NCBI RefSeq assembly: GCF_031851795.1
Contig: NZ_CP134696.1
Location: 1-64,000, forward strand
Reading direction: 5' to 3'
DNA length: 64,000 nt
Source: Pontibacter sp. G13
GTDB taxonomy: Bacteria; Bacteroidota; Bacteroidia; J057
Part shown: piece by piece, positions 1 through 64,000 of the stretch
How positions within the stretch are numbered: position 1 is the stretch's first letter
How the letters are laid out: each line of letters begins with the position of its first letter
Notes under the pieces: generated by a model
What the model saw: only the letters and a program-made list of their open reading frames with translations
Databases searched by the model: none
Told to the model about the DNA's origin: nothing
Made by a program: the position numbers and the translations under genes

Positions 1-1449
1 ATGACAGCGACCTACGTTGACATATGGGATGCGTGTCTGCACCAAATACGGAACGAGATCTCTCCGCAAAGCTTTGACACTTGGTTCAAACCAATCAAGC
101 CTGTCAGACTGGAGAACATGGTCTTGACCATCGAAGTGCCTAGTCAGTTTTTCTATGAATGGCTGGAGGAGCATTATGTGGACATGTTGAAGCGAGCCAT
201 TCGGCAGTCGCTCGGCCCTGAAGGTCGTCTTGAATACTCAATTGTGGTGGATAATAGTCATTCGGCTAATGGTGCTTCTACAGTCAAGATGCCCGCATCT
301 TCTCACCATGTACCACCTACTCCCCCTTCTGCCAAGCACTCGGCCAATCCCAATCTTCAAAAGGACAAACCGATCCCTAATCCATTTGTGATTCCAGGGA
401 TCAGGAAGTTTGAGATAGAATCCAACCTAAACGCTAGCTTTACCTTTGACAACTTGATCGAAGGGGATTGCAACCGTTTGGCACGGGCTGCAGGATTTGC
501 CGTGGCCAACAAGCCCGGTACAACTTCCTACAATCCATTGTTTATCTACAGTGGGGTAGGATTGGGGAAAACACACCTCTTGCAGGCAATTGGGAACATG
601 ATCAAGCAGAACTATCCGCAAAAGGCCGTTCTGTACGTCTCTTCTGAGCGATTCATCAACCAATTTGTCGAAGCTGTCCGTAAGGGAACAGTCAATGACT
701 TCATGAATTTCTACCAAATGATCGATGCATTGTTGGTGGATGACATTCAGTTCCTTTCTGGTAAAGAGAAGACTCAGGACAACTTCTTCCACGTTTTCAA
801 TCACCTTAGACAATCAGGCAAGCAGATTGTATTGGCATCCGACCGTTCACCGAATGATATGGAAGGAGTTGAGGAACGACTGCTTTCCCGGTTCAAATGG
901 GGCCTGAACGCCAATTTGGATGTACCAGCGTATGAGACTCGAAAGGAGATTCTTAGAAGCAAGATGTACCAAAATGGCATTCAACTTCCTGAAGATGTCG
1001 TGGAATATATCGCGCATAATGTGACCACCAATATTCGTGAGTTAGAAGGCGCATTGATCTCCTTGTTGGCCCAAAGCTCCCTCAATCGACGTGAGGTTGA
1101 TATTGATCTGACCAAGTCAATGCTCCAGCGATTCACAGATCAGATTAGTCGCGAGATCACGATTGATGCGATTCAGAAGATCGTTGGAGAGCATTTTTCT
1201 ATAGATGTCGAGTTGATGAAAGCCAAAACGCGGAAGCGGGACATTGTTCAGGCTCGTCAAATTGCCATGTATTTTTCCAAAGAGCTCACCCGTCATTCCC
1301 TTAAATCCATCGGATTGCACTTTGGTGGCAGAGATCACTCAACGGTCATTCATGCGCTTCAGACTGTCAATGACCTAGTTGCTACAGACAAATTCTTCAA
1401 GCAGAATGTCGCTGAAATTCGGAAACGGATTTCTATGGAATTGACTTGA
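1..1449 (+). CDS. dnaA: Chromosomal replication initiator DnaA
   Basis: This 482-residue protein is the AAA+ ATPase that opens the chromosomal origin. An N-terminal DnaB/DiaA-interaction domain (about 1-80) leads into a variable proline-rich linker (about 85-130). The AAA+ core carries Walker A SGVGLGKT at 184-191 and Walker B LLVDDIQ at 244-250. The C-terminal helix-turn-helix ends with the DnaA-box recognition motif GGRDHSTVIHA. Length and domain order are normal for the family. The gene starts at the first base of the window, so its promoter is not visible and the contig was probably rotated to this point. I saw no cluster of TTATCCACA-like boxes just downstream, so the origin is not placed here. 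A strong hairpin follows the stop codon. Confidence 0.98.
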   Translation: MTATYVDIWDACLHQIRNEISPQSFDTWFKPIKPVRLENMVLTIEVPSQFFYEWLEEHYVDMLKRAIRQSLGPEGRLEYSIVVDNSHSANGASTVKMPASSHHVPPTPPSAKHSANPNLQKDKPIPNPFVIPGIRKFEIESNLNASFTFDNLIEGDCNRLARAAGFAVANKPGTTSYNPLFIYSGVGLGKTHLLQAIGNMIKQNYPQKAVLYVSSERFINQFVEAVRKGTVNDFMNFYQMIDALLVDDIQFLSGKEKTQDNFFHVFNHLRQSGKQIVLASDRSPNDMEGVEERLLSRFKWGLNANLDVPAYETRKEILRSKMYQNGIQLPEDVVEYIAHNVTTNIRELEGALISLLAQSSLNRREVDIDLTKSMLQRFTDQISREITIDAIQKIVGEHFSIDVELMKAKTRKRDIVQARQIAMYFSKELTRHSLKSIGLHFGGRDHSTVIHALQTVNDLVATDKFFKQNVAEIRKRISMELT

Positions 1450-1466
1450 GGTGCTGATCATATTAC

Positions 1467-1503
1467 TGAAACATGCGGGGTATTTATCCCGCATGTTTCA
1501 TTT
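1467..1503 (+). terminator. Rho-independent terminator of dnaA
   Basis: Perfect 13-bp inverted repeat (TGAAACATGCGGG at 1467-1479 with its complement at 1488-1500) and an 8-nt loop, directly after the dnaA stop. The tail is only weakly T-rich. Confidence 0.75.
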
Positions 1504-1516
1504 AACCTCCTAAGAT

Positions 1517-1996
1517 ATGCTCGCTAGTCCCCGAATTCTCCTTGCCTTTTCGATCGCTTTGTTGCTCTTCAGCTGTAAGCAATCAAAAGAAGTCTCCTCT
1601 GCCGCGGTAGCGGAAACTCTAGAATATCTTTCCTTTCAAAAGACCGGATGCAAAGGCACCTGCCCTGTTTACAAAGTAGAGGTATGGAAGGATGGCACGG
1701 CCAGGTATGAAGGAGAACAATACGTGGATCGTGTTGGGCTGTACGACGGCAGATTCAGTCAAGAAAATTTGATGGAATTGATGAACTCCCTGAGTACAGC
1801 AGGCTTCTGGGAAATGGATACTCTGTATGATGATCCCATGATCATGGATGTGCCTGCCGCCACACTTTTAGTGAAAACTTCCGGAAAAAGCCACAAAGTG
1901 AAAGCTCGTTTTGGAGAGCCTGAAACTGTGCGGAATCTGATGTCTGCCGTGGAAGCCTGGTCAAAAAAGGGTAGGTGGGCCGAGGTGACTGATTGA
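1517..1996 (+). CDS. DUF6438-type lipoprotein
   Basis: This is a 159-residue exported lipoprotein of unknown role. Its N-terminal hydrophobic segment ends in the lipobox LLFSC (Cys 20), so it is probably acylated and anchored in an envelope membrane. The mature part opens with the block KTGCKGTCPVYKVEVW followed by DGTARYEG, which I recognise as the DUF6438 pattern: two close cysteines, a tyrosine-rich strand, then a GxF/L-x-x-E region. No catalytic residues are evident. It lies between the dnaA terminator and a second small lipoprotein and is probably transcribed alone. The family call rests on motif memory, while the lipoprotein nature is read directly. Confidence 0.8.
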   Translation: MLASPRILLAFSIALLLFSCKQSKEVSSAAVAETLEYLSFQKTGCKGTCPVYKVEVWKDGTARYEGEQYVDRVGLYDGRFSQENLMELMNSLSTAGFWEMDTLYDDPMIMDVPAATLLVKTSGKSHKVKARFGEPETVRNLMSAVEAWSKKGRWAEVTD

Positions 1997-2068
1997 CTGC
2001 TTTCGCTTGGGAATTCCTTTTAATTTGTTGTAAACTGCACTTCGTATCTTCCAAAAATCAGAACAAAT

Positions 2069-2236
2069 ATGCGATCGGTCCAGAAGTCTCTTTCCTTGCT
2101 GATCATCATGGCATTTGCCTGCAGTCTGCTCCTCTCTTCTTGTAGGATTTTCATGGGCGATCCTCGCAAGAATTGCAACCACCCTCAGCATGGTCAGTAT
2201 ATGCTGGAGCAGCACAAGAAAAAAACAGGGTTTTAG
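2069..2236 (+). CDS. Small lipoprotein, 55 aa
   Basis: A short reading frame starting at ATG 2069 encodes a basic N-terminus (MRSVQKS), a hydrophobic core and a lipobox LLSSC at residues 21-25. The mature peptide is only about 31 residues, rich in basic and polar residues, with a second Cys in a DPRKNCNHPQHG segment. A clear intrinsic terminator follows 24 bases after the stop, which supports it as a real transcription unit. No function is recognised. Such Cys/His-bearing mini-lipoproteins are common in Bacteroidota genomes. Confidence 0.7.
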   Translation: MRSVQKSLSLLIIMAFACSLLLSSCRIFMGDPRKNCNHPQHGQYMLEQHKKKTGF

Positions 2237-2260
2237 TGCTCCAGTAGCTATAAGCCCATC

Positions 2261-2290
2261 AAAGCCGCTTGGAATCAATCGGCTTTTTTT
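2261..2290 (+). terminator. Rho-independent terminator
   Basis: AAAGCCG (2261-2267) pairs with CGGCTTT (2280-2286) across a 12-nt loop and runs into seven T residues. It ends the small lipoprotein gene and separates it from the metal-transport operon. Confidence 0.8.
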
Positions 2291-2299
2291 ATATCCCTA

Positions 2300-2319
2300 T
2301 TTTTAGACAAGTCTAAAAA
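2300..2319 (+). promoter_or_regulatory. Palindromic operator, candidate DtxR/MntR-family site
   Basis: TTTTTAGACAAGTCTAAAAA is a perfect 9-bp inverted repeat (2300-2308 and 2311-2319) with a 2-bp centre. It lies 70 bp before the start of a transporter operon that itself encodes a DtxR-type regulator domain. Its TTAG...CTAA half-sites resemble those of known DtxR/MntR boxes. Assignment as that regulator's operator is inference. Confidence 0.6.
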
Positions 2320-2334
2320 ACTTTTTCAATGGGC

Positions 2335-2364
2335 TTGAAAATGATTTCCAGTGTGACTAATTTG
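2335..2364 (+). promoter_or_regulatory. Candidate promoter of the metal-transport operon
   Basis: A TTG at 2335-2337 stands 20 bp before TAATTTG at 2358-2364. This approximates the Bacteroidota pair TTG / TAnnTTTG, with one base missing in the -7 element. The palindrome at 2300-2319 sits just upstream of it. Confidence 0.4.
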
Positions 2365-2389
2365 CTCATCAATTGTAATTGAGCATTGT

Positions 2390-4153
2390 ATGAAACCGCT
2401 TACACAATGGATTTTATCGTGGATATTTCTCTGGATATGCAGCGTCCAATTCCTTGCTGCCCAGACCGCCGATAGGCCCATGGTATTGGCTACGACGTCA
2501 TTTATTGCAGACTTGGCGCGTGAAGTAGCTGGATCAGAAGCTCATGTAGTGTCTTTGATGCCTATTGGAGGCGATCCCCATGTTTATGATCCTGTGCCTG
2601 GAGATGCCAAGAAGATTGCGGAAGCGGATCTGATCTTGAAGAATGGCTTGACCCTAGAGGGTTGGCTGGACGAAATGATCGATAATAGCGGCACGCAAGC
2701 TGAAGTCGTGACCCTAACTGAAGGGATCAGTCCGATAAAGAGTGCCGATCACGAAAATGCTTATGATCCACACTGCTGGATGGATGTCCAGTATGCCATG
2801 ATTTATGTGCAAAATATTTGTGATGCATTGATTCGCCTTGATCCGGACAATCGAGGAACTTATCAGGCTAATGCAGAGACCTATTTAGCCAAACTACAGG
2901 CATTAGATACTTGGATTGCCGACACCCTCTCTCTAATTCCTGCCAATCATCGAGTGATAGCGACTTCCCATGATGCGTTCAGATACTTTGGAAATCGCTA
3001 CGGCATGCGAGTAGTTTCTATTCTTGGAACAAGTACCGATGCCGAACCTCGCATCGAGGACTATCTCAATATGCTCAACCTCATTGAGCGAGACAGCATC
3101 CCCGCCATCTTCATTGAGTCTACCATCAACCCCAAAAAGCTTCAACAGATGGCCAAGGATAAGGGCATCAAGGTTGGGGGGAAACTCTTTGCGGATTCCT
3201 TGGGAGACGAGGAAAGCGGCGCCGATACGTACCTGAATATGATGCGGCAAAACACGAGGCTCCTTGTAGCCGGCCTGCAAAACAAAATCGGTCTCAAACG
3301 GGAAGAGGACTCGCTTTCCTTTCTTTGGGTCATGCTGGCGGCTTTTGTGGCTAGTTTTCTTCTGGTTATGTTTTTTGTCCATCCGAAAGGCAAGGACCCT
3401 AAAAGCTGGGAGAACTATCAATTGTCCATTGACAATCTCAATGTGTCCTATGGCAAGAAAGTCGCCTTGAGCAATGTCCATTTGAACATCCAACCGGGAC
3501 AAGTCTATGGGCTAATTGGAGGAAATGGATCTGGTAAATCTACCATGATGAAATCCATTTTAGGACTTTTGGAACCCGATACCGGCTCGATCCTGCTGAA
3601 TGGCCAACCCATAGATGAGGTCAGGAAATACATCTCCTACATTCCCCAAAAAGAGGAAATCGACTGGACTTTTCCCGCGACAGTTTTGGATGTAGTCCTG
3701 ATGGGAAGATACCCACACCGTAGCCTTTTCACTAGGCTCGGAGATCAGGATCGGGCAATTGCACAGGAAGCCATCAAGAAATTGGGAATCTGGGATCTCC
3801 GAAATAAGCAAATTGGAGAACTCAGCGGCGGCCAGCAGCAACGTGCTTTTATAGCTCGGGCCTTGGCACAACAAGCAGAGGTATATCTCTTTGATGAACC
3901 ATTTGTGGGAGTTGACATCACCTCGGAAACCAAAATTATGGAAATCATCCGTGGATTGGCCGAAGACGGGAAAATGGTGATCATCATTCATCATGACCTT
4001 GCCAAAATTCAGGAGTATTTCGACCAGCTTATCATGCTCAATCAGCATGTCGTTGCAGCTGGTCCCACTGCATCTGTCTTTCACGATGAAAATCTCCGCA
4101 AAACCTATGGCGGAAAACTGACCATTCTTCAAGAAGTAGAACACTATCGCTGA
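2390..4153 (+). CDS. Metal ABC transporter: substrate-binding protein fused to ATPase
   Basis: The 587-residue protein joins two normally separate parts of a cluster A-I (ZnuA/PsaA-type) metal importer. Residues 1-24 form a signal peptide. Residues 29-305 are the periplasmic binding protein, with metal ligands readable as His64 (DPHVYDP), His128 (DPHCWMD), Glu243 (FIEST) and Asp269 (FADSL). The His-His-Glu-Asp set and the absence of a His-rich loop match manganese-type PsaA/MntC rather than ZnuA. A transmembrane helix at about 310-330 crosses the membrane. Residues 344-587 are a cytoplasmic ABC ATPase: Walker A GGNGSGKS 377-384, signature LSGGQ 478-482, Walker B VYLFDEP 498-504, H-loop His534/535. 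The topology is consistent. The permease gene begins 5 bp downstream. Mn is favoured over Zn or Fe, but that is inference. Confidence 0.93.
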   Translation: MKPLTQWILSWIFLWICSVQFLAAQTADRPMVLATTSFIADLAREVAGSEAHVVSLMPIGGDPHVYDPVPGDAKKIAEADLILKNGLTLEGWLDEMIDNSGTQAEVVTLTEGISPIKSADHENAYDPHCWMDVQYAMIYVQNICDALIRLDPDNRGTYQANAETYLAKLQALDTWIADTLSLIPANHRVIATSHDAFRYFGNRYGMRVVSILGTSTDAEPRIEDYLNMLNLIERDSIPAIFIESTINPKKLQQMAKDKGIKVGGKLFADSLGDEESGADTYLNMMRQNTRLLVAGLQNKIGLKREEDSLSFLWVMLAAFVASFLLVMFFVHPKGKDPKSWENYQLSIDNLNVSYGKKVALSNVHLNIQPGQVYGLIGGNGSGKSTMMKSILGLLEPDTGSILLNGQPIDEVRKYISYIPQKEEIDWTFPATVLDVVLMGRYPHRSLFTRLGDQDRAIAQEAIKKLGIWDLRNKQIGELSGGQQQRAFIARALAQQAEVYLFDEPFVGVDITSETKIMEIIRGLAEDGKMVIIIHHDLAKIQEYFDQLIMLNQHVVAAGPTASVFHDENLRKTYGGKLTILQEVEHYR

Positions 4154-4158
4154 TCATC

Positions 4159-5694
4159 ATGGAGCAATTGATCGATATATTTTCCTACGATTTTGCTGTG
4201 AGGGCTTTCTGGACATCTGCCATGGTGGGAATCACTTGTGGCGTACTCGGATGCTTCATCTTCCTCAAGAATATGTCCTTGATTGGAGATGCGCTTTCAC
4301 ATGCGATTTTACCCGGGGTAGTGGGAGGCTTCATGGTCTCAGGCGGAGCAAGTCTCGTTGGCTTGTTTACCGGTTCTGTATTGGCGGGATTGATTGCCGC
4401 GGTATTGATCACCTGGATACAAAGGAATGTACAGACGCGGGAAGATGCCGCTATTGGAATCGTATTCACCTCTATGTTTGCTATTGGAATCATGGGTATT
4501 TCATGGCTCACACGTCAGGAAGGGGTGCATTTGGACATGCGGGATTTTCTTTTCGGGAATGTTTTGGGGATCTCAGATTCCGATATTTGGATGACGCTTT
4601 GCATCATGCTCTTCACCTTGGTGGCCATCGGGGTATTCTTTAGATATTTCTTTATCACCACTTTCCATCCAGTGATGTCACAGGCGATGGGTATTTCTGC
4701 AGGGACGATGCATTATTTCCTGATGCTACTCATATCCTTGGCGGTGGTGGCTTCCTTACAATCTGTAGGGGTCATATTGGTGGTGGCCATGCTGATCACC
4801 CCCGCTTCAACCGCTTTTCTGCTGACGAAACGCCTATCCATCATGCTGGTTATTTCCGCCATTGTCGGGCTAGCATCTACCACCATCGGATTTTTGGTGG
4901 CCGTCATATATGAAACCACTCCAGGGCCTGCGATGACAGTTGTAGCATCGCTTTTCTTTCTTTTGGCAGTATTGCTTTCCCCTTCAAAAGGGCTTCTTTG
5001 GAGAAGCCTAAGGCGAAAAAGAGCTCAAAATCGTGTCCTCCAAGAAGATATCCTCAAGCACGCAGTGAGTCTAGCCGAGCATGGAAATCTCGAATTGAAG
5101 GCACTCAAACAGGCAGTAGGCGCTTCTGAATTAAGTTTCCAGAGAGGCTTGAATGCGTTGAAACGAAAGCAGGAAATCATCAGCAAAAGCGGAAAAATAT
5201 CCCTCACCAGCAAAGGCACCAAGATCGGATACGATCTTATCCGGGCCCATAGGCTTTGGGAAGCATATCTCGTCAAGGAAGTGGGACTATCCTCAGACCA
5301 GATTCATAATCCAGCAGAAGATGTGGAACACATCATCCCTGCTCATCTGGTGGAGAAGGTTGCCCAACATTTGGGACACCCCGAGAGAGACCCTCATGGA
5401 TCTATTATTCCGCCCGTTCAAGGCACTGTATCGCCCAATATCTTTGACTTGGCAGTTGGCGACCGGGCTTTTGTCTACGGAACACAAGCTCATCCATTGG
5501 CTGCCAGCTTACTATGGAATCAGCATATCGAACCCGAAACCCGATTTGAATTATTGAAGAAAGAAAAGGCATTTGCTGAAATTTCCTTCGACGGCAAAAA
5601 AATCCAAATCGAAAAGGCAATCGCTGAGAATATTCGTATATACCGCCATCAACGGCATTCCCATACGAATGAAACACACCAAGCTGACGATTGA
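4159..5694 (+). CDS. Metal ABC permease fused to DtxR/MntR-type regulator
   Basis: The 511-residue protein has an N-terminal ABC-3 family permease (about 12-275, eight or nine hydrophobic segments, motif LIGDALSHAILPG at 41-53). A basic linker (281-292) leads to a full DtxR-like module: winged helix (about 293-360), dimerisation and metal-binding region containing HRLWEAYL (364-371), QIH (381-383), EHIIPAHL (390-397) and LGHPERDPHG (405-414), then an SH3/FeoA-like end (about 425-490) and a His-containing tail. It forms an operon with the binding protein-ATPase fusion 5 bp upstream, and together they make a complete importer. A permease-DtxR fusion is known in Chlamydia (YtgCR), where the repressor half is released by cleavage. 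Whether that happens here cannot be seen. Confidence 0.93.
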   Translation: MEQLIDIFSYDFAVRAFWTSAMVGITCGVLGCFIFLKNMSLIGDALSHAILPGVVGGFMVSGGASLVGLFTGSVLAGLIAAVLITWIQRNVQTREDAAIGIVFTSMFAIGIMGISWLTRQEGVHLDMRDFLFGNVLGISDSDIWMTLCIMLFTLVAIGVFFRYFFITTFHPVMSQAMGISAGTMHYFLMLLISLAVVASLQSVGVILVVAMLITPASTAFLLTKRLSIMLVISAIVGLASTTIGFLVAVIYETTPGPAMTVVASLFFLLAVLLSPSKGLLWRSLRRKRAQNRVLQEDILKHAVSLAEHGNLELKALKQAVGASELSFQRGLNALKRKQEIISKSGKISLTSKGTKIGYDLIRAHRLWEAYLVKEVGLSSDQIHNPAEDVEHIIPAHLVEKVAQHLGHPERDPHGSIIPPVQGTVSPNIFDLAVGDRAFVYGTQAHPLAASLLWNQHIEPETRFELLKKEKAFAEISFDGKKIQIEKAIAENIRIYRHQRHSHTNETHQADD

Positions 5695-6763
5695 GCGACT
5701 TAAATACGAACCTTCTCTGGTCCTGCTTTCGTGCCAGACAGGAAGCAGGACCTATGGTCTTCACCATGCACAATCTGACCATGACGAAAAGGGCATTTTC
5801 CTGTTGCCGAAGCTTCAATTTCTAGGGACGAATTATCAGGAGCAATGCTCGGATAAGCGAAACGATGTAGTCTACTATGAACTAGGACGTTTTGTCGAAT
5901 TGGGCCTAAAGAGCAATCCCGGGATCATCGAGATGCTTTTCACCCCCAACGAAAGCATCTACGCCCGTAATCCCATTCTTGACCATCTGAATCCACATTG
6001 GTTTATCTCCCAAAAATGCAAACAGACTTTCGGAGGATATGCTAAAGCACAGATTCAGAAGGCACAAGGACTCAATAAGAAAATCGTCAATCCATTCCCC
6101 AAAGTTCGAAAGACTCCGCTGGAATTTTGTTGGATTCAACAGGATGCCAACACCATACCGCTTACCTCTTGGCTTCAGCAGACAGGGAGGGATCAGGCAA
6201 AATGTGGGCTCGTCAATTTGCCGCACATGAAGCATGTATTTGCCCTCTTTTACCCAGAAAATGATCTCCCATCTCCCTTTAAAGGAATCATCCAGAGCGA
6301 AAAATCTACGAGTCTTTCGCTCTCATCCATTCCAAAAGGATCGTCGGCAGTGGCGACGCTTTTTTTCAATGAAGATGGCTATCAGACCTACTGCAAGAAC
6401 CACCGCGAATACTGGAAATGGCGTAAGTTGAGAAATGAGGCTCGCTATCAGGTGGGAGGATCAGAATCACTTGGATATGATACCAAGAACATGATGCACA
6501 CCTTCAGGCTTCTATTGATGGCCAAGGAAATTGCGGAGCATGGAAGGCCGGAAGTGTTTCGGCAGGACCGGGAATTCCTTTTGGGGATCAGAAATGGCGA
6601 ATATTCCTATGAGGAATTGAGTCAGATGGCCGAAGAATTGGAATCGGAAACCCATCTCGCATTTGAGCGATCGAATCTTCCCGAGCATCCCAATAAGGAA
6701 AAGATCGTTCGAGCGCTTGTCGAAATGCGAAGTGAATTATACCAAATCTCCCTCAATGATTAA
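5669..6763 (+). CDS. Nucleotidyltransferase, RlaP/YcgL-like (DNA polymerase beta superfamily)
   Basis: The protein is 364 residues from ATG 5669, the first ATG that gives the expected N-terminus MKHTKLTIERLKYEP. The polymerase-beta fold signature is clear: GSRTYG at 25-30 (the GS motif) followed by SDHDEKGIF at 36-44, giving the two metal-binding aspartates 37 and 39. This matches PF10127, a family named for its association with RNA repair, whose substrates are not established. The start overlaps the end of the permease-regulator gene by 26 bp in another frame, so translation may be coupled to the transporter operon. No RNA ligase gene is adjacent. The family call is firm and the function open. 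Confidence 0.85.
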   Translation: MKHTKLTIERLKYEPSLVLLSCQTGSRTYGLHHAQSDHDEKGIFLLPKLQFLGTNYQEQCSDKRNDVVYYELGRFVELGLKSNPGIIEMLFTPNESIYARNPILDHLNPHWFISQKCKQTFGGYAKAQIQKAQGLNKKIVNPFPKVRKTPLEFCWIQQDANTIPLTSWLQQTGRDQAKCGLVNLPHMKHVFALFYPENDLPSPFKGIIQSEKSTSLSLSSIPKGSSAVATLFFNEDGYQTYCKNHREYWKWRKLRNEARYQVGGSESLGYDTKNMMHTFRLLLMAKEIAEHGRPEVFRQDREFLLGIRNGEYSYEELSQMAEELESETHLAFERSNLPEHPNKEKIVRALVEMRSELYQISLND

Positions 6764-6775
6764 TCTTTAAAGCTG

Positions 6776-7960
6776 ATGAAGCACCTTTTGATCTTGATTG
6801 CCCTCTTGTCAGGCATTGTTCCTATGATAAAGGGGCAGGCTTTTGATGACGAGGTTTTTAGAAAAACTTCTCAAGATGGCCTTTCGCTCACCTATCAAAT
6901 GGACTATGCCGCCGCCCATGCCAAGTTCATGGAGCTGAAAAGGGCATATCCTGAACATCCGGGACCTTATTTTCTGCTCGCCTTCAATCGCTGGTGGCAG
7001 ACGTATCTGGATATTCCCATGGAAACTTACTATGGCTATATCGAGGATCAGTTGGAAATGTGTCTTGAGAAGAATAAGGAATTAGAGGATACCAAGCCCC
7101 GTGAGTATGTATTCTTCCAATTCATGGGCTATGCATTGAAAGCGCGCGTGGCATCCTACAGACGTGAATGGATGGCGGCCGTCAACTCCGCCCGAAAAGT
7201 GGTTGGACCTTTGAAGGAATCGCTCGAATTCGTCGGGGATGAAAATGAATTCTACCTGCCTGCGGGCCTCTATCATTATTATGTGGCCACTTACCATGAG
7301 TTTTACCCAGTTGTGAGGCCCTTCCTGTATTTTTTCCCGGATGGAGATAAGGAACTGGGCTTGGAAGAACTCATCAGTGCAGGAGAGCTTCCGGGTATGA
7401 CCCAATACGAAGCGCTGTTTTACCTGACATACATTTACCTAGATGAAATAAAAGATCTCCCCAAAGGATTAGCTATTACCCAGAAATTGGTGAATGATTT
7501 CCCGTCAAACACTTGGTATGCTTGTGATTATGGAAGGGCATTGATGTTAAATGGCAAATTCAATCAAGCAGATGAAGTTCTAGGGGAATTGATTGCACGG
7601 TTTGAGCAGCAATCACAATTCGATACCCGTAGGATTGACAGCAAAGAATCTACCTTGACGTCCTTTCTCATGATCAAGATCTACCAATGCAGGGGTCAAT
7701 TGGAGGTCCTCAGGGGAGGGAGCTTGGATGAAGCGGTCAAGCTATTCAACAAAAGTAGGACCTCAGCCCATTTGGCGGGCGTAGAAAATCATGCCTATCT
7801 CGTTGCCGATACATTCTGGGAAGGCGCGGTCATGGACCTTCAAGGTAATAGAAGCGGTGCGATCGAGAAGTATAAGCAAGTTCAGAAAATGGATGACAAC
7901 GCGCTCTACAAGGAGCTCGCCAAACAGTACACCAAAGCTCCCTACGAATTGGCTCGATAA
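6776..7960 (+). CDS. Secreted TPR-repeat protein
   Basis: A 394-residue protein with a signal peptide (residues 1-20, ending in IKGQA). The rest is alpha-helical and tetratricopeptide-like: an N-terminal repeat (MDYAAAHAKFMELKRAYPEHPGPYFLLA), several central helices rich in aromatic residues, and C-terminal repeats around residues 225-275 and 365-390 (GNRSGAIEKYKQVQKM). It starts 12 bp after the nucleotidyltransferase gene and is the last gene before a strong terminator, so it is probably the fourth gene of the metal-transport transcription unit. No enzymatic motif is seen. A periplasmic scaffold or protein-interaction role is the usual reading for such proteins, but none can be assigned. Confidence 0.8.
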   Translation: MKHLLILIALLSGIVPMIKGQAFDDEVFRKTSQDGLSLTYQMDYAAAHAKFMELKRAYPEHPGPYFLLAFNRWWQTYLDIPMETYYGYIEDQLEMCLEKNKELEDTKPREYVFFQFMGYALKARVASYRREWMAAVNSARKVVGPLKESLEFVGDENEFYLPAGLYHYYVATYHEFYPVVRPFLYFFPDGDKELGLEELISAGELPGMTQYEALFYLTYIYLDEIKDLPKGLAITQKLVNDFPSNTWYACDYGRALMLNGKFNQADEVLGELIARFEQQSQFDTRRIDSKESTLTSFLMIKIYQCRGQLEVLRGGSLDEAVKLFNKSRTSAHLAGVENHAYLVADTFWEGAVMDLQGNRSGAIEKYKQVQKMDDNALYKELAKQYTKAPYELAR

Positions 7961-7980
7961 TCATCATTCAGACTCGCAAT

Positions 7981-8030
7981 CGAAGGCCCGAGATGTCCGG
8001 AAATGGGGCTTACGGGCCTTCGTTGTTTTT
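7981..8030 (+). terminator. Rho-independent terminator of the metal-transport operon
   Basis: CGAAGGCCCG (7981-7990) and CGGGCCTTCG (8013-8022) form a perfect 10-bp GC-rich stem followed by TTGTTTTT, 20 bp after the TPR gene. Confidence 0.85.
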
Positions 8031-8279
8031 GAGATCGAATAGCCTTCAATCCCGAACCAAAACTCATGGCCGCTTTGACATCTGGTCCACTTGCTTTTAC
8101 TGTTCCGGTCTTCCAACGAATGAATCACACCAAGAAAAGAACGGGCATGCCACCAAGGACATGCCCGCCACAAAGGAATCGGAAAAATTATCAATGAATC
8201 ACCAGCTAATGATTGAGGGCCGATGCACCCAGAGCCGGGAGGCATTTCCCAGAACTGGTCATGGCCTTGCGGCTGGAAT
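8031..8279. other. Intergenic segment with a decayed gene-end copy
   Basis: No convincing gene lies in this part of the 7961-8335 gap. It contains the upstream copy (8134-8206) of the 3' end and terminator of the neighbouring DUF4397 gene, plus about 70 bases (8207-8279) separating the two copies. Confidence 0.6.
8134..8206 (-). repeat. Duplicate of DUF4397 gene 3' end and terminator, copy 1
   Basis: This 73-base segment is about 85% identical to 8280-8351. On the minus strand it still reads L-V-I-H-stop, followed by the conserved 3' untranslated bases and an 8-bp hairpin (8142-8149 with 8160-8167). No open gene precedes it, so it looks like the residue of a deleted paralogue or of a local duplication. 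Confidence 0.75.
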
Positions 8280-8315
8280 GAAAAGAACGGGCATGCCCTG
8301 AAGCATACCCGTCAC
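8280..8315 (-). terminator. Terminator of the DUF4397 gene
   Basis: On the minus strand, ACGGGTATGC pairs with GCATGCCCGT (plus-strand positions 8303-8312 and 8287-8296; one G-T pair) and is followed by TCTTTTC. The related hairpin of copy 1 lies at 8142-8167. Confidence 0.75.
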
Positions 8316-8335
8316 AAAGGAATCGGAAAAATTTA

Positions 8336-10627
8336 TTAATGAATCACCAGCAGTTTTTTCGTGGCAAATACCTCATCAGTGGAAACCAGTACGGTGTAAA
8401 TTCCGCTCTGGAATTGCTGAGTCTGAATCTGGCGGGTCTGCAATCCAGGAGTGATAGCAGAAACCTCATTGTACACTTCCTGACCAGCTGCATTAAAGAT
8501 GCGGATAGACACATCGGAAGCCTTTTCTAGCTCCAGTTCGATTTGCGCCATTTCACGGGCAGGGTTGGGGTACAGGGAGAACAGATTCTGATTTTGCGGA
8601 AGATCGTCAATGGATACCGTGCGTTGTGGCAATGCAAAGGTGTTTCCATCCACATCCGCAACCCAAAGTCCGAATGCTGGCTGGTCTCCTGAGAAGAATC
8701 CGGAAGCAAAAACGAACAGGGAGTTTCCGTCGAGTCCAGTCAAATCGGCATCATAGGAAGCGACAATATTGAGACTATCTTCAGCAGGAGACAAATTGAC
8801 AATCAGCGCAGTAGCTGGGGCGTTTACGTAGTCGGAGAATCCAGTATACGCTACATCATCTACAATTACACCAACTCCGTCGACTGATACGTCTACCGCA
8901 GGAGCATCTGGAGATCCGTGGTGAATCAAGAGATCTACGCCTGTATCGGCGGATTCGCGAACGTTATCTACCGCCAACAATGTGAATGGAGTGGTTTGAT
9001 TGCCAACTACTCCGCTTGCAACAGCGATGTAAGTTTGTCCATTCTCCAATGTTACAGGGAAGTTGACCAAGGTATCGCCAGCGCCAGTAGAGTTGTCCAA
9101 AGCAACACCGATGTTCAATTCAACTTCTGCAGGAGCGTCAATGAAGGGAGTTGCGTCCCGGAAGGCGAAATTGTCAAGCAAGAGGCCGCCATTCAAGTAA
9201 ACATCAACAGTTGGCTCAGGAGAGTTATGTACAACTTGGAGGCGAGCAAGTGCAGTATCAGGGAATTCAACGATGTTTCCATCAGGCAATGCTGCGAACA
9301 ATCCGAAAGCGGGATCGCCAGGTCCGGGAGTCAGGTATCCAGATGCGAATACCAAAGCAGCTCCACCTTTCAATCCGGTCAATTCGGCCCAGTAGCTGGC
9401 AACGATGGTTTCATTGTCCATGCTAGGCGTAATATCCAGTAAGTATGCAGCAGCGGGAACCCCGGTATAGCCTGTTGCTTCTCCATAGGAGAGGTCATCT
9501 ACCAATTGAGCTACGCCTCTTGCAAATACATCTACTTCAGGTGCATCTGTCGATCCGTGGAATACAGCAAAGTCTACATTGGCCGTATCCATCGCCATTT
9601 CCTGAGCATTTTCAATGACAGAGATGGTAAATGGAGTGGCTTGATTTGTGACAATCCCGTGAGCTACAGCGATGTAAGTACCATTGTTGGCAAGTGTCAA
9701 TCCAAAGTTGGCGATGGTGTCATCTACGGACATGGAGTTGGCAGGAGCTACTCCTACTTCCAATTGAACCCCTGCAGGAACGTCGATGAAAGGAGTCGCT
9801 GTACGGAACTCGAAATCGTTGAGCAACAATCCACCATTCACGTAGACGTCAACGGTTGGAGTAGGGGAGTTGTGAACTACTTGGAGACGGGCGAGCGCCG
9901 TATCAGGAAGTTCTACCACTGCACCGCCTGGCAAAGCTGCGAACAAACCAAAAGCAGGTTCTCCAGCACCTGGTGTCAAGAAACCAGAAGCGAATACCGT
10001 AGCGGCAGAGTCAGCCAGTCCTGAAAGGTCAGCTGCATAAGTAGCAACGATGGTGCTGTTGTCATTGGCTGGCGTGATATCCAGAATGTACAGATCTGGA
10101 GCAACTGACAAGTAATCAGTGACATCTCCGAAGGCTGCGCTATCTACCAATGTTCCCACCCCACGAGCAATCACGTCTACAGCAGGTGCATCTGGTGAGC
10201 CATGTACCACCAAGAAGTCAACATCTCCAGCAGCTGAAGACGCTTCGCGTACACCGTCTTTGATGGTCAATTGGAATGGAGTAGTAGGATCGCCTACAAT
10301 TCCATTAGCCATAGCAAAGTATGTTTCGCCAGAAGTCAAGGTTACAGGGAAGTTGACCAAGGTGTCGGCAACCGATGTGCTGGTGCTCAGTGCTACCCCA
10401 ATATTCAGCTGAACGCCAGCTGGAACGGTTACAAATGGAGATGCCGTACGAAAGGCAAAATCATCCAGAGTCAGAACTCCGTTTACATACACGTCCACTG
10501 TAGGACTTGGGGAGTTGTGGATTACTTGCAAGCGAGCGGTTTGGGCGATTGCCGCTTCACATCCCAACAAGCAGATCAATCCTACGATGAGAGGATATAA
10601 CGCTTTTTTCATAGGAAAAGAATTCAT
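8336..10627 (-). CDS. Secreted DUF4397 repeat protein with type IX sorting domain
   Basis: A 763-residue secreted protein. The signal peptide spans about 1-29 (a second ATG at residue 6, MKKALYPL, is an alternative start). Three long repeats begin with ARLQV(I/V)HNSP at residues 31, 246 and 461, an exact 215-residue period. Each has two DUF4397-like halves, one opening with HNSPxPTVDVYxNG and the other with (V/F/H)HGS(P/T)DAPxVDV. Residues about 684-763 form a type IX secretion C-terminal sorting domain (LYPNPA, then KASDVSIRIFNAAGQEV, then SGIYTVLV, ending KKLLVIH). The protein should therefore cross the outer membrane and be attached to or released from the cell surface. DUF4397 units are beta-rich, and adhesion or surface structure is a plausible role. 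A duplicated copy of the gene's 3' end lies downstream. Confidence 0.92.
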   Translation of the reverse strand: MNSFPMKKALYPLIVGLICLLGCEAAIAQTARLQVIHNSPSPTVDVYVNGVLTLDDFAFRTASPFVTVPAGVQLNIGVALSTSTSVADTLVNFPVTLTSGETYFAMANGIVGDPTTPFQLTIKDGVREASSAAGDVDFLVVHGSPDAPAVDVIARGVGTLVDSAAFGDVTDYLSVAPDLYILDITPANDNSTIVATYAADLSGLADSAATVFASGFLTPGAGEPAFGLFAALPGGAVVELPDTALARLQVVHNSPTPTVDVYVNGGLLLNDFEFRTATPFIDVPAGVQLEVGVAPANSMSVDDTIANFGLTLANNGTYIAVAHGIVTNQATPFTISVIENAQEMAMDTANVDFAVFHGSTDAPEVDVFARGVAQLVDDLSYGEATGYTGVPAAAYLLDITPSMDNETIVASYWAELTGLKGGAALVFASGYLTPGPGDPAFGLFAALPDGNIVEFPDTALARLQVVHNSPEPTVDVYLNGGLLLDNFAFRDATPFIDAPAEVELNIGVALDNSTGAGDTLVNFPVTLENGQTYIAVASGVVGNQTTPFTLLAVDNVRESADTGVDLLIHHGSPDAPAVDVSVDGVGVIVDDVAYTGFSDYVNAPATALIVNLSPAEDSLNIVASYDADLTGLDGNSLFVFASGFFSGDQPAFGLWVADVDGNTFALPQRTVSIDDLPQNQNLFSLYPNPAREMAQIELELEKASDVSIRIFNAAGQEVYNEVSAITPGLQTRQIQTQQFQSGIYTVLVSTDEVFATKKLLVIH
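8624..10537 (-). repeat. Three tandem 645-bp coding repeats
   Basis: Units correspond to residues 31-245 (10537-9893), 246-460 (9892-9248) and 461-668 (9247-8624). The first two have identical length, 215 codons. Unit boundaries were set at the shared ARLQV motif. DNA similarity between units is visible, for example in the HNSP-PTVDVYxNG region. Confidence 0.85.
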
Positions 10628-11027
10628 GAAATGATAAGTTTTGTTGAGGGTCGAAAAACGCTGGATATGGGGACTAACTGTACATTCTTCTCTTAGGCGA
10701 TTTTCTCTTCAGTGGACAATCAATTGATTCGCAGTCTGAATTGAATGAAAATGGAATCGATTTGCACTGGCAGAGAAAAAGAACGGGTGTCACGAATATT
10801 GCTTTGCGTTTAACGATTTGCACACATCTCAATATCCGTTTTGGGACACAGTTCGTTTAATCTTTTCGTCTAAAAATTAAACATAATGACTAATCGTTTT
10901 TCCAGCCTTTTGGTTTTGGAAAATGATGAACACTATTGCAGCTTCTAGCATTATGAAATGATCAAAATTGAAAAACAATATTGATTTATAGGTAGTTAAC
11001 TAAATGATTTAAGAATAATTCTGCCAA
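10628..11027. other. Divergent intergenic region, AT-rich
   Basis: These 400 bp separate the divergent DUF4397 gene and a hypothetical gene. They become strongly AT-rich after about 10860. No convincing ORF, tRNA or strong hairpin was seen. Promoters for both neighbours should lie here, but I found no clear TAnnTTTG element. Confidence 0.6.
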
Positions 11028-12275
11028 ATGACCTCTTCCCAAAAGACCCAAATTACCCGAATTCAGGCCTTTAGTGCGCAGGAATTCAACCGATTTCGAC
11101 GATTTCTAAGGTTCTACTTTGTTCGTTCATTCGACTCATTTGATCAACTAACAAGATTCTATAGAGCGATTGATCCAGCGATCAGCCCTGAACTTTTCCA
11201 ACAAAAAATTCAGAGATTCCTACCCAGTACGAGTATTGATCGTCTCCACCAGCTAAATTCCCGCCTCGGCAAATCAATTTTGGCTTATTGCTCAATGGAT
11301 AGGCACGAAGATGTCAAATCGCCCATTAACGATAGGGAAATTCCCAACGCTCGCCTTTCCACAAATCCTACCGTTTTGGAGGAAGAGGTGATTTCCCTTG
11401 CATGTAAGCTATTGATTCTGGAATTATCGGGCGAAACCCCTTCCGCTCCGATTTCTGGCTGGATACTAGCCTATCCGGTCCCTGATGAATCCAAGGGCCT
11501 AGGGGAGTTACTTGATCTGCTGAAAGAATTGAAAAAACGCACATGGGTGTATGCGGACCTCAGATCTTGGCTAGAAAATTCCGCTGAAATCATCCCCAGT
11601 CCTTTAAGAGAGAAGCTTTATCTAGCCATTCATCGTCAATTCTCCCTGCAAACGACCGAATTTTCCCTAGATGCGATTGCCCTTTGGCATTGGACCATGA
11701 ATCAGATTCCCATTGGGGCCCTGCCTCCTTCAGCGTTTTGTCGGTTATTGGATGAATGCCTGCTTCACGGTGCCTTCGTGTGGCATGCCGAATTGGTTGC
11801 TCGATTTAGAGAATCCTCATCAGGCGATGCTGGATGGCTCATGCTTCATGATGCACTTTCATTGATTGGCCAGGGAGCGTACTCCGCTGCCATTCGGATT
11901 CTGGTTCAAATCTCATCCCCAGACAAGGAATTGAAAATGCGGATCTGGGCCACCAAGCTCTTGATCTGGGTCAGAATAGGGGAGTGGGATCAAATCGCTT
12001 TCGGAGTAGCCGCCTTCAATGCCTTTCTCCGAAGAAATCCTGCATTGGTGAGAGGTCGTGCAATATGGCTAAACAAATACCTGAAAGTCCTCAAGAAGAT
12101 CAGCAAAAAAAATGTGGGACCGAAACCTGCTCCCGCATTGTTTCGGTCCCACGAATGGAGTGTCTTGGAATCCGCACTGTCCGAAAGCTTTCAGACGATG
12201 GGGAATTTTCTGATCAAGGCCGTTTTGCCATCAGATCAAGTAGCTCGCGAACCTCTTCCACAGAACGGATCTTGA
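11028..12275 (+). CDS. Hypothetical protein, helical
   Basis: A 415-residue protein of unknown function with no signal peptide and no transmembrane segment. The N-terminal part (about 12-85) reads FSAQEFNRFRRFLRFYFVRSFDSFDQLTRFYRAI and so on. This resembles a Bacteroidota-restricted hypothetical family whose members begin with a similar (L/F)-S-x-x-E-x-x-R-F motif and appear as helical-repeat proteins; I assign it only tentatively. The middle and C-terminal parts are rich in Leu, Trp and Arg, as in helical repeats. The last 62 bp overlap, in convergent orientation, the 3' end of the trehalose synthase gene, so its C-terminal tail is encoded antisense to a conserved enzyme. No separate terminator is visible. 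Confidence 0.65.
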   Translation: MTSSQKTQITRIQAFSAQEFNRFRRFLRFYFVRSFDSFDQLTRFYRAIDPAISPELFQQKIQRFLPSTSIDRLHQLNSRLGKSILAYCSMDRHEDVKSPINDREIPNARLSTNPTVLEEEVISLACKLLILELSGETPSAPISGWILAYPVPDESKGLGELLDLLKELKKRTWVYADLRSWLENSAEIIPSPLREKLYLAIHRQFSLQTTEFSLDAIALWHWTMNQIPIGALPPSAFCRLLDECLLHGAFVWHAELVARFRESSSGDAGWLMLHDALSLIGQGAYSAAIRILVQISSPDKELKMRIWATKLLIWVRIGEWDQIAFGVAAFNAFLRRNPALVRGRAIWLNKYLKVLKKISKKNVGPKPAPALFRSHEWSVLESALSESFQTMGNFLIKAVLPSDQVAREPLPQNGS

Positions 12276-14394
12276 GTTTCGCCTCGGTCCGATTCAAGCC
12301 TACCTTGATGGTATTGGCATGAGGAGGCATCGCCTGGAAAGTGTCCTCGTCGGTGTGGTCATCTCCCACGGCTAACAAGAACTCCCAATCTTGACGATTG
12401 AGCCACAAGGAGGCGGCTTTTCCTTTGTTGACTCCGGCATTTCGGACTTCCACTACCTTGTTGCCTTCCAATACCTGGAGATTGTGATTGGCTGTGAGGT
12501 AGATCAACTCTTCTCGGATTTCACGAACCCGATTGGCTCCCAATTCATTGTCGATTCGTCGATAATGCCAAGCCAAGGTGTAGTCTTTTTCCTCGATAAA
12601 CGATCCAGGAGTCCGTTCCACAAGGTTTTCAAGAATCGGGCGGATCATCGGTTTCCAGCTAGCGATCACATCTTGGTTCAGGTTCCATTTTCCTTCTTTC
12701 CATAGCCAAACACCATGCTCGGAAACCAGCTCGATGCCGATATCTCCAAACCATTCACCCAATGTGTAGCGATCGCGACCGCTGATGATCACAACGGTGG
12801 TATTGGGGTGGCTATTGATCTCTGCCAAAGTATCCCTTAATGCCTGATCCGGTTTCGCTGCACCGGGATCATTATGAAATCCAACGAGTGTTCCATCGTA
12901 ATCCAGCAAAAGTAGGCGAGAGCCGGCGGCTTGATATTCCTCAAGCATCGTTTCCCTTCTCTGTGGATTGAGGAGCTTGGTTTCCCGATCCTGTTGGTAT
13001 TTTTTGACTTCCATTTGTTGGTGAATGAAGTTGTTTGCCCAATGCTTCACAGTGTATCGTTTGAGCCGCTTCTGCATCTCTTCGAGGACGGCGATTTGCT
13101 CTTCCTCGGGTTGTTCCAATGCAGTCACAAGTGCTCTCTCGATGTCATAAGGATCATTTGGGTTGATGATGATCGCCTCGGTCAATTCCGTAGCAGCTCC
13201 GGCCATCTCGCTTAGGATGAGAACTCCTGGGCGACTTTCCTGTTTAGCTGCAACAAATTCCTTGGCAACCAGATTCATCCCATCTCTTAGGGGGGTAATG
13301 AGGGCAATGGGCGCAGATTGGTACATGGCCATGAGACTGGAGAATGGGAAAGACCGGTAATAATACCGAACAGGAACCCAATCAAATGTCCCAAATTGTC
13401 CATTGATTCTGCCCACAAGTAGATCAATATCCTCCTTGAGAGAAATGTACTGGTCTACATTGGAGCGCGAAGGAACAACCACCAAAATCAGGCAGACTTT
13501 GCCGATGTATTGTGGGTTATTCTCCAAAAACCACTGGTAAGCCTTGAGTCGCTGAGGAATCCCTTTTGAGTAATCCAATCGGTCAATAGAAAGAATCAGC
13601 TTGACCTGCTGGCTGTACTCACGGATAAAGGCGACTTCATCTGCAATATCTTCAAATGGGGGCGGGAATGCGTATTTCTCATAGTCGATACCCATGGGAA
13701 ACACATCCACATTGACGGGGCGGTTGCTGACCATCAATTGCCCGAAGTTGTGTTCATGGCCGGTAATCCGGTAAACAGCACTCAAGAAGTGCCGCATATA
13801 TCCAAAGGTATGAAATCCAATTTGATCGGCCCCTAATATGCCATCCAGAATTTGCCGGCGCCATGGAAGGGTCCGGAAAACCTCATAGGAAGGGAAGGGG
13901 ATATGTAGGAAAAACCCAATGGAAAGGTCAGGATTATTCTCGCGAAGCATCCCGGGAACAAGCATGAGCTGGTAGTCATGCACCCAAACCATGTCGTCTG
14001 GTTCGAGATGTTTCGCCACAGTCTCCGCAAATCTCCGGTTTACCTCTTGGTAGGATTCCCAATATTTTTCCTCATAGGCTGTATATTCCATGAAATAATG
14101 GAAGTGTGGCCAGATGGTCTTATTGGAAAAGCCCTCATAGAAAAGTTCGACATCGTCCTGTGAAAGGAACACCGGAACCATGCCGTCCTTGGAAAATTGA
14201 TAGGTGATGGACTCCCGTTCCCATTCATCTTCAACGGGTTGTCCCGGCCACCCAATCCAGATCTTTTCGAGTGATGCATCCAGCGAGTTGAGCCCCGTAG
14301 CCAATCCGCCGGCGCTGGGGTGATAGATCAGCTCTCCTTCTTTCCGATTGATCGTAATCGGAAGTCGATTCGAGACGATAATGATTCGTGCCAT
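12214..14394 (-). CDS. otsAB: Bifunctional trehalose-6-phosphate synthase/phosphatase
   Basis: A 726-residue two-domain enzyme. Residues 1-465 are a GT20 trehalose-6-phosphate synthase, which joins UDP-glucose and glucose-6-phosphate: SAGGLATGL at 27-35, VWVHDYQLM at 137-144, the loop RLDYSKG at 272-278 and LRDGMNLVAKEF at 369-380. Residues about 490-726 are a HAD-type trehalose-6-phosphate phosphatase with catalytic DYDGT (Asp498, Asp500), SGRDR and GDDHTDED. The fused architecture is common in Bacteroidota and makes trehalose in two steps, usually as an osmolyte or stress protectant. The gene is transcribed alone and its stop lies inside the 3' end of the opposing hypothetical gene. Confidence 0.96.
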   Translation of the reverse strand: MARIIIVSNRLPITINRKEGELIYHPSAGGLATGLNSLDASLEKIWIGWPGQPVEDEWERESITYQFSKDGMVPVFLSQDDVELFYEGFSNKTIWPHFHYFMEYTAYEEKYWESYQEVNRRFAETVAKHLEPDDMVWVHDYQLMLVPGMLRENNPDLSIGFFLHIPFPSYEVFRTLPWRRQILDGILGADQIGFHTFGYMRHFLSAVYRITGHEHNFGQLMVSNRPVNVDVFPMGIDYEKYAFPPPFEDIADEVAFIREYSQQVKLILSIDRLDYSKGIPQRLKAYQWFLENNPQYIGKVCLILVVVPSRSNVDQYISLKEDIDLLVGRINGQFGTFDWVPVRYYYRSFPFSSLMAMYQSAPIALITPLRDGMNLVAKEFVAAKQESRPGVLILSEMAGAATELTEAIIINPNDPYDIERALVTALEQPEEEQIAVLEEMQKRLKRYTVKHWANNFIHQQMEVKKYQQDRETKLLNPQRRETMLEEYQAAGSRLLLLDYDGTLVGFHNDPGAAKPDQALRDTLAEINSHPNTTVVIISGRDRYTLGEWFGDIGIELVSEHGVWLWKEGKWNLNQDVIASWKPMIRPILENLVERTPGSFIEEKDYTLAWHYRRIDNELGANRVREIREELIYLTANHNLQVLEGNKVVEVRNAGVNKGKAASLWLNRQDWEFLLAVGDDHTDEDTFQAMPPHANTIKVGLNRTEAKLKIRSVEEVRELLDLMAKRP

Positions 14395-14500
14395 ACGTGT
14401 GTGAAGTTAATACCGCCTCAACATTCAACCAAAAAAATTCAGGTTACTGAAAGAAAATTAACAGAGCAGTGTCAAGTTGGATTCTCTTCAGATGATGTAA

Positions 14501-14530
14501 TTGCGATTCTATGAAATATGTGTAGTTTTG
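14501..14530 (+). promoter_or_regulatory. Promoter of mpl
   Basis: TAGTTTTG at 14523-14530 is a perfect TAnnTTTG -7 element, and TTG at 14501-14503 lies 19 bp upstream. The predicted transcript would have a leader of about 35 bases before the ATG at 14571. Confidence 0.6.
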
Positions 14531-14570
14531 CGTGATTCTTGAAGGGAATCGTGAGTAGAATCATTCCTCT

Positions 14571-15917
14571 ATGAATATTCATTTCATTGCTGTAGGAGGT
14601 AGCATCATGCACAGCCTGGCAATCGCACTTAAGCAGGCTGGCCACAACGTTACGGGATCTGACGATCAGATCTACGACCCTGCCAAATCCAAGCTCGCAC
14701 AACATGGCATTCTTCCTGACCGAGAAGGCTGGGACCCGGCTCGCATTACCGAAGACCTAGATGCGGTCATCTTGGGTATGCATGCATTTGATGACAATCC
14801 TGAATTGGCCAAAGCCAGAGCGCTAGGTCTTGATATATATTCTTTCCCCGCTTTCATGTTTGAGCATGCGCGCAACAAACAGCGCGTCGTGATTGCCGGA
14901 AGCTATGGAAAAACGACCATAACCTCGATGATCATGCATGTCCTTCAGGGACTTGGCCTTCCTTTTGACTATTTGGTAGGCGCACAAGTACCTGGGTTTC
15001 AAAATGCCGTGAGATTGTCAGATGATGCGCCAGTTTTGCTCCTTGAAGGAGATGAGTATCTGGCCTCAAAACTCGACCCAAGACCTAAGTTCCTGCTCTA
15101 TCATCCACACATTACGGTGATCTCCGGGATATCCTGGGACCACATCAATGTCTTTCCGACTGAGGAGATGTATGTGGAGCAATTTGGGCTGCTTCTGGAT
15201 TCGATGGACAAGGCGGGAAGCGTCATTTACCATTCGGAAGACAAAGACCTCAGCAAGCTCGTAGAATCTCGACTTGATCCCGATCAGCATTACATATTCC
15301 CTTACAAAACGCCCAAATACCGAGTGAAGGACGGCAAATTTGCCATCACCTTGGAAGGGGAGGAGCGCGCCATGAAAGTCATGGGTAAGCACAATATGGC
15401 CAATATCGCCGCTGCTTGGGGAGTTTGTAGCCTGATGAGTGTTGATGTCAAGGATTTCCTCGACCAGATGGCGACGTTCGAAGGTGCAAAACTCCGACTT
15501 GAATATCTGGAGGAGACCGACCACAAAGTGGTTATCCGGGACTATGCCCACGCTCCAGCCAAAGTTCAGGCCACAGTGGAAGCTGTCAGAGAACGATACA
15601 AACAGGAAAACCTCATTGCCTGTCTTGAGCTGCATTCTTTTAGCAGCCTCAACAAGGACTATCTTCCATACTACAAGGATACGATGAAGGGAGCCGATCA
15701 GCGGATCGTTTACGTGAATCCACATGCTTGGGAAAAAAGGAGAATGCCCGCCCTGAATCAGGCAGATATCACCCAAGCCTTTGGAGATGAGGGACTTACG
15801 TTCGTTACGGATGCCGGTCAGCTCAATGGAATTCTCCAAGGCGCCAAAAATGGCAACGATGTCGTGCTCATGATGAGTAGCGGAAACTTTGGCGGAATCG
15901 ATCTGGATTCCCTGTAG
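14571..15917 (+). CDS. mpl: UDP-N-acetylmuramate:L-Ala-gamma-D-Glu-mDAP ligase (Mpl), Mur ligase family
   Basis: A 448-residue Mur ligase. The N-terminal Rossmann-like domain starts MNIHFIAVGGSIMHSLA, lacking the catalytic features of MurC and matching the Mpl pattern. The ATP-binding loop AGSYGKTT lies at 109-116, and the central domain has the EGDEY motif near 163-167. The C-terminal domain includes DYAHAPAK near 327-334. Mpl reattaches recovered tripeptide to UDP-MurNAc in peptidoglycan recycling. The length is normal. The gene stands alone between a good promoter and a perfect 14-bp terminator stem. A housekeeping MurC role is unlikely from the N-terminal motif, but sequence comparison would be the final test. 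Confidence 0.9.
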   Translation: MNIHFIAVGGSIMHSLAIALKQAGHNVTGSDDQIYDPAKSKLAQHGILPDREGWDPARITEDLDAVILGMHAFDDNPELAKARALGLDIYSFPAFMFEHARNKQRVVIAGSYGKTTITSMIMHVLQGLGLPFDYLVGAQVPGFQNAVRLSDDAPVLLLEGDEYLASKLDPRPKFLLYHPHITVISGISWDHINVFPTEEMYVEQFGLLLDSMDKAGSVIYHSEDKDLSKLVESRLDPDQHYIFPYKTPKYRVKDGKFAITLEGEERAMKVMGKHNMANIAAAWGVCSLMSVDVKDFLDQMATFEGAKLRLEYLEETDHKVVIRDYAHAPAKVQATVEAVRERYKQENLIACLELHSFSSLNKDYLPYYKDTMKGADQRIVYVNPHAWEKRRMPALNQADITQAFGDEGLTFVTDAGQLNGILQGAKNGNDVVLMMSSGNFGGIDLDSL

Positions 15918-15939
15918 CACCCTGATATACAACTCTTTG

Positions 15940-15972
15940 AAGGCGCTCGGTAACCTTTACCGAGCGCCTTTT
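15940..15972 (+). terminator. Rho-independent terminator of mpl
   Basis: Perfect 14-bp stem (AAGGCGCTCGGTAA at 15940-15953 and its complement at 15957-15970) with a 3-nt loop, followed by TT. Confidence 0.85.
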
Positions 15973-16010
15973 GGGTCTCAGGGAGAATAGGGTAGTGGAT
16001 AGTTCAATTT

Positions 16011-16223
16011 TTGAAGGAGATCTTCATTAGCGTTTCATTGGTCAGGCATTTGGCAGGAATCTACCTTGTCAAAACCAGTGTCGGCTGGCCTAGGAAAGCC
16101 ATGCAGTTTTTCCTGTACTTTTTCGGAATAATGTTTATGTCCTTGTATTCGTCCGGGGGAAAGAGAATCGTGATCTACCTAAAAAGGGCTAAAGAGATGA
16201 TTGAGGATTTTGCCAATAAATAG
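16011..16223 (+). CDS. Doubtful small hydrophobic ORF
   Basis: A 70-codon frame with a TTG start and no ATG. The predicted peptide has a hydrophobic stretch (FFLYFFGIMFMSLY) and a basic C-terminus (KRAKEMIEDFANK). It lies in a large non-coding gap next to the structured element. No family is recognised and no terminator is obvious. It may be a remnant of a membrane protein gene or chance. Confidence 0.2.
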   Translation: MKEIFISVSLVRHLAGIYLVKTSVGWPRKAMQFFLYFFGIMFMSLYSSGGKRIVIYLKRAKEMIEDFANK

Positions 16224-16351
16224 CTTATTATCAGAACGTTTAACTCATCAGATTCAACCAGACCATATTTGCCGATAATTTACATTATGTTAAGTTGTGG
16301 CATATCCAACTCTTCCTTTGAGAAGCACTTGATAATAGATAAAAGTGATTA

Positions 16352-16537
16352 TTTGGGTGTGCCTCGGCGTACTGGGCATCATCATCCGATCTTGGGAGGA
16401 TAGTCGCCGAGTCGGGCTGTTCATGGGTCGCTGGCGCTCCGTCCTGCGCCATTCACGGAAATGTTGCTGCAAAAGCTTTTGACCGAAAATCTGGCTCCGG
16501 ACTGCTCCTGAAGTCGCACCATTCCCATCCCTCACAC
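16352..16537 (+). repeat. Structured extragenic element (Bacteroidota type)
   Basis: The element begins TTTGGGTGTGCC and has a perfect inverted repeat CTCGGCG/CGCCGAG (16363-16369 and 16405-16411). TCGGGCTGTTCA follows at 16412-16423, then a GC-rich section, and it ends CCCATCCCTCAC at 16524-16535. From memory, this plan (TTTGGGcGTGCCC, stem, GGTCGGGCTGTCCGC, ending in ATCCCTCACGC) recurs between genes in many Bacteroidota genomes. The function is unknown, and no protein is encoded. Confidence 0.55.
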
Positions 16538-16716
16538 CACACAAGCCATCCGCACCCCAGAAACTGTATGGTCCAAGTTTACCTGCACTGCTTAGGCGAT
16601 CCTCAATTTTCTTGCCCCTCCCCTATTTTCATCCCAGCCAAAAGCTCCATATCCAAACATCCTTGCCCTCAGCGTGGTTAATGGCTGCACTTACAGGTTA
16701 ATAAACCATTGACACC

Positions 16717-17604
16717 ATGAAGCAAACACACTGGTTGATCTTGGCCATGGTCATATTCACATGGGCAGGATGCAAACAAAAGCTAGAAAAAATCCCCGCG
16801 ATTACGGAAAATCCGACCGGTACTTGGCAAACAGGCAAGTTCGTCTGGCACGAATTGGCCTCCAATCAACCAGAGGCTTCCAAAGAATTTTATGAACAGA
16901 TGTTCAATTGGAAATTCGAAGCTTATTCGGATGAATACGAATTGATTACCCACGACGGAAAACCTATTGGCGGTATCGTTGCGCTAGGTGCTGACGCATC
17001 GGCAGGATCTTCCCAATGGGTAAGTTTTCTGTCCGTAACCAACGTGGATAGAGGCATGGAGATCGCCAAAGCCAATGGCGGTTCTGTAGTACAATCGACT
17101 GTAGAGCTACCCGGTCGCGGGAAAATGGCTGTGGTTCGAGACCCAAGATCCGCACCAGTAGGGATCATCCGTACCAATGGTGGGGACCCCGCTCCCACAG
17201 ATGCTATCGTGTACAATGAGTGGATCTGGAACGAGCTGTGGACAGATGATGCACCGAATGTTCAAGAATACTACATGCGTTTGGCAGGTCTTACCTCTCA
17301 CAACCTAGCTTCCAGAGATTCTTCGAGAGACGATTATTGGATTCTATTCAAGAAGAAGGAGATGGAGGCCGGAATCATCCCGATTCCAGAGAAAATGGGA
17401 AATGTAAAGCCAAACTGGCTGCCTTACGTGGCGGTTGAGGACCTTGAGGCAGCGGTAGAGCGCGTCCAAAAATTAGGTGGTGAAGTTCTGATCGCTCCCG
17501 AAGCATCTTCCAACCGTGCTGCCATTGTAACGGATCCATCTGGAGCGCCATTTGGCATCCACAAATGGCCCTATTCATTGGAACCTAAATCCCCAAAAGA
17601 ATGA
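16717..17604 (+). CDS. VOC-superfamily (glyoxalase-like) lipoprotein
   Basis: A 295-residue lipoprotein with signal and lipobox (WAGC, Cys 19). It contains two vicinal-oxygen-chelate modules. The first (about 40-150) carries FVWHELASNQPEASKEFYEQMFNWKFE. The second (about 165-285) carries NEWIWNELWTDDAPNVQEYYMRLAGL and ends ATIVTDPSGAPFGIHKW-like. The paired betaalphabetabetabeta units with H/E positions resemble glyoxalase/bleomycin-resistance proteins. The substrate is unknown; in this superfamily, members of this type are annotated only as VOC proteins. The envelope location is unusual for a dioxygenase and suggests a binding role. It overlaps the next lipoprotein gene by 4 bp (ATGA), so the two are co-translated. 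Confidence 0.85.
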   Translation: MKQTHWLILAMVIFTWAGCKQKLEKIPAITENPTGTWQTGKFVWHELASNQPEASKEFYEQMFNWKFEAYSDEYELITHDGKPIGGIVALGADASAGSSQWVSFLSVTNVDRGMEIAKANGGSVVQSTVELPGRGKMAVVRDPRSAPVGIIRTNGGDPAPTDAIVYNEWIWNELWTDDAPNVQEYYMRLAGLTSHNLASRDSSRDDYWILFKKKEMEAGIIPIPEKMGNVKPNWLPYVAVEDLEAAVERVQKLGGEVLIAPEASSNRAAIVTDPSGAPFGIHKWPYSLEPKSPKE

Positions 17605-17792
17605 AAAGAATACTGATTGCCCTGTCAGTTTGCGCGCTAATGGCCTTGTCTGGAGGGCTTATGAATTGTGCGGGTCCAACACATGTGGGAATGAATGTAG
17701 GAGTATCCAGTCAGAATGGATGGATGAGTGTAGGGACCGGAGGAATTTCCGGAGGGGTAAACTTCGGATATCCGAGCAGAAGATATTGGTGA
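17601..17792 (+). CDS. Small Gly/Ser-rich lipoprotein, 63 aa
   Basis: This 63-residue peptide starts inside the stop of the VOC lipoprotein gene (ATGA overlap). It has a signal sequence and lipobox (LMNC, Cys 23). The mature part is glycine-rich (GPTHVGMNVGVSSQNGWMSVGTGGISGGVNFGYPSRRYW). No family is known to me. Coupled translation and a following hairpin terminator support expression. A role as an envelope partner of the VOC lipoprotein is inference only. Confidence 0.75.
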   Translation: MKRILIALSVCALMALSGGLMNCAGPTHVGMNVGVSSQNGWMSVGTGGISGGVNFGYPSRRYW

Positions 17793-17801
17793 TATTTGGT
17801 T

Positions 17802-17829
17802 AGGAGGTTCCTTTGGGAATCTCCTTTTT
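17802..17829 (+). terminator. Terminator of the VOC lipoprotein operon
   Basis: The hairpin AGGAGGTTCC / GGAATCTCCT (one non-canonical pair) at 17802-17825 is followed by TTTT. Confidence 0.7.
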
Positions 17830-17854
17830 CTGTGGTAGGCCGGTTTCGGCTCCA

Positions 17855-17885
17855 AACAAAAAAACCAGTTCTCATTGAACTGGTT
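17855..17885 (-). terminator. Terminator of the HPt gene
   Basis: Perfect 9-bp stem AACCAGTTC / GAACTGGTT (17863-17871, 17877-17885). On the minus strand it runs into TTTTTTTGTTT. It lies about 130 bp downstream of the HPt stop. Confidence 0.75.
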
Positions 17886-18017
17886 CCCAAAGCTTTTCCC
17901 TTATTTTATTGTGTGACTAGTTGTAACTGGTCTCTGTTTTCATCAGCTAAATTAGATACCAGCGAGGATTGTCGACACCGTATTTATACGCTTTTTCCGA
18001 TAGGTAATTCTCGCAGG

Positions 18018-18386
18018 CTATCCTTCCAGCACATGATCTTTCCAGGATTCCAGGGCAGAGATCACCTCTCCATACTCTTCTTTGAGGGATGGAAACAAAG
18101 TGGCAGCCTCATTAAGCTGATTGGATTTGCCGAGATACTCCATTTTTTGGCACATGTCGGCAAAGTCAGTAGCTCCCAATTGTAGGTTTGAGGACTTGAG
18201 TGTATGAGCGGAGTCTCTCACTCCTTTGGCATCTCCAGTTTCAAGCGCTTTGTTGAGCTGGTCGATCAAGTCAGGATTGCTGTCAATGAGCGTGTCCACC
18301 AAATCAACAATCAATTCCTTGTCCCCATCCATCAAATCAAAAACGGTCTCGCGGGAATTTTCATCAAGATATTCGAAATTGGCCAT
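18018..18386 (-). CDS. Histidine-containing phosphotransfer (HPt) protein
   Basis: A 122-residue single-domain phosphotransfer protein. The diagnostic motif is AHTLKSSNLQLGA, with His61 as the phosphate-accepting residue, flanked by the helices of a four-helix bundle (FDLMDGDKELIVDLVDTLIDSNPDLIDQLNKAL before it, DFADMCQKMEYLGK after). It should relay phosphate from the receiver domain of a hybrid kinase to a response regulator. A hybrid histidine kinase lacking its own HPt domain lies 1.7 kb away on the same strand (20132-21592), which makes it a possible partner, though two unrelated genes lie between. No output regulator is nearby. Confidence 0.92.
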   Translation of the reverse strand: MANFEYLDENSRETVFDLMDGDKELIVDLVDTLIDSNPDLIDQLNKALETGDAKGVRDSAHTLKSSNLQLGATDFADMCQKMEYLGKSNQLNEAATLFPSLKEEYGEVISALESWKDHVLEG

Positions 18387-18927
18387 ACACCTAAAGGTCA
18401 GTGAACTGAAATGGAGAAGAGGTAGCTAGTTCTGAGTTTCATACTATTCAAAAATCATATTTTCAACCGTTTCAGCCAAGTGGGATTCACCAAGTCGCTA
18501 TCATGGTGAATCCCGACAAATCGTTGTCATGGCGGCATTATTCTTCGAATCTTGAACAATTAAGCTCAGGAGTGGCGATGAATTTTGGGGAATTTCACGG
18601 TAGAAACTTTTGAATTCCTACCCATCAAGATGAATCCTATTTTGCCCTAAATGCGGAATGCACGCAAATAGCTTAGATATTCAACCGTTTATCGCTTGGC
18701 AATTTCGGAAATCTGACCTTCCGATTCCCGAGATAGACTTACCTTCATCCCCTACCCTTCTCCTCAGTAAACCTATCCGAGAGGCTTATGCTGATTCTAC
18801 ACATCGGGATCGTTTAGCCAGCTGGAATTCCTATTCGATTTTGGCCATGCACCATTCAGCAGCACATGGCAAGGCCCATCGCATTTGCTGAAGAGGATTC
18901 CATTTCTTTTGCCATATTTGCTTCAAG
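18387..18927. other. Intergenic region with adjacent hairpins
   Basis: 540 bp without a supported gene. It includes a perfect 10-bp stem GGGATTCACC/GGTGAATCCC (18482-18491, 18505-18514) immediately followed by GACAA/TTGTC (18515-18519, 18524-18528). Neither has a T tail. A 77-codon frame at 18658-18891 has no recognisable features and was not called. Confidence 0.5.
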
Positions 18928-19368
18928 ATGGAAAAACCCAAGAACCCCATAGATCCAGATAAGGTAGCAGAAAATCCCTCTACCCTCCCCTATGCCCACT
19001 CTGTAGGTGGTGCACCTATTGAGCCCACCAAGGAAGGCGCCGTCAAAAGTCAAGCATTGTCGGCAATGGAGTCCCAGACTGATATGCAGCTGGCCCAAAT
19101 TCGGGAACAAATCGAACTATTGGCTCGTCAGGCCCAAGAAATTCAGGACCGGAAGGACATTTCGGAGAAGATCTACCGCGCATCCATCGGTTTTACTCCC
19201 CTGATCAATCACGTCTATCATCTATATGAAAAAATGGACAGCAGTTGGGTGCTGTCCATGGTCGCCCCGGAAGAATGGGGCGCTTCCTCTCCTTATGCCG
19301 CCTTTGTGGCCTCCGTCAGGCTTTTGGCCGATCATACCTGGCACATCGAGCGCAAAGGCGCTATTTGA
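18928..19368 (+). CDS. DUF2452 family protein
   Basis: A 146-residue cytoplasmic protein. It begins MEKPKNPIDPDKVAENPSTL, followed by PYAHSVGG, an AMESQTDMQLAQIREQIELLARQAQEI helix, an IYRASIGFTPLINHVYHLYEK segment and the closing block ADHTWHIE. I recognise this order as DUF2452, a family of unknown function found mainly in Bacteroidota and gammaproteobacteria. A central coiled-coil-like helix (about 50-75) suggests oligomerisation. Its last 8 bp overlap the 3' end of the opposing lipoprotein gene. Confidence 0.88.
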   Translation: MEKPKNPIDPDKVAENPSTLPYAHSVGGAPIEPTKEGAVKSQALSAMESQTDMQLAQIREQIELLARQAQEIQDRKDISEKIYRASIGFTPLINHVYHLYEKMDSSWVLSMVAPEEWGASSPYAAFVASVRLLADHTWHIERKGAI

Positions 19369-20080
19369 TACGTGTTAGGATGATTTGATGACCAAAGCCC
19401 ACAGACTCCACCATAGAGAGAAATGATGATGCTTGCATGGTTGCGAGGTAATGCGATCGTCCCCCTTCTGGATATCGGGCTTCCTCAAGGGTGCCAAATG
19501 CCTCTATTTGATCCAAATGTTCATCAGAAAGAAATTCGATTGTGCCTGTTCTAGGACTTTGAAAGGAGAAGCAGAAGACTTCCCAGAGCTTTTGCTCAGG
19601 CTGAGATGAGCGATCATATTTCGCCTGCAAATTCAAGAACCCATAAGATCCCGCAAGGGTCAACCTGGCCGTGTCTGACAGTCCAACGGTTTCAGTATTT
19701 CTCTTCCACACGCGAATTCCTCCTGAAGACTCCTCTGTGTACCGCAACGGAGCGGACCAAGCGCCTTCCTCCCAAATTCGAACCCTTTGCTTGTCAAACT
19801 CATAGACCAGCGGTTGTGAATCTTCATTCGCTTGTATCGCCCTGCTTTCCCATCCAATGAGGGTAATTTCTGTAGGAGATATCACCAAGGTATCAATATC
19901 AAGTCCCAAGGAGTCCGATAATTGGTACTCGCCTTGCCAAGCTTTCGGGAATTGATTTTCCCAAGAAAATCCTTCTGGTTGTGGATGGGAAAACAGGACG
20001 GGATCACAAGCTGTGCATAGTGCCAAGCAGAGCGCCAAAAGGCCAAGCAGCCACCATTTGGAATAGACGTGTGTGGACAT
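19361..20080 (-). CDS. Lipoprotein of unknown function
   Basis: The protein is 239 residues from ATG 20080, chosen because MSTHVYSKWWLLGLLALCLALCTAC is a complete lipoprotein signal (lipobox LCTAC). An upstream in-frame start at 20116 would add 12 residues. The mature part is beta-rich with acidic and aromatic residues (SWENQFPKAWQGEYQLSD, LTLAGSYGFLNLQAKY) and no recognised domain. It lies 51 bp after the hybrid kinase gene on the same strand, so the two may be co-transcribed. An accessory or sensing role for the kinase is possible but unsupported by motifs. Confidence 0.75.
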   Translation of the reverse strand: MSTHVYSKWWLLGLLALCLALCTACDPVLFSHPQPEGFSWENQFPKAWQGEYQLSDSLGLDIDTLVISPTEITLIGWESRAIQANEDSQPLVYEFDKQRVRIWEEGAWSAPLRYTEESSGGIRVWKRNTETVGLSDTARLTLAGSYGFLNLQAKYDRSSQPEQKLWEVFCFSFQSPRTGTIEFLSDEHLDQIEAFGTLEEARYPEGGRSHYLATMQASSFLSMVESVGFGHQIILTRIK

Positions 20081-20131
20081 TCGGATTAGACTTTCCTCCA
20101 TAATCCATTCCCCCAAAAAAGATACAGGTCC

Positions 20132-21592
20132 TTAGGATATTTCTGCACGCTGACGCACAAAGTGGGAAATTTGCTGGCGTAACTCCTTGGGATTAAAAGG
20201 CTTAAATACTACACCATTCATTCCGGATTCTTCGATTTCCTTTTTTTCCTCGGCGATGGCAGATGCAGTTAGGGCAATAATCGGCAGATCTTTATAGAGG
20301 CCGTTTCGCATCGTACGGATCTGTTTGGTAGCTTCTATTCCGTCCATGACAGGCATTCGGATATCCATCAGGACCAGATCAATCTCCTCGTTTTGCACTT
20401 GCTCATAGGCCTCTTTGCCATTGAAGGCGGTCAAGGTATCGATGCCCCATTTACCCAAAATTTTACAAGCCAGCTTACTATTTACCTCATTGTCCTCGAC
20501 CACGAGTACGCGCACGCCCTTCAAATTCTCGGTTTCCGTAGAATTCGCCAAGGTCTGCTTTTGGGTTTGCTGAGCCTGTTCCTCTTTTGACAGCAGGGTT
20601 TTGCATGTAAGATTGAAGTAGAACAAGCTTCCCTGACCATGTTCTGAATGCACCAGAATCTTAGATCCTTGAAGCTCTAGCAACATTTTGGCGATTGTCA
20701 GTCCTAGCCCGCTTCCACCATAACGCTGGGAAATATTACGGTCTGCATGGGTAAATGAGTGGAAAATCTTCTCAAGCTTAGTTTCCGGGATACCAATTCC
20801 GGTATCAGAAACCGAGAATTCAAGAACAGATTCCCGGTCTTGCCACGAAACTGTGGATATGCTCATTTTCACTTGACCTGATTCAGTGAATTTTACCGCA
20901 TTGTCCAGAATGGAGCCTATGATTTGCCGGAATCTGTAAGGATCGCCAAGGATCAGCAGAGGTGCGGACTCATCAATTTCCACCTCAAAGGAGATGCCTT
21001 TATGGGAAGCCTTGAGTTTGTAGGGATCGCAAATGTCCGAGAGGAGCTGTGGCAATTCGATCTTCACTTCCGAAAATCGAATGCCCCCAGATCGAATTTT
21101 ATGAATATCCAGCAAGTTCGAAAATGTCATCCTAAGCGTTTGAGAAGCCATTTTCATGGTACCCATCATTTTCTCCTGTTCAGGATCGGAGAAGCCGATG
21201 TCTTCCATCAAGTGAACCACGCTGAATATGGTATTCAAGGGGGTCTGGAAATCATGGCTGATGGAGGCGAAAAATTGCTGTTTGATCATATTGGCCTCCT
21301 CTGCCTGATGATGTGAATGTTGAAGCGATTCGTTTTTACGGACAATTTTCTGTTCCAGCAGATCGATCTGGTGTTGGTGAGCCTCTAGGGTCCGATTTGC
21401 CCGTTTCGCGCTCCTGTTGCGGAACAGATAAGCTAGGCAAAGGCCAGCAGTCCCCAATACGATCATGCCAGAAGCGAACCACGTTGCATCTGGCTGATAT
21501 CGGAGATTCAGGGACGCCAACCAACCGGCTCCCATCAAGATCATGGCGGAAAAAAATAATGGAAACTTCACAAGCAAACCATCAGGATTCAC
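20132..21592 (-). CDS. Hybrid sensor histidine kinase/response regulator
   Basis: The 486-residue protein starts at a GTG. Two transmembrane helices (about 10-28 and 38-57) enclose only a short outside loop, followed by a coiled-coil linker (about 62-105). The HisKA domain has the H-box FASISHDFQTPLN, with His113 as phosphoacceptor. The HATPase_c domain (about 215-335) has N-box DNAVKF, G1 DTGIGIP and G2 GGSGLGL. A receiver domain (about 358-480) has phosphoacceptor Asp410 in LVLMDIRMPVMDG. Having no extracytoplasmic sensor domain, it probably senses membrane state or a partner. It needs an HPt carrier, and the HPt protein at 18018-18386 is a candidate. Confidence 0.93.
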   Translation of the reverse strand: MNPDGLLVKFPLFFSAMILMGAGWLASLNLRYQPDATWFASGMIVLGTAGLCLAYLFRNRSAKRANRTLEAHQHQIDLLEQKIVRKNESLQHSHHQAEEANMIKQQFFASISHDFQTPLNTIFSVVHLMEDIGFSDPEQEKMMGTMKMASQTLRMTFSNLLDIHKIRSGGIRFSEVKIELPQLLSDICDPYKLKASHKGISFEVEIDESAPLLILGDPYRFRQIIGSILDNAVKFTESGQVKMSISTVSWQDRESVLEFSVSDTGIGIPETKLEKIFHSFTHADRNISQRYGGSGLGLTIAKMLLELQGSKILVHSEHGQGSLFYFNLTCKTLLSKEEQAQQTQKQTLANSTETENLKGVRVLVVEDNEVNSKLACKILGKWGIDTLTAFNGKEAYEQVQNEEIDLVLMDIRMPVMDGIEATKQIRTMRNGLYKDLPIIALTASAIAEEKKEIEESGMNGVVFKPFNPKELRQQISHFVRQRAEIS

Positions 21593-21660
21593 CGTAAAGT
21601 CTCCATTTTTGTTCGAATATCCAGATAATATTCCGCCTGCACATTACAGATGCATGGGAA

Positions 21661-24168
21661 TTAGTCGACAATTTGTCCCAGGCACACGGCATTCATGAAT
21701 ATTCGCTGGGTCCCATACCAAAAGGCCCTAAAGTTGGGATTGTCAGACATCCCGATGATACGCCCTGCGCCTAATGGCTTAACCTTAAGGTAGGTAGTTC
21801 CGGAAAGTGTTGCCTGATTTTGGGTGGAGAGAAATCCTGCTATCAATGGCGTTTGAGAAAATTTGAAGGGTTCTTGGATGGAGTAAGGATCGGGAGAAAG
21901 CATCGTCCCACCCTTTTTGAAAACAGGTATCCAAGGCCGTTCCAATCCAAATGCCAGCGGATGGGAAAGGTCAATTTCCACTTCGCAAATAGCTCCACCA
22001 ATCACCTGGGCTCCTCTCACCTTGCCATGCTCATGGTAGGTATGAGGATGAGGTTTTGTAGCGGGACTAGCAAAGCCAAAATTCCCCAAATCATGGGCAT
22101 TGAGCCAGTTGAGAGCATACTTAAAGGCGATAAGCGTTCCCCCTTTTTCCACCCACTGTTTGACGGTGCCGGGTGCTCCCCCTCGATATCTTCCGTCAGG
22201 CATGATCAATACATTATACGCTGACAGATCTACCCGCCCGAGTTGTTCAACCGGGAGCAAGGTGATATTCAATCCGAATCGCTGTTCCAACACGTACCAA
22301 GCCTCACCTGCATCATACCCGCTGATTCCATCTCCGACGACAACTGCAACTTTGGGCTGAACGATATTCTCAAATGTTCGCGACCCAAGGGACACACCTG
22401 AGGTAAGCCCTGTTTGGTGTAAATGGAAAGGAACGTCGAGACCTGTTGCCTGTTCCTTGACAAAGGCAGCAAGTGTTCCCTCGTTCATGACCTGATTGGC
22501 CATAGGAATGATTATAGTTCCTCTAGGAAATTCATGGATCTCCTCATTTCCAAATGGTTCCGTAGCGACTTTCAGCCGAATCCCCTTTTGCTGAAGCAGG
22601 TTGAGGAGCCTAGGAGCATGATACGACCTCCAATCGAAACTAATCGCATAGGGACTGCCTCCTCGCATGGGCGAAACTGCGGATGCTACTTCATTGGAAC
22701 TATTTGCCTGAATTGAATTTGCGAGCTTACCATCTTTGATTTCGGTAAGTTCCAGATTGAACGCATGCGCAAGATTCCAACTGGAAACATCATAGAAGAG
22801 GCTATCCTGAAAACTGGTTCTCTCTTCGAACATGGCTGTAATCAAGCGATATTGAGGCTGATCGACTTTCACCCAGCAGTTCCAATTTTGCTGGCCGTCT
22901 TGGAATAAGGAATGATCGATCTGATGAATCGTCAAAATATCCGCCAACGCGGAAATGCGAATTTTGTCTTGGGTGCCTCCCAAGAGGTATCCGATGACTT
23001 CGTCTTCCCCGGCCATTTCACTGGCTTCCTGATAAAAAGTCTGCTGATGATGTAGCAATTCATCTCTTAACGCATGAGCGCCTCTCAGGGTGGAAAGCGA
23101 GGTGGCCACTTGATTTCGTATGGTAAACGGAAATGCGAGATTCCCATGGATGGACGCCTGCAAATGTCCTCTGCTGGATGCCTGCTCAAACAAGATCCCT
23201 ACCCCACCTTGGACATCCGGATATGTAGACCCTTTGCCGAAATAGAAATCATCAAATGCCTCTTCAGTGAAATACAGGGAACCCAATTCATCCAATGCAG
23301 ATGCATGGTAATTGGCCAATTTCCGGGTAAGGACGAAGGTGTTTTCCGGAGTGATTGGATTGTTCCGAGAAGGAATTCCCGGTTGAAAAAAGAAGGTGGA
23401 GTTGGTTCCCATTTCATGAAAATCCGCCAACACATTGGGTTTCCAATTTTGAAAAGCCTTCACTCGGCCCTGAGATTCAGGATGCTGTACGGGCAACCAA
23501 TCCCGGTTTAGGTCAAACCAATAGTGGTTGGTCCTGCCTCCGGGCCATACCTCGCGATGCTCACGGTCTTGGGGATCTGCATGCATGGGGGTGCCTTTAT
23601 GCATATTCACCCACGTTGAAAAACGGTGGAAACCATCAGGATTGAGGCACGGATCTAGAACCACCACGGTTTGCTCGAGCATATCCAACCAAGCAGGGTC
23701 TGTTGTAGCCGCTAAGAAATATGCAACCACGAGAGATGCATTTCCTCCGCTAGGTTCATTGCCATGCACACTGTAACCAAGGTTGACTACCAGTGGATTA
23801 TCAGCAACTTCCTGTGTACTGGAAAGCGCTTGCAGGTGATTATTCCGTAGGGTTTCCAGCTTCGACTGGTTTTGCTCGGAAGTGATGTATAGCTGAATGA
23901 GTGGGCGATCCTCGTAGGAATACCCGATGGTGTCCACTGAAACTCTCGGAGATTGGGCAGCTAGATGTAAATGGTATTGAAGGAGTTTGTCATGACTGAC
24001 ATGCCATTTTCCCACTTGCCAGCCCAAGACATCTTCTGGAGTTGTGATTTGAGGGTTAAAGGGGGAATTCTGCCCGGGCAGATAGTAATCTAGGCCCATT
24101 TGAGCCCAAGATGGGGTGAGTGTACTTATCACAAAAAGGAATAAGCACCAACGTTTGGGGTTCATCAT
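21661..24168 (-). CDS. Secreted M14 family zinc carboxypeptidase
   Basis: An 835-residue exported peptidase with a signal peptide (1-22, ending WAQ). The M14 zinc site is readable: His135 and Glu138 in HGNEPSG and His251 in LADFHEMG. The catalytic Glu328 lies in GILFEQASSRGH. The large C-terminal half (about 480-835) resembles a GATase-like/beta accessory region (VAVVVGDGISGYDAGEAWYVLEQRF, then NVLIMPDG), as in many long Bacteroidota M14 proteins. No type IX sorting domain is seen, so the protein probably stays periplasmic. It should trim C-terminal residues from peptides. A methyltransferase gene lies 42 bp upstream on the same strand. Confidence 0.92.
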   Translation of the reverse strand: MMNPKRWCLFLFVISTLTPSWAQMGLDYYLPGQNSPFNPQITTPEDVLGWQVGKWHVSHDKLLQYHLHLAAQSPRVSVDTIGYSYEDRPLIQLYITSEQNQSKLETLRNNHLQALSSTQEVADNPLVVNLGYSVHGNEPSGGNASLVVAYFLAATTDPAWLDMLEQTVVVLDPCLNPDGFHRFSTWVNMHKGTPMHADPQDREHREVWPGGRTNHYWFDLNRDWLPVQHPESQGRVKAFQNWKPNVLADFHEMGTNSTFFFQPGIPSRNNPITPENTFVLTRKLANYHASALDELGSLYFTEEAFDDFYFGKGSTYPDVQGGVGILFEQASSRGHLQASIHGNLAFPFTIRNQVATSLSTLRGAHALRDELLHHQQTFYQEASEMAGEDEVIGYLLGGTQDKIRISALADILTIHQIDHSLFQDGQQNWNCWVKVDQPQYRLITAMFEERTSFQDSLFYDVSSWNLAHAFNLELTEIKDGKLANSIQANSSNEVASAVSPMRGGSPYAISFDWRSYHAPRLLNLLQQKGIRLKVATEPFGNEEIHEFPRGTIIIPMANQVMNEGTLAAFVKEQATGLDVPFHLHQTGLTSGVSLGSRTFENIVQPKVAVVVGDGISGYDAGEAWYVLEQRFGLNITLLPVEQLGRVDLSAYNVLIMPDGRYRGGAPGTVKQWVEKGGTLIAFKYALNWLNAHDLGNFGFASPATKPHPHTYHEHGKVRGAQVIGGAICEVEIDLSHPLAFGLERPWIPVFKKGGTMLSPDPYSIQEPFKFSQTPLIAGFLSTQNQATLSGTTYLKVKPLGAGRIIGMSDNPNFRAFWYGTQRIFMNAVCLGQIVD

Positions 24169-24210
24169 GAAGTAGAATAAGCTAGGGTTATGTATGGAAG
24201 GTCTTCAGAA

Positions 24211-25017
24211 TCAGGCTGGTTTGTGAGCCTTGAGTGAATACATATAGGGGATTTTCCCTTCTAGATGCTTGAACACATATTTCCGATGGCCGATTTCCTT
24301 CAAGTTGGGGAAACAGTCCCAAGTGGAAAAAGGAAATTCGTTCAACTGGGAAATCTGCAATCCCTGACGAATGAGCGCTCCAACGACCTCACTAATGGAG
24401 TGATTCCAGCTATAGGACTTGTGTTTAAGAGCTGCCTCCCGATCGGCATAGGTTCCTTCGGTGATTTCTTCAATGACCGAAGTGTTGAAATAATCATACT
24501 CGATATGGTTGACCTCCTCGTCATGCATCCAAATAACCGGATGAAATTCGATCAGATACAAAAACCCACCTGGCTTCACATACTGGGCGGCAACTTCGGC
24601 CCATCGATCCATATCGGGCAACCATCCCAATACCCCGTAGGAAGTGAAGACGACATCAAACTCACCTTGGAGATTCGAAGGTAGATCGTACAAATTAGAT
24701 TCGATGAACGTAGCAGGCAGCTCCAACTCCTTGGATAAATTTCGAGCTTCCTTGATGGCCTCAGAAGAAAAATCCATGGCAGTCACTTCTGCTCCTTGCC
24801 TTACCCACGACAGCGAATCCATCCCGAAATGGCACTGAAGATGCAATAAGGACTTGCCACTCACCTCCCCTACTTCTTCCAATTCTACAGATCGAAGGCT
24901 TGTGTCCCCTTGTTTGAAGGCTTCCAGCTCATAGAAATCAGAGTCTAGATGTACTCCCGTTTTTTGGTTCCACATCTCTTGATTGGCGGCAAATTTTAGA
25001 TCGAGCGATTCCTGCAT
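24211..25017 (-). CDS. Class I SAM-dependent methyltransferase
   Basis: A 268-residue Rossmann methyltransferase. The SAM-binding motif I is LLHLQCHFGMDSLSW (about 56-70), motif II VTAMDFSSEAI, and the post-I region FDVVFTSYGVLGWLPDMDRWAEVAAQYVKPGGFLYLIEF. The C-terminal part has aromatic substrate-pocket segments (YDYFNTS, KSYSWNHSISEVVGALIRQGLQI). The family is usually annotated only as methyltransferase type 11/12, with small-molecule substrates. It is divergent from the L,D-transpeptidase gene across a region containing two matching palindromes. Confidence 0.9.
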   Translation of the reverse strand: MQESLDLKFAANQEMWNQKTGVHLDSDFYELEAFKQGDTSLRSVELEEVGEVSGKSLLHLQCHFGMDSLSWVRQGAEVTAMDFSSEAIKEARNLSKELELPATFIESNLYDLPSNLQGEFDVVFTSYGVLGWLPDMDRWAEVAAQYVKPGGFLYLIEFHPVIWMHDEEVNHIEYDYFNTSVIEEITEGTYADREAALKHKSYSWNHSISEVVGALIRQGLQISQLNEFPFSTWDCFPNLKEIGHRKYVFKHLEGKIPYMYSLKAHKPA

Positions 25018-25104
25018 GACAAAATGTGTTGAGATGGTTCAATATGATATCCCCCTACCCCGGAGGCCTTCTGTTGAAATTAGGCAAAAGGTCTAAAATT
25101 CCCC

Positions 25105-25117
25105 ATAACACTGTTAT
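25105..25117. promoter_or_regulatory. Palindromic site 1, ATAAC-N3-GTTAT
   Basis: ATAACACTGTTAT, part of the shared longer motif CATAACnnTGTTATAT. It lies 88 bp upstream of the methyltransferase start, in the divergent promoter region. Confidence 0.45.
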
Positions 25118-25163
25118 ATTTTATTTCTATAAAAATTCCCGTGACACCCTAGCCTAATTCTAC

Positions 25164-25176
25164 ATAACGATGTTAT
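25164..25176. promoter_or_regulatory. Palindromic site 2, ATAAC-N3-GTTAT
   Basis: ATAACGATGTTAT, the second copy of CATAACnnTGTTATAT, 59 bp from site 1 and 56 bp before the L,D-transpeptidase start. Confidence 0.45.
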
Positions 25177-25232
25177 ATATTCTACCTATCAAGTATTTTG
25201 TCTATCCGAATCTGCGTAGATATTTTAAGGAT

Positions 25233-26075
25233 ATGGAACGATTCTTAAGCCTCCCATTCTACTTGTGTGCCATCGGTTTGATTTTCAGCTGTCAAACAGT
25301 CTCCTCAGACCAACAAAATTCGGAACGTGTAAAAGAAGCGGGGCCAAGTCCCGATCAACTGATCGTGGTTTCGGTGGAAGAATGGTCCGACTTTCAAGGC
25401 GTTCTGCAGGCATTTGAGCGAAATGATCAGGGAAGATGGGAAGAGGCTTTTGATGCATTTCCCATTGTAATAGGCAAGAATGGCCTAGCGCTCGGCATTC
25501 ATCAGCTTAAAGGCAATCAAGCGCTCAAGCGAGAAGGAGACCTCAAAACACCTGCGGGTATGTTCTCCATTGGATCGGCATTCGGATATGCCCCAAAGCC
25601 CTTACCGGGCATTAATCTCTCCTATCATCCCGTGACGGCGCAGACCATGTGCATCGAGGACACTGCGTCACAGTTTTACAACCAGATTCTGGAGGAAGAC
25701 GAGGTCCAAGCCGACTGGTCTAGCACAGATCGAATGCTGCGAAAGGACAATCTTTATGAATGGGGCTTTTTCTTGAATCACAATTCCCCAGATGCTGTAC
25801 CGCAAGCAGGGAGCTGCATATTCTTTCATATTTGGCGGGGAGCAGATCGAGGAACAGCAGGTTGTACTGCCATGTCTCCGGAAAACATGATCAAATTACT
25901 GGAATGGATCGATCCTCAAAAGCATCCAGTTGTGATTCAGGCCCCCAGGTCTGAAGCCCTTTTCTTCCCGTCTATTCCCACGGTCGATTCCTTGGCGAAT
26001 TCTAGCCTTGACCTTATCCGCATGGGGGGATTTTTTCAAGATTCAAACCGTCCGGTAAACCAATCAGGCCGCTAG
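25233..26075 (+). CDS. L,D-transpeptidase family lipoprotein (YkuD-like)
   Basis: The protein is 280 residues from ATG 25233, where MERFLSLPFYLCAIGLIFSC gives a proper lipoprotein signal; the upstream frame to 25170 lacks one. The mature enzyme contains KREGDLKTPAGMFSIGSAFGY (the YkuD strand with the substrate-facing DxxTPxG) and the active-site block FFHIWRG...GTAGCTAM, where His and Cys fit the catalytic HxGCxx pattern in the variant seen in stand-alone L,D-peptidoglycan enzymes. It probably forms or modifies 3-3 crosslinks or attaches proteins to peptidoglycan. The ligand is unproven. Two palindromes upstream suggest regulated expression. Confidence 0.87.
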   Translation: MERFLSLPFYLCAIGLIFSCQTVSSDQQNSERVKEAGPSPDQLIVVSVEEWSDFQGVLQAFERNDQGRWEEAFDAFPIVIGKNGLALGIHQLKGNQALKREGDLKTPAGMFSIGSAFGYAPKPLPGINLSYHPVTAQTMCIEDTASQFYNQILEEDEVQADWSSTDRMLRKDNLYEWGFFLNHNSPDAVPQAGSCIFFHIWRGADRGTAGCTAMSPENMIKLLEWIDPQKHPVVIQAPRSEALFFPSIPTVDSLANSSLDLIRMGGFFQDSNRPVNQSGR

Positions 26076-26180
26076 ACGAACCGTTCGCAATCCCCATTTT
26101 CCAAATGGCGCACCTCTGGCAATATATTTGCCTCTAAGTGATGCATCCGGTCGAGGATCGGATTAAAGCCTACAACCTCC

Positions 26181-26360
26181 ATGTACTATATCAGAAAATC
26201 AGATGAAGGATGGTCTATCCGGAACAATGCCACTGGGACTCAACGACAACTTTCTACAACAGAAGTAGAGGCCTTGTTGGATGAATTTCCCAATCTCAGG
26301 CAGAGTACCCAGATAACCTTCTTCAGAAATCGATTCCAATCAATCAAGGACCTTCCCTGA
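26181..26360 (+). CDS. Small hypothetical protein, 59 aa
   Basis: A 59-codon frame from ATG 26181 to TGA 26360 encodes a soluble, polar protein. It begins MYYIRKSDEGWSIRNNATG, continues QRQLSTTEVEALLDEFPNLR and ends SIKDLP. The pattern of a short beta hairpin then a helix looks protein-like. A strong terminator lies 70 bp downstream and no other gene lies between. No family is recognised. Confidence 0.55.
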   Translation: MYYIRKSDEGWSIRNNATGTQRQLSTTEVEALLDEFPNLRQSTQITFFRNRFQSIKDLP

Positions 26361-26430
26361 TTGGAAGATATTGCCGAGAAATTCGGCCATTCACCATAAT
26401 AAGTTTTTCATGGTGTTTGTTTGGGTTTGG

Positions 26431-26465
26431 ACCGCTTGCTCACATTGTGAGAGGCGGTTTTTTTT
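26431..26465 (+). terminator. Rho-independent terminator
   Basis: A two-part stem, ACCGC/GCGGT outside and CTCAC/GTGAG inside, is followed by eight T residues (26458-26465). It probably ends the 59-aa gene. Confidence 0.8.
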
Positions 26466-26630
26466 ATGAAAATACTTGTGTTCAACCTTCCATTCTAGAC
26501 TCCCTTCACACTTCTCCTGCCATAAGTTGTCCAAATTGTCATTGACGATGGAAAAACCATTGGCTATTTGTTTTTTGGTTTCGTAAAATTGTCCCATCAA
26601 TCAATTAACCCTCGAAGGCTTTTAGGGTTA

Positions 26631-27902
26631 ATGCTTAAAACCATCAAACATCCTACCGACATGCAGTGGGACAGATATACACGCAAACAAGTGCGAGAAG
26701 TCGTGGATAAAGCGATCTCTCAAAACCTCAATTACCGCAATCAGATCATACTTGGGCTTCCGGGAAGCTTTCTTGATCCCGAGGAATTCTACGAAGACGC
26801 ACCTTTTCTTCAGGATTCCCCTTTTCTGAAAACTCTAGTAGCGAACCCCAATCACATTGGATGCCATACTTTGGGGGACGGAGAGCCAGCATTTCAGGGA
26901 ACAGCCGAAATCGAACGGGACCTCCTGGAAATTTGTGCCTGTGAGATTTTCAGGGCCAAGCCTGACGAATTTGATGGATACGTCGCAAGTGGAGGTACAG
27001 AAGCGAATCTCCAAGCCATGTGGATCTATCGCAACTACTTCCAACAGAAGCATGCCGCCAAATTGGATGAAATAGCGGTTCTGTATTCAGAAGACACGCA
27101 CTACTGTGTTCCCAAAGGGCTGAACATGTTTCAGTTGAATGGGCACATCATGCCTGTTGATGAAGAAACACGGAAAATCGATCTGGACCATCTCCGCAAA
27201 TCTTTGGAACAACTCAAAGCTGCGGAAGTCAAATATCTGATTACCTACATGAATTTGGGTACCACGATGTTTGGGAGTGTTGATCCAGTCAATGAAATTG
27301 GGGACCTGTTTACAGAGATGGAATTTGAATTTTTCATGCACGGGGATGGTGCTTTTGGAGGGTTCATTTATCCTTTCAGCAATCCTGACAGTGAATTCCA
27401 CTTCGAAAATCCATACCTCAATTCCTTTACCCTAGACGCCCATAAAATGCTTCAGGCACCATTTGGGACAGGCATTTTCCTAATTCGCAAAGGATTCATG
27501 GAATATGCCCTCACAGAAGAAGCAGGCTACGTGAAGGGATTGGATTACACCATGATTGGAAGTCGTTCTGGTGCCAATGCGGTGGCAGTCTGGATGATTT
27601 TGCGCAACTACGGTAGCGAAGGTTGGACCTATAAAATCAGGAAACTGGTAGACAGGACTTCCCGCCTATGTGATTCTTTAGACGAGCGGGGAATCAGCTA
27701 CTATCGAGACCCTTTCATGAATATCGTCACCATCCATGCTTCTGATATTCCCGCTCATCTTGCAGAGAAATTTCTGCTGGTGCCGGAGCGACACGATGGT
27801 CAAAACAAATGGTGGAAGATTGTGGTGATGGAGCATGTCACCCAGGGAGCGTTGGATTTGTTCCTCAATGAACTCCCTGCGATGAAAATCCAGAACAGCT
27901 AG
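26631..27902 (+). CDS. PLP-dependent group II amino-acid decarboxylase family protein
   Basis: The protein is 423 residues from ATG 26631 (MLKTIKHPTDMQWDRY). The frame is open upstream to 26568 but lacks a conserved extension. It is a fold-type I PLP enzyme: ASGGTEANLQAMW (cofactor phosphate), MHGDGAFGGF with the pyridine-binding Asp239, and the Schiff-base Lys272 in LDAHKMLQAPFG. This is the pattern of glutamate/aromatic/histidine decarboxylases and close aspartate 1-decarboxylase-like enzymes. The substrate cannot be read. It is monocistronic with its own terminator. Confidence 0.88.
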   Translation: MLKTIKHPTDMQWDRYTRKQVREVVDKAISQNLNYRNQIILGLPGSFLDPEEFYEDAPFLQDSPFLKTLVANPNHIGCHTLGDGEPAFQGTAEIERDLLEICACEIFRAKPDEFDGYVASGGTEANLQAMWIYRNYFQQKHAAKLDEIAVLYSEDTHYCVPKGLNMFQLNGHIMPVDEETRKIDLDHLRKSLEQLKAAEVKYLITYMNLGTTMFGSVDPVNEIGDLFTEMEFEFFMHGDGAFGGFIYPFSNPDSEFHFENPYLNSFTLDAHKMLQAPFGTGIFLIRKGFMEYALTEEAGYVKGLDYTMIGSRSGANAVAVWMILRNYGSEGWTYKIRKLVDRTSRLCDSLDERGISYYRDPFMNIVTIHASDIPAHLAEKFLLVPERHDGQNKWWKIVVMEHVTQGALDLFLNELPAMKIQNS

Positions 27903-27918
27903 CGAACTGCCAATAAGC

Positions 27919-27957
27919 AAAAGGGGGTGTCATCATGGCGCCCCCTTTCATTTTTTG
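27919..27957 (+). terminator. Bidirectional terminator
   Basis: AAAGGGGG (27920-27927) pairs with CCCCCTTT (27941-27948), with T6 after it. It lies between convergent genes and ends the PLP decarboxylase. Confidence 0.8.
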
Positions 27958-27990
27958 CAGCTTGTTTTCAGGCAAGGATTAGACCGATTG

Positions 27991-28785
27991 TCACAAAGTC
28001 ATGAGCACCCAGACGACTACGCTAGACAGGATCCCTGCCAGGGAAAATCGACGAATCTCTGCAGGATGAATGCCGAACTGTCGCAGAATGGCTTTCCGTG
28101 AGAAAAACACCCAAGCCATCAAGACGATAGCTAGTACCAAGGAAAGATAAAACGTGTCGCTCGTACCCCCCATGATTCCTCTCACAAGTTTGGGCAAAGA
28201 CATGACAGAAATGGATTCTCCGCCTAAGCTTCCGGTTAATTTGATGACCACTAACGGTACATAAAAACCTGCGGAGAAACTGCTGGCCATCATTCCAAGG
28301 CGCCAACCTGCGGAGAAAAACCCCCAGCAACCGAATGCCAACGACCAGAAAAACAGCACGGGAATTCCATGAATGACCATCCAGCCTAAAAAGTCTTGCT
28401 TGGCGGAGAAAATCAGCCCCATATCCTCAATCCCATTGGTAAACAGGATCAAGCCCACTATGAGTAGGATCATGGCAACAAGCCGAACTGCGCCGTAGGA
28501 TCCCATCCAATCTTTGGGCTCCATGGAGAAAGACATGCGGTCCCATAGCCTCATTCTAGAGGCTTCTTTGGCACGAAGACGTCGATATTGGCGCTCTCTG
28601 GCCCAATGACGAGCTTCGAGACTTGCTTCGACTTTGCGAATCTCCTGTGGAGAAAGGTTCCGGTCTTGCCATTCCATTTCTGCAGCCTCTACCACTCGGG
28701 CAGAATGTGCTTCAGGATAGCGAATAAGTTCAAGAAGGCCTAAATCTGAAAGACCTGACACATAAGAAGAGTAGGTAGTGTTCAT
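27991..28785 (-). CDS. Membrane protein of unknown function
   Basis: The protein is 264 residues from ATG 28785 (MNTTYSSYVSGLSDLGLLELIR). The N-terminal ~95 residues are soluble, charged and helical (SPQEIRKVEASLEARHWARERQYRRLRAKEASR). About six transmembrane helices follow (around 100-120, 135-150, 160-180, 205-225, 230-240 and 250-264). It contains no motif I can name. The N-terminal coil and the membrane part suggest a small sensor or scaffold. It is transcribed alone on the minus strand. Confidence 0.72.
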   Translation of the reverse strand: MNTTYSSYVSGLSDLGLLELIRYPEAHSARVVEAAEMEWQDRNLSPQEIRKVEASLEARHWARERQYRRLRAKEASRMRLWDRMSFSMEPKDWMGSYGAVRLVAMILLIVGLILFTNGIEDMGLIFSAKQDFLGWMVIHGIPVLFFWSLAFGCWGFFSAGWRLGMMASSFSAGFYVPLVVIKLTGSLGGESISVMSLPKLVRGIMGGTSDTFYLSLVLAIVLMAWVFFSRKAILRQFGIHPAEIRRFSLAGILSSVVVWVLMTL

Positions 28786-28896
28786 TTTCAAAAGGCTAGG
28801 GAATTCCACTTGAAAATGAAAGGACGATGAATCAGATATTACACAGGAAAGGACATACCCTTCACGTAAATTTCCCTAACTGCCAAAACCCCTGCC

Positions 28897-29778
28897 TTAT
28901 CGGTGGTTTTGGTAGGTGTCAACGGGAAATGCTCCCTTCATCTGGGGAGTCCAGTAATGGGGAAATTGTGGATCAGAAAGCAATTTAAGGTGTTTCTGGA
29001 CCTGACTCAGCCGGCTGGCGCCCAAAACGGCCGTTTTGACAGCCGACTCCTGAAGGCTGAAGCTCGTTGCGGCATTCAACAAGGAGATGCTTTGTGAAGA
29101 GCAGAGCTCGCCAAATTGCCGTTGAATTCTAACGATCCGGTCTTTCGGGTGGCCCAGGTATTCTTCGGCTTCCTTTCCCAGCAAATATCCCTTCCCCAGT
29201 ACCCCGCGAGCCATAACCCCTATTCCTGCGGCTTCCAATAGTGGCAAGACCTCTTCCTCTCCTCTCCGATCTAGGATTCCATACTGAGTCATGACCACCG
29301 ACATATTGGACAATCGGGCCCATTTCCGAATCACATTGGGACGGATGGAAGAAATGCCATAAGCCCTGATTTTGCCAGCCTGCACAGACGTTTCCATGAA
29401 ATCTATGACTGCCTCAATGGGATCTTCGATCGTACCTCCATGCAGCAAATAAACATCCAGATAATCTCTATTCAGGCGCCTGAGACTGTTGTCCAATGCC
29501 TGAGAAAGATATTCAGGCTTTGGGTTCCAGTTCCACCCATCCCCTTCTCCGGTCCAATCATTGCCCCCTTTGGAGACAATGGTCACATCATACTTTTTTG
29601 AGCCTAGCGCCTCTCCGAGCATTTTCTCGTTTTCGCCCTGATGATAGAGGTCCGCTGTGTCAAAGCAGGTAATTCCTCCAGCTAGCGCCGCCTGAATGGA
29701 TTGGATACTTTTAGGATTTGACGGAGCAAGATTCATGCACCCTAAGGAGATGGGAGAAGGATCAAAGGAAAAGGACAT
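28897..29778 (-). CDS. Aldo/keto reductase family oxidoreductase
   Basis: A 293-residue TIM-barrel NAD(P)H-dependent oxidoreductase. It opens MSFSFDPSPISLGCMNL. The catalytic region reads FDTADLYHQGENEKMLGEAL (Asp and Tyr of the AKR tetrad) and the later segment DYLDVYLLHGG supplies the active-site His. RLSQVQKHLKLL near the C-terminus is the cofactor phosphate-binding segment. Length and layout fit the AKR family. The substrate is unknown. It lies just before the tRNA array and shares no operon. Confidence 0.92.
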   Translation of the reverse strand: MSFSFDPSPISLGCMNLAPSNPKSIQSIQAALAGGITCFDTADLYHQGENEKMLGEALGSKKYDVTIVSKGGNDWTGEGDGWNWNPKPEYLSQALDNSLRRLNRDYLDVYLLHGGTIEDPIEAVIDFMETSVQAGKIRAYGISSIRPNVIRKWARLSNMSVVMTQYGILDRRGEEEVLPLLEAAGIGVMARGVLGKGYLLGKEAEEYLGHPKDRIVRIQRQFGELCSSQSISLLNAATSFSLQESAVKTAVLGASRLSQVQKHLKLLSDPQFPHYWTPQMKGAFPVDTYQNHR

Positions 29779-29838
29779 ATAGCGTCGAATCGGGATGGAG
29801 TGATAAGCAGATATCGGCTGTATGTGGAATGGGCCGAT

Positions 29839-29880
29839 AAAAAATAAAAAGGGGCTGTCTAATTAAATCAGACAACCCCT
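29839..29880 (-). terminator. Terminator of the tRNA-fMet array
   Basis: On the minus strand, AGGGGTTGTCT (29880-29870) pairs with AGACAGCCCCT (29860-29850; one mismatch) and runs into TTTTTATTTTT, directly after the last tRNA. Confidence 0.85.
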
Positions 29881-29885
29881 AGGAG

Positions 29886-29958
<73 letters not shown>

Positions 29959-29999
29959 ATATAATGTCAAGAACCGATGATCTGGGACCATCTTCTGTG

Positions 30000-30072
<73 letters not shown>

Positions 30073-30112
30073 ATGTAATGTCAAGAACCGATGATCTGGG
30101 ATCATCTCTGTG

Positions 30113-30185
<73 letters not shown>

Positions 30186-30225
30186 ATGTAATGTCAAGAA
30201 CCGATGATCTGGGACCATCTCTGTG

Positions 30226-30298
<73 letters not shown>

Positions 30299-30338
30299 AT
30301 GTAATGTCAAGAACCGATGATCTGGGACCATCTCTGTG

Positions 30339-30411
<73 letters not shown>

Positions 30412-30452
30412 ATGTAATGTCAAGAACCGATGATCTGGGATCATCTTCTGTG

Positions 30453-30525
<73 letters not shown>

Positions 30526-30565
30526 ATGTAATGTCAAGAACCGATGATCTAGGATCATCTCTGTG

Positions 30566-30638
<73 letters not shown>

Positions 30639-30762
30639 ATATATCTATTGAAGAACAATCAAATCAATCTCTGAAAGCTGCTTTTTACGAACAAAATCAT
30701 CGATTTGTTTCGTTAAATGATAGGCAACTCCCAAAGCGGATGCATAGTTAGAGAAATAATTT

Positions 30763-30770
30763 TAACTTTG
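30763..30770 (+). promoter_or_regulatory. Promoter -7 element of era
   Basis: TAACTTTG is a perfect match to TAnnTTTG. Transcription from it would begin near 30777, after an upstream in-frame ATG at 30717, which argues for the TTG start at 30798. Confidence 0.5.
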
Positions 30771-30797
30771 CAAATCCACATTCCAAAAATAAACGGA

Positions 30798-31682
30798 TTG
30801 AATTCTACACCTAACCATAAATCAGGCTTTGTCAGCATCATAGGAAAACCCAATGCAGGGAAGTCCACATTGCTCAATGCCATCCTTGGACAGAAACTGT
30901 CCATCACCACTGCCAAAGCGCAGACTACTCGCCATCGAATTTTCGGAATCGATAGCCAAGATGACTACCAGATTGTCTACTCTGACACTCCGGGCTTGAT
31001 TCGTCCTAAATACAAACTCCACGAGCACATGGTCGAATATATCGGCCAATCTCTAGAGGATGCAGACATCATTGTCTTATTGATTGCATTGGATGAAAAA
31101 TTCCCTGAGGAGGATTTGATGAAATTGGCAGGGAAGTCCAACATTCCCAAAATCCTGGTCCTAAACAAGGTGGATCTGGTATCTGAAGATCAGGTATTCC
31201 TGCGAATGAAAAAGCTCATGGACCAAGTCGACTTTGTTGAGGCGATCCCTATTTCGGCTTTGAATGGCCACAATGTGCCCAAGCTTAAGGAACTGATCCT
31301 AGAAAATCTCCCCGAGGGTCCAGCATGGTTCGGCAAGGACCAAATCTCTGACAGACCAGAGCGATTTTTTGTGAGTGAGATGATCCGCGAAAAAATCTTC
31401 AAGCTCCTCAAGGATGAAATCCCCTACTCTACCGAAGTGAGTATCGATGAATTCGTCGAAGAGGAAAACATCTCTAGAGTATCTGCCACAATTCACGTAG
31501 AACGAAAAAGCCAAAAAGGAATCCTGATCGGAAAACAAGGGTCCATGCTCAAGAAAATTGGCACCTACGCAAGGCAGGATATGGAAGAATTCCTCGGCAA
31601 CAAGGTCTTTTTGCAGTTGTTTGTCAAAGTATCCGAGGGCTGGAAAAACAATAATCGTTATCTTCGCGGCTTCGGTTATTAA
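30798..31682 (+). CDS. era: GTPase Era
   Basis: The ribosome-assembly GTPase. The TTG at 30798 gives a 294-residue protein starting MNSTPNHKSGF, the usual Era length with G1 (GKPNAGKST) about 20 residues in. The ATG at 30717 would add 27 non-conserved residues and lies upstream of the likely promoter. G3 reads DTPG and G4 NKVD. The C-terminal KH domain contains the conserved GKQGSMLKKIGTYARQDMEEFLG stretch that binds the 3' end of 16S rRNA. The gene is followed by a terminator and then der, another ribosome GTPase. Confidence 0.95.
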   Translation: MNSTPNHKSGFVSIIGKPNAGKSTLLNAILGQKLSITTAKAQTTRHRIFGIDSQDDYQIVYSDTPGLIRPKYKLHEHMVEYIGQSLEDADIIVLLIALDEKFPEEDLMKLAGKSNIPKILVLNKVDLVSEDQVFLRMKKLMDQVDFVEAIPISALNGHNVPKLKELILENLPEGPAWFGKDQISDRPERFFVSEMIREKIFKLLKDEIPYSTEVSIDEFVEEENISRVSATIHVERKSQKGILIGKQGSMLKKIGTYARQDMEEFLGNKVFLQLFVKVSEGWKNNNRYLRGFGY

Positions 31683-31686
31683 GCCC

Positions 31687-31714
31687 ATCCCCAAACCGGG
31701 GATTTTTCTTTTTT
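31687..31714 (+). terminator. Terminator of era
   Basis: ATCCCC (31687-31692) and GGGGAT (31698-31703) with a 5-nt loop, followed by TTTTCTTTTTT. Confidence 0.75.
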
Positions 31715-31739
31715 GTCAGCTAGTCTAAGAATAGTATAA

Positions 31740-33047
31740 ATGAGCGGAATTGTAGCGATCGTCGGAAGACCTAACGTAGGCAAATCCACCCTCTTCAATC
31801 GTTTGGTCGAATCTCGTCAAGCCATCGTGGATGACATGAGCGGCGTGACCCGAGATCGCAACTATGGGACTTCCGAATGGAATGGTAAGGAATTTTCTGT
31901 CATCGATACGGGGGGATACGTCCCCAAATCTGATGATGTCTTTGAAGCCGCCATCCGGGAACAAGTCCATATCGCCATGGAAGAGGCTGATGTCCTGATC
32001 TTTTTGGTAGATGTACAAGCAGGAGTAACACCGCTGGACAAATCTTTTGCCAATATCATCAGAAGAAGTCCCAAAAAAGTCATCATGGCTGCCAACAAGG
32101 TGGATGGCAATAACCAGCGAGATGATCTGTTCGAGTTCTACGAGCTGGGCCTCGGAGATTTGATGCCTATTTCTGCCATCAATGGGGCGGGAACGGGTGA
32201 ATTGATGGACACTATTGTCGAAATGCTCCCAGAGGACAAACCCGTCGAAGATACCTCTGGAGTTCCGAAGTTCGCCATCGTTGGCCGTCCGAATGTAGGA
32301 AAGTCTTCCATGGTCAACGCCTTGTTAGGCAGGGAAGCCAACATCGTGACACCTATCGCGGGCACCACACGAGATTCTGTGGATACTCGGTTCAAAGCAT
32401 TCGATAGAGATCTTATCTTGGTGGATACCGCCGGTCTCCGCAAAAAGGCCAAGGTCCATGAGAACATCGAGTTCTATTCTACCTTGAGATCTGTCAAGGC
32501 GATTGAGAGCTGTGACGTGGGGATCTTGATTATCGATGCCACCCTGGGAATTGAAGCGCAGGATCTCAATATCCTAGGGATGTTGCAGAAACACCGTAAG
32601 GGCGTCGTCATTTTGGTGAATAAATGGGATCTCCTCAAAAAGGAAACCAATACGGCTCGGGATTTCAAGGAAGCCATCATCAAACGAATCGCGCCATTTA
32701 CAGATGTGCCAATCATATTCACCTCTGCAGTCACCAAACAGCGCCTCCTGAAAGGCCTGGAAGCAGCCAAACAGGTGTATGACAACATGACCAAAAAGGT
32801 GTCTACCAGTGAGTTGAACGAGGTGATGCTGGCTGCGATCGCGAGACACCACGCCCCATCACATCGTGGGCATATCATCCGGATCAAATACGTGACCCAG
32901 ATTCCTGCCAAGGTTCCGACTTTCTTGTTTTTCACCAATCACCCCAACCATATCAAGGAATCTTACAAGCGATATCTTGAAAACAAGCTTCGTGAGCACT
33001 TTGACTTCACGGGAGCTCCGTTGAACCTGTTTTTCCGAAAAAAATAA
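31740..33047 (+). CDS. der: GTPase Der (EngA)
   Basis: The 435-residue double GTPase required for 50S subunit assembly. G-domain 1 has GRPNVGKST near the N-terminus and G-domain 2 GRPNVGKSS near residue 183. DTGG and DTAG are the two G3 motifs; ANKVD and NKWD the two G4 motifs. The C-terminal KH-like domain ends with a basic tail (FFRKK). The length is typical. It lies close to era, so two ribosome-biogenesis GTPases are neighbours. Confidence 0.97.
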   Translation: MSGIVAIVGRPNVGKSTLFNRLVESRQAIVDDMSGVTRDRNYGTSEWNGKEFSVIDTGGYVPKSDDVFEAAIREQVHIAMEEADVLIFLVDVQAGVTPLDKSFANIIRRSPKKVIMAANKVDGNNQRDDLFEFYELGLGDLMPISAINGAGTGELMDTIVEMLPEDKPVEDTSGVPKFAIVGRPNVGKSSMVNALLGREANIVTPIAGTTRDSVDTRFKAFDRDLILVDTAGLRKKAKVHENIEFYSTLRSVKAIESCDVGILIIDATLGIEAQDLNILGMLQKHRKGVVILVNKWDLLKKETNTARDFKEAIIKRIAPFTDVPIIFTSAVTKQRLLKGLEAAKQVYDNMTKKVSTSELNEVMLAAIARHHAPSHRGHIIRIKYVTQIPAKVPTFLFFTNHPNHIKESYKRYLENKLREHFDFTGAPLNLFFRKK

Positions 33048-33131
33048 TCGGCATCCAACCAACCGAATTGGCCTTCCGTGTTACCTTGTGACACTGGAAG
33101 CCCAATTCGAACCTTTCAAATTTCCAAAGAG

Positions 33132-34988
33132 ATGTCTCAACGCCAACTGTTTCGGTCATTTGTCTTTCTGCTCCTCGCTATGTCGAGCGTTTATGGGTAT
33201 GGACAAACCCAACCGAAGTTTGGTCAACTTGTGCAATCCCCCCAACAAGATTCTACCAAAACCAAGCGAATCCAGATCCTCTACGCCGACCGACTGTCTT
33301 TCGAAAAGGTTAATGGTCAAGGGGTTCAGAAGCTGATTGGGAAGGTTCGCCTCAAGCAGGATTCCACCTTATTCATGTGCGACAGTGCCTATCTATTCGA
33401 CAATCCAAACCGGGTAGAAGCATACAATCGCGTTCGGGTGATCATGTCCGACAGCATTCATCTTTATGGGGATAAATTGGTCTACGATGGCGAAACCAAA
33501 ATTGCAGATGTCTACGGAAACATTCTCCTGACAGACCAGCAATCAAAGCTCACTACGTCCAGATTGACCTACCACCGCAACGAAGATTATGGCTACTACG
33601 ATCGAGGCGGGAAATTGCAGGATGATGAGAGTGTCCTGACCAGTATCACCGGACATTATTATCCTCGGAGGAAGATGGCTTATTTCCGCAATACAGTTGA
33701 ACTGACGCATCCGGACTATACGCTTTCCACGGACACCTTGGGATACAATACAGAGGAGAAGATCGCCTACTTCATGGACAGTACGGTGATTGATTCCAAA
33801 GACGGGAAGATCTTCACCACTGAGGGATTTTATCGCACCCAAGAAAGCTTGGTCTTTTTGGTTGCACGAAGCACGGTCAAAGACTCAGCATTTGTACTGG
33901 AAGCAGATACGCTTGAATACATCGATTCAGAGAATATCGGATATGCTCGTGGTAATGTCTTGATTCTGGATGAGGACTCTTCCCTTGAAGTACGGGGAGG
34001 ATACGGCGTTTTCAATCGACAGACAGACGAAAGTCGATTAACCCAAAACCCGGTAGTCATCCAATTCATGGAGGAAGATACCTTGTACATGTTCTCCGAT
34101 ACGCTTTTTTACTCCAAGAAAGTGGTTTACAGGACTCCCATCATGGAGCCTGACTCTTCGGAATTGGCAGTAACGCTGGATTCAACTGTTAGGGACAGCT
34201 TGGCTCAGCTTCCTGATTTCGAGGAAATAAGCGAGGACTTAGTCGGTCCTATTCCTCCAGAAGAGCTTACAGGGCCAGTTGACACGGTGACCTTGAGACG
34301 CTTCATCGCATATCCCAATGTCCGGTTTTTCATGAATGACATGCAGGGCTGGGCAGATTCTGTCGCATATATGTATGATGACTCCACTTTGCATCTATTC
34401 CAAACTCCTGTGCTTTGGTCAGGGGAAAACCAAATGACAGGCGACACCATTCATATTTGGATGAAAAACAAAACCGTGGATTCCATGTGGGTCGGTGCCA
34501 ATGGATTTTTGGTTTCGGAGGTAGATACCGTTGGATTTAATCAGGTGAAAGGCAGGGAGTTGCGTGCAACTTTCCGTTCAGGAGAATTGAAGAAGCTGCA
34601 CGTAGTAGGCAATAGCGAAAGTATTTACTTCATAGAAAAAGACAATGGGGACTCGACCATTACGAGCTATGAAGGCATGAATCAGACGACTTCTCAGGAC
34701 ATGTTTATTTCATTGGAAAACAATGAAGTAGTGAGAATTCGATTTCTTTCTAAGCCCGTAGGGGAGTTCAAGCCCATCTTCGATGTCATTTTTCAGCAGA
34801 ATCAACTGGATGGGATGAATTGGCGAATTGAAGAGAAGCCCGTCAAGCCAGTCCCCGCGTCAATTTTCGGATCAGGAGAAATCGCTCCAATCTCGAATCC
34901 AAGTGGGCTTCCAGCCGAAGGCACCCTTCAGCCAGAAGCATTTTCTCTGCCTGAACCCGCCGAGGCGGAATCATCTGAGGAGGAATAA
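33132..34988 (+). CDS. OstA-like protein (LptA/LptD-type beta-jellyroll)
   Basis: The protein is 618 residues from ATG 33132, the start that gives a signal peptide (MSQRQLFRSFVFLLLAMSSVYG); the frame is open further upstream. The bulk is beta-strand repeats of the OstA/LptA type: DRLSFEKVNGQGVQKLIGKVRLKQDSTLFMCDSAYLFD, then YGDKLVYDGETKIADVYGNILL and similar, each a rising series of LY/VY/Y-G strands. It is large for LptA and resembles the long Bacteroidota OstA-like protein. A role in lipopolysaccharide transport across the periplasm is likely by family. The last ~35 residues are Pro/Glu-rich. It ends one base short of the opposing dipeptidase gene. Confidence 0.85.
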   Translation: MSQRQLFRSFVFLLLAMSSVYGYGQTQPKFGQLVQSPQQDSTKTKRIQILYADRLSFEKVNGQGVQKLIGKVRLKQDSTLFMCDSAYLFDNPNRVEAYNRVRVIMSDSIHLYGDKLVYDGETKIADVYGNILLTDQQSKLTTSRLTYHRNEDYGYYDRGGKLQDDESVLTSITGHYYPRRKMAYFRNTVELTHPDYTLSTDTLGYNTEEKIAYFMDSTVIDSKDGKIFTTEGFYRTQESLVFLVARSTVKDSAFVLEADTLEYIDSENIGYARGNVLILDEDSSLEVRGGYGVFNRQTDESRLTQNPVVIQFMEEDTLYMFSDTLFYSKKVVYRTPIMEPDSSELAVTLDSTVRDSLAQLPDFEEISEDLVGPIPPEELTGPVDTVTLRRFIAYPNVRFFMNDMQGWADSVAYMYDDSTLHLFQTPVLWSGENQMTGDTIHIWMKNKTVDSMWVGANGFLVSEVDTVGFNQVKGRELRATFRSGELKKLHVVGNSESIYFIEKDNGDSTITSYEGMNQTTSQDMFISLENNEVVRIRFLSKPVGEFKPIFDVIFQQNQLDGMNWRIEEKPVKPVPASIFGSGEIAPISNPSGLPAEGTLQPEAFSLPEPAEAESSEEE

Positions 34989-34989
34989 A

Positions 34990-35772
34990 TTACTCTACGA
35001 TTTGGTAGGTAGAACGGACATAATCCTTCTTAAAGGCATTGAAATGCCACCATTCAGACAGAATCCCGTGAAAGCCGGCATCCAGCATGGCAGCTCTAAG
35101 TCGACGACGGTTGTCGAGTTGGGCCTGGGTCAGCTCCCCGGTTTTTACGAATTCAACTTCATACCTTGGCTGGGCTAGTTTTCCAAAGAAATCGAAGGGA
35201 GTACCCATATCCACCAGTCCAGAATCGACATGAACCAGTCCCAAGTCTACTGCGCATCCATAGTTGTGCATAGATCCCCCACCAGTAGGCGCCGCCACAT
35301 ATTTTTGCTGATCGGTTCCTTTGACGATTTCCCACATTTGGAATTGCACGGAACGAGGACGAACACAATCGAAGATCATCAATCTTAGATCGGGATCTCT
35401 TTTCTGTACATAGGCACTTGCATGTGCCAACATTTCCACCACTTCACCTTGCAGGTAGCAGGCATCAAAATCTCCGTAAACGTCTTTATTGAGGAAATTA
35501 TCTTCCGTGGAGTACTTCATGTCCAACACCAGCGTGGTATCCTTGGATTGAGCATCCACAAGTCCTTGCCCTAAAATTGCGCGCTCCAATTCGCTGGTAT
35601 CGGGCCTCAATTCCGGCTCAGGTGCCACTTCCACCACATCTACTTGAGTCGTCTCCGCTGATACCACGAGACTATCTATACCCATTTTTTCATTTGAATC
35701 CTGGTGATCCTTAGGACTACAAGCAATGGCCAAAAGAGCACAGAGCGAAAGGCTTGGAACAATTTTATTCAT
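34990..35772 (-). CDS. VanX-like D-alanyl-D-alanine dipeptidase lipoprotein (M15)
   Basis: A 260-residue lipoprotein (lipobox AIAC, Cys 18). The N-terminal 60 residues are a polar acidic linker. The catalytic domain has the M15D signature: FDCVRPRSVQFQMW (catalytic Arg region), SMHNYGCAVDLGL (zinc His and Asp) and EWWHFNAF (catalytic Glu and zinc His). VanX-type enzymes cleave D-Ala-D-Ala, whereas chromosomal relatives without a van cluster are thought to serve peptidoglycan turnover. No resistance genes are near. Its stop is 1 bp from the OstA-like gene's. Confidence 0.9.
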   Translation of the reverse strand: MNKIVPSLSLCALLAIACSPKDHQDSNEKMGIDSLVVSAETTQVDVVEVAPEPELRPDTSELERAILGQGLVDAQSKDTTLVLDMKYSTEDNFLNKDVYGDFDACYLQGEVVEMLAHASAYVQKRDPDLRLMIFDCVRPRSVQFQMWEIVKGTDQQKYVAAPTGGGSMHNYGCAVDLGLVHVDSGLVDMGTPFDFFGKLAQPRYEVEFVKTGELTQAQLDNRRRLRAAMLDAGFHGILSEWWHFNAFKKDYVRSTYQIVE

Positions 35773-35880
35773 GATTTCGGATTTCTACGGCAAAAATAAC
35801 ATCCATCCCATCATTTCAAATAGGCAATCCATGACGAATGGTCAATTGAACTGGAAGACCATCTAGCAATCTCCAAACCA

Positions 35881-35916
35881 AAAAAGCCGGACAGGCGTTC
35901 CTATCCGGCTTTTTTG
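35881..35916 (-). terminator. Terminator of the XRE-S24 gene
   Basis: Perfect 12-bp stem AAAAAAGCCGGA / TCCGGCTTTTTT (35881-35892, 35905-35916). T-rich on both strands, so probably bidirectional. Confidence 0.85.
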
Positions 35917-35932
35917 GAAAAATCTAGGGAGA

Positions 35933-36754
35933 TCAATTATCCTTGATTTGGCTAATTGCCCGTTGCATTTCCTGAATTTGGGCATGAAGCTTTTCCAAGG
36001 AAAGGTCTTGCTCAGGTTCAGGGAAGTCAGTGGACAAAAAGGTATGCGCACCCCAAATCTCCTGAATTTCACGAGCGTGAATCTGATAGGTTTGGAAGGC
36101 AGTGTTGTCTGATTTACAGGTAAAGACCAATTCACCTTCAGCGTTGCGATCCTTGTAGAGTCGCTTGTACACAACCCCCTCAGTGGTGGAAAGGACAATA
36201 TAGGTTTTGCCATTTCTCACTCCATGCTCCCAATCCTGAATATATTTTCCGATGATGATCGTTCCAGATTTCATGGGCAGCATGGAATCCCCTTTGATTT
36301 CAAATGCTCGGTAGGTACCATCTTGCAAGGTAGGCAATTGAAACTTGGGCAATTCCTCGATATACTCGGGATCGGCGTATCCATTGAGATAGCCTGCAGA
36401 TGCGGACTGTGAAACGAGTTCTACCTGTTCTTTCCCTTCTGGATCTGTAGAGATCGACAAGACCCGCAATTCCGCACCATGGATGTCTTTTCCAGCCTTT
36501 TTGGCCAGCTTCTCGATATCTTCTCGGGAATATTGAGTTAGATTCTCTTTGACAAGTAGATCGATGGAAACCTGAAAATATTCAGAAATATTGGCAAGGG
36601 TATCGTATTTGGGAGTAGCACGACCTTCTTCGTAGGCCCCGATAGAAGACCGCTGTATGTCCAAACTATTGGCAAGAACTTGCTGAGTGAGGCCACGCTG
36701 TTTGCGCAGATGCTTCAGGTTCTTCCCAATGTTGGCAATTTCTTTTTCACTCAT
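35933..36754 (-). CDS. XRE family transcriptional regulator with S24 (LexA/CI-like) peptidase
   Basis: A 273-residue repressor-like protein. The N-terminal helix-turn-helix spans about 9-65 (LKHLRKQRGLTQQVLANSLDIQRSSIGAYEEGRATPK). A linker contains SASAGYLNGYADPEYIEELPKF, in which the Ala-Gly pair is the usual autocleavage site of this group. The C-terminal S24 domain has Ser in FEIKGDSMLPM and Lys in VVYKRLY as the catalytic dyad. A short C-terminal coiled coil follows. Such proteins often respond to DNA damage or other stress. It is not linked to a prophage here. Three TTAGCA repeats about 20 bp apart lie just upstream of its start and could serve autoregulation. Confidence 0.9.
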   Translation of the reverse strand: MSEKEIANIGKNLKHLRKQRGLTQQVLANSLDIQRSSIGAYEEGRATPKYDTLANISEYFQVSIDLLVKENLTQYSREDIEKLAKKAGKDIHGAELRVLSISTDPEGKEQVELVSQSASAGYLNGYADPEYIEELPKFQLPTLQDGTYRAFEIKGDSMLPMKSGTIIIGKYIQDWEHGVRNGKTYIVLSTTEGVVYKRLYKDRNAEGELVFTCKSDNTAFQTYQIHAREIQEIWGAHTFLSTDFPEPEQDLSLEKLHAQIQEMQRAISQIKDN

Positions 36755-37117
36755 GATGGCGAGGAGTTAATGAGTACCAATTCACTTAGCAGCTTCATTT
36801 AATTTCTTAGCAATCTATAATAAAGTTAGCATAAAAACTAAAAACAGGTATCATAACTACTCAAAAAATTTACAAAGCCTAAAATATTAGCCAAAAATTA
36901 TTGGCAATTTGATCAGGCGACACTCGATATGGAAGGCGAAAACGGGGAAGATTCGGGAATGCTCACCGAATGAAAGGGGGGAATGAAAAAATCTAAGGAT
37001 TGAAAGCAACGCTTCCACAAATTGTGGCGTTATCCGAAGTAACTAGCCTATTCTGATAGACAGCCAACCAAAAGCTTAGACAATAAACGATTTTCTTGAT
37101 CCTAATTTCGGTGCCAT
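36755..37117. other. AT-rich region upstream of the XRE-S24 gene
   Basis: About 400 bp (to 37161) contain no supported gene. Seen: three direct TTAGCA repeats at 36786, 36807 and 36826; GCCAA/TTGGC arms at 36890-36894 and 36901-36905; and a hairpin whose T tail is on the plus strand at 37118-37152. A short plus-strand RNA is possible but unproven. Confidence 0.45.
36786..36831 (-). promoter_or_regulatory. Three phased TTAGCA direct repeats
   Basis: TTAGCA occurs at 36786-36791, 36807-36812 and 36826-36831, spaced 21 and 19 bp (about two helical turns), 30-80 bp upstream of the XRE-S24 start codon. A repressor-binding role is inference. Confidence 0.35.
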
Positions 37118-37152
37118 GAGACCGTCCTAATCAGGACGGTCTCTTTGTTTTG
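37118..37152 (+). terminator. Hairpin with plus-strand T tail next to purE
   Basis: Perfect 11-bp stem GAGACCGTCCT/AGGACGGTCTC (37118-37128, 37133-37143), then TTTGTTTTG on the plus strand. On the minus strand, where purE is encoded, the hairpin follows the purE stop but the tail is not T-rich. Confidence 0.6.
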
Positions 37153-37161
37153 CACGTGGAT

Positions 37162-37650
37162 CTATTCGACAGTAGCCTCGACCTCTTCGGCCATTAGCTT
37201 GACTTTTTCCTTGAGCGACTCCTTATAAGCATCCAGTGTGGCGGCCACTTCAGCATCCGAAGCGCCAATGATCTGGGCTGCCAAGATCCCGGCGTTCTTG
37301 CCACCATTCAATGCTACCGTAGCAACAGGCACTCCGCTTGGCATTTGAAGGATTGACAGAACGGAATCCCAACCATCGATAGAATTGGAGGAGTGAATCG
37401 GCACCCCAATCACCGGCAACGAGGTTACAGAAGCCACCATTCCAGGCAAATGAGCAGCTCCCCCTGCCCCAGCGATGACAACCTTGAGGCCTCGCTCGCG
37501 AGCAGTTTTGGCGTACTCCATCATTCTTTCAGGAGTTCTATGAGCGGATACAACCGTCATTTCGAATTTCACGCCCAGCTGCTTCAGCAATTCAGCAGCT
37601 CCAGACATGACGGGCAGATCGGATTTGCTGCCCATGATAATGCCTACCAT
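37162..37650 (-). CDS. purE: 5-(carboxyamino)imidazole ribonucleotide mutase
   Basis: The 162-residue PurE converts N5-CAIR to CAIR in purine synthesis. The N-terminus MVGIIMGSKSDLPVM contains the phosphate-binding loop (GSKSD). VVSAHRTPERM and the GGAAHLPGMVAS segment hold the catalytic His and the substrate-binding loop. It is the class I (bacterial) form, matched by purK directly upstream with a 3-bp gap, so the two form an operon. A hairpin follows the stop. Confidence 0.97.
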   Translation of the reverse strand: MVGIIMGSKSDLPVMSGAAELLKQLGVKFEMTVVSAHRTPERMMEYAKTARERGLKVVIAGAGGAAHLPGMVASVTSLPVIGVPIHSSNSIDGWDSVLSILQMPSGVPVATVALNGGKNAGILAAQIIGASDAEVAATLDAYKESLKEKVKLMAEEVEATVE

Positions 37651-37653
37651 GAT

Positions 37654-38808
37654 TTATGATTTAGGGGTTTCACCTTCTACTCGAATCAAATCCTTGACTT
37701 TTCTGGCTTTGGCTTTCAATGCCTCCACATCTGTGTCCAATACCGTTACGTGGCCCATTTTGCGGAAAGGCTTGGTGTTGGACTTACCATAAATGTGCGG
37801 ATAAACACCGGGAATGGCCAACGCTTCCTGAATCCCCACGTACGTGGCCTGTCCTTCTGAGCCGTCAGCGCCCAATAAATTCACCATTGCCGAAGGAACC
37901 AAGGTATCGGTCGCTCCCAATGGCAACCCCAAAATGGCACGAACATGTTGTTCATACTGAGAAGTGGCATTGGCTCTGATGGTGTGATGCCCACTATTGT
38001 GAGGCCTTGGAGCAAGCTCGTTGATCAACAGCTCGCCAGAAGGCGTGAGGAACATCTCTATGGCCATCAACCCGACATAGCCCATGGATTCGACCAACTG
38101 GACTGCCATTTCAGCTCCTTTGGCCTGAATGGATTCCTCCACCTCCGCAGGCGCCAACAGGAATTCGACCAGATTGTGGACAGGGTGAAAAGCCATTTCG
38201 ACCATCGGGAAGGTTTTGACTTCTCCCTCAGCGTTTCTGGCGACAATCACGGCGACTTCCTTGTCCAAATTCACAAAGGACTCCAACAATCCCGGCGCAT
38301 CAAATGCTTGCTCGAGATCGGATTCGGTCTTGAGAACCTGAACGCCACGGCCATCATAACCCGCCTCAGCCAATTTCATGACCATTGGCACCATATCGCG
38401 ATGGTTCAGTACCTCTTCGCGATTTTCCACCAAGACAAATGGGGATGTCGGCAATTCATTTTCCGTAAAAAACGCTTTCTGACGGCGCTTATCCTGAATC
38501 ATCCGGATATGCTTGGGGTCGGGATATACCCGAACTCCCTCCGCCTGAAGTGCTTCTAAGGCCTCGGTATTGACATGCTCAATCTCAATGGTCACGACAT
38601 CCTTGTCCTTGCCAAATTGATATACATCGTCAAAATTGGTGAGTGAGCCCTGCGTGAATCCATGTGCAAATCCCGCACAAGGAGCATCTGCAGCTGGATC
38701 AAGGCAATAGACGGACAAATTGAAGTCCATGGCCGCCTGAATGAGCATTCTGCCCAACTGGCCTCCACCTAGCACACCTAGTTTCAGGTCCCGATAAAAA
38801 TGGTGCAT
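37654..38808 (-). CDS. purK: 5-(carboxyamino)imidazole ribonucleotide synthase
   Basis: The 384-residue ATP-grasp PurK carboxylates AIR using ATP and bicarbonate to make the PurE substrate. ATG 38808 (MHHFYRDLKLGVLGGGQLGRM) is chosen; a TTG 18 bp upstream would also stay in frame. GGGQLGRML is the N-terminal nucleotide-type loop, and the ATP-grasp core includes MKLAEAGYDGRGVQVL, LLESFVNLDKEVAVIVARN and LINELAPRPHNSGHHT. The length is typical. Co-transcribed with purE. Confidence 0.97.
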   Translation of the reverse strand: MHHFYRDLKLGVLGGGQLGRMLIQAAMDFNLSVYCLDPAADAPCAGFAHGFTQGSLTNFDDVYQFGKDKDVVTIEIEHVNTEALEALQAEGVRVYPDPKHIRMIQDKRRQKAFFTENELPTSPFVLVENREEVLNHRDMVPMVMKLAEAGYDGRGVQVLKTESDLEQAFDAPGLLESFVNLDKEVAVIVARNAEGEVKTFPMVEMAFHPVHNLVEFLLAPAEVEESIQAKGAEMAVQLVESMGYVGLMAIEMFLTPSGELLINELAPRPHNSGHHTIRANATSQYEQHVRAILGLPLGATDTLVPSAMVNLLGADGSEGQATYVGIQEALAIPGVYPHIYGKSNTKPFRKMGHVTVLDTDVEALKAKARKVKDLIRVEGETPKS

Positions 38809-38997
38809 GTATAGTTGTTCGATCAATTCGTGATGACTTGGCAGCCCATGTCAGATCCCCTTGGGGGCTGGTTCTTTTTTGGGACATGGGAGCGGTATTT
38901 TAACACCATTGCCAAGAAACGGCAAAAATAAGGGATGGAATAAACATTTCCATCATGATAGGATTATTTGGGTATTTCGAACTGCAGATCTAGGATT

Positions 38998-40158
38998 ATG
39001 CGAATCTTGTTGTTTACAGGAAAAGGAGGAGTAGGCAAAACCACGACTGCCGCAGCCACTGCCGTAAAGGCGGCCCAAATGGGGTATCGGACGCTCATCA
39101 TGTCCACCGACCCTGCACACAGCCTCTCCGATGCCCTAGATCTCGAACTCAAGCCGGAGCCTATCCAAATTGCAGAGAATCTGTGGGGACAGGAATTTGA
39201 CGTGTACTACTCTATCAAGAAGTATTGGGGAAATATGCGCGAACTCATGCGCACGATCTTCAAATGGCAGGGATTGGACAATATCGTTGCGGAGGAACTG
39301 TCAGTCCTCCCTGGGATGGAGGAAGCATCCGCCTTCCTTTGGATCGAAAAATTCTACTCGGACAAGCTTTACGATCTCATCGTCATTGATTCTGCTCCGA
39401 CGGGTGAAACGCTCACCTTGCTGAGTCTTCCACAAGTGACCCAATCATGGCTCACAAAGGCTTTTCCCGGCCAGAGATTCGCGATCCGAACGATGGGGGC
39501 CGTCGTCCGCAAAACGATGGATATTCCGCTTGACAAGGGATACGCTGAACTTGAGCGGCTATTTGCCAAGCTCGAAAGCATTCAGAAGATTCTGGTCAAT
39601 CCAGATATCACCTCCATCCGTCTTGTGATGAATCCAGAGCGAATGGTCATCCAAGAAGGAAAAAGGGCCTACACGTATCTCCAGCTTTATGGCTACAATG
39701 TAGATGCTGTAGTGGTGAATCGAATTTTGCCAGAAAAAGGAGGGGGACCGCTTTTTCAGCAATATCTGGCGGACCAAGTAGATCACCTAGCGGAGATCGA
39801 GGAAAGCTTCCAACCCTTACCCATTTTCAAGGTGCCCCATCAAGGTCAGGAGGTTTTCGGCATGGAATTGCTCGACAAGATTGGCGACACTATCTATCAG
39901 GAAGAAGATCCCACTACGATTTTTCATTTGGAGAACCCCTTTTCCGTGGAAGAAGTGGCAGGGCGTTACAAGATCCGCATCAAACTTCCTTTTTCCACAG
40001 AGGAACAAATTGAAGTCGCCAAATATGGAGATGAGTTGATTCTGGATATCGGCAACCGTAGAAAAAGTATTTTCCTACCCAAATTTGCCAATTTCCTCCA
40101 GATGAGCGGAACAGAGTTCGAGGAGCCTTGGCTGACAGTCTGGCTCAACAAGCGTTAA
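38998..40158 (+). CDS. ArsA/Get3-family ATPase with C-terminal HSP20-like domain
   Basis: The protein is 386 residues from ATG 38998, just before MRILLFTGKGGVGKTT. The deviant Walker A GKGGVGKTT (8-16) and the downstream STDPAHSLSDALDLELK stretch mark the ArsA/Get3 signal-recognition-type fold, which dimerises around ATP. About 315-386 resembles the alpha-crystallin-like C-terminal domain found in bacterial ArsA-HSP20 fusions (ENPFSVEEVAGRYKIRIKLP). No arsenic resistance genes are adjacent, so arsenite export is not supported. A chaperone or membrane-protein-targeting role is more likely. Transcribed alone. Confidence 0.88.
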   Translation: MRILLFTGKGGVGKTTTAAATAVKAAQMGYRTLIMSTDPAHSLSDALDLELKPEPIQIAENLWGQEFDVYYSIKKYWGNMRELMRTIFKWQGLDNIVAEELSVLPGMEEASAFLWIEKFYSDKLYDLIVIDSAPTGETLTLLSLPQVTQSWLTKAFPGQRFAIRTMGAVVRKTMDIPLDKGYAELERLFAKLESIQKILVNPDITSIRLVMNPERMVIQEGKRAYTYLQLYGYNVDAVVVNRILPEKGGGPLFQQYLADQVDHLAEIEESFQPLPIFKVPHQGQEVFGMELLDKIGDTIYQEEDPTTIFHLENPFSVEEVAGRYKIRIKLPFSTEEQIEVAKYGDELILDIGNRRKSIFLPKFANFLQMSGTEFEEPWLTVWLNKR

Positions 40159-40164
40159 CCGCTA

Positions 40165-40668
40165 CTAGAATTCCAGTTCTCCAGATCTCTTTTTTCCGTC
40201 GAGAATCACGCTCTCACGATCTCCAGCGACACGCACATGAACGATGTGCTTTTGATCGTCAAATAGCTCCATCAGGGTCGTATTGGTCACTTGCACATGT
40301 TTGGGAGGCATCACTTGCAGTACTTCCAAATAGGCCCACACAGCATCCTCTTCGTATTCTTTCCCCAAGTAAGTCAATGCCATAAGCTGGCCATTCACCT
40401 CGATCTTGAGATGCTCGATCAGGTACTTAGCGAGCATTTCGTCCGTTTCTCCAGCTTCTTCAGAGGAACCCATTTTCAGGGAAACTTCTCCCCTAGCCTC
40501 TAGTGCATCTTCTAGGTCATCAGTAAATAGCTTCACAGCCACTTCCAATCCTTGGGTCTGTGCATTGTAGTCGATTTCCGTGATCCCCACATGGAAGGGA
40601 TGGCGGACCGCCGCGGTAAGCAAGAGAAAAGCGACGAGAAGTACTGAAGATATTCGGAATACACGCAT
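40165..40668 (-). CDS. DUF6702-type exported protein
   Basis: A 167-residue protein with a signal/anchor (MRVFRISSVLLVAFLLLTAAV). The mature part starts HPFHVGITEIDYNAQTQGLEVAVKLFTDDLEDALEARG, and later has TYLGKEYEEDAVWAYLEVLQV and NTTLMELFDDQKHIVHV. I recognise this order as DUF6702, a Bacteroidota protein of unknown function, frequently lying among housekeeping genes. Its stop lies 6 bp from the convergent ArsA gene stop. Confidence 0.82.
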   Translation of the reverse strand: MRVFRISSVLLVAFLLLTAAVRHPFHVGITEIDYNAQTQGLEVAVKLFTDDLEDALEARGEVSLKMGSSEEAGETDEMLAKYLIEHLKIEVNGQLMALTYLGKEYEEDAVWAYLEVLQVMPPKHVQVTNTTLMELFDDQKHIVHVRVAGDRESVILDGKKRSGELEF

Positions 40669-40679
40669 GGGATTTGATT

Positions 40680-40720
40680 AAAACACACATCACCTGCAGG
40701 AAATCATCCGGCAGGTGATG
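40680..40720 (-). terminator. Terminator of fabD
   Basis: Stem CATCACCTGC / GCAGGTGATG (40688-40697, 40711-40720). On the minus strand it is followed by TGTGTTTTAA. It lies 20 bp after the fabD stop. Confidence 0.75.
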
Positions 40721-40740
40721 CATACTTGGATAAGCTATCT

Positions 40741-41628
40741 TTAGTTTACCTGAGAAACAGGCAATTTGCGATCTACCTTCTTGATCAGGCCGCTGAGGAC
40801 TTTGCCCGGACCTGCTTCTACGAATTCAGTAACGCCATTGGCAACCATATTCTGAACCGTCTGGGTCCATCTTACCGGAGCTGTGAGCTGCTTGAGGAGA
40901 TTCTCCTTGATCTCTGCGGCATCGGTATGAGGTTGAGCATCTACATTCTGGTATACAGGGATACGGGCATTGGAAAAGGCCGCTTGCTCAATCCCCGCAG
41001 CGAGTTCTACGCGAGCGGGTTCCATGAATTGAGAGTGGAATGCACCATTTACGGACAATTCCAAAGCACGACGAGCTCCTTGCTCTTGTGCCAATTCGAT
41101 GGCTTTGGCAATTCCAGCTTTGGAACCGGAAATCACCAACTGGCCTACGGTATTGTAATTGGCAGGAACGACAATCTCTCCGCCCTCGGAAGCTTGCTGG
41201 CAAATGGCCTCTACAGCGGCATCTTCCATTCCGAGAATGGCTGCCATGGTAGATGGCTCGATGTCGCATGCTTTTTGCATGGCATTGGCACGGATGGAAA
41301 CGAGCTTGAGGCCGTCTTCGAAAGAAAGAGCACCTGAAGCTGCCAACGCTGTGAACTCACCGAGTGAGTGTCCTGCTGTAACATCTGCAGCATCCAAGAC
41401 ACCATGAACCACTGCTGCGACATAGGCATGGATAAATACTGCAGGTTGTGTAACGGAAGTCCGTTTGAGGTCCTCTTCGGAGCCTTCAAACATGGTGGAC
41501 TGGATATCGAATCCCAAAATCTCGTTGGCTTGGGCGAACAATTCCTGCGCCTGAGCGGAGGATTCGAACAATTCCTTGCCCATTCCGGAGAACTGGGCCC
41601 CTTGACCGGGGAATACTAGCGCCTTCAT
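40741..41628 (-). CDS. fabD: Malonyl CoA-acyl carrier protein transacylase
   Basis: The 295-residue FabD loads malonyl groups onto ACP for fatty-acid synthesis. It opens MKALVFPGQGAQFSGMGK. The nucleophile elbow is AGHSLGEF with Ser88, and the catalytic His198 lies in NGAFHSQFM. The downstream VYQNVDAQPH and EAGPGKVLSGLIKK segments are typical. The length is normal. It is followed by its own terminator and is not in a fab cluster here. Confidence 0.97.
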   Translation of the reverse strand: MKALVFPGQGAQFSGMGKELFESSAQAQELFAQANEILGFDIQSTMFEGSEEDLKRTSVTQPAVFIHAYVAAVVHGVLDAADVTAGHSLGEFTALAASGALSFEDGLKLVSIRANAMQKACDIEPSTMAAILGMEDAAVEAICQQASEGGEIVVPANYNTVGQLVISGSKAGIAKAIELAQEQGARRALELSVNGAFHSQFMEPARVELAAGIEQAAFSNARIPVYQNVDAQPHTDAAEIKENLLKQLTAPVRWTQTVQNMVANGVTEFVEAGPGKVLSGLIKKVDRKLPVSQVN

Positions 41629-41726
41629 ATTCTGACAATTAGGGAAAACATTTTCCCGATGGTTGAATTCGGAAAATCAAAGTAGTAGTTTTCAGAACGT
41701 GCAAATATATATCGGCTTTCCAACAC

Positions 41727-42485
41727 ATGAAAATTAGCCTCAAAGACAAAGTCATTCTGGTTACCGGTGGTAGCCGTGGAATCGGTGCAGCAATCGTGAA
41801 AACCCTAGCTGCCTCAGATGGCACTGTGGCCATTCATTATCATCAATCTGCCGGAGAGGCCGAAAGGTTGGCCAAGGCTTGTAAAAACCGTTCCAAGACC
41901 TTCGCGGCAGACTTGAAGTCCCCAGAAGAATGCCGGGACCTCGTCCATCAAGTCATTGATCACTATGGGAGATTGGATGTACTGGTCAACAATGCCGGCA
42001 TTGCACTTCCCGTCAATCCGCAGGACTCGGATGATGCATGGCTCTCGACTTGGCTCATGACCCTTCAAGTCAACTTGGTGGCGGCTGCCATGCTCACTCG
42101 GCACGCGATACAGCACTTCAAGCAGCAAGGGAATGGACGTTTGATCCATATCACTTCTAGAGCGGCATTTCGGGGAGACACCCCCGAATACATGGCCTAT
42201 GCAGCGTCAAAAGGGGGGCTTGTTGCCTATTCGAGGTCTATTGCCCGTGGGTATGGCAAAGATGGGATCAAGAGTTTTGTGGTAGCTCCGGGATTTACCA
42301 AAACGGATATGGCCGATCAGTTTGTGGAAAAATATGGCGAGCGGCTTCTGTTGGACGATATCGCGTTGAATTCCATGACAGAACCCGAAGACATCGCCCC
42401 TACCGTGCTATTCCTTGCGAGCGGGCACATGGATCATGCCACAGGATGCACCATCGACATTAATGCAGGAAGCTATGTCCGATGA
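41727..42485 (+). CDS. Short-chain dehydrogenase/reductase (FabG-like)
   Basis: A 252-residue SDR with the dinucleotide-binding TGGSRGIGAA (14-23), NNAG, the catalytic Ser in HITSRAAF, and YxxxK in YAASKGG. The family usually oxidises or reduces alcohol/ketone groups with NAD(P)H. It is FabG-like in length, but FabG itself cannot be separated from general SDRs by sequence alone. Divergent from fabD. Confidence 0.9.
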   Translation: MKISLKDKVILVTGGSRGIGAAIVKTLAASDGTVAIHYHQSAGEAERLAKACKNRSKTFAADLKSPEECRDLVHQVIDHYGRLDVLVNNAGIALPVNPQDSDDAWLSTWLMTLQVNLVAAAMLTRHAIQHFKQQGNGRLIHITSRAAFRGDTPEYMAYAASKGGLVAYSRSIARGYGKDGIKSFVVAPGFTKTDMADQFVEKYGERLLLDDIALNSMTEPEDIAPTVLFLASGHMDHATGCTIDINAGSYVR

Positions 42486-42607
42486 TCAAAGACGTGTAAG
42501 CATTGAAAGGACATTTGCCTCTCAAATCATTGGATAATCTCTATTTTCAGAATATCAACCTCCTAAACCACTGCCTGACGCCTAATGTTGATCACACATT
42601 TCGTCAG

Positions 42608-42757
42608 ATGACTAGACTAAACCAAATCATCCGCCAGTCCCAGCGGGTTACTCCTTCTCTCAAGAATCAGATCAAGCAGCATTTTACACTCAAGAAATCA
42701 TTTCTATTTGCGGCAGTTTCCACGTCGCTGCTGATTTTGGCGAGATATTTCGGATAG
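42608..42757 (+). CDS. Small membrane peptide, 49 aa
   Basis: ATG 42608 opens a 49-codon frame (MTRLNQIIRQSQRVTPSLKNQIKQHFTLKKSF), ending in a single hydrophobic helix (LFAAVSTSLLILARYFG). It stops 3 bp from the adenylate-cyclase gene stop. A longer frame with a TTG start at 42503 exists but is less likely. Basic N-terminus and membrane helix are typical of small integral membrane peptides; no function is known. Confidence 0.4.
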   Translation: MTRLNQIIRQSQRVTPSLKNQIKQHFTLKKSFLFAAVSTSLLILARYFG

Positions 42758-42760
42758 GCC

Positions 42761-44869
42761 TTATTTGGCCTGCATCTGGGTGACTCCGTCCCAATCTACA
42801 GGGGCACCCTCAGCGAGCATATTGAGCGAAGAAATTCGATACTGCTCCAGCAAAGGATCTGATGGATCTTGCTCCACAAGCTGATCAAATAATCGGGTGG
42901 ACTCGGAAAACCTTCCCGACCAATAGTGTTGGAGCGCTTCTTGGAATTGGGCTTTTGAAGCCAAACGCATGATTCTTGGGTGATCTGGCCATGCATCCAG
43001 GCACTCGTATATTTCGAGCGGATTGGAACGGCCCTTGACCCTGACTTTGGCGAGCACCCTTAATCCAAACGTGTCCGGATCAGACAAGCCTCGAAAAGTA
43101 TTCTCCGACAACACGATTCTGGCATGATAATGCTTGGTCAATCCTTCCATGCGCGCCGCTGTATTCACGGTATCTGAAACCACTCCAGCCTCCATGCGCA
43201 GGGTATCACCGATCACTCCCATGAGGAGCGGCCCCGTGTGTATGCCTATGCCAATGGATATGGGAATCCTTCCCTTTTCCTTCCGAGCGGCGTTGTAGGC
43301 ATCCAAAATTTGGAACATATCACGTGCAGCCTTGAGAGAAGCCTCTGGAGCGTCCAGAAACAATGCCATGATCCCATCTCCGTAATATTGATTCACGAAT
43401 CCGCCTTGGGCCTTGATCGCTGGGCCGACTCTCCCCAAATAGGCATTGAGGAAATTGAAATTCTCCCTGGGTGTCATCTGTTCCGCAAGCGTGGTGTAAG
43501 ACCTGATATCCACGAACATGACGGTGACCACCTTCTCTACCCCATCCCCCAATTTCACATCGAGGACGGAATCCTTCCCTAGAGATTTGAGGAATTCATG
43601 CGGAACAAAGCGCCCAAAGACGCTATTGACTTTGGAAAGTTCTTGATTGAGCGTCTCCTGGTAGATCCGTTGCTTCCGCTCAGCCGCTAGACGTTCTTCC
43701 TCTTCCTTTTTCATCCGATAGCCTAGAACCAAGGAAAACAGGATGATTTCCACGATAATCGCCGATAGGAAGAAGATGAGTGAGTTAGGAATGGCATAAA
43801 TATGCCCGATCGCAGCCAGACTTAGTCCCACAAACGTCACCAATGCCGACCCCATCACCATAACTCGTGCGATGAATCCCTGCCGAAACCACACCACATA
43901 CAGAACCATCAACACACAGACATCCACTACGAGCATGGCGAATTCAATATTCAGCGCGGTATTCAAATCAAAATCCCAGTAAATGAGCATTTGAGTGGCG
44001 GCAATCACAGTCAATTTCAGCCAGACATACCCCATCAAGATCTGGTTCCAAAACGGCATGGTGCGCTTCATGTCGATCAGGGATCTCGCAAACAGGAAGT
44101 AACAGATGTTGATGCAGCCAAATCCCAGATATCCCCAAGGGAGCAAGAGTCTCACCTCTCCGAAAGGCACTTGGCGCATGGGCCCTACGGCAAACAGCAC
44201 GAACAGAAAGACGCAAAGCAGATAAAGGGCATAGTGAAAAAACGCCCAGAATCGCGTCATGAAGAATACGACGATATTGTAAAGGCCCATCATCAGGCAC
44301 ATCCCCAGAAACGCCATATAAATTCCTGCATGGGGATCGTGATCCGTCAGTCCCCATACTTGAGCATCGTGCCAATAGAATCGAAAATGAATCGGGTTGT
44401 GATCTATTTCAGAGATGCGAACCCAGACTTCAGGAGTTGGTCCATCAATGGGGATTTGAATAGGAACTGCGGTAAAATGACTCCGGTTCCAAATTCGTGT
44501 ATCCGGGTCTGAATAGGTACCAGAACTCAGTATCGTCCATTCCTCTTGCCCCGGAAACCTCACATAGAAATCTGCTAACCCCACCGTGTATCCCTGCAAA
44601 AACCACTTATTGATGGAATCGGCACTTGGGGCCTCCACACGCAACCAATATACCAGCGTAGGGTCGTAGGCCGTCGGATAGCCTTCGATACTGCCCAATT
44701 CGGCTGAAGGGACTTGAGCTACCTCATGGATATCCAAGGTTCCCAAAGAATCTACCACGCCCTCAAAAGGGCCTTCCTGCCGCACCACTTGAGCCTTCAA
44801 ACCTGCGCTGATTCCTACAAGCATCAAACCCAGGATCAGCATTTTGTATGCATTCGCAGAAAGATTCAT
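42761..44869 (-). CDS. Adenylate/guanylate cyclase with 7TMR-DISM extracellular domain
   Basis: The protein is 702 residues from ATG 44869. A signal peptide (about 1-26) precedes an extracellular 7TMR-DISM beta domain (about 28-180, contains YWLRVEAPSAD and RIWNRSHFTAVPIQIP). Seven transmembrane helices follow (about 180-395). A coiled-coil segment (about 395-430) leads to a class III cyclase domain (about 450-610) with metal-binding VMFVDIRSY and YYGDGIMALF, and the VSDTVNTAARMEGL loop. A TPR-like tail (about 620-690) follows. It probably senses a sugar or other ligand outside and makes cAMP or cGMP inside. The start lies 2 bp after the acetyltransferase stop, so the two are co-transcribed. 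Confidence 0.92.
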   Translation of the reverse strand: MNLSANAYKMLILGLMLVGISAGLKAQVVRQEGPFEGVVDSLGTLDIHEVAQVPSAELGSIEGYPTAYDPTLVYWLRVEAPSADSINKWFLQGYTVGLADFYVRFPGQEEWTILSSGTYSDPDTRIWNRSHFTAVPIQIPIDGPTPEVWVRISEIDHNPIHFRFYWHDAQVWGLTDHDPHAGIYMAFLGMCLMMGLYNIVVFFMTRFWAFFHYALYLLCVFLFVLFAVGPMRQVPFGEVRLLLPWGYLGFGCINICYFLFARSLIDMKRTMPFWNQILMGYVWLKLTVIAATQMLIYWDFDLNTALNIEFAMLVVDVCVLMVLYVVWFRQGFIARVMVMGSALVTFVGLSLAAIGHIYAIPNSLIFFLSAIIVEIILFSLVLGYRMKKEEEERLAAERKQRIYQETLNQELSKVNSVFGRFVPHEFLKSLGKDSVLDVKLGDGVEKVVTVMFVDIRSYTTLAEQMTPRENFNFLNAYLGRVGPAIKAQGGFVNQYYGDGIMALFLDAPEASLKAARDMFQILDAYNAARKEKGRIPISIGIGIHTGPLLMGVIGDTLRMEAGVVSDTVNTAARMEGLTKHYHARIVLSENTFRGLSDPDTFGLRVLAKVRVKGRSNPLEIYECLDAWPDHPRIMRLASKAQFQEALQHYWSGRFSESTRLFDQLVEQDPSDPLLEQYRISSLNMLAEGAPVDWDGVTQMQAK

Positions 44870-44871
44870 CG

Positions 44872-45462
44872 TCAATTTTTGAGGTAAGTCAAGCCTGCTT
44901 CCAATGCTGCATTCAGCAAATGTTCCGGAATTTCAGACCAATGCTTCAAAGGACCGGGGGTGGAATCAGGAGGTTGAATCCATCTTTCCCATAGGGTCGT
45001 GTCCCACCATTGACCAAATTTGTAGCCTACATTGGGGAAGGTCCCTGACTGCCTGAATTCCATTCGACGGTGAAATTCCACACTTGGGTCATTTGGCAGG
45101 CAGACAATGGCAAAGGCCCGCAAATACCCCATTTCCCTCAGACAAGCCAACAACGATTCGTACAGGCAAACCGCAACGCCTTTCTTCCGATAGCCTGGAT
45201 GGACATACACAGAGGTCTCAACCGTCCATTGATAGGCAATTCTCCCCCTCAATGCACTGGCATAAGCGTATCCCATCAGATTGTTCCCGTCCTTCAACAC
45301 CAGCCACGGATATTTCTCCAAGGTGCGATCCACCCGCTCGGCAAAATCCCGTTCAGATGGTACTTCATATTCAAAAGAAATGTGTGTTTCCAACACGATT
45401 GGACGATAAATCGCCAGCATTTCGGAAACATCCTCCCTATGAGCTAATCTAATTGAAATCAT
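44872..45462 (-). CDS. GNAT family N-acetyltransferase (phosphinothricin type)
   Basis: A 196-residue acetyltransferase. It begins MISIRLAHREDVSEMLAIYRPIVLETHISFEYEVPSERDFAERV, and the acetyl-CoA-binding VYVHPGYRKKGVAVCLYESLL is motif A. FHRRMEFRQSGTFPNVGYKFGQWWDTTLWER is the typical C-terminal part of phosphinothricin/methionine-sulfoximine acetyltransferases. The natural substrate is not known and resistance is not implied. It overlaps neither neighbour but is closely followed by the cyclase gene. Confidence 0.9.
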   Translation of the reverse strand: MISIRLAHREDVSEMLAIYRPIVLETHISFEYEVPSERDFAERVDRTLEKYPWLVLKDGNNLMGYAYASALRGRIAYQWTVETSVYVHPGYRKKGVAVCLYESLLACLREMGYLRAFAIVCLPNDPSVEFHRRMEFRQSGTFPNVGYKFGQWWDTTLWERWIQPPDSTPGPLKHWSEIPEHLLNAALEAGLTYLKN

Positions 45463-45645
45463 TTACCATTCACGAAGTTATGCCACTGTTAAAGAAAACT
45501 TAATCAAATCGACCATTTGAGTTCCTTCAAAAATACATGATTCGCAAGCGTAGTAGTATGCTGGTATTTTCTAAAGGAACATCATTTCCATCTTCCAGAC
45601 AAGATTATACCACAAGGTCGTCATTGTTTATATTCGTTTCCAGTC

Positions 45646-46485
45646 ATGAATTCCTGTCTACCTGTTTTTTTCCTCTACCTGCTGATCTGTGCTTGGCATC
45701 CAGTTGTTCAAGCGCAATTTTCGCCAGATAGCCTAGAGGCGTTATCCAAAGTGGTAGCTCTTCCCCATGCCCATTCTCACAACGATTATGAGCAGCAGCA
45801 TCCCCTTTCCGATGCCCTATTCCTCGGATTCACCAGTATCGAAGTAGACATCTGGGTACATCACTCCGAATTGTTGGTAGGGCACACAAAAGGTCAGGCA
45901 AAATCTCGCAATCAAAACATTGAAGATTTGTACTTCAAACCGCTAGCCAAGATTTTCGAGGAACTGGGCAATCATCCATTTCATGAATACCAAGGTCCAA
46001 TTTTACTGTTCGTGGACATCAAAAACGAGCCCGCTCTGGCGTTCATGATGATCGAGAAATTGGCCAAGGAATACGCATGGATGTTTCAAACGCCTGAATT
46101 TCCCGATCGTCCAGCCAAGCTAATCCTGACCGGAAAGCGGGAGATCGTGCCGATCTTGGAAGAATCAGATCGAATTTCCACGATAGACGGAACTATGGAG
46201 GATCTGTCAAAGCGCATTTCCACCGATGCGATGCCCACGATAGGCGTGAGTTACAAAGAGGTAATGTTCTGGAATGGGAAAGGGCAGATTCCTCCGAATG
46301 ACCAGCAAGTACTGGAAAGCATCGTTCGCCAAGTTCACCGACAAGACAAGCAATTACGCATTTGGGGAGCCCCTGATCGTCCTGAAGTCTGGCGAGCCTT
46401 CCTAGTTGCGGGAGTGGATTTGATCAACACCGACCACTTGGAAGATTTCAAGGAAGTAGCTGAATTATGGATGACTATTGACTAA
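45646..46485 (+). CDS. PI-PLC/GDPD-superfamily phosphodiesterase (active copy)
   Basis: A 279-residue exported protein with a signal peptide (to about QAQ at 23-25). It carries the metal/catalytic residues of the TIM-barrel phosphodiesterase superfamily: AHSHNDYEQQHPL, SIEVDIWVH and VGHTKGQAK, with later FVDIKNE, and GVDLINTDHLEDF at the end. This resembles the AIM6-like group. The substrate is probably a phosphodiester lipid or glycerophospho-compound, but is unknown. A related gene follows 211 bp downstream and has lost these residues. Confidence 0.82.
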   Translation: MNSCLPVFFLYLLICAWHPVVQAQFSPDSLEALSKVVALPHAHSHNDYEQQHPLSDALFLGFTSIEVDIWVHHSELLVGHTKGQAKSRNQNIEDLYFKPLAKIFEELGNHPFHEYQGPILLFVDIKNEPALAFMMIEKLAKEYAWMFQTPEFPDRPAKLILTGKREIVPILEESDRISTIDGTMEDLSKRISTDAMPTIGVSYKEVMFWNGKGQIPPNDQQVLESIVRQVHRQDKQLRIWGAPDRPEVWRAFLVAGVDLINTDHLEDFKEVAELWMTID

Positions 46486-46510
46486 TCAATGATTACAGTC
46501 CATACAGCAA

Positions 46511-46538
46511 GCGGAACCTTTCAGTCGGAGGGTTCCGC
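46511..46538 (+). terminator. Hairpin after the phosphodiesterase gene
   Basis: GCGGAACC / GGTTCCGC (46511-46518, 46531-46538), 26 bp after the stop. The tail is not T-rich, so a weak terminator or an RNA end structure. Confidence 0.45.
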
Positions 46539-46696
46539 CTAAACCGTATCTACCTATTTGATTTGGCTGAAATAATATTTTACTTAAATATCTAATCACA
46601 CATATTATCTCACAATATCCCGCAAAAAGCGGATGATACGCCACTCGCATTTCTACTCGCCAGATTTCACAACGCTACCCTTTTATTCACTAACTC

Positions 46697-47521
46697 ATGT
46701 ACTTCAATGCTTTTCTACCTACACGCATCGTGTGGGCAGTATGGATGCTGGCGCCTTGTATTGCATTTGGCCAAATGACCTCGGATACCTTGGCTATTCC
46801 CGATTGGCCATCTGAAGCCCCAACTGGACATTCTTATCGGGACTTCAAACAAGATCAGCCACTTACAGGAGGATTGGCACTCGGCTACAAAAGCTTCGGG
46901 ATTGATCTCTGGATGGAAGGATCTGCTGTTTGGATCGGTGCCAATAAGGGACAGGCAAAATCGCACAAATTCAGCCTCCGGAAGATGTATCTAGATCCTC
47001 TGTCGAGCCTGATCACCAACCAGCCAGAATTTGCCTCCCAGAAGTTCCAGTTGATCCTCACCATCAACAATGAACCCCTAAAGGCCCTGATGGCCCTTAA
47101 CCAGTTACTCACTCCCTATGCGTGGATGCTTTCGGGCCCCGGCCAGCCGGATAATCCCGTCAAAATCATCATCCACATCCCGGGAGACCAGATGGCCATT
47201 GATTGGACACGATTCCCGCTGATGTCGCGTACAGGTTCTATTTCGGACCTTCCCAGCAGGATTCCCTCCGAGGAAATGCCAGTCATTGCCGTCAATTTCT
47301 TCGACATGACCTACTGGAGTGGGCGTGGTCAAATGCCCGCAGAGGAATTCGAGATTTTTTCGAGATTGGCCGCACAAGCAGAAAAACAGCAAAAGCAATT
47401 GTTGGTGCTGGAAGCCCATGATCGCCCAGAAGTCTGGAGTGCCATGAAACGCGCAGGGGTGCAAATCGTTTCCACCAAGAAAGCAGAGCGATTCAAACTC
47501 TGGTTGCTAGAACACCCCTAG
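46697..47521 (+). CDS. Inactive paralogue of the preceding phosphodiesterase
   Basis: A 274-residue exported protein clearly homologous along its length to the preceding gene product (shared KGQAKS, PLTGGL/PLSDAL, KALMALNQLLTPYAWMLSGPGQPDNPVKIII against the same region of the first, and QAEKQQKQLLVLEAHDRPEVW against QVHRQDKQLRIWGAPDRPEVW). The catalytic set is replaced: HSHNDYE becomes HSYRDFK, IEVDIW becomes FGIDLW and VGHTKG becomes IGANKG, so two histidines and a glutamate are lost. It should be a pseudoenzyme, possibly a binding or regulatory partner. The signal peptide (to about FGQ) is intact. Confidence 0.82.
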   Translation: MYFNAFLPTRIVWAVWMLAPCIAFGQMTSDTLAIPDWPSEAPTGHSYRDFKQDQPLTGGLALGYKSFGIDLWMEGSAVWIGANKGQAKSHKFSLRKMYLDPLSSLITNQPEFASQKFQLILTINNEPLKALMALNQLLTPYAWMLSGPGQPDNPVKIIIHIPGDQMAIDWTRFPLMSRTGSISDLPSRIPSEEMPVIAVNFFDMTYWSGRGQMPAEEFEIFSRLAAQAEKQQKQLLVLEAHDRPEVWSAMKRAGVQIVSTKKAERFKLWLLEHP

Positions 47522-47548
47522 TCAACCTAAACAACCCATAAACAACAA

Positions 47549-47586
47549 GGCGAGGATTCCCATCGGAATCCTCGCCCTATTTTATT
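47549..47586 (+). terminator. Bidirectional terminator
   Basis: Perfect 12-bp stem GGCGAGGATTCC / GGAATCCTCGCC (47549-47560, 47565-47576) with a 4-nt loop, followed by CTATTTTATT. On the other strand the tail is TTGTTGTT. Between convergent genes. Confidence 0.85.
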
Positions 47587-47596
47587 CAAGAAGTCC

Positions 47597-48397
47597 TTAC
47601 TGAGCGTATTGGGCCTTGATGCCAGGAGCCAAGCGCTTCAAGTTTTCGATACGGGTAGCAGAAGAAGGGTGGGTGGAAAGCACTTCTGGTGGAGCGCCAC
47701 CGCCTGCAGCCGCCTGCATACGCTCCCAGAATCCGACAGATTCATTGGGATCATAGCCAGCAATGGCCATGAAGTGAAGCCCCATTTCATCTGCTTCTGA
47801 TTCGTGCTTTCGGGAAAAAGGCAACATCACTCCCAACTGGGCGCCAGCGCCAAATACACCCATCCAGATGGCTTGGGTAGTTTCTGGCTTCTCCTTCATG
47901 GACTCAGACAAGGTAGCTGCCCCTAATTGGGTGATCAATGCCTGAGACATTCGCTCATTTCCATGACGGGCGATCACATGGGCTACCTCATGGGACATGA
48001 CCACTGCAACCCCTTCTTCATCCTTGCAGATAGGCAGGATCCCTGTGTAAAAGGCCACTTTGCCACCGGGCATGGCCCAAGCGTTCACCTGTTCACTTTC
48101 AATCAGGTTGAACTCCCATTGGAAGGCCGACACTTGATCTTCCATGCCATGATCTCGCATATAGGATTCCACGGCTTTGGAGATCTTGTTTCCAACCTTG
48201 CGCACCAACGCTACTTGTTGGGCATTCGTGGAAAGCGCACTTGAGTCCAATACTGCCTTGTAGCTTTCGGCACTCATCTTGGCCATTTCGGTCGAAGACA
48301 CGAGATTTAGCTGAGTCCTTCCGGTAATGGGCACCTTGGAGCAGGCAAACAATCCTGCCATCAAGGCAATCAAGGAATAATTGATCAGATTCTTCAT
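47597..48397 (-). CDS. M48 family metalloprotease lipoprotein
   Basis: The protein is 266 residues from ATG 48397; the frame extends upstream but only this start gives a lipoprotein signal (MKNLINYSLIALMAGLFAC, Cys 19). The zinc motif is HEVAH (136-140) in MSHEVAHVIARHGNERM, with the third ligand Glu in HESEADEMG. After the lipobox comes the family-typical VPITGRTQLNLVSSTEM. It is BepA/LoiP-like and probably acts in outer-membrane protein quality control. Transcribed alone. Confidence 0.93.
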   Translation of the reverse strand: MKNLINYSLIALMAGLFACSKVPITGRTQLNLVSSTEMAKMSAESYKAVLDSSALSTNAQQVALVRKVGNKISKAVESYMRDHGMEDQVSAFQWEFNLIESEQVNAWAMPGGKVAFYTGILPICKDEEGVAVVMSHEVAHVIARHGNERMSQALITQLGAATLSESMKEKPETTQAIWMGVFGAGAQLGVMLPFSRKHESEADEMGLHFMAIAGYDPNESVGFWERMQAAAGGGAPPEVLSTHPSSATRIENLKRLAPGIKAQYAQ

Positions 48398-48665
48398 ACA
48401 ATTCTGAATTGAGCATGATGGGATATTCGGGGATTCCCCGATGACAAAATAAGCAGGTTTCCCGACTATCCGATGATGATAAACGGAGCAATGCCCAGAA
48501 TCAGTATCCCATCCGGTTTCCATTCCCCCCCAAATCCCTACCAAACCCTCTCCCAAATTTGACCATTTACCCAACATCGCCATGACAATCCTTGACCATT
48601 TGCGTTATTCATGTAAGACGAAGGAGCCAAATTAGCCTTATCACACGCGATCAACTAACAACGCT

Positions 48666-49076
48666 ATGAGATTCAAATATTTGGTTTTCAGCCTTTTGCT
48701 GACATTCGGCATACTAGCGACGGCCCAGGCTCAGGACGTAATTCGCTACCGAAATGGCCAGGAAAAGGTGAGAAAGGTGGTGGACGTTTGGGACAAGGTC
48801 GATTTTCGGGGGGATTCCCAGCAGATCATTGCCTATTGGATCAGATACAAATCCGCAGATGGGATGGTACGTGCTTCATTGAGCGACGAAATCGAGCGAA
48901 TAGAATTGAAGGACCCGGAACTAGTCATCCGATTTGTCAAGCCTGATGCACTATCCCCAGCCAACCTCATTTGGGTATATGATTTGAGCGGCAATCTCCT
49001 CCACGAATTCAATTCCTCCGGAGACTTCAAAAAAGAATATCCCGTATTCAGCTCTACCCTCAGTGGCTTTGACTGA
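48666..49076 (+). CDS. Exported hypothetical protein, 136 aa
   Basis: The protein has a signal peptide (MRFKYLVFSLLLTFGILATAQA, cleaved after AQA). The mature part is strand-rich: IRYRNGQEKVRKVVDVWDKVDFRGDSQQIIAYWIRYKSADGMVRASLSDEIERIELKDPE, then SGNLLHEFNSSGDFKKEYP. It resembles short secreted beta proteins of Bacteroidota but I cannot name a family. A good bidirectional terminator follows. Confidence 0.75.
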   Translation: MRFKYLVFSLLLTFGILATAQAQDVIRYRNGQEKVRKVVDVWDKVDFRGDSQQIIAYWIRYKSADGMVRASLSDEIERIELKDPELVIRFVKPDALSPANLIWVYDLSGNLLHEFNSSGDFKKEYPVFSSTLSGFD

Positions 49077-49098
49077 TTCGTGAACACCTCCAACAAAC

Positions 49099-49136
49099 AA
49101 GGGCCATATCCAGTCGGATATGGCCCTTAATTTTTG
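49099..49136 (+). terminator. Bidirectional terminator
   Basis: Perfect 13-bp stem AAGGGCCATATCC / GGATATGGCCCTT (49099-49111, 49116-49128), 4-nt loop, then AATTTTTG. Lies between the 136-aa gene and the convergent DUF2911 gene. Confidence 0.85.
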
Positions 49137-49149
49137 GAGAGGGAACAAA

Positions 49150-49695
49150 TTACATCACCTCCACAGGAATTTTCACCATGGTATCATCCCATGCGAGGAC
49201 CAAGTTGGATTTCTTGGCACGGTCGGTGAACATGATGGAGAAATTCTCCACGGTCATATCCGTTTTGGCCACTGGCACCTCCACACGAAGGGCATCCTTG
49301 GACTCGTCATAGTTGTAGGCACCCCATACATTGGTCTGGTTGCTCAAGATGATGGTCCAAGAGTCTTTGCCGGGAATGGTGAACAAGCTATAGGATCCAG
49401 CCTTGACATCCTTTCCGCCGAATTTGGCGTCGCTCATGAAGGTGATCTCCGTGGCTTCGTTGGCACCCGTTCTCCATACATCACCAAAAGGCACCAACTC
49501 TCCGAAGATGGTACGACCGTTTTTGGCTGGACGGCTGTAAACTACCTTGGCCATGGGCTGCTTGTCTACAACCAAGAATGCAAGGTCGGCTGGAGACTTG
49601 TCCAGTTTAGGAAATTCCGTCTGTGCGGAAACCCCTGTCAGGCTGATCGCCCACACGAACAGGAGCATAAAGCTGGTGGAGATGAGGCTTTTCAT
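49150..49695 (-). CDS. DUF2911 exported protein
   Basis: The protein is 181 residues from ATG 49695 (MKSLISTSFMLLFVWAISLTGVSAQ is a signal peptide); the frame continues upstream without one. It contains YSRPAKNGRTIFGELVPFGDVWRTGANEATEI, then AGSYSLFTIPGKDSWTIILSN, which I recognise as DUF2911. The function is unknown; members are common in Bacteroidota and predicted periplasmic. Divergent from the nucleoside-phosphorylase-like gene. Confidence 0.92.
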   Translation of the reverse strand: MKSLISTSFMLLFVWAISLTGVSAQTEFPKLDKSPADLAFLVVDKQPMAKVVYSRPAKNGRTIFGELVPFGDVWRTGANEATEITFMSDAKFGGKDVKAGSYSLFTIPGKDSWTIILSNQTNVWGAYNYDESKDALRVEVPVAKTDMTVENFSIMFTDRAKKSNLVLAWDDTMVKIPVEVM

Positions 49696-49849
49696 AATTT
49701 TTGTTGTTTTAGACAATTGAAAGGTTTTGCTGAAGCACAAAATCCCGTCTAGAAAATCGGAAATCTGTCTGACAAATGCGCCATCCAGATAGAATCCGGA
49801 TGCAATAGTCCCACTTGAATTCATATTTTAGCGTCAGATACCCGACCTC

Positions 49850-51541
49850 ATGGAAATAGATGAACTCCAACTGACTCGCGCTAGAGAATCCCGCGCCGCC
49901 ATTGAGCGCCTGTATATCGAAATGCGGCATGTGTTTAACAGTGGCCTGTACCGACAACTCGGACAACCCGGAGAAGTTCTCACCCAGGCACTTCATACCC
50001 TCAGCCCAGAAATCTATGGGTCTATGGGCAATCCAGACAAAGTAGAACTGGACGGACTCGTCTATGTCATCGACCGCCTTCCCAAAGGCATCGAGCAATG
50101 TCGGTATATCAAACTCACCTCTGAGGAGGGATATGCTAGTTCCAGCTTCGAACGGATCGTCCCGGCCGCACGTCGACGCAATTGCTACCGCATCGATGAT
50201 GAACACATGTTTATAGAGGTTACCCGAGGCAGGAGCGAGATCTATGACATCCTCACCCACCTCACCTTCCTCTACATCGAGGCAGACAAGATCATGAGCC
50301 ACGCGTTGACCGAGGAGGGCACACAGCGGGTGGAATGGACCTGGCTGGAGTCGATCGTGCAGGGCAATGTCGAAATCACCGAGAAGAACCGGGAAATTGC
50401 CTTTACTTTCCTCTCCACCCTATTGGGACGGAGTTTCGCCAAAACCAAGGAAGCTTGGCATCGCATGAATCGCGAGACCAATAGCGGACTTTTCAAGGTG
50501 GTTTACTATCTCGGCAAACTGGCCATGAACGAGGCTTTCTCGGAGCAGGAACGAGAAATCACCTTTTCCCCTACCCTACGCGATCGCATTGGCCATCACA
50601 TCTACGGGGAGCGATGGGCCAGTAATATCAAGCAGACATTGGCGGAATTCAACCTCCTCGATCGGCCCCTTCACATCATTTCCTCCAATGTCCACTCGGT
50701 CCTCAATTCCATCTATGCCCCAGCAGCACTGCATAGACAGGTTCCCAAAAAGAGTAAAATCTTGGATATCGTCCTCAAAATGGCCGAATCCGAACATCCA
50801 GAGTGGCGATCGTCTGTCAAGGAATATGCGTTTGAGCATGGCTTCCACGAACTGCACGACCGCAGCGGAACCAATATCACCGTCCAGATCATCGACACCG
50901 CCAAGCTGGATCTCAAGACCCTGTCCAACGAACTCAAGGTAGACGCCCAAAAGCTGGAAAAAGATCCCCCAGTCATCCTCGTCATGGACTACGCCTTTGG
51001 CGAACAGGCGTACGAGACCATGGACGAGCTTCTCAAGCCCATCCCTAGCCCACAAGGAGACAAATTTGTCCGAGTGGCCTCTATTTCCATCATGGGCAAA
51101 GCGGGCATCCTAGAAGGCGGAAAGGGCGACATCATGATCCCAGACGCCCATGTATTCGAGGGAACTGCCGACAATTACCCGTTTGACAATGACCTGACAG
51201 AGGCGGATTTCTCCGACATCGACGTGAAGGTACTGGGAGGGGCGATGATCACCGTCCTCGGGACTTCCCTCCAGAATCGCGACGTATTGGCCTACTTCAA
51301 AAATTCCTCGTGGAGAGCGATCGGACTTGAAATGGAAGGCGCGCATTACCAGAAGGCGATTCAGGCGGCCTCCAAAATCCGAAAGAGCATCGAGCGGGAT
51401 GTCGTACTCAGATATGCCTACTATGCCTCGGACAATCCCCTTGAGACAGGCAGCACCTTGGCATCGGGTTCGCTTGGGCAGATCGGGATCAAACCCACCT
51501 ACACCATTACCCGGAAGATCTTGGAGAAGATCCTGAGCTAG
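49850..51541 (+). CDS. Large Bacteroidota protein with nucleoside-phosphorylase-like C-terminus (DUF6909-like)
   Basis: A 563-residue cytoplasmic protein. The N-terminal ~280 residues are helical with a segment RGRSEIYDILTHLTFLYIEADKIM, without a known domain. The C-terminal half has features of nucleoside phosphorylases/nucleosidases: IILVMDYAFGEQ-like strand, ISIMGKAGILEGGKGDIMIPDAHVFEG, VLGGAMITVLGTSL and the substrate motif GLEMEGAHYQKAI. This suggests hydrolysis or phosphorolysis of a nucleoside. I connect it with the DUF6909 group, with moderate confidence. The reaction is unproven. Confidence 0.65.
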   Translation: MEIDELQLTRARESRAAIERLYIEMRHVFNSGLYRQLGQPGEVLTQALHTLSPEIYGSMGNPDKVELDGLVYVIDRLPKGIEQCRYIKLTSEEGYASSSFERIVPAARRRNCYRIDDEHMFIEVTRGRSEIYDILTHLTFLYIEADKIMSHALTEEGTQRVEWTWLESIVQGNVEITEKNREIAFTFLSTLLGRSFAKTKEAWHRMNRETNSGLFKVVYYLGKLAMNEAFSEQEREITFSPTLRDRIGHHIYGERWASNIKQTLAEFNLLDRPLHIISSNVHSVLNSIYAPAALHRQVPKKSKILDIVLKMAESEHPEWRSSVKEYAFEHGFHELHDRSGTNITVQIIDTAKLDLKTLSNELKVDAQKLEKDPPVILVMDYAFGEQAYETMDELLKPIPSPQGDKFVRVASISIMGKAGILEGGKGDIMIPDAHVFEGTADNYPFDNDLTEADFSDIDVKVLGGAMITVLGTSLQNRDVLAYFKNSSWRAIGLEMEGAHYQKAIQAASKIRKSIERDVVLRYAYYASDNPLETGSTLASGSLGQIGIKPTYTITRKILEKILS

Positions 51542-51548
51542 TTTTGCG

Positions 51549-51740
51549 TTTGGGCAATGTGTTGGGCGTATCCCGGTGTCTTGGCATCAAGTTCCCTCCC
51601 GGAATCTGAGCCACCGGGCCAGTGTCTTCCAGACTCCGCTGGCGCTCGGTCCCTCCGCCAAGCTCCGGGACCCTCCCTGCGGTCGGTCTTCCAGCCACTT
51701 TACGCCGCCGCAGGCCATCGCTTTCTGCCCTTTTTCACCC
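51549..51740. repeat. Possible second copy of the structured extragenic element
   Basis: Starts TTTGGGC, then GGGCGTA, and has an inverted repeat CCCGGTG/CACCGGG (51572-51578, 51612-51618) followed by a GC-rich run (CCGCTGGCGCTCGG). The opening and the CGCTGGCGCTC core match the element at 16352-16537, but the rest has diverged. Non-coding. Confidence 0.4.
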
Positions 51741-51742
51741 AA

Positions 51743-51790
51743 AAGCCGGAGTCCCGACCCAATGTCCAGACTCCGGCTTGAGGTTTTTCA
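51743..51790. terminator. Terminator between convergent genes
   Basis: Perfect 11-bp stem AAGCCGGAGTC / GACTCCGGCTT (51743-51753, 51769-51779), then GAGGTTTTT on the plus strand. On the minus strand the tail reads TTGGGTGAAAAA. Confidence 0.75.
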
Positions 51791-51798
51791 GAGAAGCG

Positions 51799-53289
51799 CT
51801 ATCCAAAAATCTGATTCAATTTCATCGCGAGACTCATGTCCCCCTGCACATCGAATTTGCCGGCCATGAAGGCATTCATGGGACTCAAAGATCCATCCAA
51901 CAATGCCTGAAAATCCTGCAAATCCACTCCGATGGTGCATTGCGCATCCTCATCCTGATTGCTGACCTTGTTTTCCCCGCCTGTTCCATCCAGCAAGATC
52001 GCCCCTTCCGCAAACGAGAATTTGATCCGTGAACCGATGGCTGGAGCCTGACCTGCCCGTTCCTTGACCACCTCGGTAGTCTCCGTCAAATCGGCCCCAG
52101 AGGCCAAGGCCGTTCCGTGTTGGTCTGCTGCCTCGTCGTATCGTTGATCATCGATGACCATCTTGGCGATGATCTCCCGCATGATCTCGGAGGTTCCCCC
52201 GCCGATCGTTCCTACACGGCTATCGCGGAACATCCGAGCGATCTTGAATTCTTCGATGAAGCCATAGCCGCCAAAGAATTGTAGGCATTGGTACATGGCC
52301 TTGTCCGCCAACTCGGTAGCCAGCAGTTTAGCCATAGAACACTCCTTGACGGCATAGTGTCCATCGTTGTGCATGCGGCTACATTGGTACACAAATGCCT
52401 TGGCGGATTCGATCTCCGTGGAGAGGTCCGCCACCCGATGCCTAAGTACTTGAAATTTGTTGATGGGCCGTCCGAATGCGTGCCGCTCCGACATGTATTG
52501 GAGGGCGTATTCGAGTGCATGCTGAGCGCCCGCAACCCCCGCAATGGCTCCGATTAACCGTTCGAGCTGCAATCCTCCCATGAGGTAGTAAAATCCTTTT
52601 CCCGCTTCTCCCAGCAGATTTTCAACCGGCACCCTCACGTTGTCAAAGGCCAACTCTGCCGTATCGGAAGCATGCCATCCCAGTTTCTTCAGTTTGGTCG
52701 CACTGACTCCTTCGGCCTCCCGGTCGATCACGAGAAGGCTGATGCCTGCGACTCCTGCATCGGGATCTGTTTTGACGACCGTCACGAGGAAATCTCCATA
52801 GACCCCGTTGGTGATGAAGGTTTTGGAACCATTCACCACATAATGGTCCCCCTGTCGAATCGCACGTGTCTGGATATTGGCCACATCACTCCCCGCTCCG
52901 GGTTCGGAAATGGCGATGGAACTGACTGCCTGTCCGGCAATCGCCCGGGTGAGGTATTTCTGCTTGAGTGCCTCGCTCCCATGATGGAAGATATAGGGAG
53001 AGGCCATGTACTGCTGGACCATCAGGTTGACGGCAAATCCTCCCGAAAAGCAACGCGAGATTTCCTCCACGAATATGACGGAGAAAAAGAAATCCAAATC
53101 CAACCCCCCGTATTTCTCGGGATAGTTGAGCCCCAGATAGCCCATTTCGGCAAATTTGGGCCAGAGGTCCTTGGGGATTTGCTGTTGCTCCTCCCATTCG
53201 TCGATAAAGGGCTTGACTTCGCGATCCAGAAAGGCTCTGAGCGAGGTACGGAACATCTGATGTTCCTCTGAAAAGTAGTAGGAATCCAT
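51799..53289 (-). CDS. Acyl-CoA dehydrogenase with C-terminal SCP2 domain
   Basis: A 496-residue fusion. Residues 1-380 are an acyl-CoA dehydrogenase (FAD flavoprotein): SIAISEPGAGSDV, GYGFIEEFKIARMFRDSRVGTIGGGTSEIMREIIAKMV. The catalytic base is best placed at Glu243 in LQLERLIGA, the position used by isovaleryl- and long-chain-CoA dehydrogenases, rather than in the C-terminal helix, where a Gly occurs. Residues ~400-496 are an SCP2 sterol/lipid-carrier domain (CTIGVDLQDFQALLDGSLSPMNAFMAGKFDVQGDMSLAMKL). SCP2 normally ends peroxisomal multifunctional enzymes, so this location is unusual. It is the last gene of a four-gene operon. Confidence 0.93.
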   Translation of the reverse strand: MDSYYFSEEHQMFRTSLRAFLDREVKPFIDEWEEQQQIPKDLWPKFAEMGYLGLNYPEKYGGLDLDFFFSVIFVEEISRCFSGGFAVNLMVQQYMASPYIFHHGSEALKQKYLTRAIAGQAVSSIAISEPGAGSDVANIQTRAIRQGDHYVVNGSKTFITNGVYGDFLVTVVKTDPDAGVAGISLLVIDREAEGVSATKLKKLGWHASDTAELAFDNVRVPVENLLGEAGKGFYYLMGGLQLERLIGAIAGVAGAQHALEYALQYMSERHAFGRPINKFQVLRHRVADLSTEIESAKAFVYQCSRMHNDGHYAVKECSMAKLLATELADKAMYQCLQFFGGYGFIEEFKIARMFRDSRVGTIGGGTSEIMREIIAKMVIDDQRYDEAADQHGTALASGADLTETTEVVKERAGQAPAIGSRIKFSFAEGAILLDGTGGENKVSNQDEDAQCTIGVDLQDFQALLDGSLSPMNAFMAGKFDVQGDMSLAMKLNQIFG

Positions 53290-53350
53290 GAGCTGGAGTT
53301 ATGGGTCGTGAAACGATGCCGGCCCTCCCCGCGATCCTGCTTTCCGATGG

Positions 53351-53947
53351 TTACACGCCTACGGCGAACCGGCGATATTTTCTAAATTCTGTGAGTCCTT
53401 CCTCGGTACAGATTCCTCTCACGAATGGCCAGAGCATATTGGCCAACAGTTTTTTGGAATCCCGCCCGCTGAACGGGTCTTTTTCGAACATCGACCTGAG
53501 TAGCAAGGATAGGGTCTCCGCACAGATTTCCACGTCGATGCTGTTGTGAAAAATTCCTTCTTCCACCCCCCGCGTCAAAATCTGTTTGGTGAACGTCACC
53601 CCAAAGGCCTCATTGCTGTCCCAGATTTCAGGGAAATAATTGGAGATATCATTCAGGAAGTTCGGATTGATGCGACTCAGGCTGCTGATCATCTTGTTGT
53701 AGAACAGCACGAGCAATTCCGCGACATTGGTACAATCCGCTTCAAGCTTGTCGAATTCTTCCCTTGAATTATCCCGATAAAGTTGGAAACAGGCATTCAC
53801 CAGTCCTGTCTTGTCTCCATAAAGCTGGTAGAGGGTCTTGCTGGAAATATTCAGATGTCCCGTGATCTGCCCCACCGTCACACTTCGCACCCCAAACTTT
53901 AGGAAAAGCTTGAGGGACTCCTTCGTATATATGATTCTTTTGTCCAT
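53351..53947 (-). CDS. TetR family transcriptional regulator
   Basis: A 198-residue regulator with an N-terminal helix-turn-helix (KESLKLFLKFGVRSVTVGQITGHLNISSKTLYQLYGDKTGLVNAC, about 8-52), a helix pattern typical of TetR. The ligand-binding C-terminal domain is unnamed. It lies inside the acyl-CoA operon, 2 bp after the racemase stop and 61 bp before the dehydrogenase start, so it is likely an autoregulator responding to acyl-CoA esters. This is inference. Confidence 0.88.
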   Translation of the reverse strand: MDKRIIYTKESLKLFLKFGVRSVTVGQITGHLNISSKTLYQLYGDKTGLVNACFQLYRDNSREEFDKLEADCTNVAELLVLFYNKMISSLSRINPNFLNDISNYFPEIWDSNEAFGVTFTKQILTRGVEEGIFHNSIDVEICAETLSLLLRSMFEKDPFSGRDSKKLLANMLWPFVRGICTEEGLTEFRKYRRFAVGV

Positions 53948-53949
53948 GT

Positions 53950-55491
53950 CTATCTGTTTCGAAATGCCCGTTGCAGGCAGGCATCAATCACTTCTTGGTC
54001 GACTCCCAACGATTCCAGGACATGCCGAGAATCTTCGTTCCATGTTGGGGCTTTCCATCTTGCCTGAAAGGGATATCCATTCCAGCTTCCCGGTGTCTGA
54101 ATGTCCGGTCCTATCATCCAGCCTTGGTCGGCGATATGGCCATCATGGGCCAGATCTCCAATTTCCAGCACAGGTGTCAGGCAAATATCGTGGGTTTTCC
54201 CCAATGTCGTCCATTCGGATTGAGGTTTCGTTTTGAAAAGGCGAACCATCTGCGCTTGTAGGCCCATCGCTTGTCCGCGTTCAGGAACGATTCCCTCCAC
54301 CCATTCTTCGTGTCCCACCGATTCGCAGAAGGCTTTCCAGAATTTCAATTCCAGAGCACCTAGCGCCATCCATTTTCCGTCAGCGGTCTCGTAAACTTGG
54401 TAATTTGGCACCGCCCCAGAGAGCAAACCTTTGCCATCGGGCTGTTGTTCCGAATGACTAAAATAGGCGGACGTATAGGTAAGGCTCAACATCGGCAGAA
54501 GCCCCTGAAGCATATTGGCGTCCATCCACCCTCCTATTCCCGTCTTTTCGGCGGCGTAGAGCCCCGCCAGTGCCAAGTTCACCACCTGATAGGCGCCTGC
54601 GCCCACATCTGCCAGCTGAATCCCGGGGATCACAGGGCGCCCCGTTTGGTCTCGGTTGACGGATAGAATTCCCGAGAGCGCCAGATAATTGAGGTCGTGC
54701 CCTGCTCGATCATGGTAAGGGCCATGTTGGCCATATCCTGTCAGAGAGACATACACCAATCGAGGATTCAGCTTCTTTAATGATTCGAAGTCCAATCCCC
54801 ACCGCTTCATCGCTCCAGGTCTGAATTGCTCGACCAGCACATCAGCTTCCTTCACCAATCTGTGGATGACTTCCTGAAACTCCTGCTCATCATAAGGAAC
54901 GACCAAACTGTGCTTAGACCGATTGAGGGCGTGGTAAAAGGCCGATCCACCTTCCAACATCGGGGGATATTCGCGGACATAATCGGGTCGATCAGGATGT
55001 TCTATTTTCCAAACCTCAGCCCCCATCTCCGCCAACATTTGGGACGCCAAAGGTCCCGGTAGGAGTCTTGAAAAGTCGAGAATACGGACGCCGTTCAGAG
55101 GACCAGACGATCTCGAGCGGACAGGCCCTTTCGAATCCTGCTCCGATGGAGATTGTGGATGCCGCCAAGGATAAAATGCCCGGGAAAACTTAATCATCGA
55201 TTCCAAGTCCGAGACCTTCAATCGTCCCGAGAGCAACGCCATCTGAGGATTCAGGGACCCCGTCTCGATCTTCACATAGTCTTCCGGGGAAATCTGGACG
55301 ACACAATCCGCTGTTTGGAACCAACCTTCATCGATTTGACAGGTTCCATCGCCGATCGAAACCGTTTTCTTCAACGCATCTGCTCCCACAAAATCAAAAT
55401 GGAATACTGCCTTCCAGTTATGGACTCGATTGGCCCGGAAGCGCTCCGGAAGGGAATCAAGAATTTGGCGGGCAGTATCCAGATCATTCAT
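53950..55491 (-). CDS. Alpha-methylacyl-CoA racemase-like CoA transferase with N-terminal SCP2 domain
   Basis: The protein is 513 residues from ATG 55491; the frame to 55536 starts at GTG and adds nothing recognisable. Residues ~10-105 are an SCP2-like domain (ADCVVQISPEDYVKIETGSLNPQMALLSGRLKVSDLESMIKF), and from ~130 a CaiB/BaiF fold enzyme. The racemase catalytic set of the AMACR/MCR type is present: His265 in AGHDLNYLALSG, Asp295 in QLADVGAG and Glu381 in ALGALELKFW. This favours epimerising 2-methylacyl-CoA over CoA transfer. An N-terminal SCP2 on a CaiB enzyme is unusual. The gene overlaps the thioesterase stop by 4 bp (ATGA). Confidence 0.9.
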   Translation of the reverse strand: MNDLDTARQILDSLPERFRANRVHNWKAVFHFDFVGADALKKTVSIGDGTCQIDEGWFQTADCVVQISPEDYVKIETGSLNPQMALLSGRLKVSDLESMIKFSRAFYPWRHPQSPSEQDSKGPVRSRSSGPLNGVRILDFSRLLPGPLASQMLAEMGAEVWKIEHPDRPDYVREYPPMLEGGSAFYHALNRSKHSLVVPYDEQEFQEVIHRLVKEADVLVEQFRPGAMKRWGLDFESLKKLNPRLVYVSLTGYGQHGPYHDRAGHDLNYLALSGILSVNRDQTGRPVIPGIQLADVGAGAYQVVNLALAGLYAAEKTGIGGWMDANMLQGLLPMLSLTYTSAYFSHSEQQPDGKGLLSGAVPNYQVYETADGKWMALGALELKFWKAFCESVGHEEWVEGIVPERGQAMGLQAQMVRLFKTKPQSEWTTLGKTHDICLTPVLEIGDLAHDGHIADQGWMIGPDIQTPGSWNGYPFQARWKAPTWNEDSRHVLESLGVDQEVIDACLQRAFRNR

Positions 55492-55979
55492 ACGTGATGG
55501 TTTGAGGAGGAATTGGAGGTATCGGCAGTGATCCACTGATCACCTTGTTTCATTCCCTTGGCATTGACATGGAAAGCTGCGCGCGCTTCAGCCACGATTC
55601 GATCTGGCTCCTTGGGATGATAGGCCCACATTCGGGTGGCAATGACTGAATTTCCTCTACGGTCTACCCTGGCTTCCACCACCAAATCCTCGGTCCGAGT
55701 TCCGCGAAGGTAGTCTACCCGGATGTCAATCGTGGCCAATCGATCCGACAGCGAGGTCAATGTAGAAGCGGCTGCAGCACCTCCCACAGAATCCAATGCA
55801 GTAGCCACCAAGCCGCCGTGCCATCTTCTGGCAATGAAATCACCAATCACTTCTTCCCGAAAAGGAAACAGCATTTTGGCAAAGCCTTCTTCAAGTTCCA
55901 GCACCTGCATTCCCAGGAACTTGTGTACCGGAATCATGGTCTCCAACATTTTGGAGGCTGCCGATTTCTCCAGAATCAT
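55488..55979 (-). CDS. Hotdog-fold thioesterase (PaaI-like)
   Basis: A 163-residue acyl-CoA thioesterase-type protein. It has the hotdog pattern: FREEVIGDFIARRWHGGLVATALDSVGGAAAAS (helix with the HGG and D motif), then TIDIRVDYLRG and VEARVDRRGNSVIATRMWAYH. It probably hydrolyses acyl-CoA. First gene of the operon; it precedes the racemase with a 4-bp overlap. The polar C-terminal tail (TADTSNSSSNHHV) is non-conserved. Confidence 0.88.
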   Translation of the reverse strand: MILEKSAASKMLETMIPVHKFLGMQVLELEEGFAKMLFPFREEVIGDFIARRWHGGLVATALDSVGGAAAASTLTSLSDRLATIDIRVDYLRGTRTEDLVVEARVDRRGNSVIATRMWAYHPKEPDRIVAEARAAFHVNAKGMKQGDQWITADTSNSSSNHHV

Positions 55980-56207
55980 AGAATTTTGTCAATCGTTAAG
56001 GGCTCAGAAATTCGAGTGTAGACATTTGGGAGAAATCCTTCTTGAGGAATTCCTCCCGTCCCTTTATCATAAAACTAAGGAAAAGATAAAGATTCCCAAA
56101 TTTTCCTCCGAAAGTCTGAGTCATTTTCCCGGACCCGTCGCAAAGAAAACCTCCGCACTCGCAGAACCTCTTGGGACAGCATGGGTTATGTTGATAAAGA
56201 AGGGAAA

Positions 56208-56669
56208 ATGTCAGATATCCAAGCAATCCATGAACTTACCACGAGCCTCTACAAAGGGATGAAATTCGTTGAGGGCATCATGCCAGACTTTAATCTTCTT
56301 CGGAGTGTATTTGTGCGAAATGCCCTGATTATCAATGGAACACCTGGAAAACATTATGTATTTGACCTTGCGTCGTTTCTCGAATCAGTCGAGGATCGAA
56401 TGCTGGGAAATCCTGATTTTCATTCTTTTGAGGAGCGGGAGGTATACGAGACTACCCAGATTTTTGGCAATATTGCCCAACGCGTCAGCACGTTTGAGGC
56501 CAGATGGTGGGGCGGTGAGGATGAGCCTTTCTTTATGGGGGTCAATATGATCCAATTTGTCAAAATCGATGAGGATTGGAGAGTAGCAAATGTGGTCTGG
56601 AACAAGGCCACCCCTGAAATTCCGCTCACCAAGGAGTTTCTTTCTCGCGACAGCCCTTTGCTTTCCTAA
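56208..56669 (+). CDS. NTF2-like (SnoaL-like) domain protein
   Basis: The protein is 153 residues from ATG 56208 (MSDIQAIHELTTSLYKGMKFVEG). The frame continues upstream to 56181. The fold is NTF2-like: a helix-rich N-terminus, then strands including ETTQIFGNIAQRVSTFEARWW, FMGVNMIQFVKIDEDWRVANVVWNKA. Such cone folds bind small hydrophobic ligands or serve as enzymes, but no catalytic residues are evident. Transcribed alone or with the DJ-1-like gene 34 bp downstream. Confidence 0.75.
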   Translation: MSDIQAIHELTTSLYKGMKFVEGIMPDFNLLRSVFVRNALIINGTPGKHYVFDLASFLESVEDRMLGNPDFHSFEEREVYETTQIFGNIAQRVSTFEARWWGGEDEPFFMGVNMIQFVKIDEDWRVANVVWNKATPEIPLTKEFLSRDSPLLS

Positions 56670-56703
56670 CCATCAATTTGCGTAAGTTTGGCAAAAACGA
56701 CAG

Positions 56704-57444
56704 ATGAACCGCGTATTGATTTTTTGCCTTGCATTCGGCATTGCCTGTTCCCAACCTTCCCCAACGAGTCAGACGCCAAAAGCCGAGGTTGGGCTAGACT
56801 CATTGGAAGCTGCCCCATTACTTCCTACCGACACGCTGAATGTGGGATTTCTGGTTATGGAGGGCACCTACAATACAGAGTTGACTGCCCCGATGGATAT
56901 TTTCCAGCACACGATTTTCCATGCCCAAGCTGGTATGCGCGTGTTCACCATTGCAGCTACGACCGACCCCATTCACACATTCGAAGGACTTGAAATCACC
57001 CCGGATTACAGCTACTCCGAAGCGCATCCGGTCATTGATATTTTAGTGGTTCCCAGTGCGGAACATCACTTGGATACCGACTTGAAAAATGAGGAAATGA
57101 TCCAATTCGTCCGGGAGACCAGTGAAGAAGCCCAATATGTCATGTCGCTCTGCGATGGCGCATTTGTGTTGGCGAAAGCGGGGTTGTTGGATGGCCATGT
57201 TTCCACGACTTTTCCGGGAGATATCGGAGCCTATCGCAAGCGGTTTCCCCAACTAGATGTCCGCGAAGATCTATTATTCGTCCATCATGGGAAATTCATC
57301 ACAAGTGCAGGTGGCGCCAAGTCTTTCGAACCGGCGCTTTATCTGTCGGAATACCTGTACGGGAAGAAAGCCGCAGACGGGATTGCCCGCGGGATGGTCA
57401 TCGATTGGAAGGTGCATGAAGTCCCACACCTCGTGGTAGAATAA
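56704..57444 (+). CDS. DJ-1/PfpI family lipoprotein
   Basis: A 246-residue lipoprotein (lipobox GIAC, Cys 15). The glutamine-amidotransferase-like fold has the nucleophile-elbow VMSLCDGAFVLAKAGLLDG with Cys as candidate nucleophile, preceded by the ligand-binding VGFLVMEGTYNTELTAPMDIFQHT. The family contains isonitrile hydratases and transcription-regulator-like GATase-1 domains; the envelope location here is unusual. Substrate unknown. Its stop is 1 bp from the opposing DUF6503 gene. Confidence 0.85.
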   Translation: MNRVLIFCLAFGIACSQPSPTSQTPKAEVGLDSLEAAPLLPTDTLNVGFLVMEGTYNTELTAPMDIFQHTIFHAQAGMRVFTIAATTDPIHTFEGLEITPDYSYSEAHPVIDILVVPSAEHHLDTDLKNEEMIQFVRETSEEAQYVMSLCDGAFVLAKAGLLDGHVSTTFPGDIGAYRKRFPQLDVREDLLFVHHGKFITSAGGAKSFEPALYLSEYLYGKKAADGIARGMVIDWKVHEVPHLVVE

Positions 57445-57445
57445 C

Positions 57446-58234
57446 CTATTCCGGCATGAGCGTTTCCACGGACTCGATTTCAATTCGGGAGAGCTCCTCT
57501 AGTTTTCCCGAATTGAACCATTCATCCAACTCCTCCACGCTAACCTGCGATGGATCAGCCTTGTAGTTCACATAATCCTGCACCAAAAGTGTATGCACGC
57601 TCCGACGGTTGATCGCCGCTCGAAATCTGATTCCGCCACCATTCACCTCGTAGGAATACCCCAAATAATCCAGGGTCAGATCTTCTGGGTGAAACCAATA
57701 GACGTATTCATCCTGAAAATCCTCACCGCCTCCTTCTTGCCGAAAAGTCACCTTGATTTTCCAGTACTCGATATCCCCAATTTTAGACTTGCCGAGTAAC
57801 TCCTTGACCACTGCATCATCATTGAGGGAATAAGGCAAAAAAGCGAAATAGATCACAGAGTTGATGGAATTGCGGTATTTGTTTGCCATAGAATCGGGAA
57901 CTTGGACCGCTTCGCCATCGATGGTGCGCTGAAACCCATCATTGGTCATTTCATCCAAAAATCGCTTCCCATCCTTTTCAAATTCCCGAGCATACCGATA
58001 GGCACCATGGTCGCGTTGCATGCTGTATGTGGTCCCTCGGAATGAAAATTCAACTTGGGCATTTCCAAGGTCCTCAAATCCATGCGCCTTGATGGATGCG
58101 TTCACGACATCATCGGCGGGATTGTACACTGCCTCATAAGGACTTTGGTCAGCATTGTCTGAAGGGTAAGCTCCCCCACATCGGGAAAGAAACAGGGCCA
58201 TCGCGATTGACAGGCCCAAGATGAAAAGTCTCAT
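57446..58234 (-). CDS. DUF6503 lipoprotein
   Basis: A 262-residue lipoprotein (LSRC, Cys 19). It has the family pattern: VNASIKAHGFEDLGNAQVEFSFRGTTYSMQRDHGAYRYAREFEKDGKRFLDEMTNDGFQRTIDGE, later LGKSKIGDIEYWKIKVTFRQEGGGEDFQDEYVYWFHPEDLTLDYLGYSYEVNGGGIRFRAAINRRSV. The function is unknown; the long beta fold resembles LolA-type lipid carriers, but this is only a resemblance. Confidence 0.82.
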   Translation of the reverse strand: MRLFILGLSIAMALFLSRCGGAYPSDNADQSPYEAVYNPADDVVNASIKAHGFEDLGNAQVEFSFRGTTYSMQRDHGAYRYAREFEKDGKRFLDEMTNDGFQRTIDGEAVQVPDSMANKYRNSINSVIYFAFLPYSLNDDAVVKELLGKSKIGDIEYWKIKVTFRQEGGGEDFQDEYVYWFHPEDLTLDYLGYSYEVNGGGIRFRAAINRRSVHTLLVQDYVNYKADPSQVSVEELDEWFNSGKLEELSRIEIESVETLMPE

Positions 58235-58295
58235 GGGATCATTTTGCAGTAAAGGTATGAAAGGCGTTTGGGAGTCATTGTCTGCAAAACGTCAA

Positions 58296-59060
58296 TCACC
58301 ACTCCAGCACCAACCCATCATAGGCGAGATTCACGCCCTCGGGCAATGTCGGATCAATGTCCGCATGTTTGCCCATCAGATGACTGATATGGGTCAGGTA
58401 GGTCTGTTTGGGTGCCAAACGTTCAATAACTTCGAGACCTTCGCTCAATGAGAAATGGGAATAATGCACCTCATGTCTCAGCACGCCCAATACCAGCGTA
58501 TCCAATCCTTGCAAGCGTGCCATCGAGGACTCTGGGATGGCATTCACATCGGTGACATAGGCAAAGTTTCCGATCCGATATCCGAGCACAGGCATGGAAC
58601 CATGCATCACAGGAATCGGGGTAAGCTGCATGTCCCCCACTTCGAATGGCGAATCGGGCTGAATCAGGTTCATCGCCAGCTTGGGGACCCCGGGATATTG
58701 AGCGTTCTCGAAAATGTAGTAATATTCGCGCTTGAGGTGTTCCAGCACGGCCTCTGTCGCATAAACGGGCATGTCTCGCTGTAGGAGGAAATTGTAGGCA
58801 CGGACATCATCCATACCTGCCACATGGTCCTTGTGCTGATGGGTGAATACAACCGCGTCCAGTACGCCAATTTGATGTCGCAGCATCTGCTGCCTGAAAT
58901 CGGGTCCCGTGTCAAACACCAAGGTGGTGGTATCTGATTGTAGAATCCCTGAAGTGCGAAGCCGCTTGTCATGCGGATCGGTAGATTGACAGACTTCGCA
59001 CGGACATGCGATGACCGGCACTCCCTGAGAGGTTCCTGTACCCGAGAATGTAAATTTCAC
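58296..59060 (-). CDS. MBL-fold metallohydrolase (PhnP-like)
   Basis: A 254-residue beta-lactamase-fold hydrolase starting at GTG 59060, directly after the stop of the preceding gene. N-terminus MKFTFSGTGTSQGVPVIACPCEVC holds two Cys pairs found in PhnP-type enzymes. The metal motif is HQHKDHVAG, with later MHGSMPVLGY and the D in YVTDVN. It belongs to the phosphodiesterase-like group; the substrate is unknown. Confidence 0.9.
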   Translation of the reverse strand: MKFTFSGTGTSQGVPVIACPCEVCQSTDPHDKRLRTSGILQSDTTTLVFDTGPDFRQQMLRHQIGVLDAVVFTHQHKDHVAGMDDVRAYNFLLQRDMPVYATEAVLEHLKREYYYIFENAQYPGVPKLAMNLIQPDSPFEVGDMQLTPIPVMHGSMPVLGYRIGNFAYVTDVNAIPESSMARLQGLDTLVLGVLRHEVHYSHFSLSEGLEVIERLAPKQTYLTHISHLMGKHADIDPTLPEGVNLAYDGLVLEW

Positions 59061-59324
59061 CTATACGGTAGTTTTGATGACCTTGTCATAGACCTTCTTC
59101 AGGTCAGGCGTGAGATGATCCTCTACGATCTCCAATTGGCGGATAATTTCCATCAGGGTGTTGATCTTGCTTTCCAGTGGATGGAATTTATTGATCACGA
59201 TGGTCTTTTGTTCCATGACCATACAATATCCTCCCTTGAAGTTTCCCTTCTCATATCGGATGGTATATCCTTGGGTTTTGAGGATTGCCTGCAGCTTTTC
59301 TTGGGTATTTTTTGTGATTCTCAT
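59061..59324 (-). CDS. Small conserved hypothetical protein, 87 aa
   Basis: An 87-residue protein, MRITKNTQEKLQAILKTQGYTIRYEKGNFKGGYCMVMEQKTIVINKFHPLESKINTLMEII and so on. It looks like a conserved small cytoplasmic protein with a C-x-(V/M) beta segment and a Leu-rich C-terminal helix. Its stop codon TAG abuts the GTG of the MBL hydrolase, so translation is coupled, and a shared function is likely. No family name is known to me. Confidence 0.75.
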   Translation of the reverse strand: MRITKNTQEKLQAILKTQGYTIRYEKGNFKGGYCMVMEQKTIVINKFHPLESKINTLMEIIRQLEIVEDHLTPDLKKVYDKVIKTTV

Positions 59325-59351
59325 GTATGATTTCTGTTCATAGAATGGCTA

Positions 59352-60362
59352 TCATGCTTGACCGACAGAATGCTGGGAGAGGAATTTCTGGGCGGTGTCT
59401 TCAATGATCTGTTCCATCGGAACGTATTCGAATCCCAGTGCTTCAATTTTAGAACCATCATAACGATAATGATGAGTTCCCGAACGCATATTCTCCACAG
59501 TGAAAATCGGATCTCCTCCAGTCAAGCCTGCCCATGTTTCGGCGAGCCATCCAGCTGTGATGGCCACCCCACGAGGGATTTTGTACTTGGGAGCCTTTTT
59601 ACCCAATTTTTGGGCAATGGTGCTAAGCATCTTGAAGTAGCCCCAATTCTCCCCAACGAGCAGGTATCGTGATCCCGGCTGGACGTCTGCATGTAGCAGG
59701 ACTCTACAAGCTTTGGCTACATCCACGGCCCCGACCAATCCATTCTCACCAGACTGATAAAAAGCCAAACCTTTCGCCACCGTCCCGAATATCTTGGGCG
59801 TCCCTTGGTCCCAGCGGTCGCTCGGTCCCAAGATCAATCCCGGATTCACCATGACTGCATTCAACCCTTCCGCTACCCCGCGCTGAATTTCCCGTTCCGC
59901 CAGAATCTTCGAAGTCGCGTAATTGGAACTCGCCTGCCCATTCTGCATCGGCGTCTGCTCATTGATCAGACTTCCATCAGTGGTTCGCCCAACAGCTGCT
60001 ATCGAACTGACATGCACAAGTTTAGGAACCCCGACTTCGATACAGGCATTGACCACTTCCGCAGTCCCCTGGACATTGACATGCATCATCTGCTGCTGGT
60101 CGGCCTTGCGGAAGCTCACCATGGCAGCAGCATGAATCACGGCTTCCACCCCCTCCATGGCTTGTTCCAGCGCCAACGGATCGTTCACGTCCCCATCTAC
60201 CACTTCCACCAGATCTCCCCAAGGGAGCATCCGGTTGGCAGCATTTCGGATCAATAAGCGCACCTCAAAGCCACTTGCCAAGAGATCGTCAACGATGAAA
60301 CGTCCGAGAAATCCGGTTGCTCCGGTCAATAGGATCATGGGTTTTTCCGTATATTTGGCCAT
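59352..60362 (-). CDS. NAD-dependent epimerase/dehydratase family protein
   Basis: A 336-residue extended SDR. TGATGFLGRFIVDDLL is the dinucleotide-binding loop, and VSSIAAVG...NYATSKILAER holds the Ser and YxxxK. The pattern is closest to dihydroflavonol-4-reductase/3-beta-hydroxysteroid-type reductases. The substrate cannot be read. It is separated by 27 bp from the 87-aa gene and may start that operon. Confidence 0.9.
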   Translation of the reverse strand: MAKYTEKPMILLTGATGFLGRFIVDDLLASGFEVRLLIRNAANRMLPWGDLVEVVDGDVNDPLALEQAMEGVEAVIHAAAMVSFRKADQQQMMHVNVQGTAEVVNACIEVGVPKLVHVSSIAAVGRTTDGSLINEQTPMQNGQASSNYATSKILAEREIQRGVAEGLNAVMVNPGLILGPSDRWDQGTPKIFGTVAKGLAFYQSGENGLVGAVDVAKACRVLLHADVQPGSRYLLVGENWGYFKMLSTIAQKLGKKAPKYKIPRGVAITAGWLAETWAGLTGGDPIFTVENMRSGTHHYRYDGSKIEALGFEYVPMEQIIEDTAQKFLSQHSVGQA

Positions 60363-60444
60363 TCAAGCCCCAATGTTACGGCAATTGCGGATGAAATAAA
60401 ACCTTTCCGTCATTTTGCCTCAGCGGGCCGAATCGATTTCCCAC

Positions 60445-61614
60445 ATGGACCTTTCTCCCTTTTTCGAATCCCTCAACCTTCAAGAGCCTCGCCTGAATCG
60501 TACCCAGCACCAATCCAGTTGGTGGAAGCAATCCCTCATTCATCTGGAGGAATTTCCAGATTGGCGAGCCGCGGAAATCATCCTCATTGGCTGTCCGGAA
60601 AGGCGGGGCGCAGATCGAGGCCCCAACACCCCTGATGGTTTGGAGGCCATTCGGAAAGCCCTATATAAGCTAGTTCCTCCCATTGATCGACCAATCATGG
60701 CAGATCTGGGGAATCTCATCCCCAAGGATTCTCCACAGGAGACCTACGATTTATTGGGATTTGCCATTCAGCAATTGCAGGAAGCAGGCAAACGGGTATT
60801 GATCATCGGTGGTTCTCAGGATCTGACCATCGGCCAATTTTCCGCATGCGATGCGCTGCAGCGAAAAGTCGAATATGTGCATATCGACTCCAAATTCGAC
60901 TTGCTGGACCCGGACATCGCCCTCAACAACGAGACCTTCAATCAATTCCTGCTTGATCAATACGGGCATCTTCTGCTCACCTTGACCAACCTGGGATATC
61001 AACGCTACTATACACCTGATAGTCAGCGCCAATACCTCCGAGAGCTCAATCATTACACCGTCCGATATGGTGACCTTTCAGGTCAGATGGCCGAGGCGGA
61101 ACCTTATCTCCGGACAGCAGATATCGTCAGCTTGGACATGGGCGCAATCCGGAACTCGGAAGCCCCCGGGACCGACCAAAGTGGACCGGGTGGATTTTCG
61201 GCTGTAGAAATCTGCCAGATGGTCCGGTATGCCGGAATCGGCTATCGTTGCAATAGCCTGCTGATTTCGGAATTCGACCATGCCCTTGACCGTGGAGGGC
61301 AGACAGCCGATTTGATTGCATTGATGATATGGTACTTTGTCGAAGGCCATTGCAATCGAAAAGATGATTATCCTCGTCCGGATCGGAGCAACCTTCGCAA
61401 ATACTCCGTTCAATTGCACGCCAGTATCGATGCCATCCATTTCTTCAAGCATCCTGAATCCGGCAGATGGTGGATGGAAGTCCCGCTTGATCCCCAACTT
61501 GGCGCCAAGAAAAGCCCTTGCGTCATCGTCCCCTGCTCCGAAAAAGATTATCAGTTCGCCAAGACCGATGACATTCCGGATAGATGGTGGCTCACCTACA
61601 ATAAACTTAGTTAG
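60445..61614 (+). CDS. Arginase-fold protein lacking canonical metal ligands (annotated formimidoylglutamase-like)
   Basis: The protein is 389 residues from ATG 60445 (MDLSPFFESLNLQEPRLNRT). The ureohydrolase fold is clear (LIIGGSQDLTIGQ, YVHIDSKFDLLD, IVSLDMGAIRNSEAPG, then YRCNSLLISEFDHALD and GQTADLIALMIWY). Canonical manganese ligands are replaced: the GG-x-H motif reads GGSQ (Gln125), D-A-H-x-D reads D148-S-K-F-D152, and S-x-D-x-D reads SLDMG. Similar Bacteroidota proteins that I recall carry the same changes, so the loss is probably family-wide. It may have lost ureohydrolase activity. It is followed 2 bp later by an MlaF-like ATPase gene, so they form an operon. Confidence 0.82.
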   Translation: MDLSPFFESLNLQEPRLNRTQHQSSWWKQSLIHLEEFPDWRAAEIILIGCPERRGADRGPNTPDGLEAIRKALYKLVPPIDRPIMADLGNLIPKDSPQETYDLLGFAIQQLQEAGKRVLIIGGSQDLTIGQFSACDALQRKVEYVHIDSKFDLLDPDIALNNETFNQFLLDQYGHLLLTLTNLGYQRYYTPDSQRQYLRELNHYTVRYGDLSGQMAEAEPYLRTADIVSLDMGAIRNSEAPGTDQSGPGGFSAVEICQMVRYAGIGYRCNSLLISEFDHALDRGGQTADLIALMIWYFVEGHCNRKDDYPRPDRSNLRKYSVQLHASIDAIHFFKHPESGRWWMEVPLDPQLGAKKSPCVIVPCSEKDYQFAKTDDIPDRWWLTYNKLS

Positions 61615-61616
61615 CC

Positions 61617-62348
61617 ATGATCAGGTACTCGGATGTATGTGTGGAATTCGATGGGCAACAGGTACTTCACGATATTTCCTTCGAATTGGAAGCTGGTAGG
61701 CACTTGGCCATTGTGGGAGGAAGTGGGTCTGGGAAAACGGTCTTGGTCAGCTTGCTTCTGGGACTCCATACACCTTCATCTGGTGAAGTTAGCTTCAAGG
61801 AGGAAGCCATTTCCAGCAAGTCTTCCCAAGAAAAGACAGCCATGCTCGATGGTTTTGGGGTTGTGTTCCAATCCTCGGCCCTATTCGATTCACTCAACAT
61901 CCTCGAAAATGTCGGGATCAAATTCTTTGAAAACCGGACCTACCCTCCGCAAGCCATTCAGGAAAAAGTGATTCAAGCCCTATCGCAGGTAGACCTAGCT
62001 TCGGATATCCTGAACAAATACCCCGCCGAGCTCTCTGGCGGCATGCAAAAACGGGTGGGCATTGCCCGGGCGATCCTTCATCAACCCGAGGTTTTGGTGT
62101 GCGATGAACCTTCAGCAGGGCTAGATCCGGTCAATGCCGGAAAAATCGACGAACTCCTCTCCAAATGGCAAGCGTTTGAGGGACGATCCAGCCTGATCAT
62201 CACTCATGACATGGAATCGGTGCGGCAATTGGCAGATCAGGTCCTCATGCTCAAAGCTGGGAGGCTCCATTTTTTCGGGCCCAAAGAAGCTTTTCTAGAA
62301 TCAATCGATCCAGACATTCGGGCGTTTCTTTCCCGGGGGAGGTCCTAG
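61617..62348 (+). CDS. ABC transporter ATP-binding protein, MlaF-like
   Basis: A 243-residue ABC ATPase: Walker A VGGSGSGKT, signature LSGGMQKRVGIARA, Walker B VLVCDEPSAGLDPV, and FQSSALFDSLNILENVG in the segment typical of MlaF-type phospholipid transporters. The permease and MCE-domain genes expected for a full Mla system are not visible in this window, so the cognate parts would be elsewhere. Co-transcribed with the arginase-fold gene (2 bp gap). Confidence 0.87.
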   Translation: MIRYSDVCVEFDGQQVLHDISFELEAGRHLAIVGGSGSGKTVLVSLLLGLHTPSSGEVSFKEEAISSKSSQEKTAMLDGFGVVFQSSALFDSLNILENVGIKFFENRTYPPQAIQEKVIQALSQVDLASDILNKYPAELSGGMQKRVGIARAILHQPEVLVCDEPSAGLDPVNAGKIDELLSKWQAFEGRSSLIITHDMESVRQLADQVLMLKAGRLHFFGPKEAFLESIDPDIRAFLSRGRS

Positions 62349-62412
62349 GGGAATTTGCGATTCGATCCGGCTAGACTTGGCTGAAACCTGTATATTCGAC
62401 CAAACCGCTCCA

Positions 62413-62895
62413 ATGAAAAAGACCATTGCCCTGGTGGCCCACGATTCCCTCAAGCAGACGCTTGCAGAATGGGTCAAGCAGCACGTCACACTTCTTGCCG
62501 ATCATGATTTGGTCTGCACGGGTACCACAGGAACCCTGATCGAATCCGTCCTCAAGGCCAATCTCCCGACCGATTCATTTGAGAAGCTGAATATCCACAA
62601 GCTGAAATCTGGGCCACTGGGTGGAGACCAGCAACTCGGTGCGCGGATCGCTGAAGGCCAAGTGGACCTCCTCATTTTCTTGTGGGACCCCATGTCTGCC
62701 CAGCCTCACGATGTCGATGTAAAGGCATTGCTTCGAATCTCCGCCATTTACAACGTACCCACCGCCAACAATGAAGCCACGGCCGATTATCTGATCCAGT
62801 CTCCTCTCTTCAAATCAGGCTATCAGCCCAAGGAGTTCGACTATTCGCAGTATCTGGGAAGAAAGGTCCACCAGTATCGATTGGACCAGGAATAA
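62413..62895 (+). CDS. mgsA: Methylglyoxal synthase
   Basis: The protein is 160 residues from ATG 62413; a longer frame from 62377 adds no conserved part. It converts dihydroxyacetone phosphate to methylglyoxal. KTIALVAHDSLKQTLAEWV opens it, GTTGTLIE is the phosphate site, and SGPLGGDQQLGARIAEGQVDLLIFLWDPMSAQPHDVDVKALLRI holds the catalytic Asp/His loop. The length fits MgsA. A weak hairpin follows. Confidence 0.95.
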   Translation: MKKTIALVAHDSLKQTLAEWVKQHVTLLADHDLVCTGTTGTLIESVLKANLPTDSFEKLNIHKLKSGPLGGDQQLGARIAEGQVDLLIFLWDPMSAQPHDVDVKALLRISAIYNVPTANNEATADYLIQSPLFKSGYQPKEFDYSQYLGRKVHQYRLDQE

Positions 62896-62913
62896 ATGGG
62901 AACCCAAACAGAT

Positions 62914-62941
62914 AAGGCTGCCCGAATTGGACAGCCTTTCT
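62914..62941 (+). terminator. Hairpin terminator after mgsA
   Basis: AAGGCTG / CAGCCTT (62914-62920, 62932-62938) and a TTTC tail, 18 bp after the mgsA stop. Confidence 0.6.
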
Positions 62942-62965
62942 ATGAGTTGAATGGATTTCTCGAAA

Positions 62966-63685
62966 CTAGCTTTTCGCAGTCTGCCGTCTCAAAATCCCTT
63001 CTGCGACGAAAATGTCTTCGGGAGTGGTGATCTTGATATTTTCATAGGACCCTTCATAGATATTCACCTGATAGCCAAACGCTTCATACAAACTGGCATC
63101 ATCGGTAAAGAGCTTATCGTCGGGGACATTGGTGTATGCCTCCAATAGGTAGGTCATCGGAAAAACCTGAGGCGTCTGGACTTCCCAATAGTCCTTGCGA
63201 TCCACAGAAACACTGGAGCCATCGGAATCCATCTTTCGAAGCGAAGCCTTACTGGGCACACATACCACAGCTCCCGCTTGTTCTTCCACCCTGCCGAACA
63301 CTCCGGCCAGATGCTCCACCGAAATAAAAGGACGGACCCCATCGTGAATCCCCACTGCATAGTCCTCCGTGGAAGGAATATGTCCCATCAGGGTCTCCAA
63401 ACCATTGTGAACACTCTCTGTCCGGGTTGTCCCTCCAGCAGCCACGACAATACGCATCGCATCCTCCTCAGAGAGAAATTCCCGGGAGACCTCGTTCCAA
63501 TATTCAAAACTTGAAGTAGGCAAAACGAGGACGATCGGCATTTCCGAATCAAATTCCAGAAACCGTTTGGCGGTCAGGATCAAGATGGGCGTGCCGGCAA
63601 TGGGAAGGAATTGCTTAGGGATTTCGGCACCCATTCGGGTTCCAGATCCTCCGGCAACGATTATGGCGGCTCTTTTCTGGGGCAT
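62966..63685 (-). CDS. ispD: 2-C-methyl-D-erythritol 4-phosphate cytidylyltransferase
   Basis: The protein is 239 residues from ATG 63685 (MPQKRAAIIVAGGSGTRMG). The frame continues upstream by 29 residues but this start gives the family N-terminus. IspD makes CDP-methylerythritol in the non-mevalonate isoprenoid pathway. AGGSGTRMGAEIPKQFLPI is the CTP-binding loop with its Arg and Lys; VGIHDGVRPFIS and WEVQTPQVFP, then TDDASL carry the other substrate residues. It lies downstream of queA on the same strand. Confidence 0.95.
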   Translation of the reverse strand: MPQKRAAIIVAGGSGTRMGAEIPKQFLPIAGTPILILTAKRFLEFDSEMPIVLVLPTSSFEYWNEVSREFLSEEDAMRIVVAAGGTTRTESVHNGLETLMGHIPSTEDYAVGIHDGVRPFISVEHLAGVFGRVEEQAGAVVCVPSKASLRKMDSDGSSVSVDRKDYWEVQTPQVFPMTYLLEAYTNVPDDKLFTDDASLYEAFGYQVNIYEGSYENIKITTPEDIFVAEGILRRQTAKS

Positions 63686-63749
63686 ATGTAAGGGGCAAGA
63701 ATAATAGTCGTACAAAAAATGTCTACAGCACCATCGAATGGCCAAGACA

Positions 63750-63785
63750 TAAAAAAACTGCGAATCACCCAAGGTAATTCGCAGT
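63750..63785 (-). terminator. Terminator of queA
   Basis: Stem ACTGCGAAT / ATTCGCAGT (63757-63765, 63777-63785). On the minus strand it is followed by seven T residues. It lies 22 bp after the queA stop and before ispD. Confidence 0.8.
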
Positions 63786-63806
63786 ATGCAAGTTGGATTT
63801 TTTTTC

Positions 63807-64000
63807 CTAGATAATCAACATGGCGTCACCATATCCATAGAATCGATATTCCTCCTTGATCGCCTGCTCGTAGCATTCCATCATGAATTCGTATCCCATG
63901 AATGCAGCCACCATCATCAGGAGGGTGGACTTGGGACGATGGAAGTTGGTCAAGAAAGCATTGGCGATATTGAATTCGTAAGGAGGGTAAATGAACTTGT
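63807..64000 (-). CDS. queA: tRNA preQ1 ribosyltransferase-isomerase, 3' part
   Basis: Partial gene. The last ~63 codons run off the window end. The C-terminal protein sequence reads [20 protein letters not shown], then [15 protein letters not shown] and [11 protein letters not shown], which matches the C-terminus of QueA (TNFHLPKSTLLMLVSAF...YRFFSYGDAM). QueA converts preQ1-tRNA into epoxyqueuosine-tRNA. Its start lies beyond 64000. Confidence 0.9.

Follow-up and report, generated by a model that had tools for sequence, protein, structure and literature searches.

What does a DtxR-type domain do when it forms the tail of a metal permease? DtxR-family metal repressors are known from textbooks as transcription factors, and the Chlamydia example has led permease-DtxR fusions to be seen as repressors that await release. 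The question arises in the window, a stretch of 64,000 nucleotides from the genome of Pontibacter sp. G13, where two fusion genes follow an operator-like palindrome. We consider it rather probable that the two genes make up one ABC importer, that a separate regulator controls its transcription, and that the fused domain is a metal sensor in cis that may gate import. The locus contains the following features (positions, strand, description).

2300..2319, no strand: perfect palindrome TTTTTAGAC-AA-GTCTAAAAA, an operator-like box 70 bases 5' of the first start codon, conserved 5' of related operons
2390..4153, +: gene 1, binding protein-transmembrane helix-ATPase fusion, 587 aa (ORF, Pfam, AlphaFold2 model)
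2480..3280, +: cluster A-I metal-binding protein domain, residues 31-297 (PF01297; ligand alignment)
3314..3379, +: single transmembrane helix, residues 309-330, predicted N-out/C-in (model, hydropathy 2.67, flanking charges)
3422..4114, +: ABC ATPase domain, residues 345-575 (PF00005; PsaB Z 33)
4159..5694, +: gene 2, ABC-3 permease-DtxR-type domain fusion, 511 aa (ORF, Pfam, model)
4159..4983, +: ABC-3 permease, residues 1-275, with metal-path triad Asp44/His48/Asp96 (PF00950; PsaC alignment)
4981..5049, +: helical linker, Pro275 to Asp297, 22 residues, of invariant length (model helix 279-307; relatives)
5047..5205, +: winged-helix part of the fused DtxR domain (model fold; PF01325 unmatched)
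5206..5412, +: metal-binding and dimerisation part, Fe_dep_repr_C (PF02742; ligand columns)
5452..5649, +: SH3/FeoA-like C-terminal part, approximate limits (model strands 436-496)

A metal ABC importer in two polypeptides

Pfam matched residues 32-294 of the gene 1 protein to ZnuA (PF01297, E 8.8e-84) and residues 360-505 to ABC_tran (PF00005, E 2.3e-33), and in the AlphaFold2 model (pLDDT 87.8, pTM 0.52) one helix, residues 309-330, separates two domains. This bears out the earlier note, which had described a binding protein joined through one transmembrane helix to an ABC ATPase. In structure comparisons, the modelled binding domain resembled AztC and MntC (Z 37) and the ATPase domain PsaB (Z 33). 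Walker A, Q-loop, signature, Walker B and H-loop are all there, with G377, N379, G380, G382, K383, S384, Q420, S479-Q482, D502, E503, H534 and H535 invariant in an alignment of 13 rows (A1). The metal ligands of the binding protein, aligned to AztC, MntA and MntC, are His64, His128, His194 and Asp269, which are invariant both in A1 and in a 20-row alignment (A3). Three of these had been named before; Glu243, then listed among the ligands, is ruled out as the third by alignment and spacing, and His194 takes that place. The His194 column holds His in AztC and Glu in MntA and MntC, and the 75 residues between His194 and Asp269 match the spacing of E205 and D280 in PsaA (residue names from PDB titles).

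The gene 2 protein begins with an ABC-3 permease (PF00950, residues 9-272, E 1.8e-69), which resembles PsaC with Z 26 over 192 residues of the model (pLDDT 79.1; pTM 0.64, which leaves domain placement uncertain). Asp44, His48 and Asp96, aligned to PsaC, sit in invariant columns of a 19-row alignment (A4), and such Asp-His-Asp path residues are reported as essential in the available text of PMC8487065. A single ABC-3 permease and a single ZnuA-type binding protein were found in the window's genome, with no second of either. Every part of the two-polypeptide importer with matching topology that the earlier note had proposed is thus present. The imported ion would be a divalent transition metal, most likely Mn2+, with Zn2+ or Fe2+ also candidates. 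We leave its identity this wide because the His3Asp site of the binding protein aligns as well with AztC as with Mn-type proteins, and because the genome also holds one NRAMP-type gene.

Of 60 genomes, 10 carry both fusions, and the window's own is one of these 10. This answers the earlier proposal to look for their co-occurrence in Bacteroidota. The first fusion stands alone in 4/60 and the second in 8/60, so the pairing is not obligatory. As both recur in many Bacteroidota genomes with varied sequences, an assembly error or frameshift that merged separate genes, which the note had named as a danger, is ruled out. A C-terminal transmembrane anchor is present on the binding protein in 51 of 54 unfused relatives; on the sequences compared, the binding-protein/ATPase fusion emerged among binding proteins that were already anchored in this way. 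A 549-aa ZnuA frame in one genome (G285, L186) was checked as a further ATPase fusion and is none. Outside Bacteroidota, we found no such fusion in Halomonas, Microvirga or Deinococcus (three of the ten plasmid matches listed, of at least 5000), where the matches are separate genes or frames. The open-licence literature yielded no report of this fusion, which is weak evidence of absence. The permease-DtxR half is of an already known kind, represented by Chlamydia YtgCR and, according to the available text of PMC5599777, found in 11 phyla by Thompson et al. 2012.

Conservation of the fused DtxR-type domain and its linker

The earlier note had seen a full DtxR-like winged helix with metal-binding and SH3-like parts at the end of gene 2, and had asked whether family profiles would recognise it. 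The metal-binding part is clearly recognised (Fe_dep_repr_C, PF02742, residues 350-418, E 5.4e-22). Its ligand positions are His364, Glu368, His383, Glu387, Glu390 and His391, to which Asp297 of helix 1 is added. In 56/56 type-B fusions the H79, E83, H98, E105 and H106 positions are kept, the helix-1 position is Asp in 55/56, and the C102 position is Glu in 45 and Asp in 11. Mean identity in the dimerisation domain is 0.61, indicating good conservation. The SH3-like part corresponds to strands 436-496 of the model; Pfam FeoA was not reached in the window's protein and was reached in 9 of 19 aligned relatives.

The winged helix stands as a fold, with Z 18.3 between the model and DR2539, and fails as a sequence match: the DtxR DNA-binding profile PF01325 was unmatched in the Pfam search of the gene 2 protein. 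The same profile matched none of 19 type-B fusions, none of seven type-A fusions and all 19 free-standing DtxR proteins. At equal dimerisation-domain identity, recognition-helix identity was 0.20 (0.18-0.22) in the fused domains versus 0.63 (0.59-0.73) in the free-standing ones. The fused recognition helix is also more basic (+2.2 versus +1.2) and, together with the kept fold, this makes some nucleic-acid contact possible. Overall, the fused domain seems to have lost the conservation expected for DNA reading and kept its metal ligands, and we predict that it binds metal.

The linker between the permease and the first metal ligand measures 22 residues in 63/63 fusions at a mean identity of 0.28, where the script accepted 22 when any anchor pair fitted (the first-anchor Pro and Gly are present in 56/56 type-B fusions) and two measurements were combined, one supplying L064 and the other four unparsed rows and the mis-parsed L193, all 22. 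L068, left out of the 63 by a score cut-off, is fused too, with 22 residues by eye. In the gene 2 model, the predicted linker helix, residues 279-307, runs on into DtxR helix 1.

The upstream box and its putative reader

The box at 2300-2319 is the sole site without mismatch to TTTTAGRYNNRYCTAAAA in the 7.67 Mb genome. Using a pattern first noticed in some of the loci later scored, we found the box without mismatch 5' of 35/49 operons starting with a free-standing DtxR. It likewise precedes 9/24 operons in which the fused gene 1 comes first and 23/35 permease:DtxR genes that stand alone; shuffles gave 0.0. It is rarer where the first gene of the operon encodes a binding protein not joined to the ATPase (4/19 at 0 and 8/19 at up to 2 mismatches). 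Four compact modules whose permease has no DtxR domain carry it with 0, 1, 2 and 2 mismatches.

A wider regulon in the window's genome did not emerge, as no further site with 0 mismatches was found; the sole site with 1 mismatch neighbours an ORF of ankyrin-like appearance on visual inspection. When up to 2 mismatches are allowed, the pattern occurs 16 times genome-wide versus 58 for the reversed control, and a shorter pattern 7 versus 66 times; since the pattern is rarer than its control, these matches mean nothing. Among shuffles of the window, 13/100 gave a site at this threshold. All 10 genomes with both fusions also encode a free-standing DtxR-type protein, which in the window's genome lies at C1:7198877. 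Since the box is retained in the four modules without a DtxR domain on the permease, its putative reader is most likely such a free-standing regulator. In one genome with a type-A fusion, G016 (96% complete), neither a free-standing DtxR nor a good box was found.

A putative sensor in cis as a possible brake

We infer the following working. Two copies of gene 2 would form a homodimeric permease, below which the ATPase domains of two copies of gene 1 would dock, with the two binding domains held above on their transmembrane tethers. An MntR-like free-standing DtxR-type regulator would read the TTTAGRYNNRYCTAAA box at 2302-2317 and control transcription. The permease homodimer would pair two DtxR-type sensor domains, and cytosolic metal would fill the site that links the dimerisation domain to helix 1 through Asp297, moving the helix. 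As helix 1 continues, in the model, from the C-terminal cytosolic helix of the permease, its movement would stall the transport cycle, amounting to trans-inhibition as a post-translational brake. According to the available text of PMC8487065, a Bacillus anthracis MntC truncated in its 21-residue cytosolic C-terminal helix lost Mn-dependent activity and kept its membrane expression. This result counts for the brake, as do the complete importer, the kept metal ligands, the loss of DNA reading, the box pattern, the fixed linker and a related cassette before FeoB-type genes. Counting against it are the kept fold and more basic recognition helix, the Chlamydia fusion that was found by experiment to be a repressor after cleavage, the genome in which no free-standing DtxR was found, the four compact modules that manage without the domain, and the lower frequency of the box before operons starting with a separate binding protein.

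The main rival is the one suggested by Chlamydia, to which the earlier note had also pointed: the DtxR part would be cut off, dimerise with metal and repress the operon, as reported for the Chlamydia counterpart in the available texts of PMC7755916 and PMC5599777. The winged-helix fold in the model and the palindrome upstream of gene 1 would suit such a repressor, as would G016, where no other DtxR was found. However, the recognition helix is not conserved although the box is, PF01325 matched 0/19 type-B fusions, every genome with both fusions has a free-standing DtxR, and the box is retained in four modules that lack the fused domain. Moreover, the linker is of fixed length and helical in the model, with no loose stretch to cleave. 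We regard release in the YtgR manner as unlikely. The uncut domain might instead bind the box while still on the permease, by analogy with membrane-anchored LacI, a possibility raised for YtgC in the available text of PMC5599777 and compatible with the basic recognition helix. The sequence evidence against a released repressor applies equally here, as does the box before modules with a domain-less permease, and we give this variant very little credence.

Two further readings dispense with DNA. The domain could take the ion from the permease exit and hand it on, or simply strengthen the permease dimer. Its kept ligands and its modelled position at the permease's cytosolic end agree with this, but neither role needs a linker fixed at 22 residues, and the cassette next to FeoB-type genes is not on a permease; we consider such a buffer or acceptor improbable. 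Alternatively, the domain could be a decaying relic without function. It is missing from the four compact modules, in which it is not essential since they do without it, and the permease of another locus, L234, stops where the DtxR part would start. Five ligand positions invariant in 56/56 fusions and a well-conserved dimerisation domain make a relic highly improbable.

Recurrence of the putative sensor across permease lineages

An AU test rejected a single origin of all fused permeases (p 0.0008). It was run on 29 permeases, a reduced set without the long-branch L068, L077 and L080, the cut-off L116 and loci from L192 up, and with the remaining type-B fused rows thinned by half; four unfused type-B permeases were kept together with the fused ones. 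The fused DtxR domains fall on one side of a branch with support 97, in a tree built from 73 of 139 rows of a short alignment, with 40 of 70 inner branches open. Because the permeases are not of one origin, yet their fused DtxR domains group together, the sensor probably moved between permease lineages. A transmembrane helix-22-DtxR cassette with one or more FeoA domains and without PF01325 also lies directly 5' of FeoB-type genes in 4 of 395 genomes. There, it is not attached to a permease.

With one cassette on two ABC-3 permease lineages and beside FeoB with FeoA domains, a membrane-bound, DNA-blind branch of DtxR might be a general post-translational brake for metal importers, to which we give nearly even chances. 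Such a brake would consist of a membrane helix, a rigid 22-residue helix and a metal-sensing DtxR dimer. If this is true, DtxR proteins are more than gene regulators, and some annotated permease-repressor fusions may be allosteric importers. With ligands kept, the DNA-reading helix lost, the linker fixed and a second regulator present for transcription, feedback inhibition of the pump by its imported metal becomes directly testable, and reconstitution and structural studies would be easier with a complete importer made up of just two chains.

Comparison with known systems

The window's importer shares its three protein families, ATPase motifs and Asp-His-Asp path residues with PsaBCA, MntABC, TroABCD and SitABCD, and its nearest solved permease and ATPase are PsaC and PsaB. 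Unlike these systems, it has binding protein and ATPase in one chain, joined by a transmembrane helix, and a single permease gene whose product carries a DtxR-type domain. In YtgABCD, binding protein and ATPase are separate proteins and there are two permeases; the type-A four-gene order of relatives L066, L072, L073, L074 and L077 is nearer to it than the window's module. Chlamydia YtgCR resembles gene 2 in its DtxR-type domain, C-terminal on an ABC-3 permease. By description, it is set apart by YtgR being a cleaved repressor (available texts of PMC7755916 and PMC5599777), whereas the domain fused in gene 2 is without a conserved recognition helix and the window's genome also encodes a free-standing DtxR.

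MntR, DR2539, ScaR, SloR and IdeR share with the fused domain the fold and a metal-binding and dimerisation domain with its ligands; the fused domain differs in lacking a conserved recognition helix and in its fixed 22-residue helix to a membrane protein. The binding domain is a covalent component of OpuA- and GlnPQ-type importers, as of the window's module, which would likewise have two in each complex. In the former it is fused to the permease, in the latter to the ATPase through a transmembrane helix. The proposed working resembles that of trans-inhibited importers such as MetNI and the molybdate importers, in which a cytosolic substrate-sensing domain stops the importer when substrate is plentiful. 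The sensing domain of these importers is on the ATPase, whereas in the window's module, which would work alike, the proposed sensor is on the permease and belongs to the DtxR family.

Architecture of the importer module

The module and its surroundings in the window comprise:
1-1449, dnaA-like ORF, beginning at contig base 1 (by eye)
2300-2319, perfect palindrome TTTTTAGACAAGTCTAAAAA, 5' of gene 1
2390-4153, + strand, gene 1, 587 aa, adjoining gene 2
4159-5694, + strand, gene 2, 511 aa
5669-6763, RlaP-type nucleotidyltransferase ORF (PF10127)
8336-10627, - strand, 763-aa secreted-looking protein (by eye)

By Pfam and structure model, the gene 1 product begins with a signal-peptide-like stretch and continues through a ZnuA-type binding protein and one hydrophobic helix to an ABC ATPase. 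Gene 2 joins an ABC-3 permease to a DtxR-type region that has a metal-binding domain and an SH3-like end. Searches of the genome found one ABC-3 permease, one ZnuA-type protein and, besides the fused DtxR-type metal domain, a second such domain in a free-standing 238-aa ORF at C1:7198877. The importer genes lie <1 kb downstream of the dnaA-like ORF. The likely start codon of the RlaP-type ORF is the ATG at 5669 (TTG at 5573 in the longest frame), and from there the ORF has a 26-base overlap with the end of gene 2; translational coupling of the two is possible. Inspected by eye, the 763-aa protein contains roughly three internal repeats and ends in a tail of sorting-signal type.

The gene 1 binding domain has solved relatives that bind Mn, Zn and Fe. 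The earlier note took Glu243 for the third metal ligand; this was wrong, since His194 aligns with the third-ligand position, which is His in AztC and Glu in MntA and MntC. The His3Asp site does not point to one particular metal. In the gene 2 permease, Asp44, His48 and Asp96 occupy invariant alignment columns and match the triad that PMC8487065 describes as essential for Mn transport in a Bacillus MntC.

Distribution and origin of the fusions

In a set of 60 related genomes that includes the window's own, 18 had Fe_dep_repr_C within a frame of ≥418 aa and 13 had a ZnuA domain within a frame of ≥570 aa. Counting G003, where a contig end breaks the ZnuA frame while the fusion is visible at the locus, 14 genomes carry the binding-protein/ATPase fusion. 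Co-occurrence of both fusions in Bacteroidota, which had been proposed as a check, was found in 10 genomes, adjacent in nine and on separate contigs in G019; four had only the gene-1-type fusion and eight only the permease:DtxR fusion. In a sample of 395 genomes from across the phylum, the window's genome was the only one among the matches listed to show a ZnuA frame of ≥570 aa.

A named scan, with search patterns derived from the fused proteins, yielded 154 confirmed relatives. In the best 80 of these, many titled Saprospiraceae, binding protein and ATPase were fused in 27, separate genes in 47 and otherwise arranged in six. An ABC-3 search of 50 of the 80 genomes gave a strong match in 47, within frames of 407-561 aa in 44 of them. 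The DtxR domain was present in 42 of the 44 permease loci read (of 47) and absent in L213 and L234. Three gene-1 homologues (L110, L112, L113) measure 681-725 aa vs the usual 570-630 aa. Three metagenome-assembled genomes (L112, L116, L119) are titled Sphingomonadales; their modules group with those of Bacteroidota, and the labels are probably wrong. In L097, L103 and L143 the operon consists of a free-standing DtxR, a membrane-anchored binding protein and an ATPase, and the same genomes carry permease:DtxR genes elsewhere (L209, L225, L207) with the same kind of box.

The binding-protein/ATPase fusion may have begun with a C-terminal transmembrane anchor with a cytosolic end, after which stop loss joined the ATPase. 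This order is suggested because 51 of 54 binding proteins without an ATPase in frame (the named loci plus L186) have a hydrophobic C-terminal helix, and the ATPase gene is usually directly next. Of the other three, one is truncated at a contig end, one falls just below the cut-off and the third is the distant L186. In other operon types none of ten binding proteins has such a helix, and in nine a Cys of lipoprotein type is visible by eye close to the N-terminus. On a quick 93-row binding-protein tree containing long branches, the fused state requires six changes, at least three of them forced by starred branches.

The permease:DtxR fusions form two types. Type A sits mostly in a four-gene operon of binding protein, ATPase, permease:DtxR and second permease; type B, the window's lineage, has a single permease. 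A single clade of all fused permeases was rejected (AU p 0.0008, reduced tree), and a branch with support 97 sets the fused DtxR domains to one side, so the sensor domain seems to have been transferred between permease lineages.

The fused domain and its attachment

The comparison covered 63 fused domains (56 type B, seven type A) and 76 free-standing domains. The metal-ligand positions H79, E83, H98, E105 and H106 (DtxR numbering) are invariant in all 56 type-B fusions; PDB titles name DtxR mutants of H79, M10 and C102. The helix-1 ligand position is Asp in 55/56 type-B fusions vs Asn in 70/76 free-standing proteins, and the C102 position is Glu (45) or Asp (11) in type B. Four positions of the free-standing recognition helix are nearly constant (Ser 73/76, Val 74/76, Asp 74/76, Met 76/76), whereas the fusions do not conserve the Ser, Asp or Met and mostly keep a hydrophobic residue at the Val position. 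At equal dimerisation-domain identity (0.55-0.70), recognition-helix identity was 0.20 in fusions (bootstrap 0.18-0.22) vs 0.63 in free-standing proteins (0.59-0.73); the fused helix is also more basic. The DNA-binding model PF01325 matched none of 19 type-B fusions scanned vs all 19 free-standing proteins, while the metal-binding model PF02742 matched all of both; type-A fusions gave 0/7 and 7/7. The full DtxR-like part that had been claimed is thus borne out for the metal domain, the SH3-like end and the winged-helix fold (predicted model, Z 18.3 over 132 residues, 2.1 Å to DR2539), and not for the PF01325 signature or recognition-helix conservation. Judged by sequence, the fused domain is a putative metal sensor without the DNA-reading signature.

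The last permease motif, PxxG, has a conserved Pro, and the linker from this Pro to the helix-1 metal ligand measures 22 residues in 63/63 fusions, with a mean pairwise identity of 0.28 in type B. By comparison, the winged helix of type B ranges in length between 62 and 68, and gene-1 homologues differ in their binding protein-to-Walker A distance (79 to 137). In the predicted gene 2 model the linker is covered by one helix, 279-307. According to PMC8487065, a plain MntC has a 21-residue cytosolic extension of its last helix, with a net charge of +5, and loses activity when this extension is removed. The permease L234:1447-2412 ends 22 residues on, counting the conserved Pro, where DtxR would begin; another ORF follows and the DtxR domain is absent, which looks like a clean loss of the sensor that spared the C-terminal helix. 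Constant linker, required extension and ending at the junction together indicate that the sensor is held in a fixed register relative to a helix which, in a relative, matters for transport.

The box and its probable reader

With 0 mismatches, TTTAGRYNNRYCTAAA lies upstream of 35/49 operons starting with a free-standing DtxR (44 at ≤1 mismatch), 9/24 starting with fused gene 1 without a local DtxR (15), 23/35 lone permease:DtxR genes (28), 4/19 operons starting with a separate binding protein (7), 1/2 starting with a plain permease and 0/1 other. The pattern was first spotted in some of these same loci; shuffled controls gave 0.0 at 0 mismatches and ≤0.07 at 1. Four compact modules whose permease has no DtxR domain (L060, L063, L067, L071) carry the box at 0, 1, 2 and 2 mismatches. 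A free-standing DtxR is present in each of the ten genomes that carry both fusions. Because the box is constant while the fused recognition helix varies, and because it occurs without the fused domain and precedes free-standing regulator genes, we infer that the free-standing DtxR is its reader.

Possible roles: a sensor in cis or a repressor

We propose that the fused domain, in a putative dimer arrangement, would act as a metal sensor in cis on the importer, and that high cytosolic metal would cause it to slow import as a brake; sequence, architecture and conservation are observed directly, and the structures are predicted models. A second occurrence of the same cassette speaks for a role on transporters over one on DNA. 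Here a single membrane helix is followed by the PxxG-22-ED linker, a DtxR metal domain that lacks PF01325, and FeoA once or twice; the protein directly precedes a FeoB-type gene in L079 and three further genomes (4/395 of the class):
L079:5185-6237, cassette protein
L276:4376-5395, cassette protein
L277:4687-5718, cassette protein
L278:4280-5299, cassette protein
The FeoB assignment comes from a Pfam match to FeoB_N in L079 and L278, and from a P-loop motif alone in L276 and L277. In three of the four genomes the gene directly before the cassette encodes a free-standing DtxR that has PF01325.

Weighing against a cis sensor, experiments reported in PMC7755916 and PMC5599777 show that YtgR of Chlamydia acts as a repressor. 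The fused domain's fold also looks intact in the model, and some modules have no DtxR domain. No free-standing DtxR was found in G016 or the incomplete G018, both with type-A fusions, and in the nearly complete G016 the fused form is the only one found.

Comparison with known systems

We found no published report in the open-licence literature of the binding-protein/ATPase fusion, nor of its pairing with the permease:DtxR fusion, in agreement with the earlier note's view that the pairing is undescribed. A DNA-blind sensor, if shown, would be a larger step than the new pairing. Permease:DtxR fusions are already known, with reports from 11 phyla according to PMC5599777, and the four-gene operon of type A resembles the Chlamydia Ytg order.
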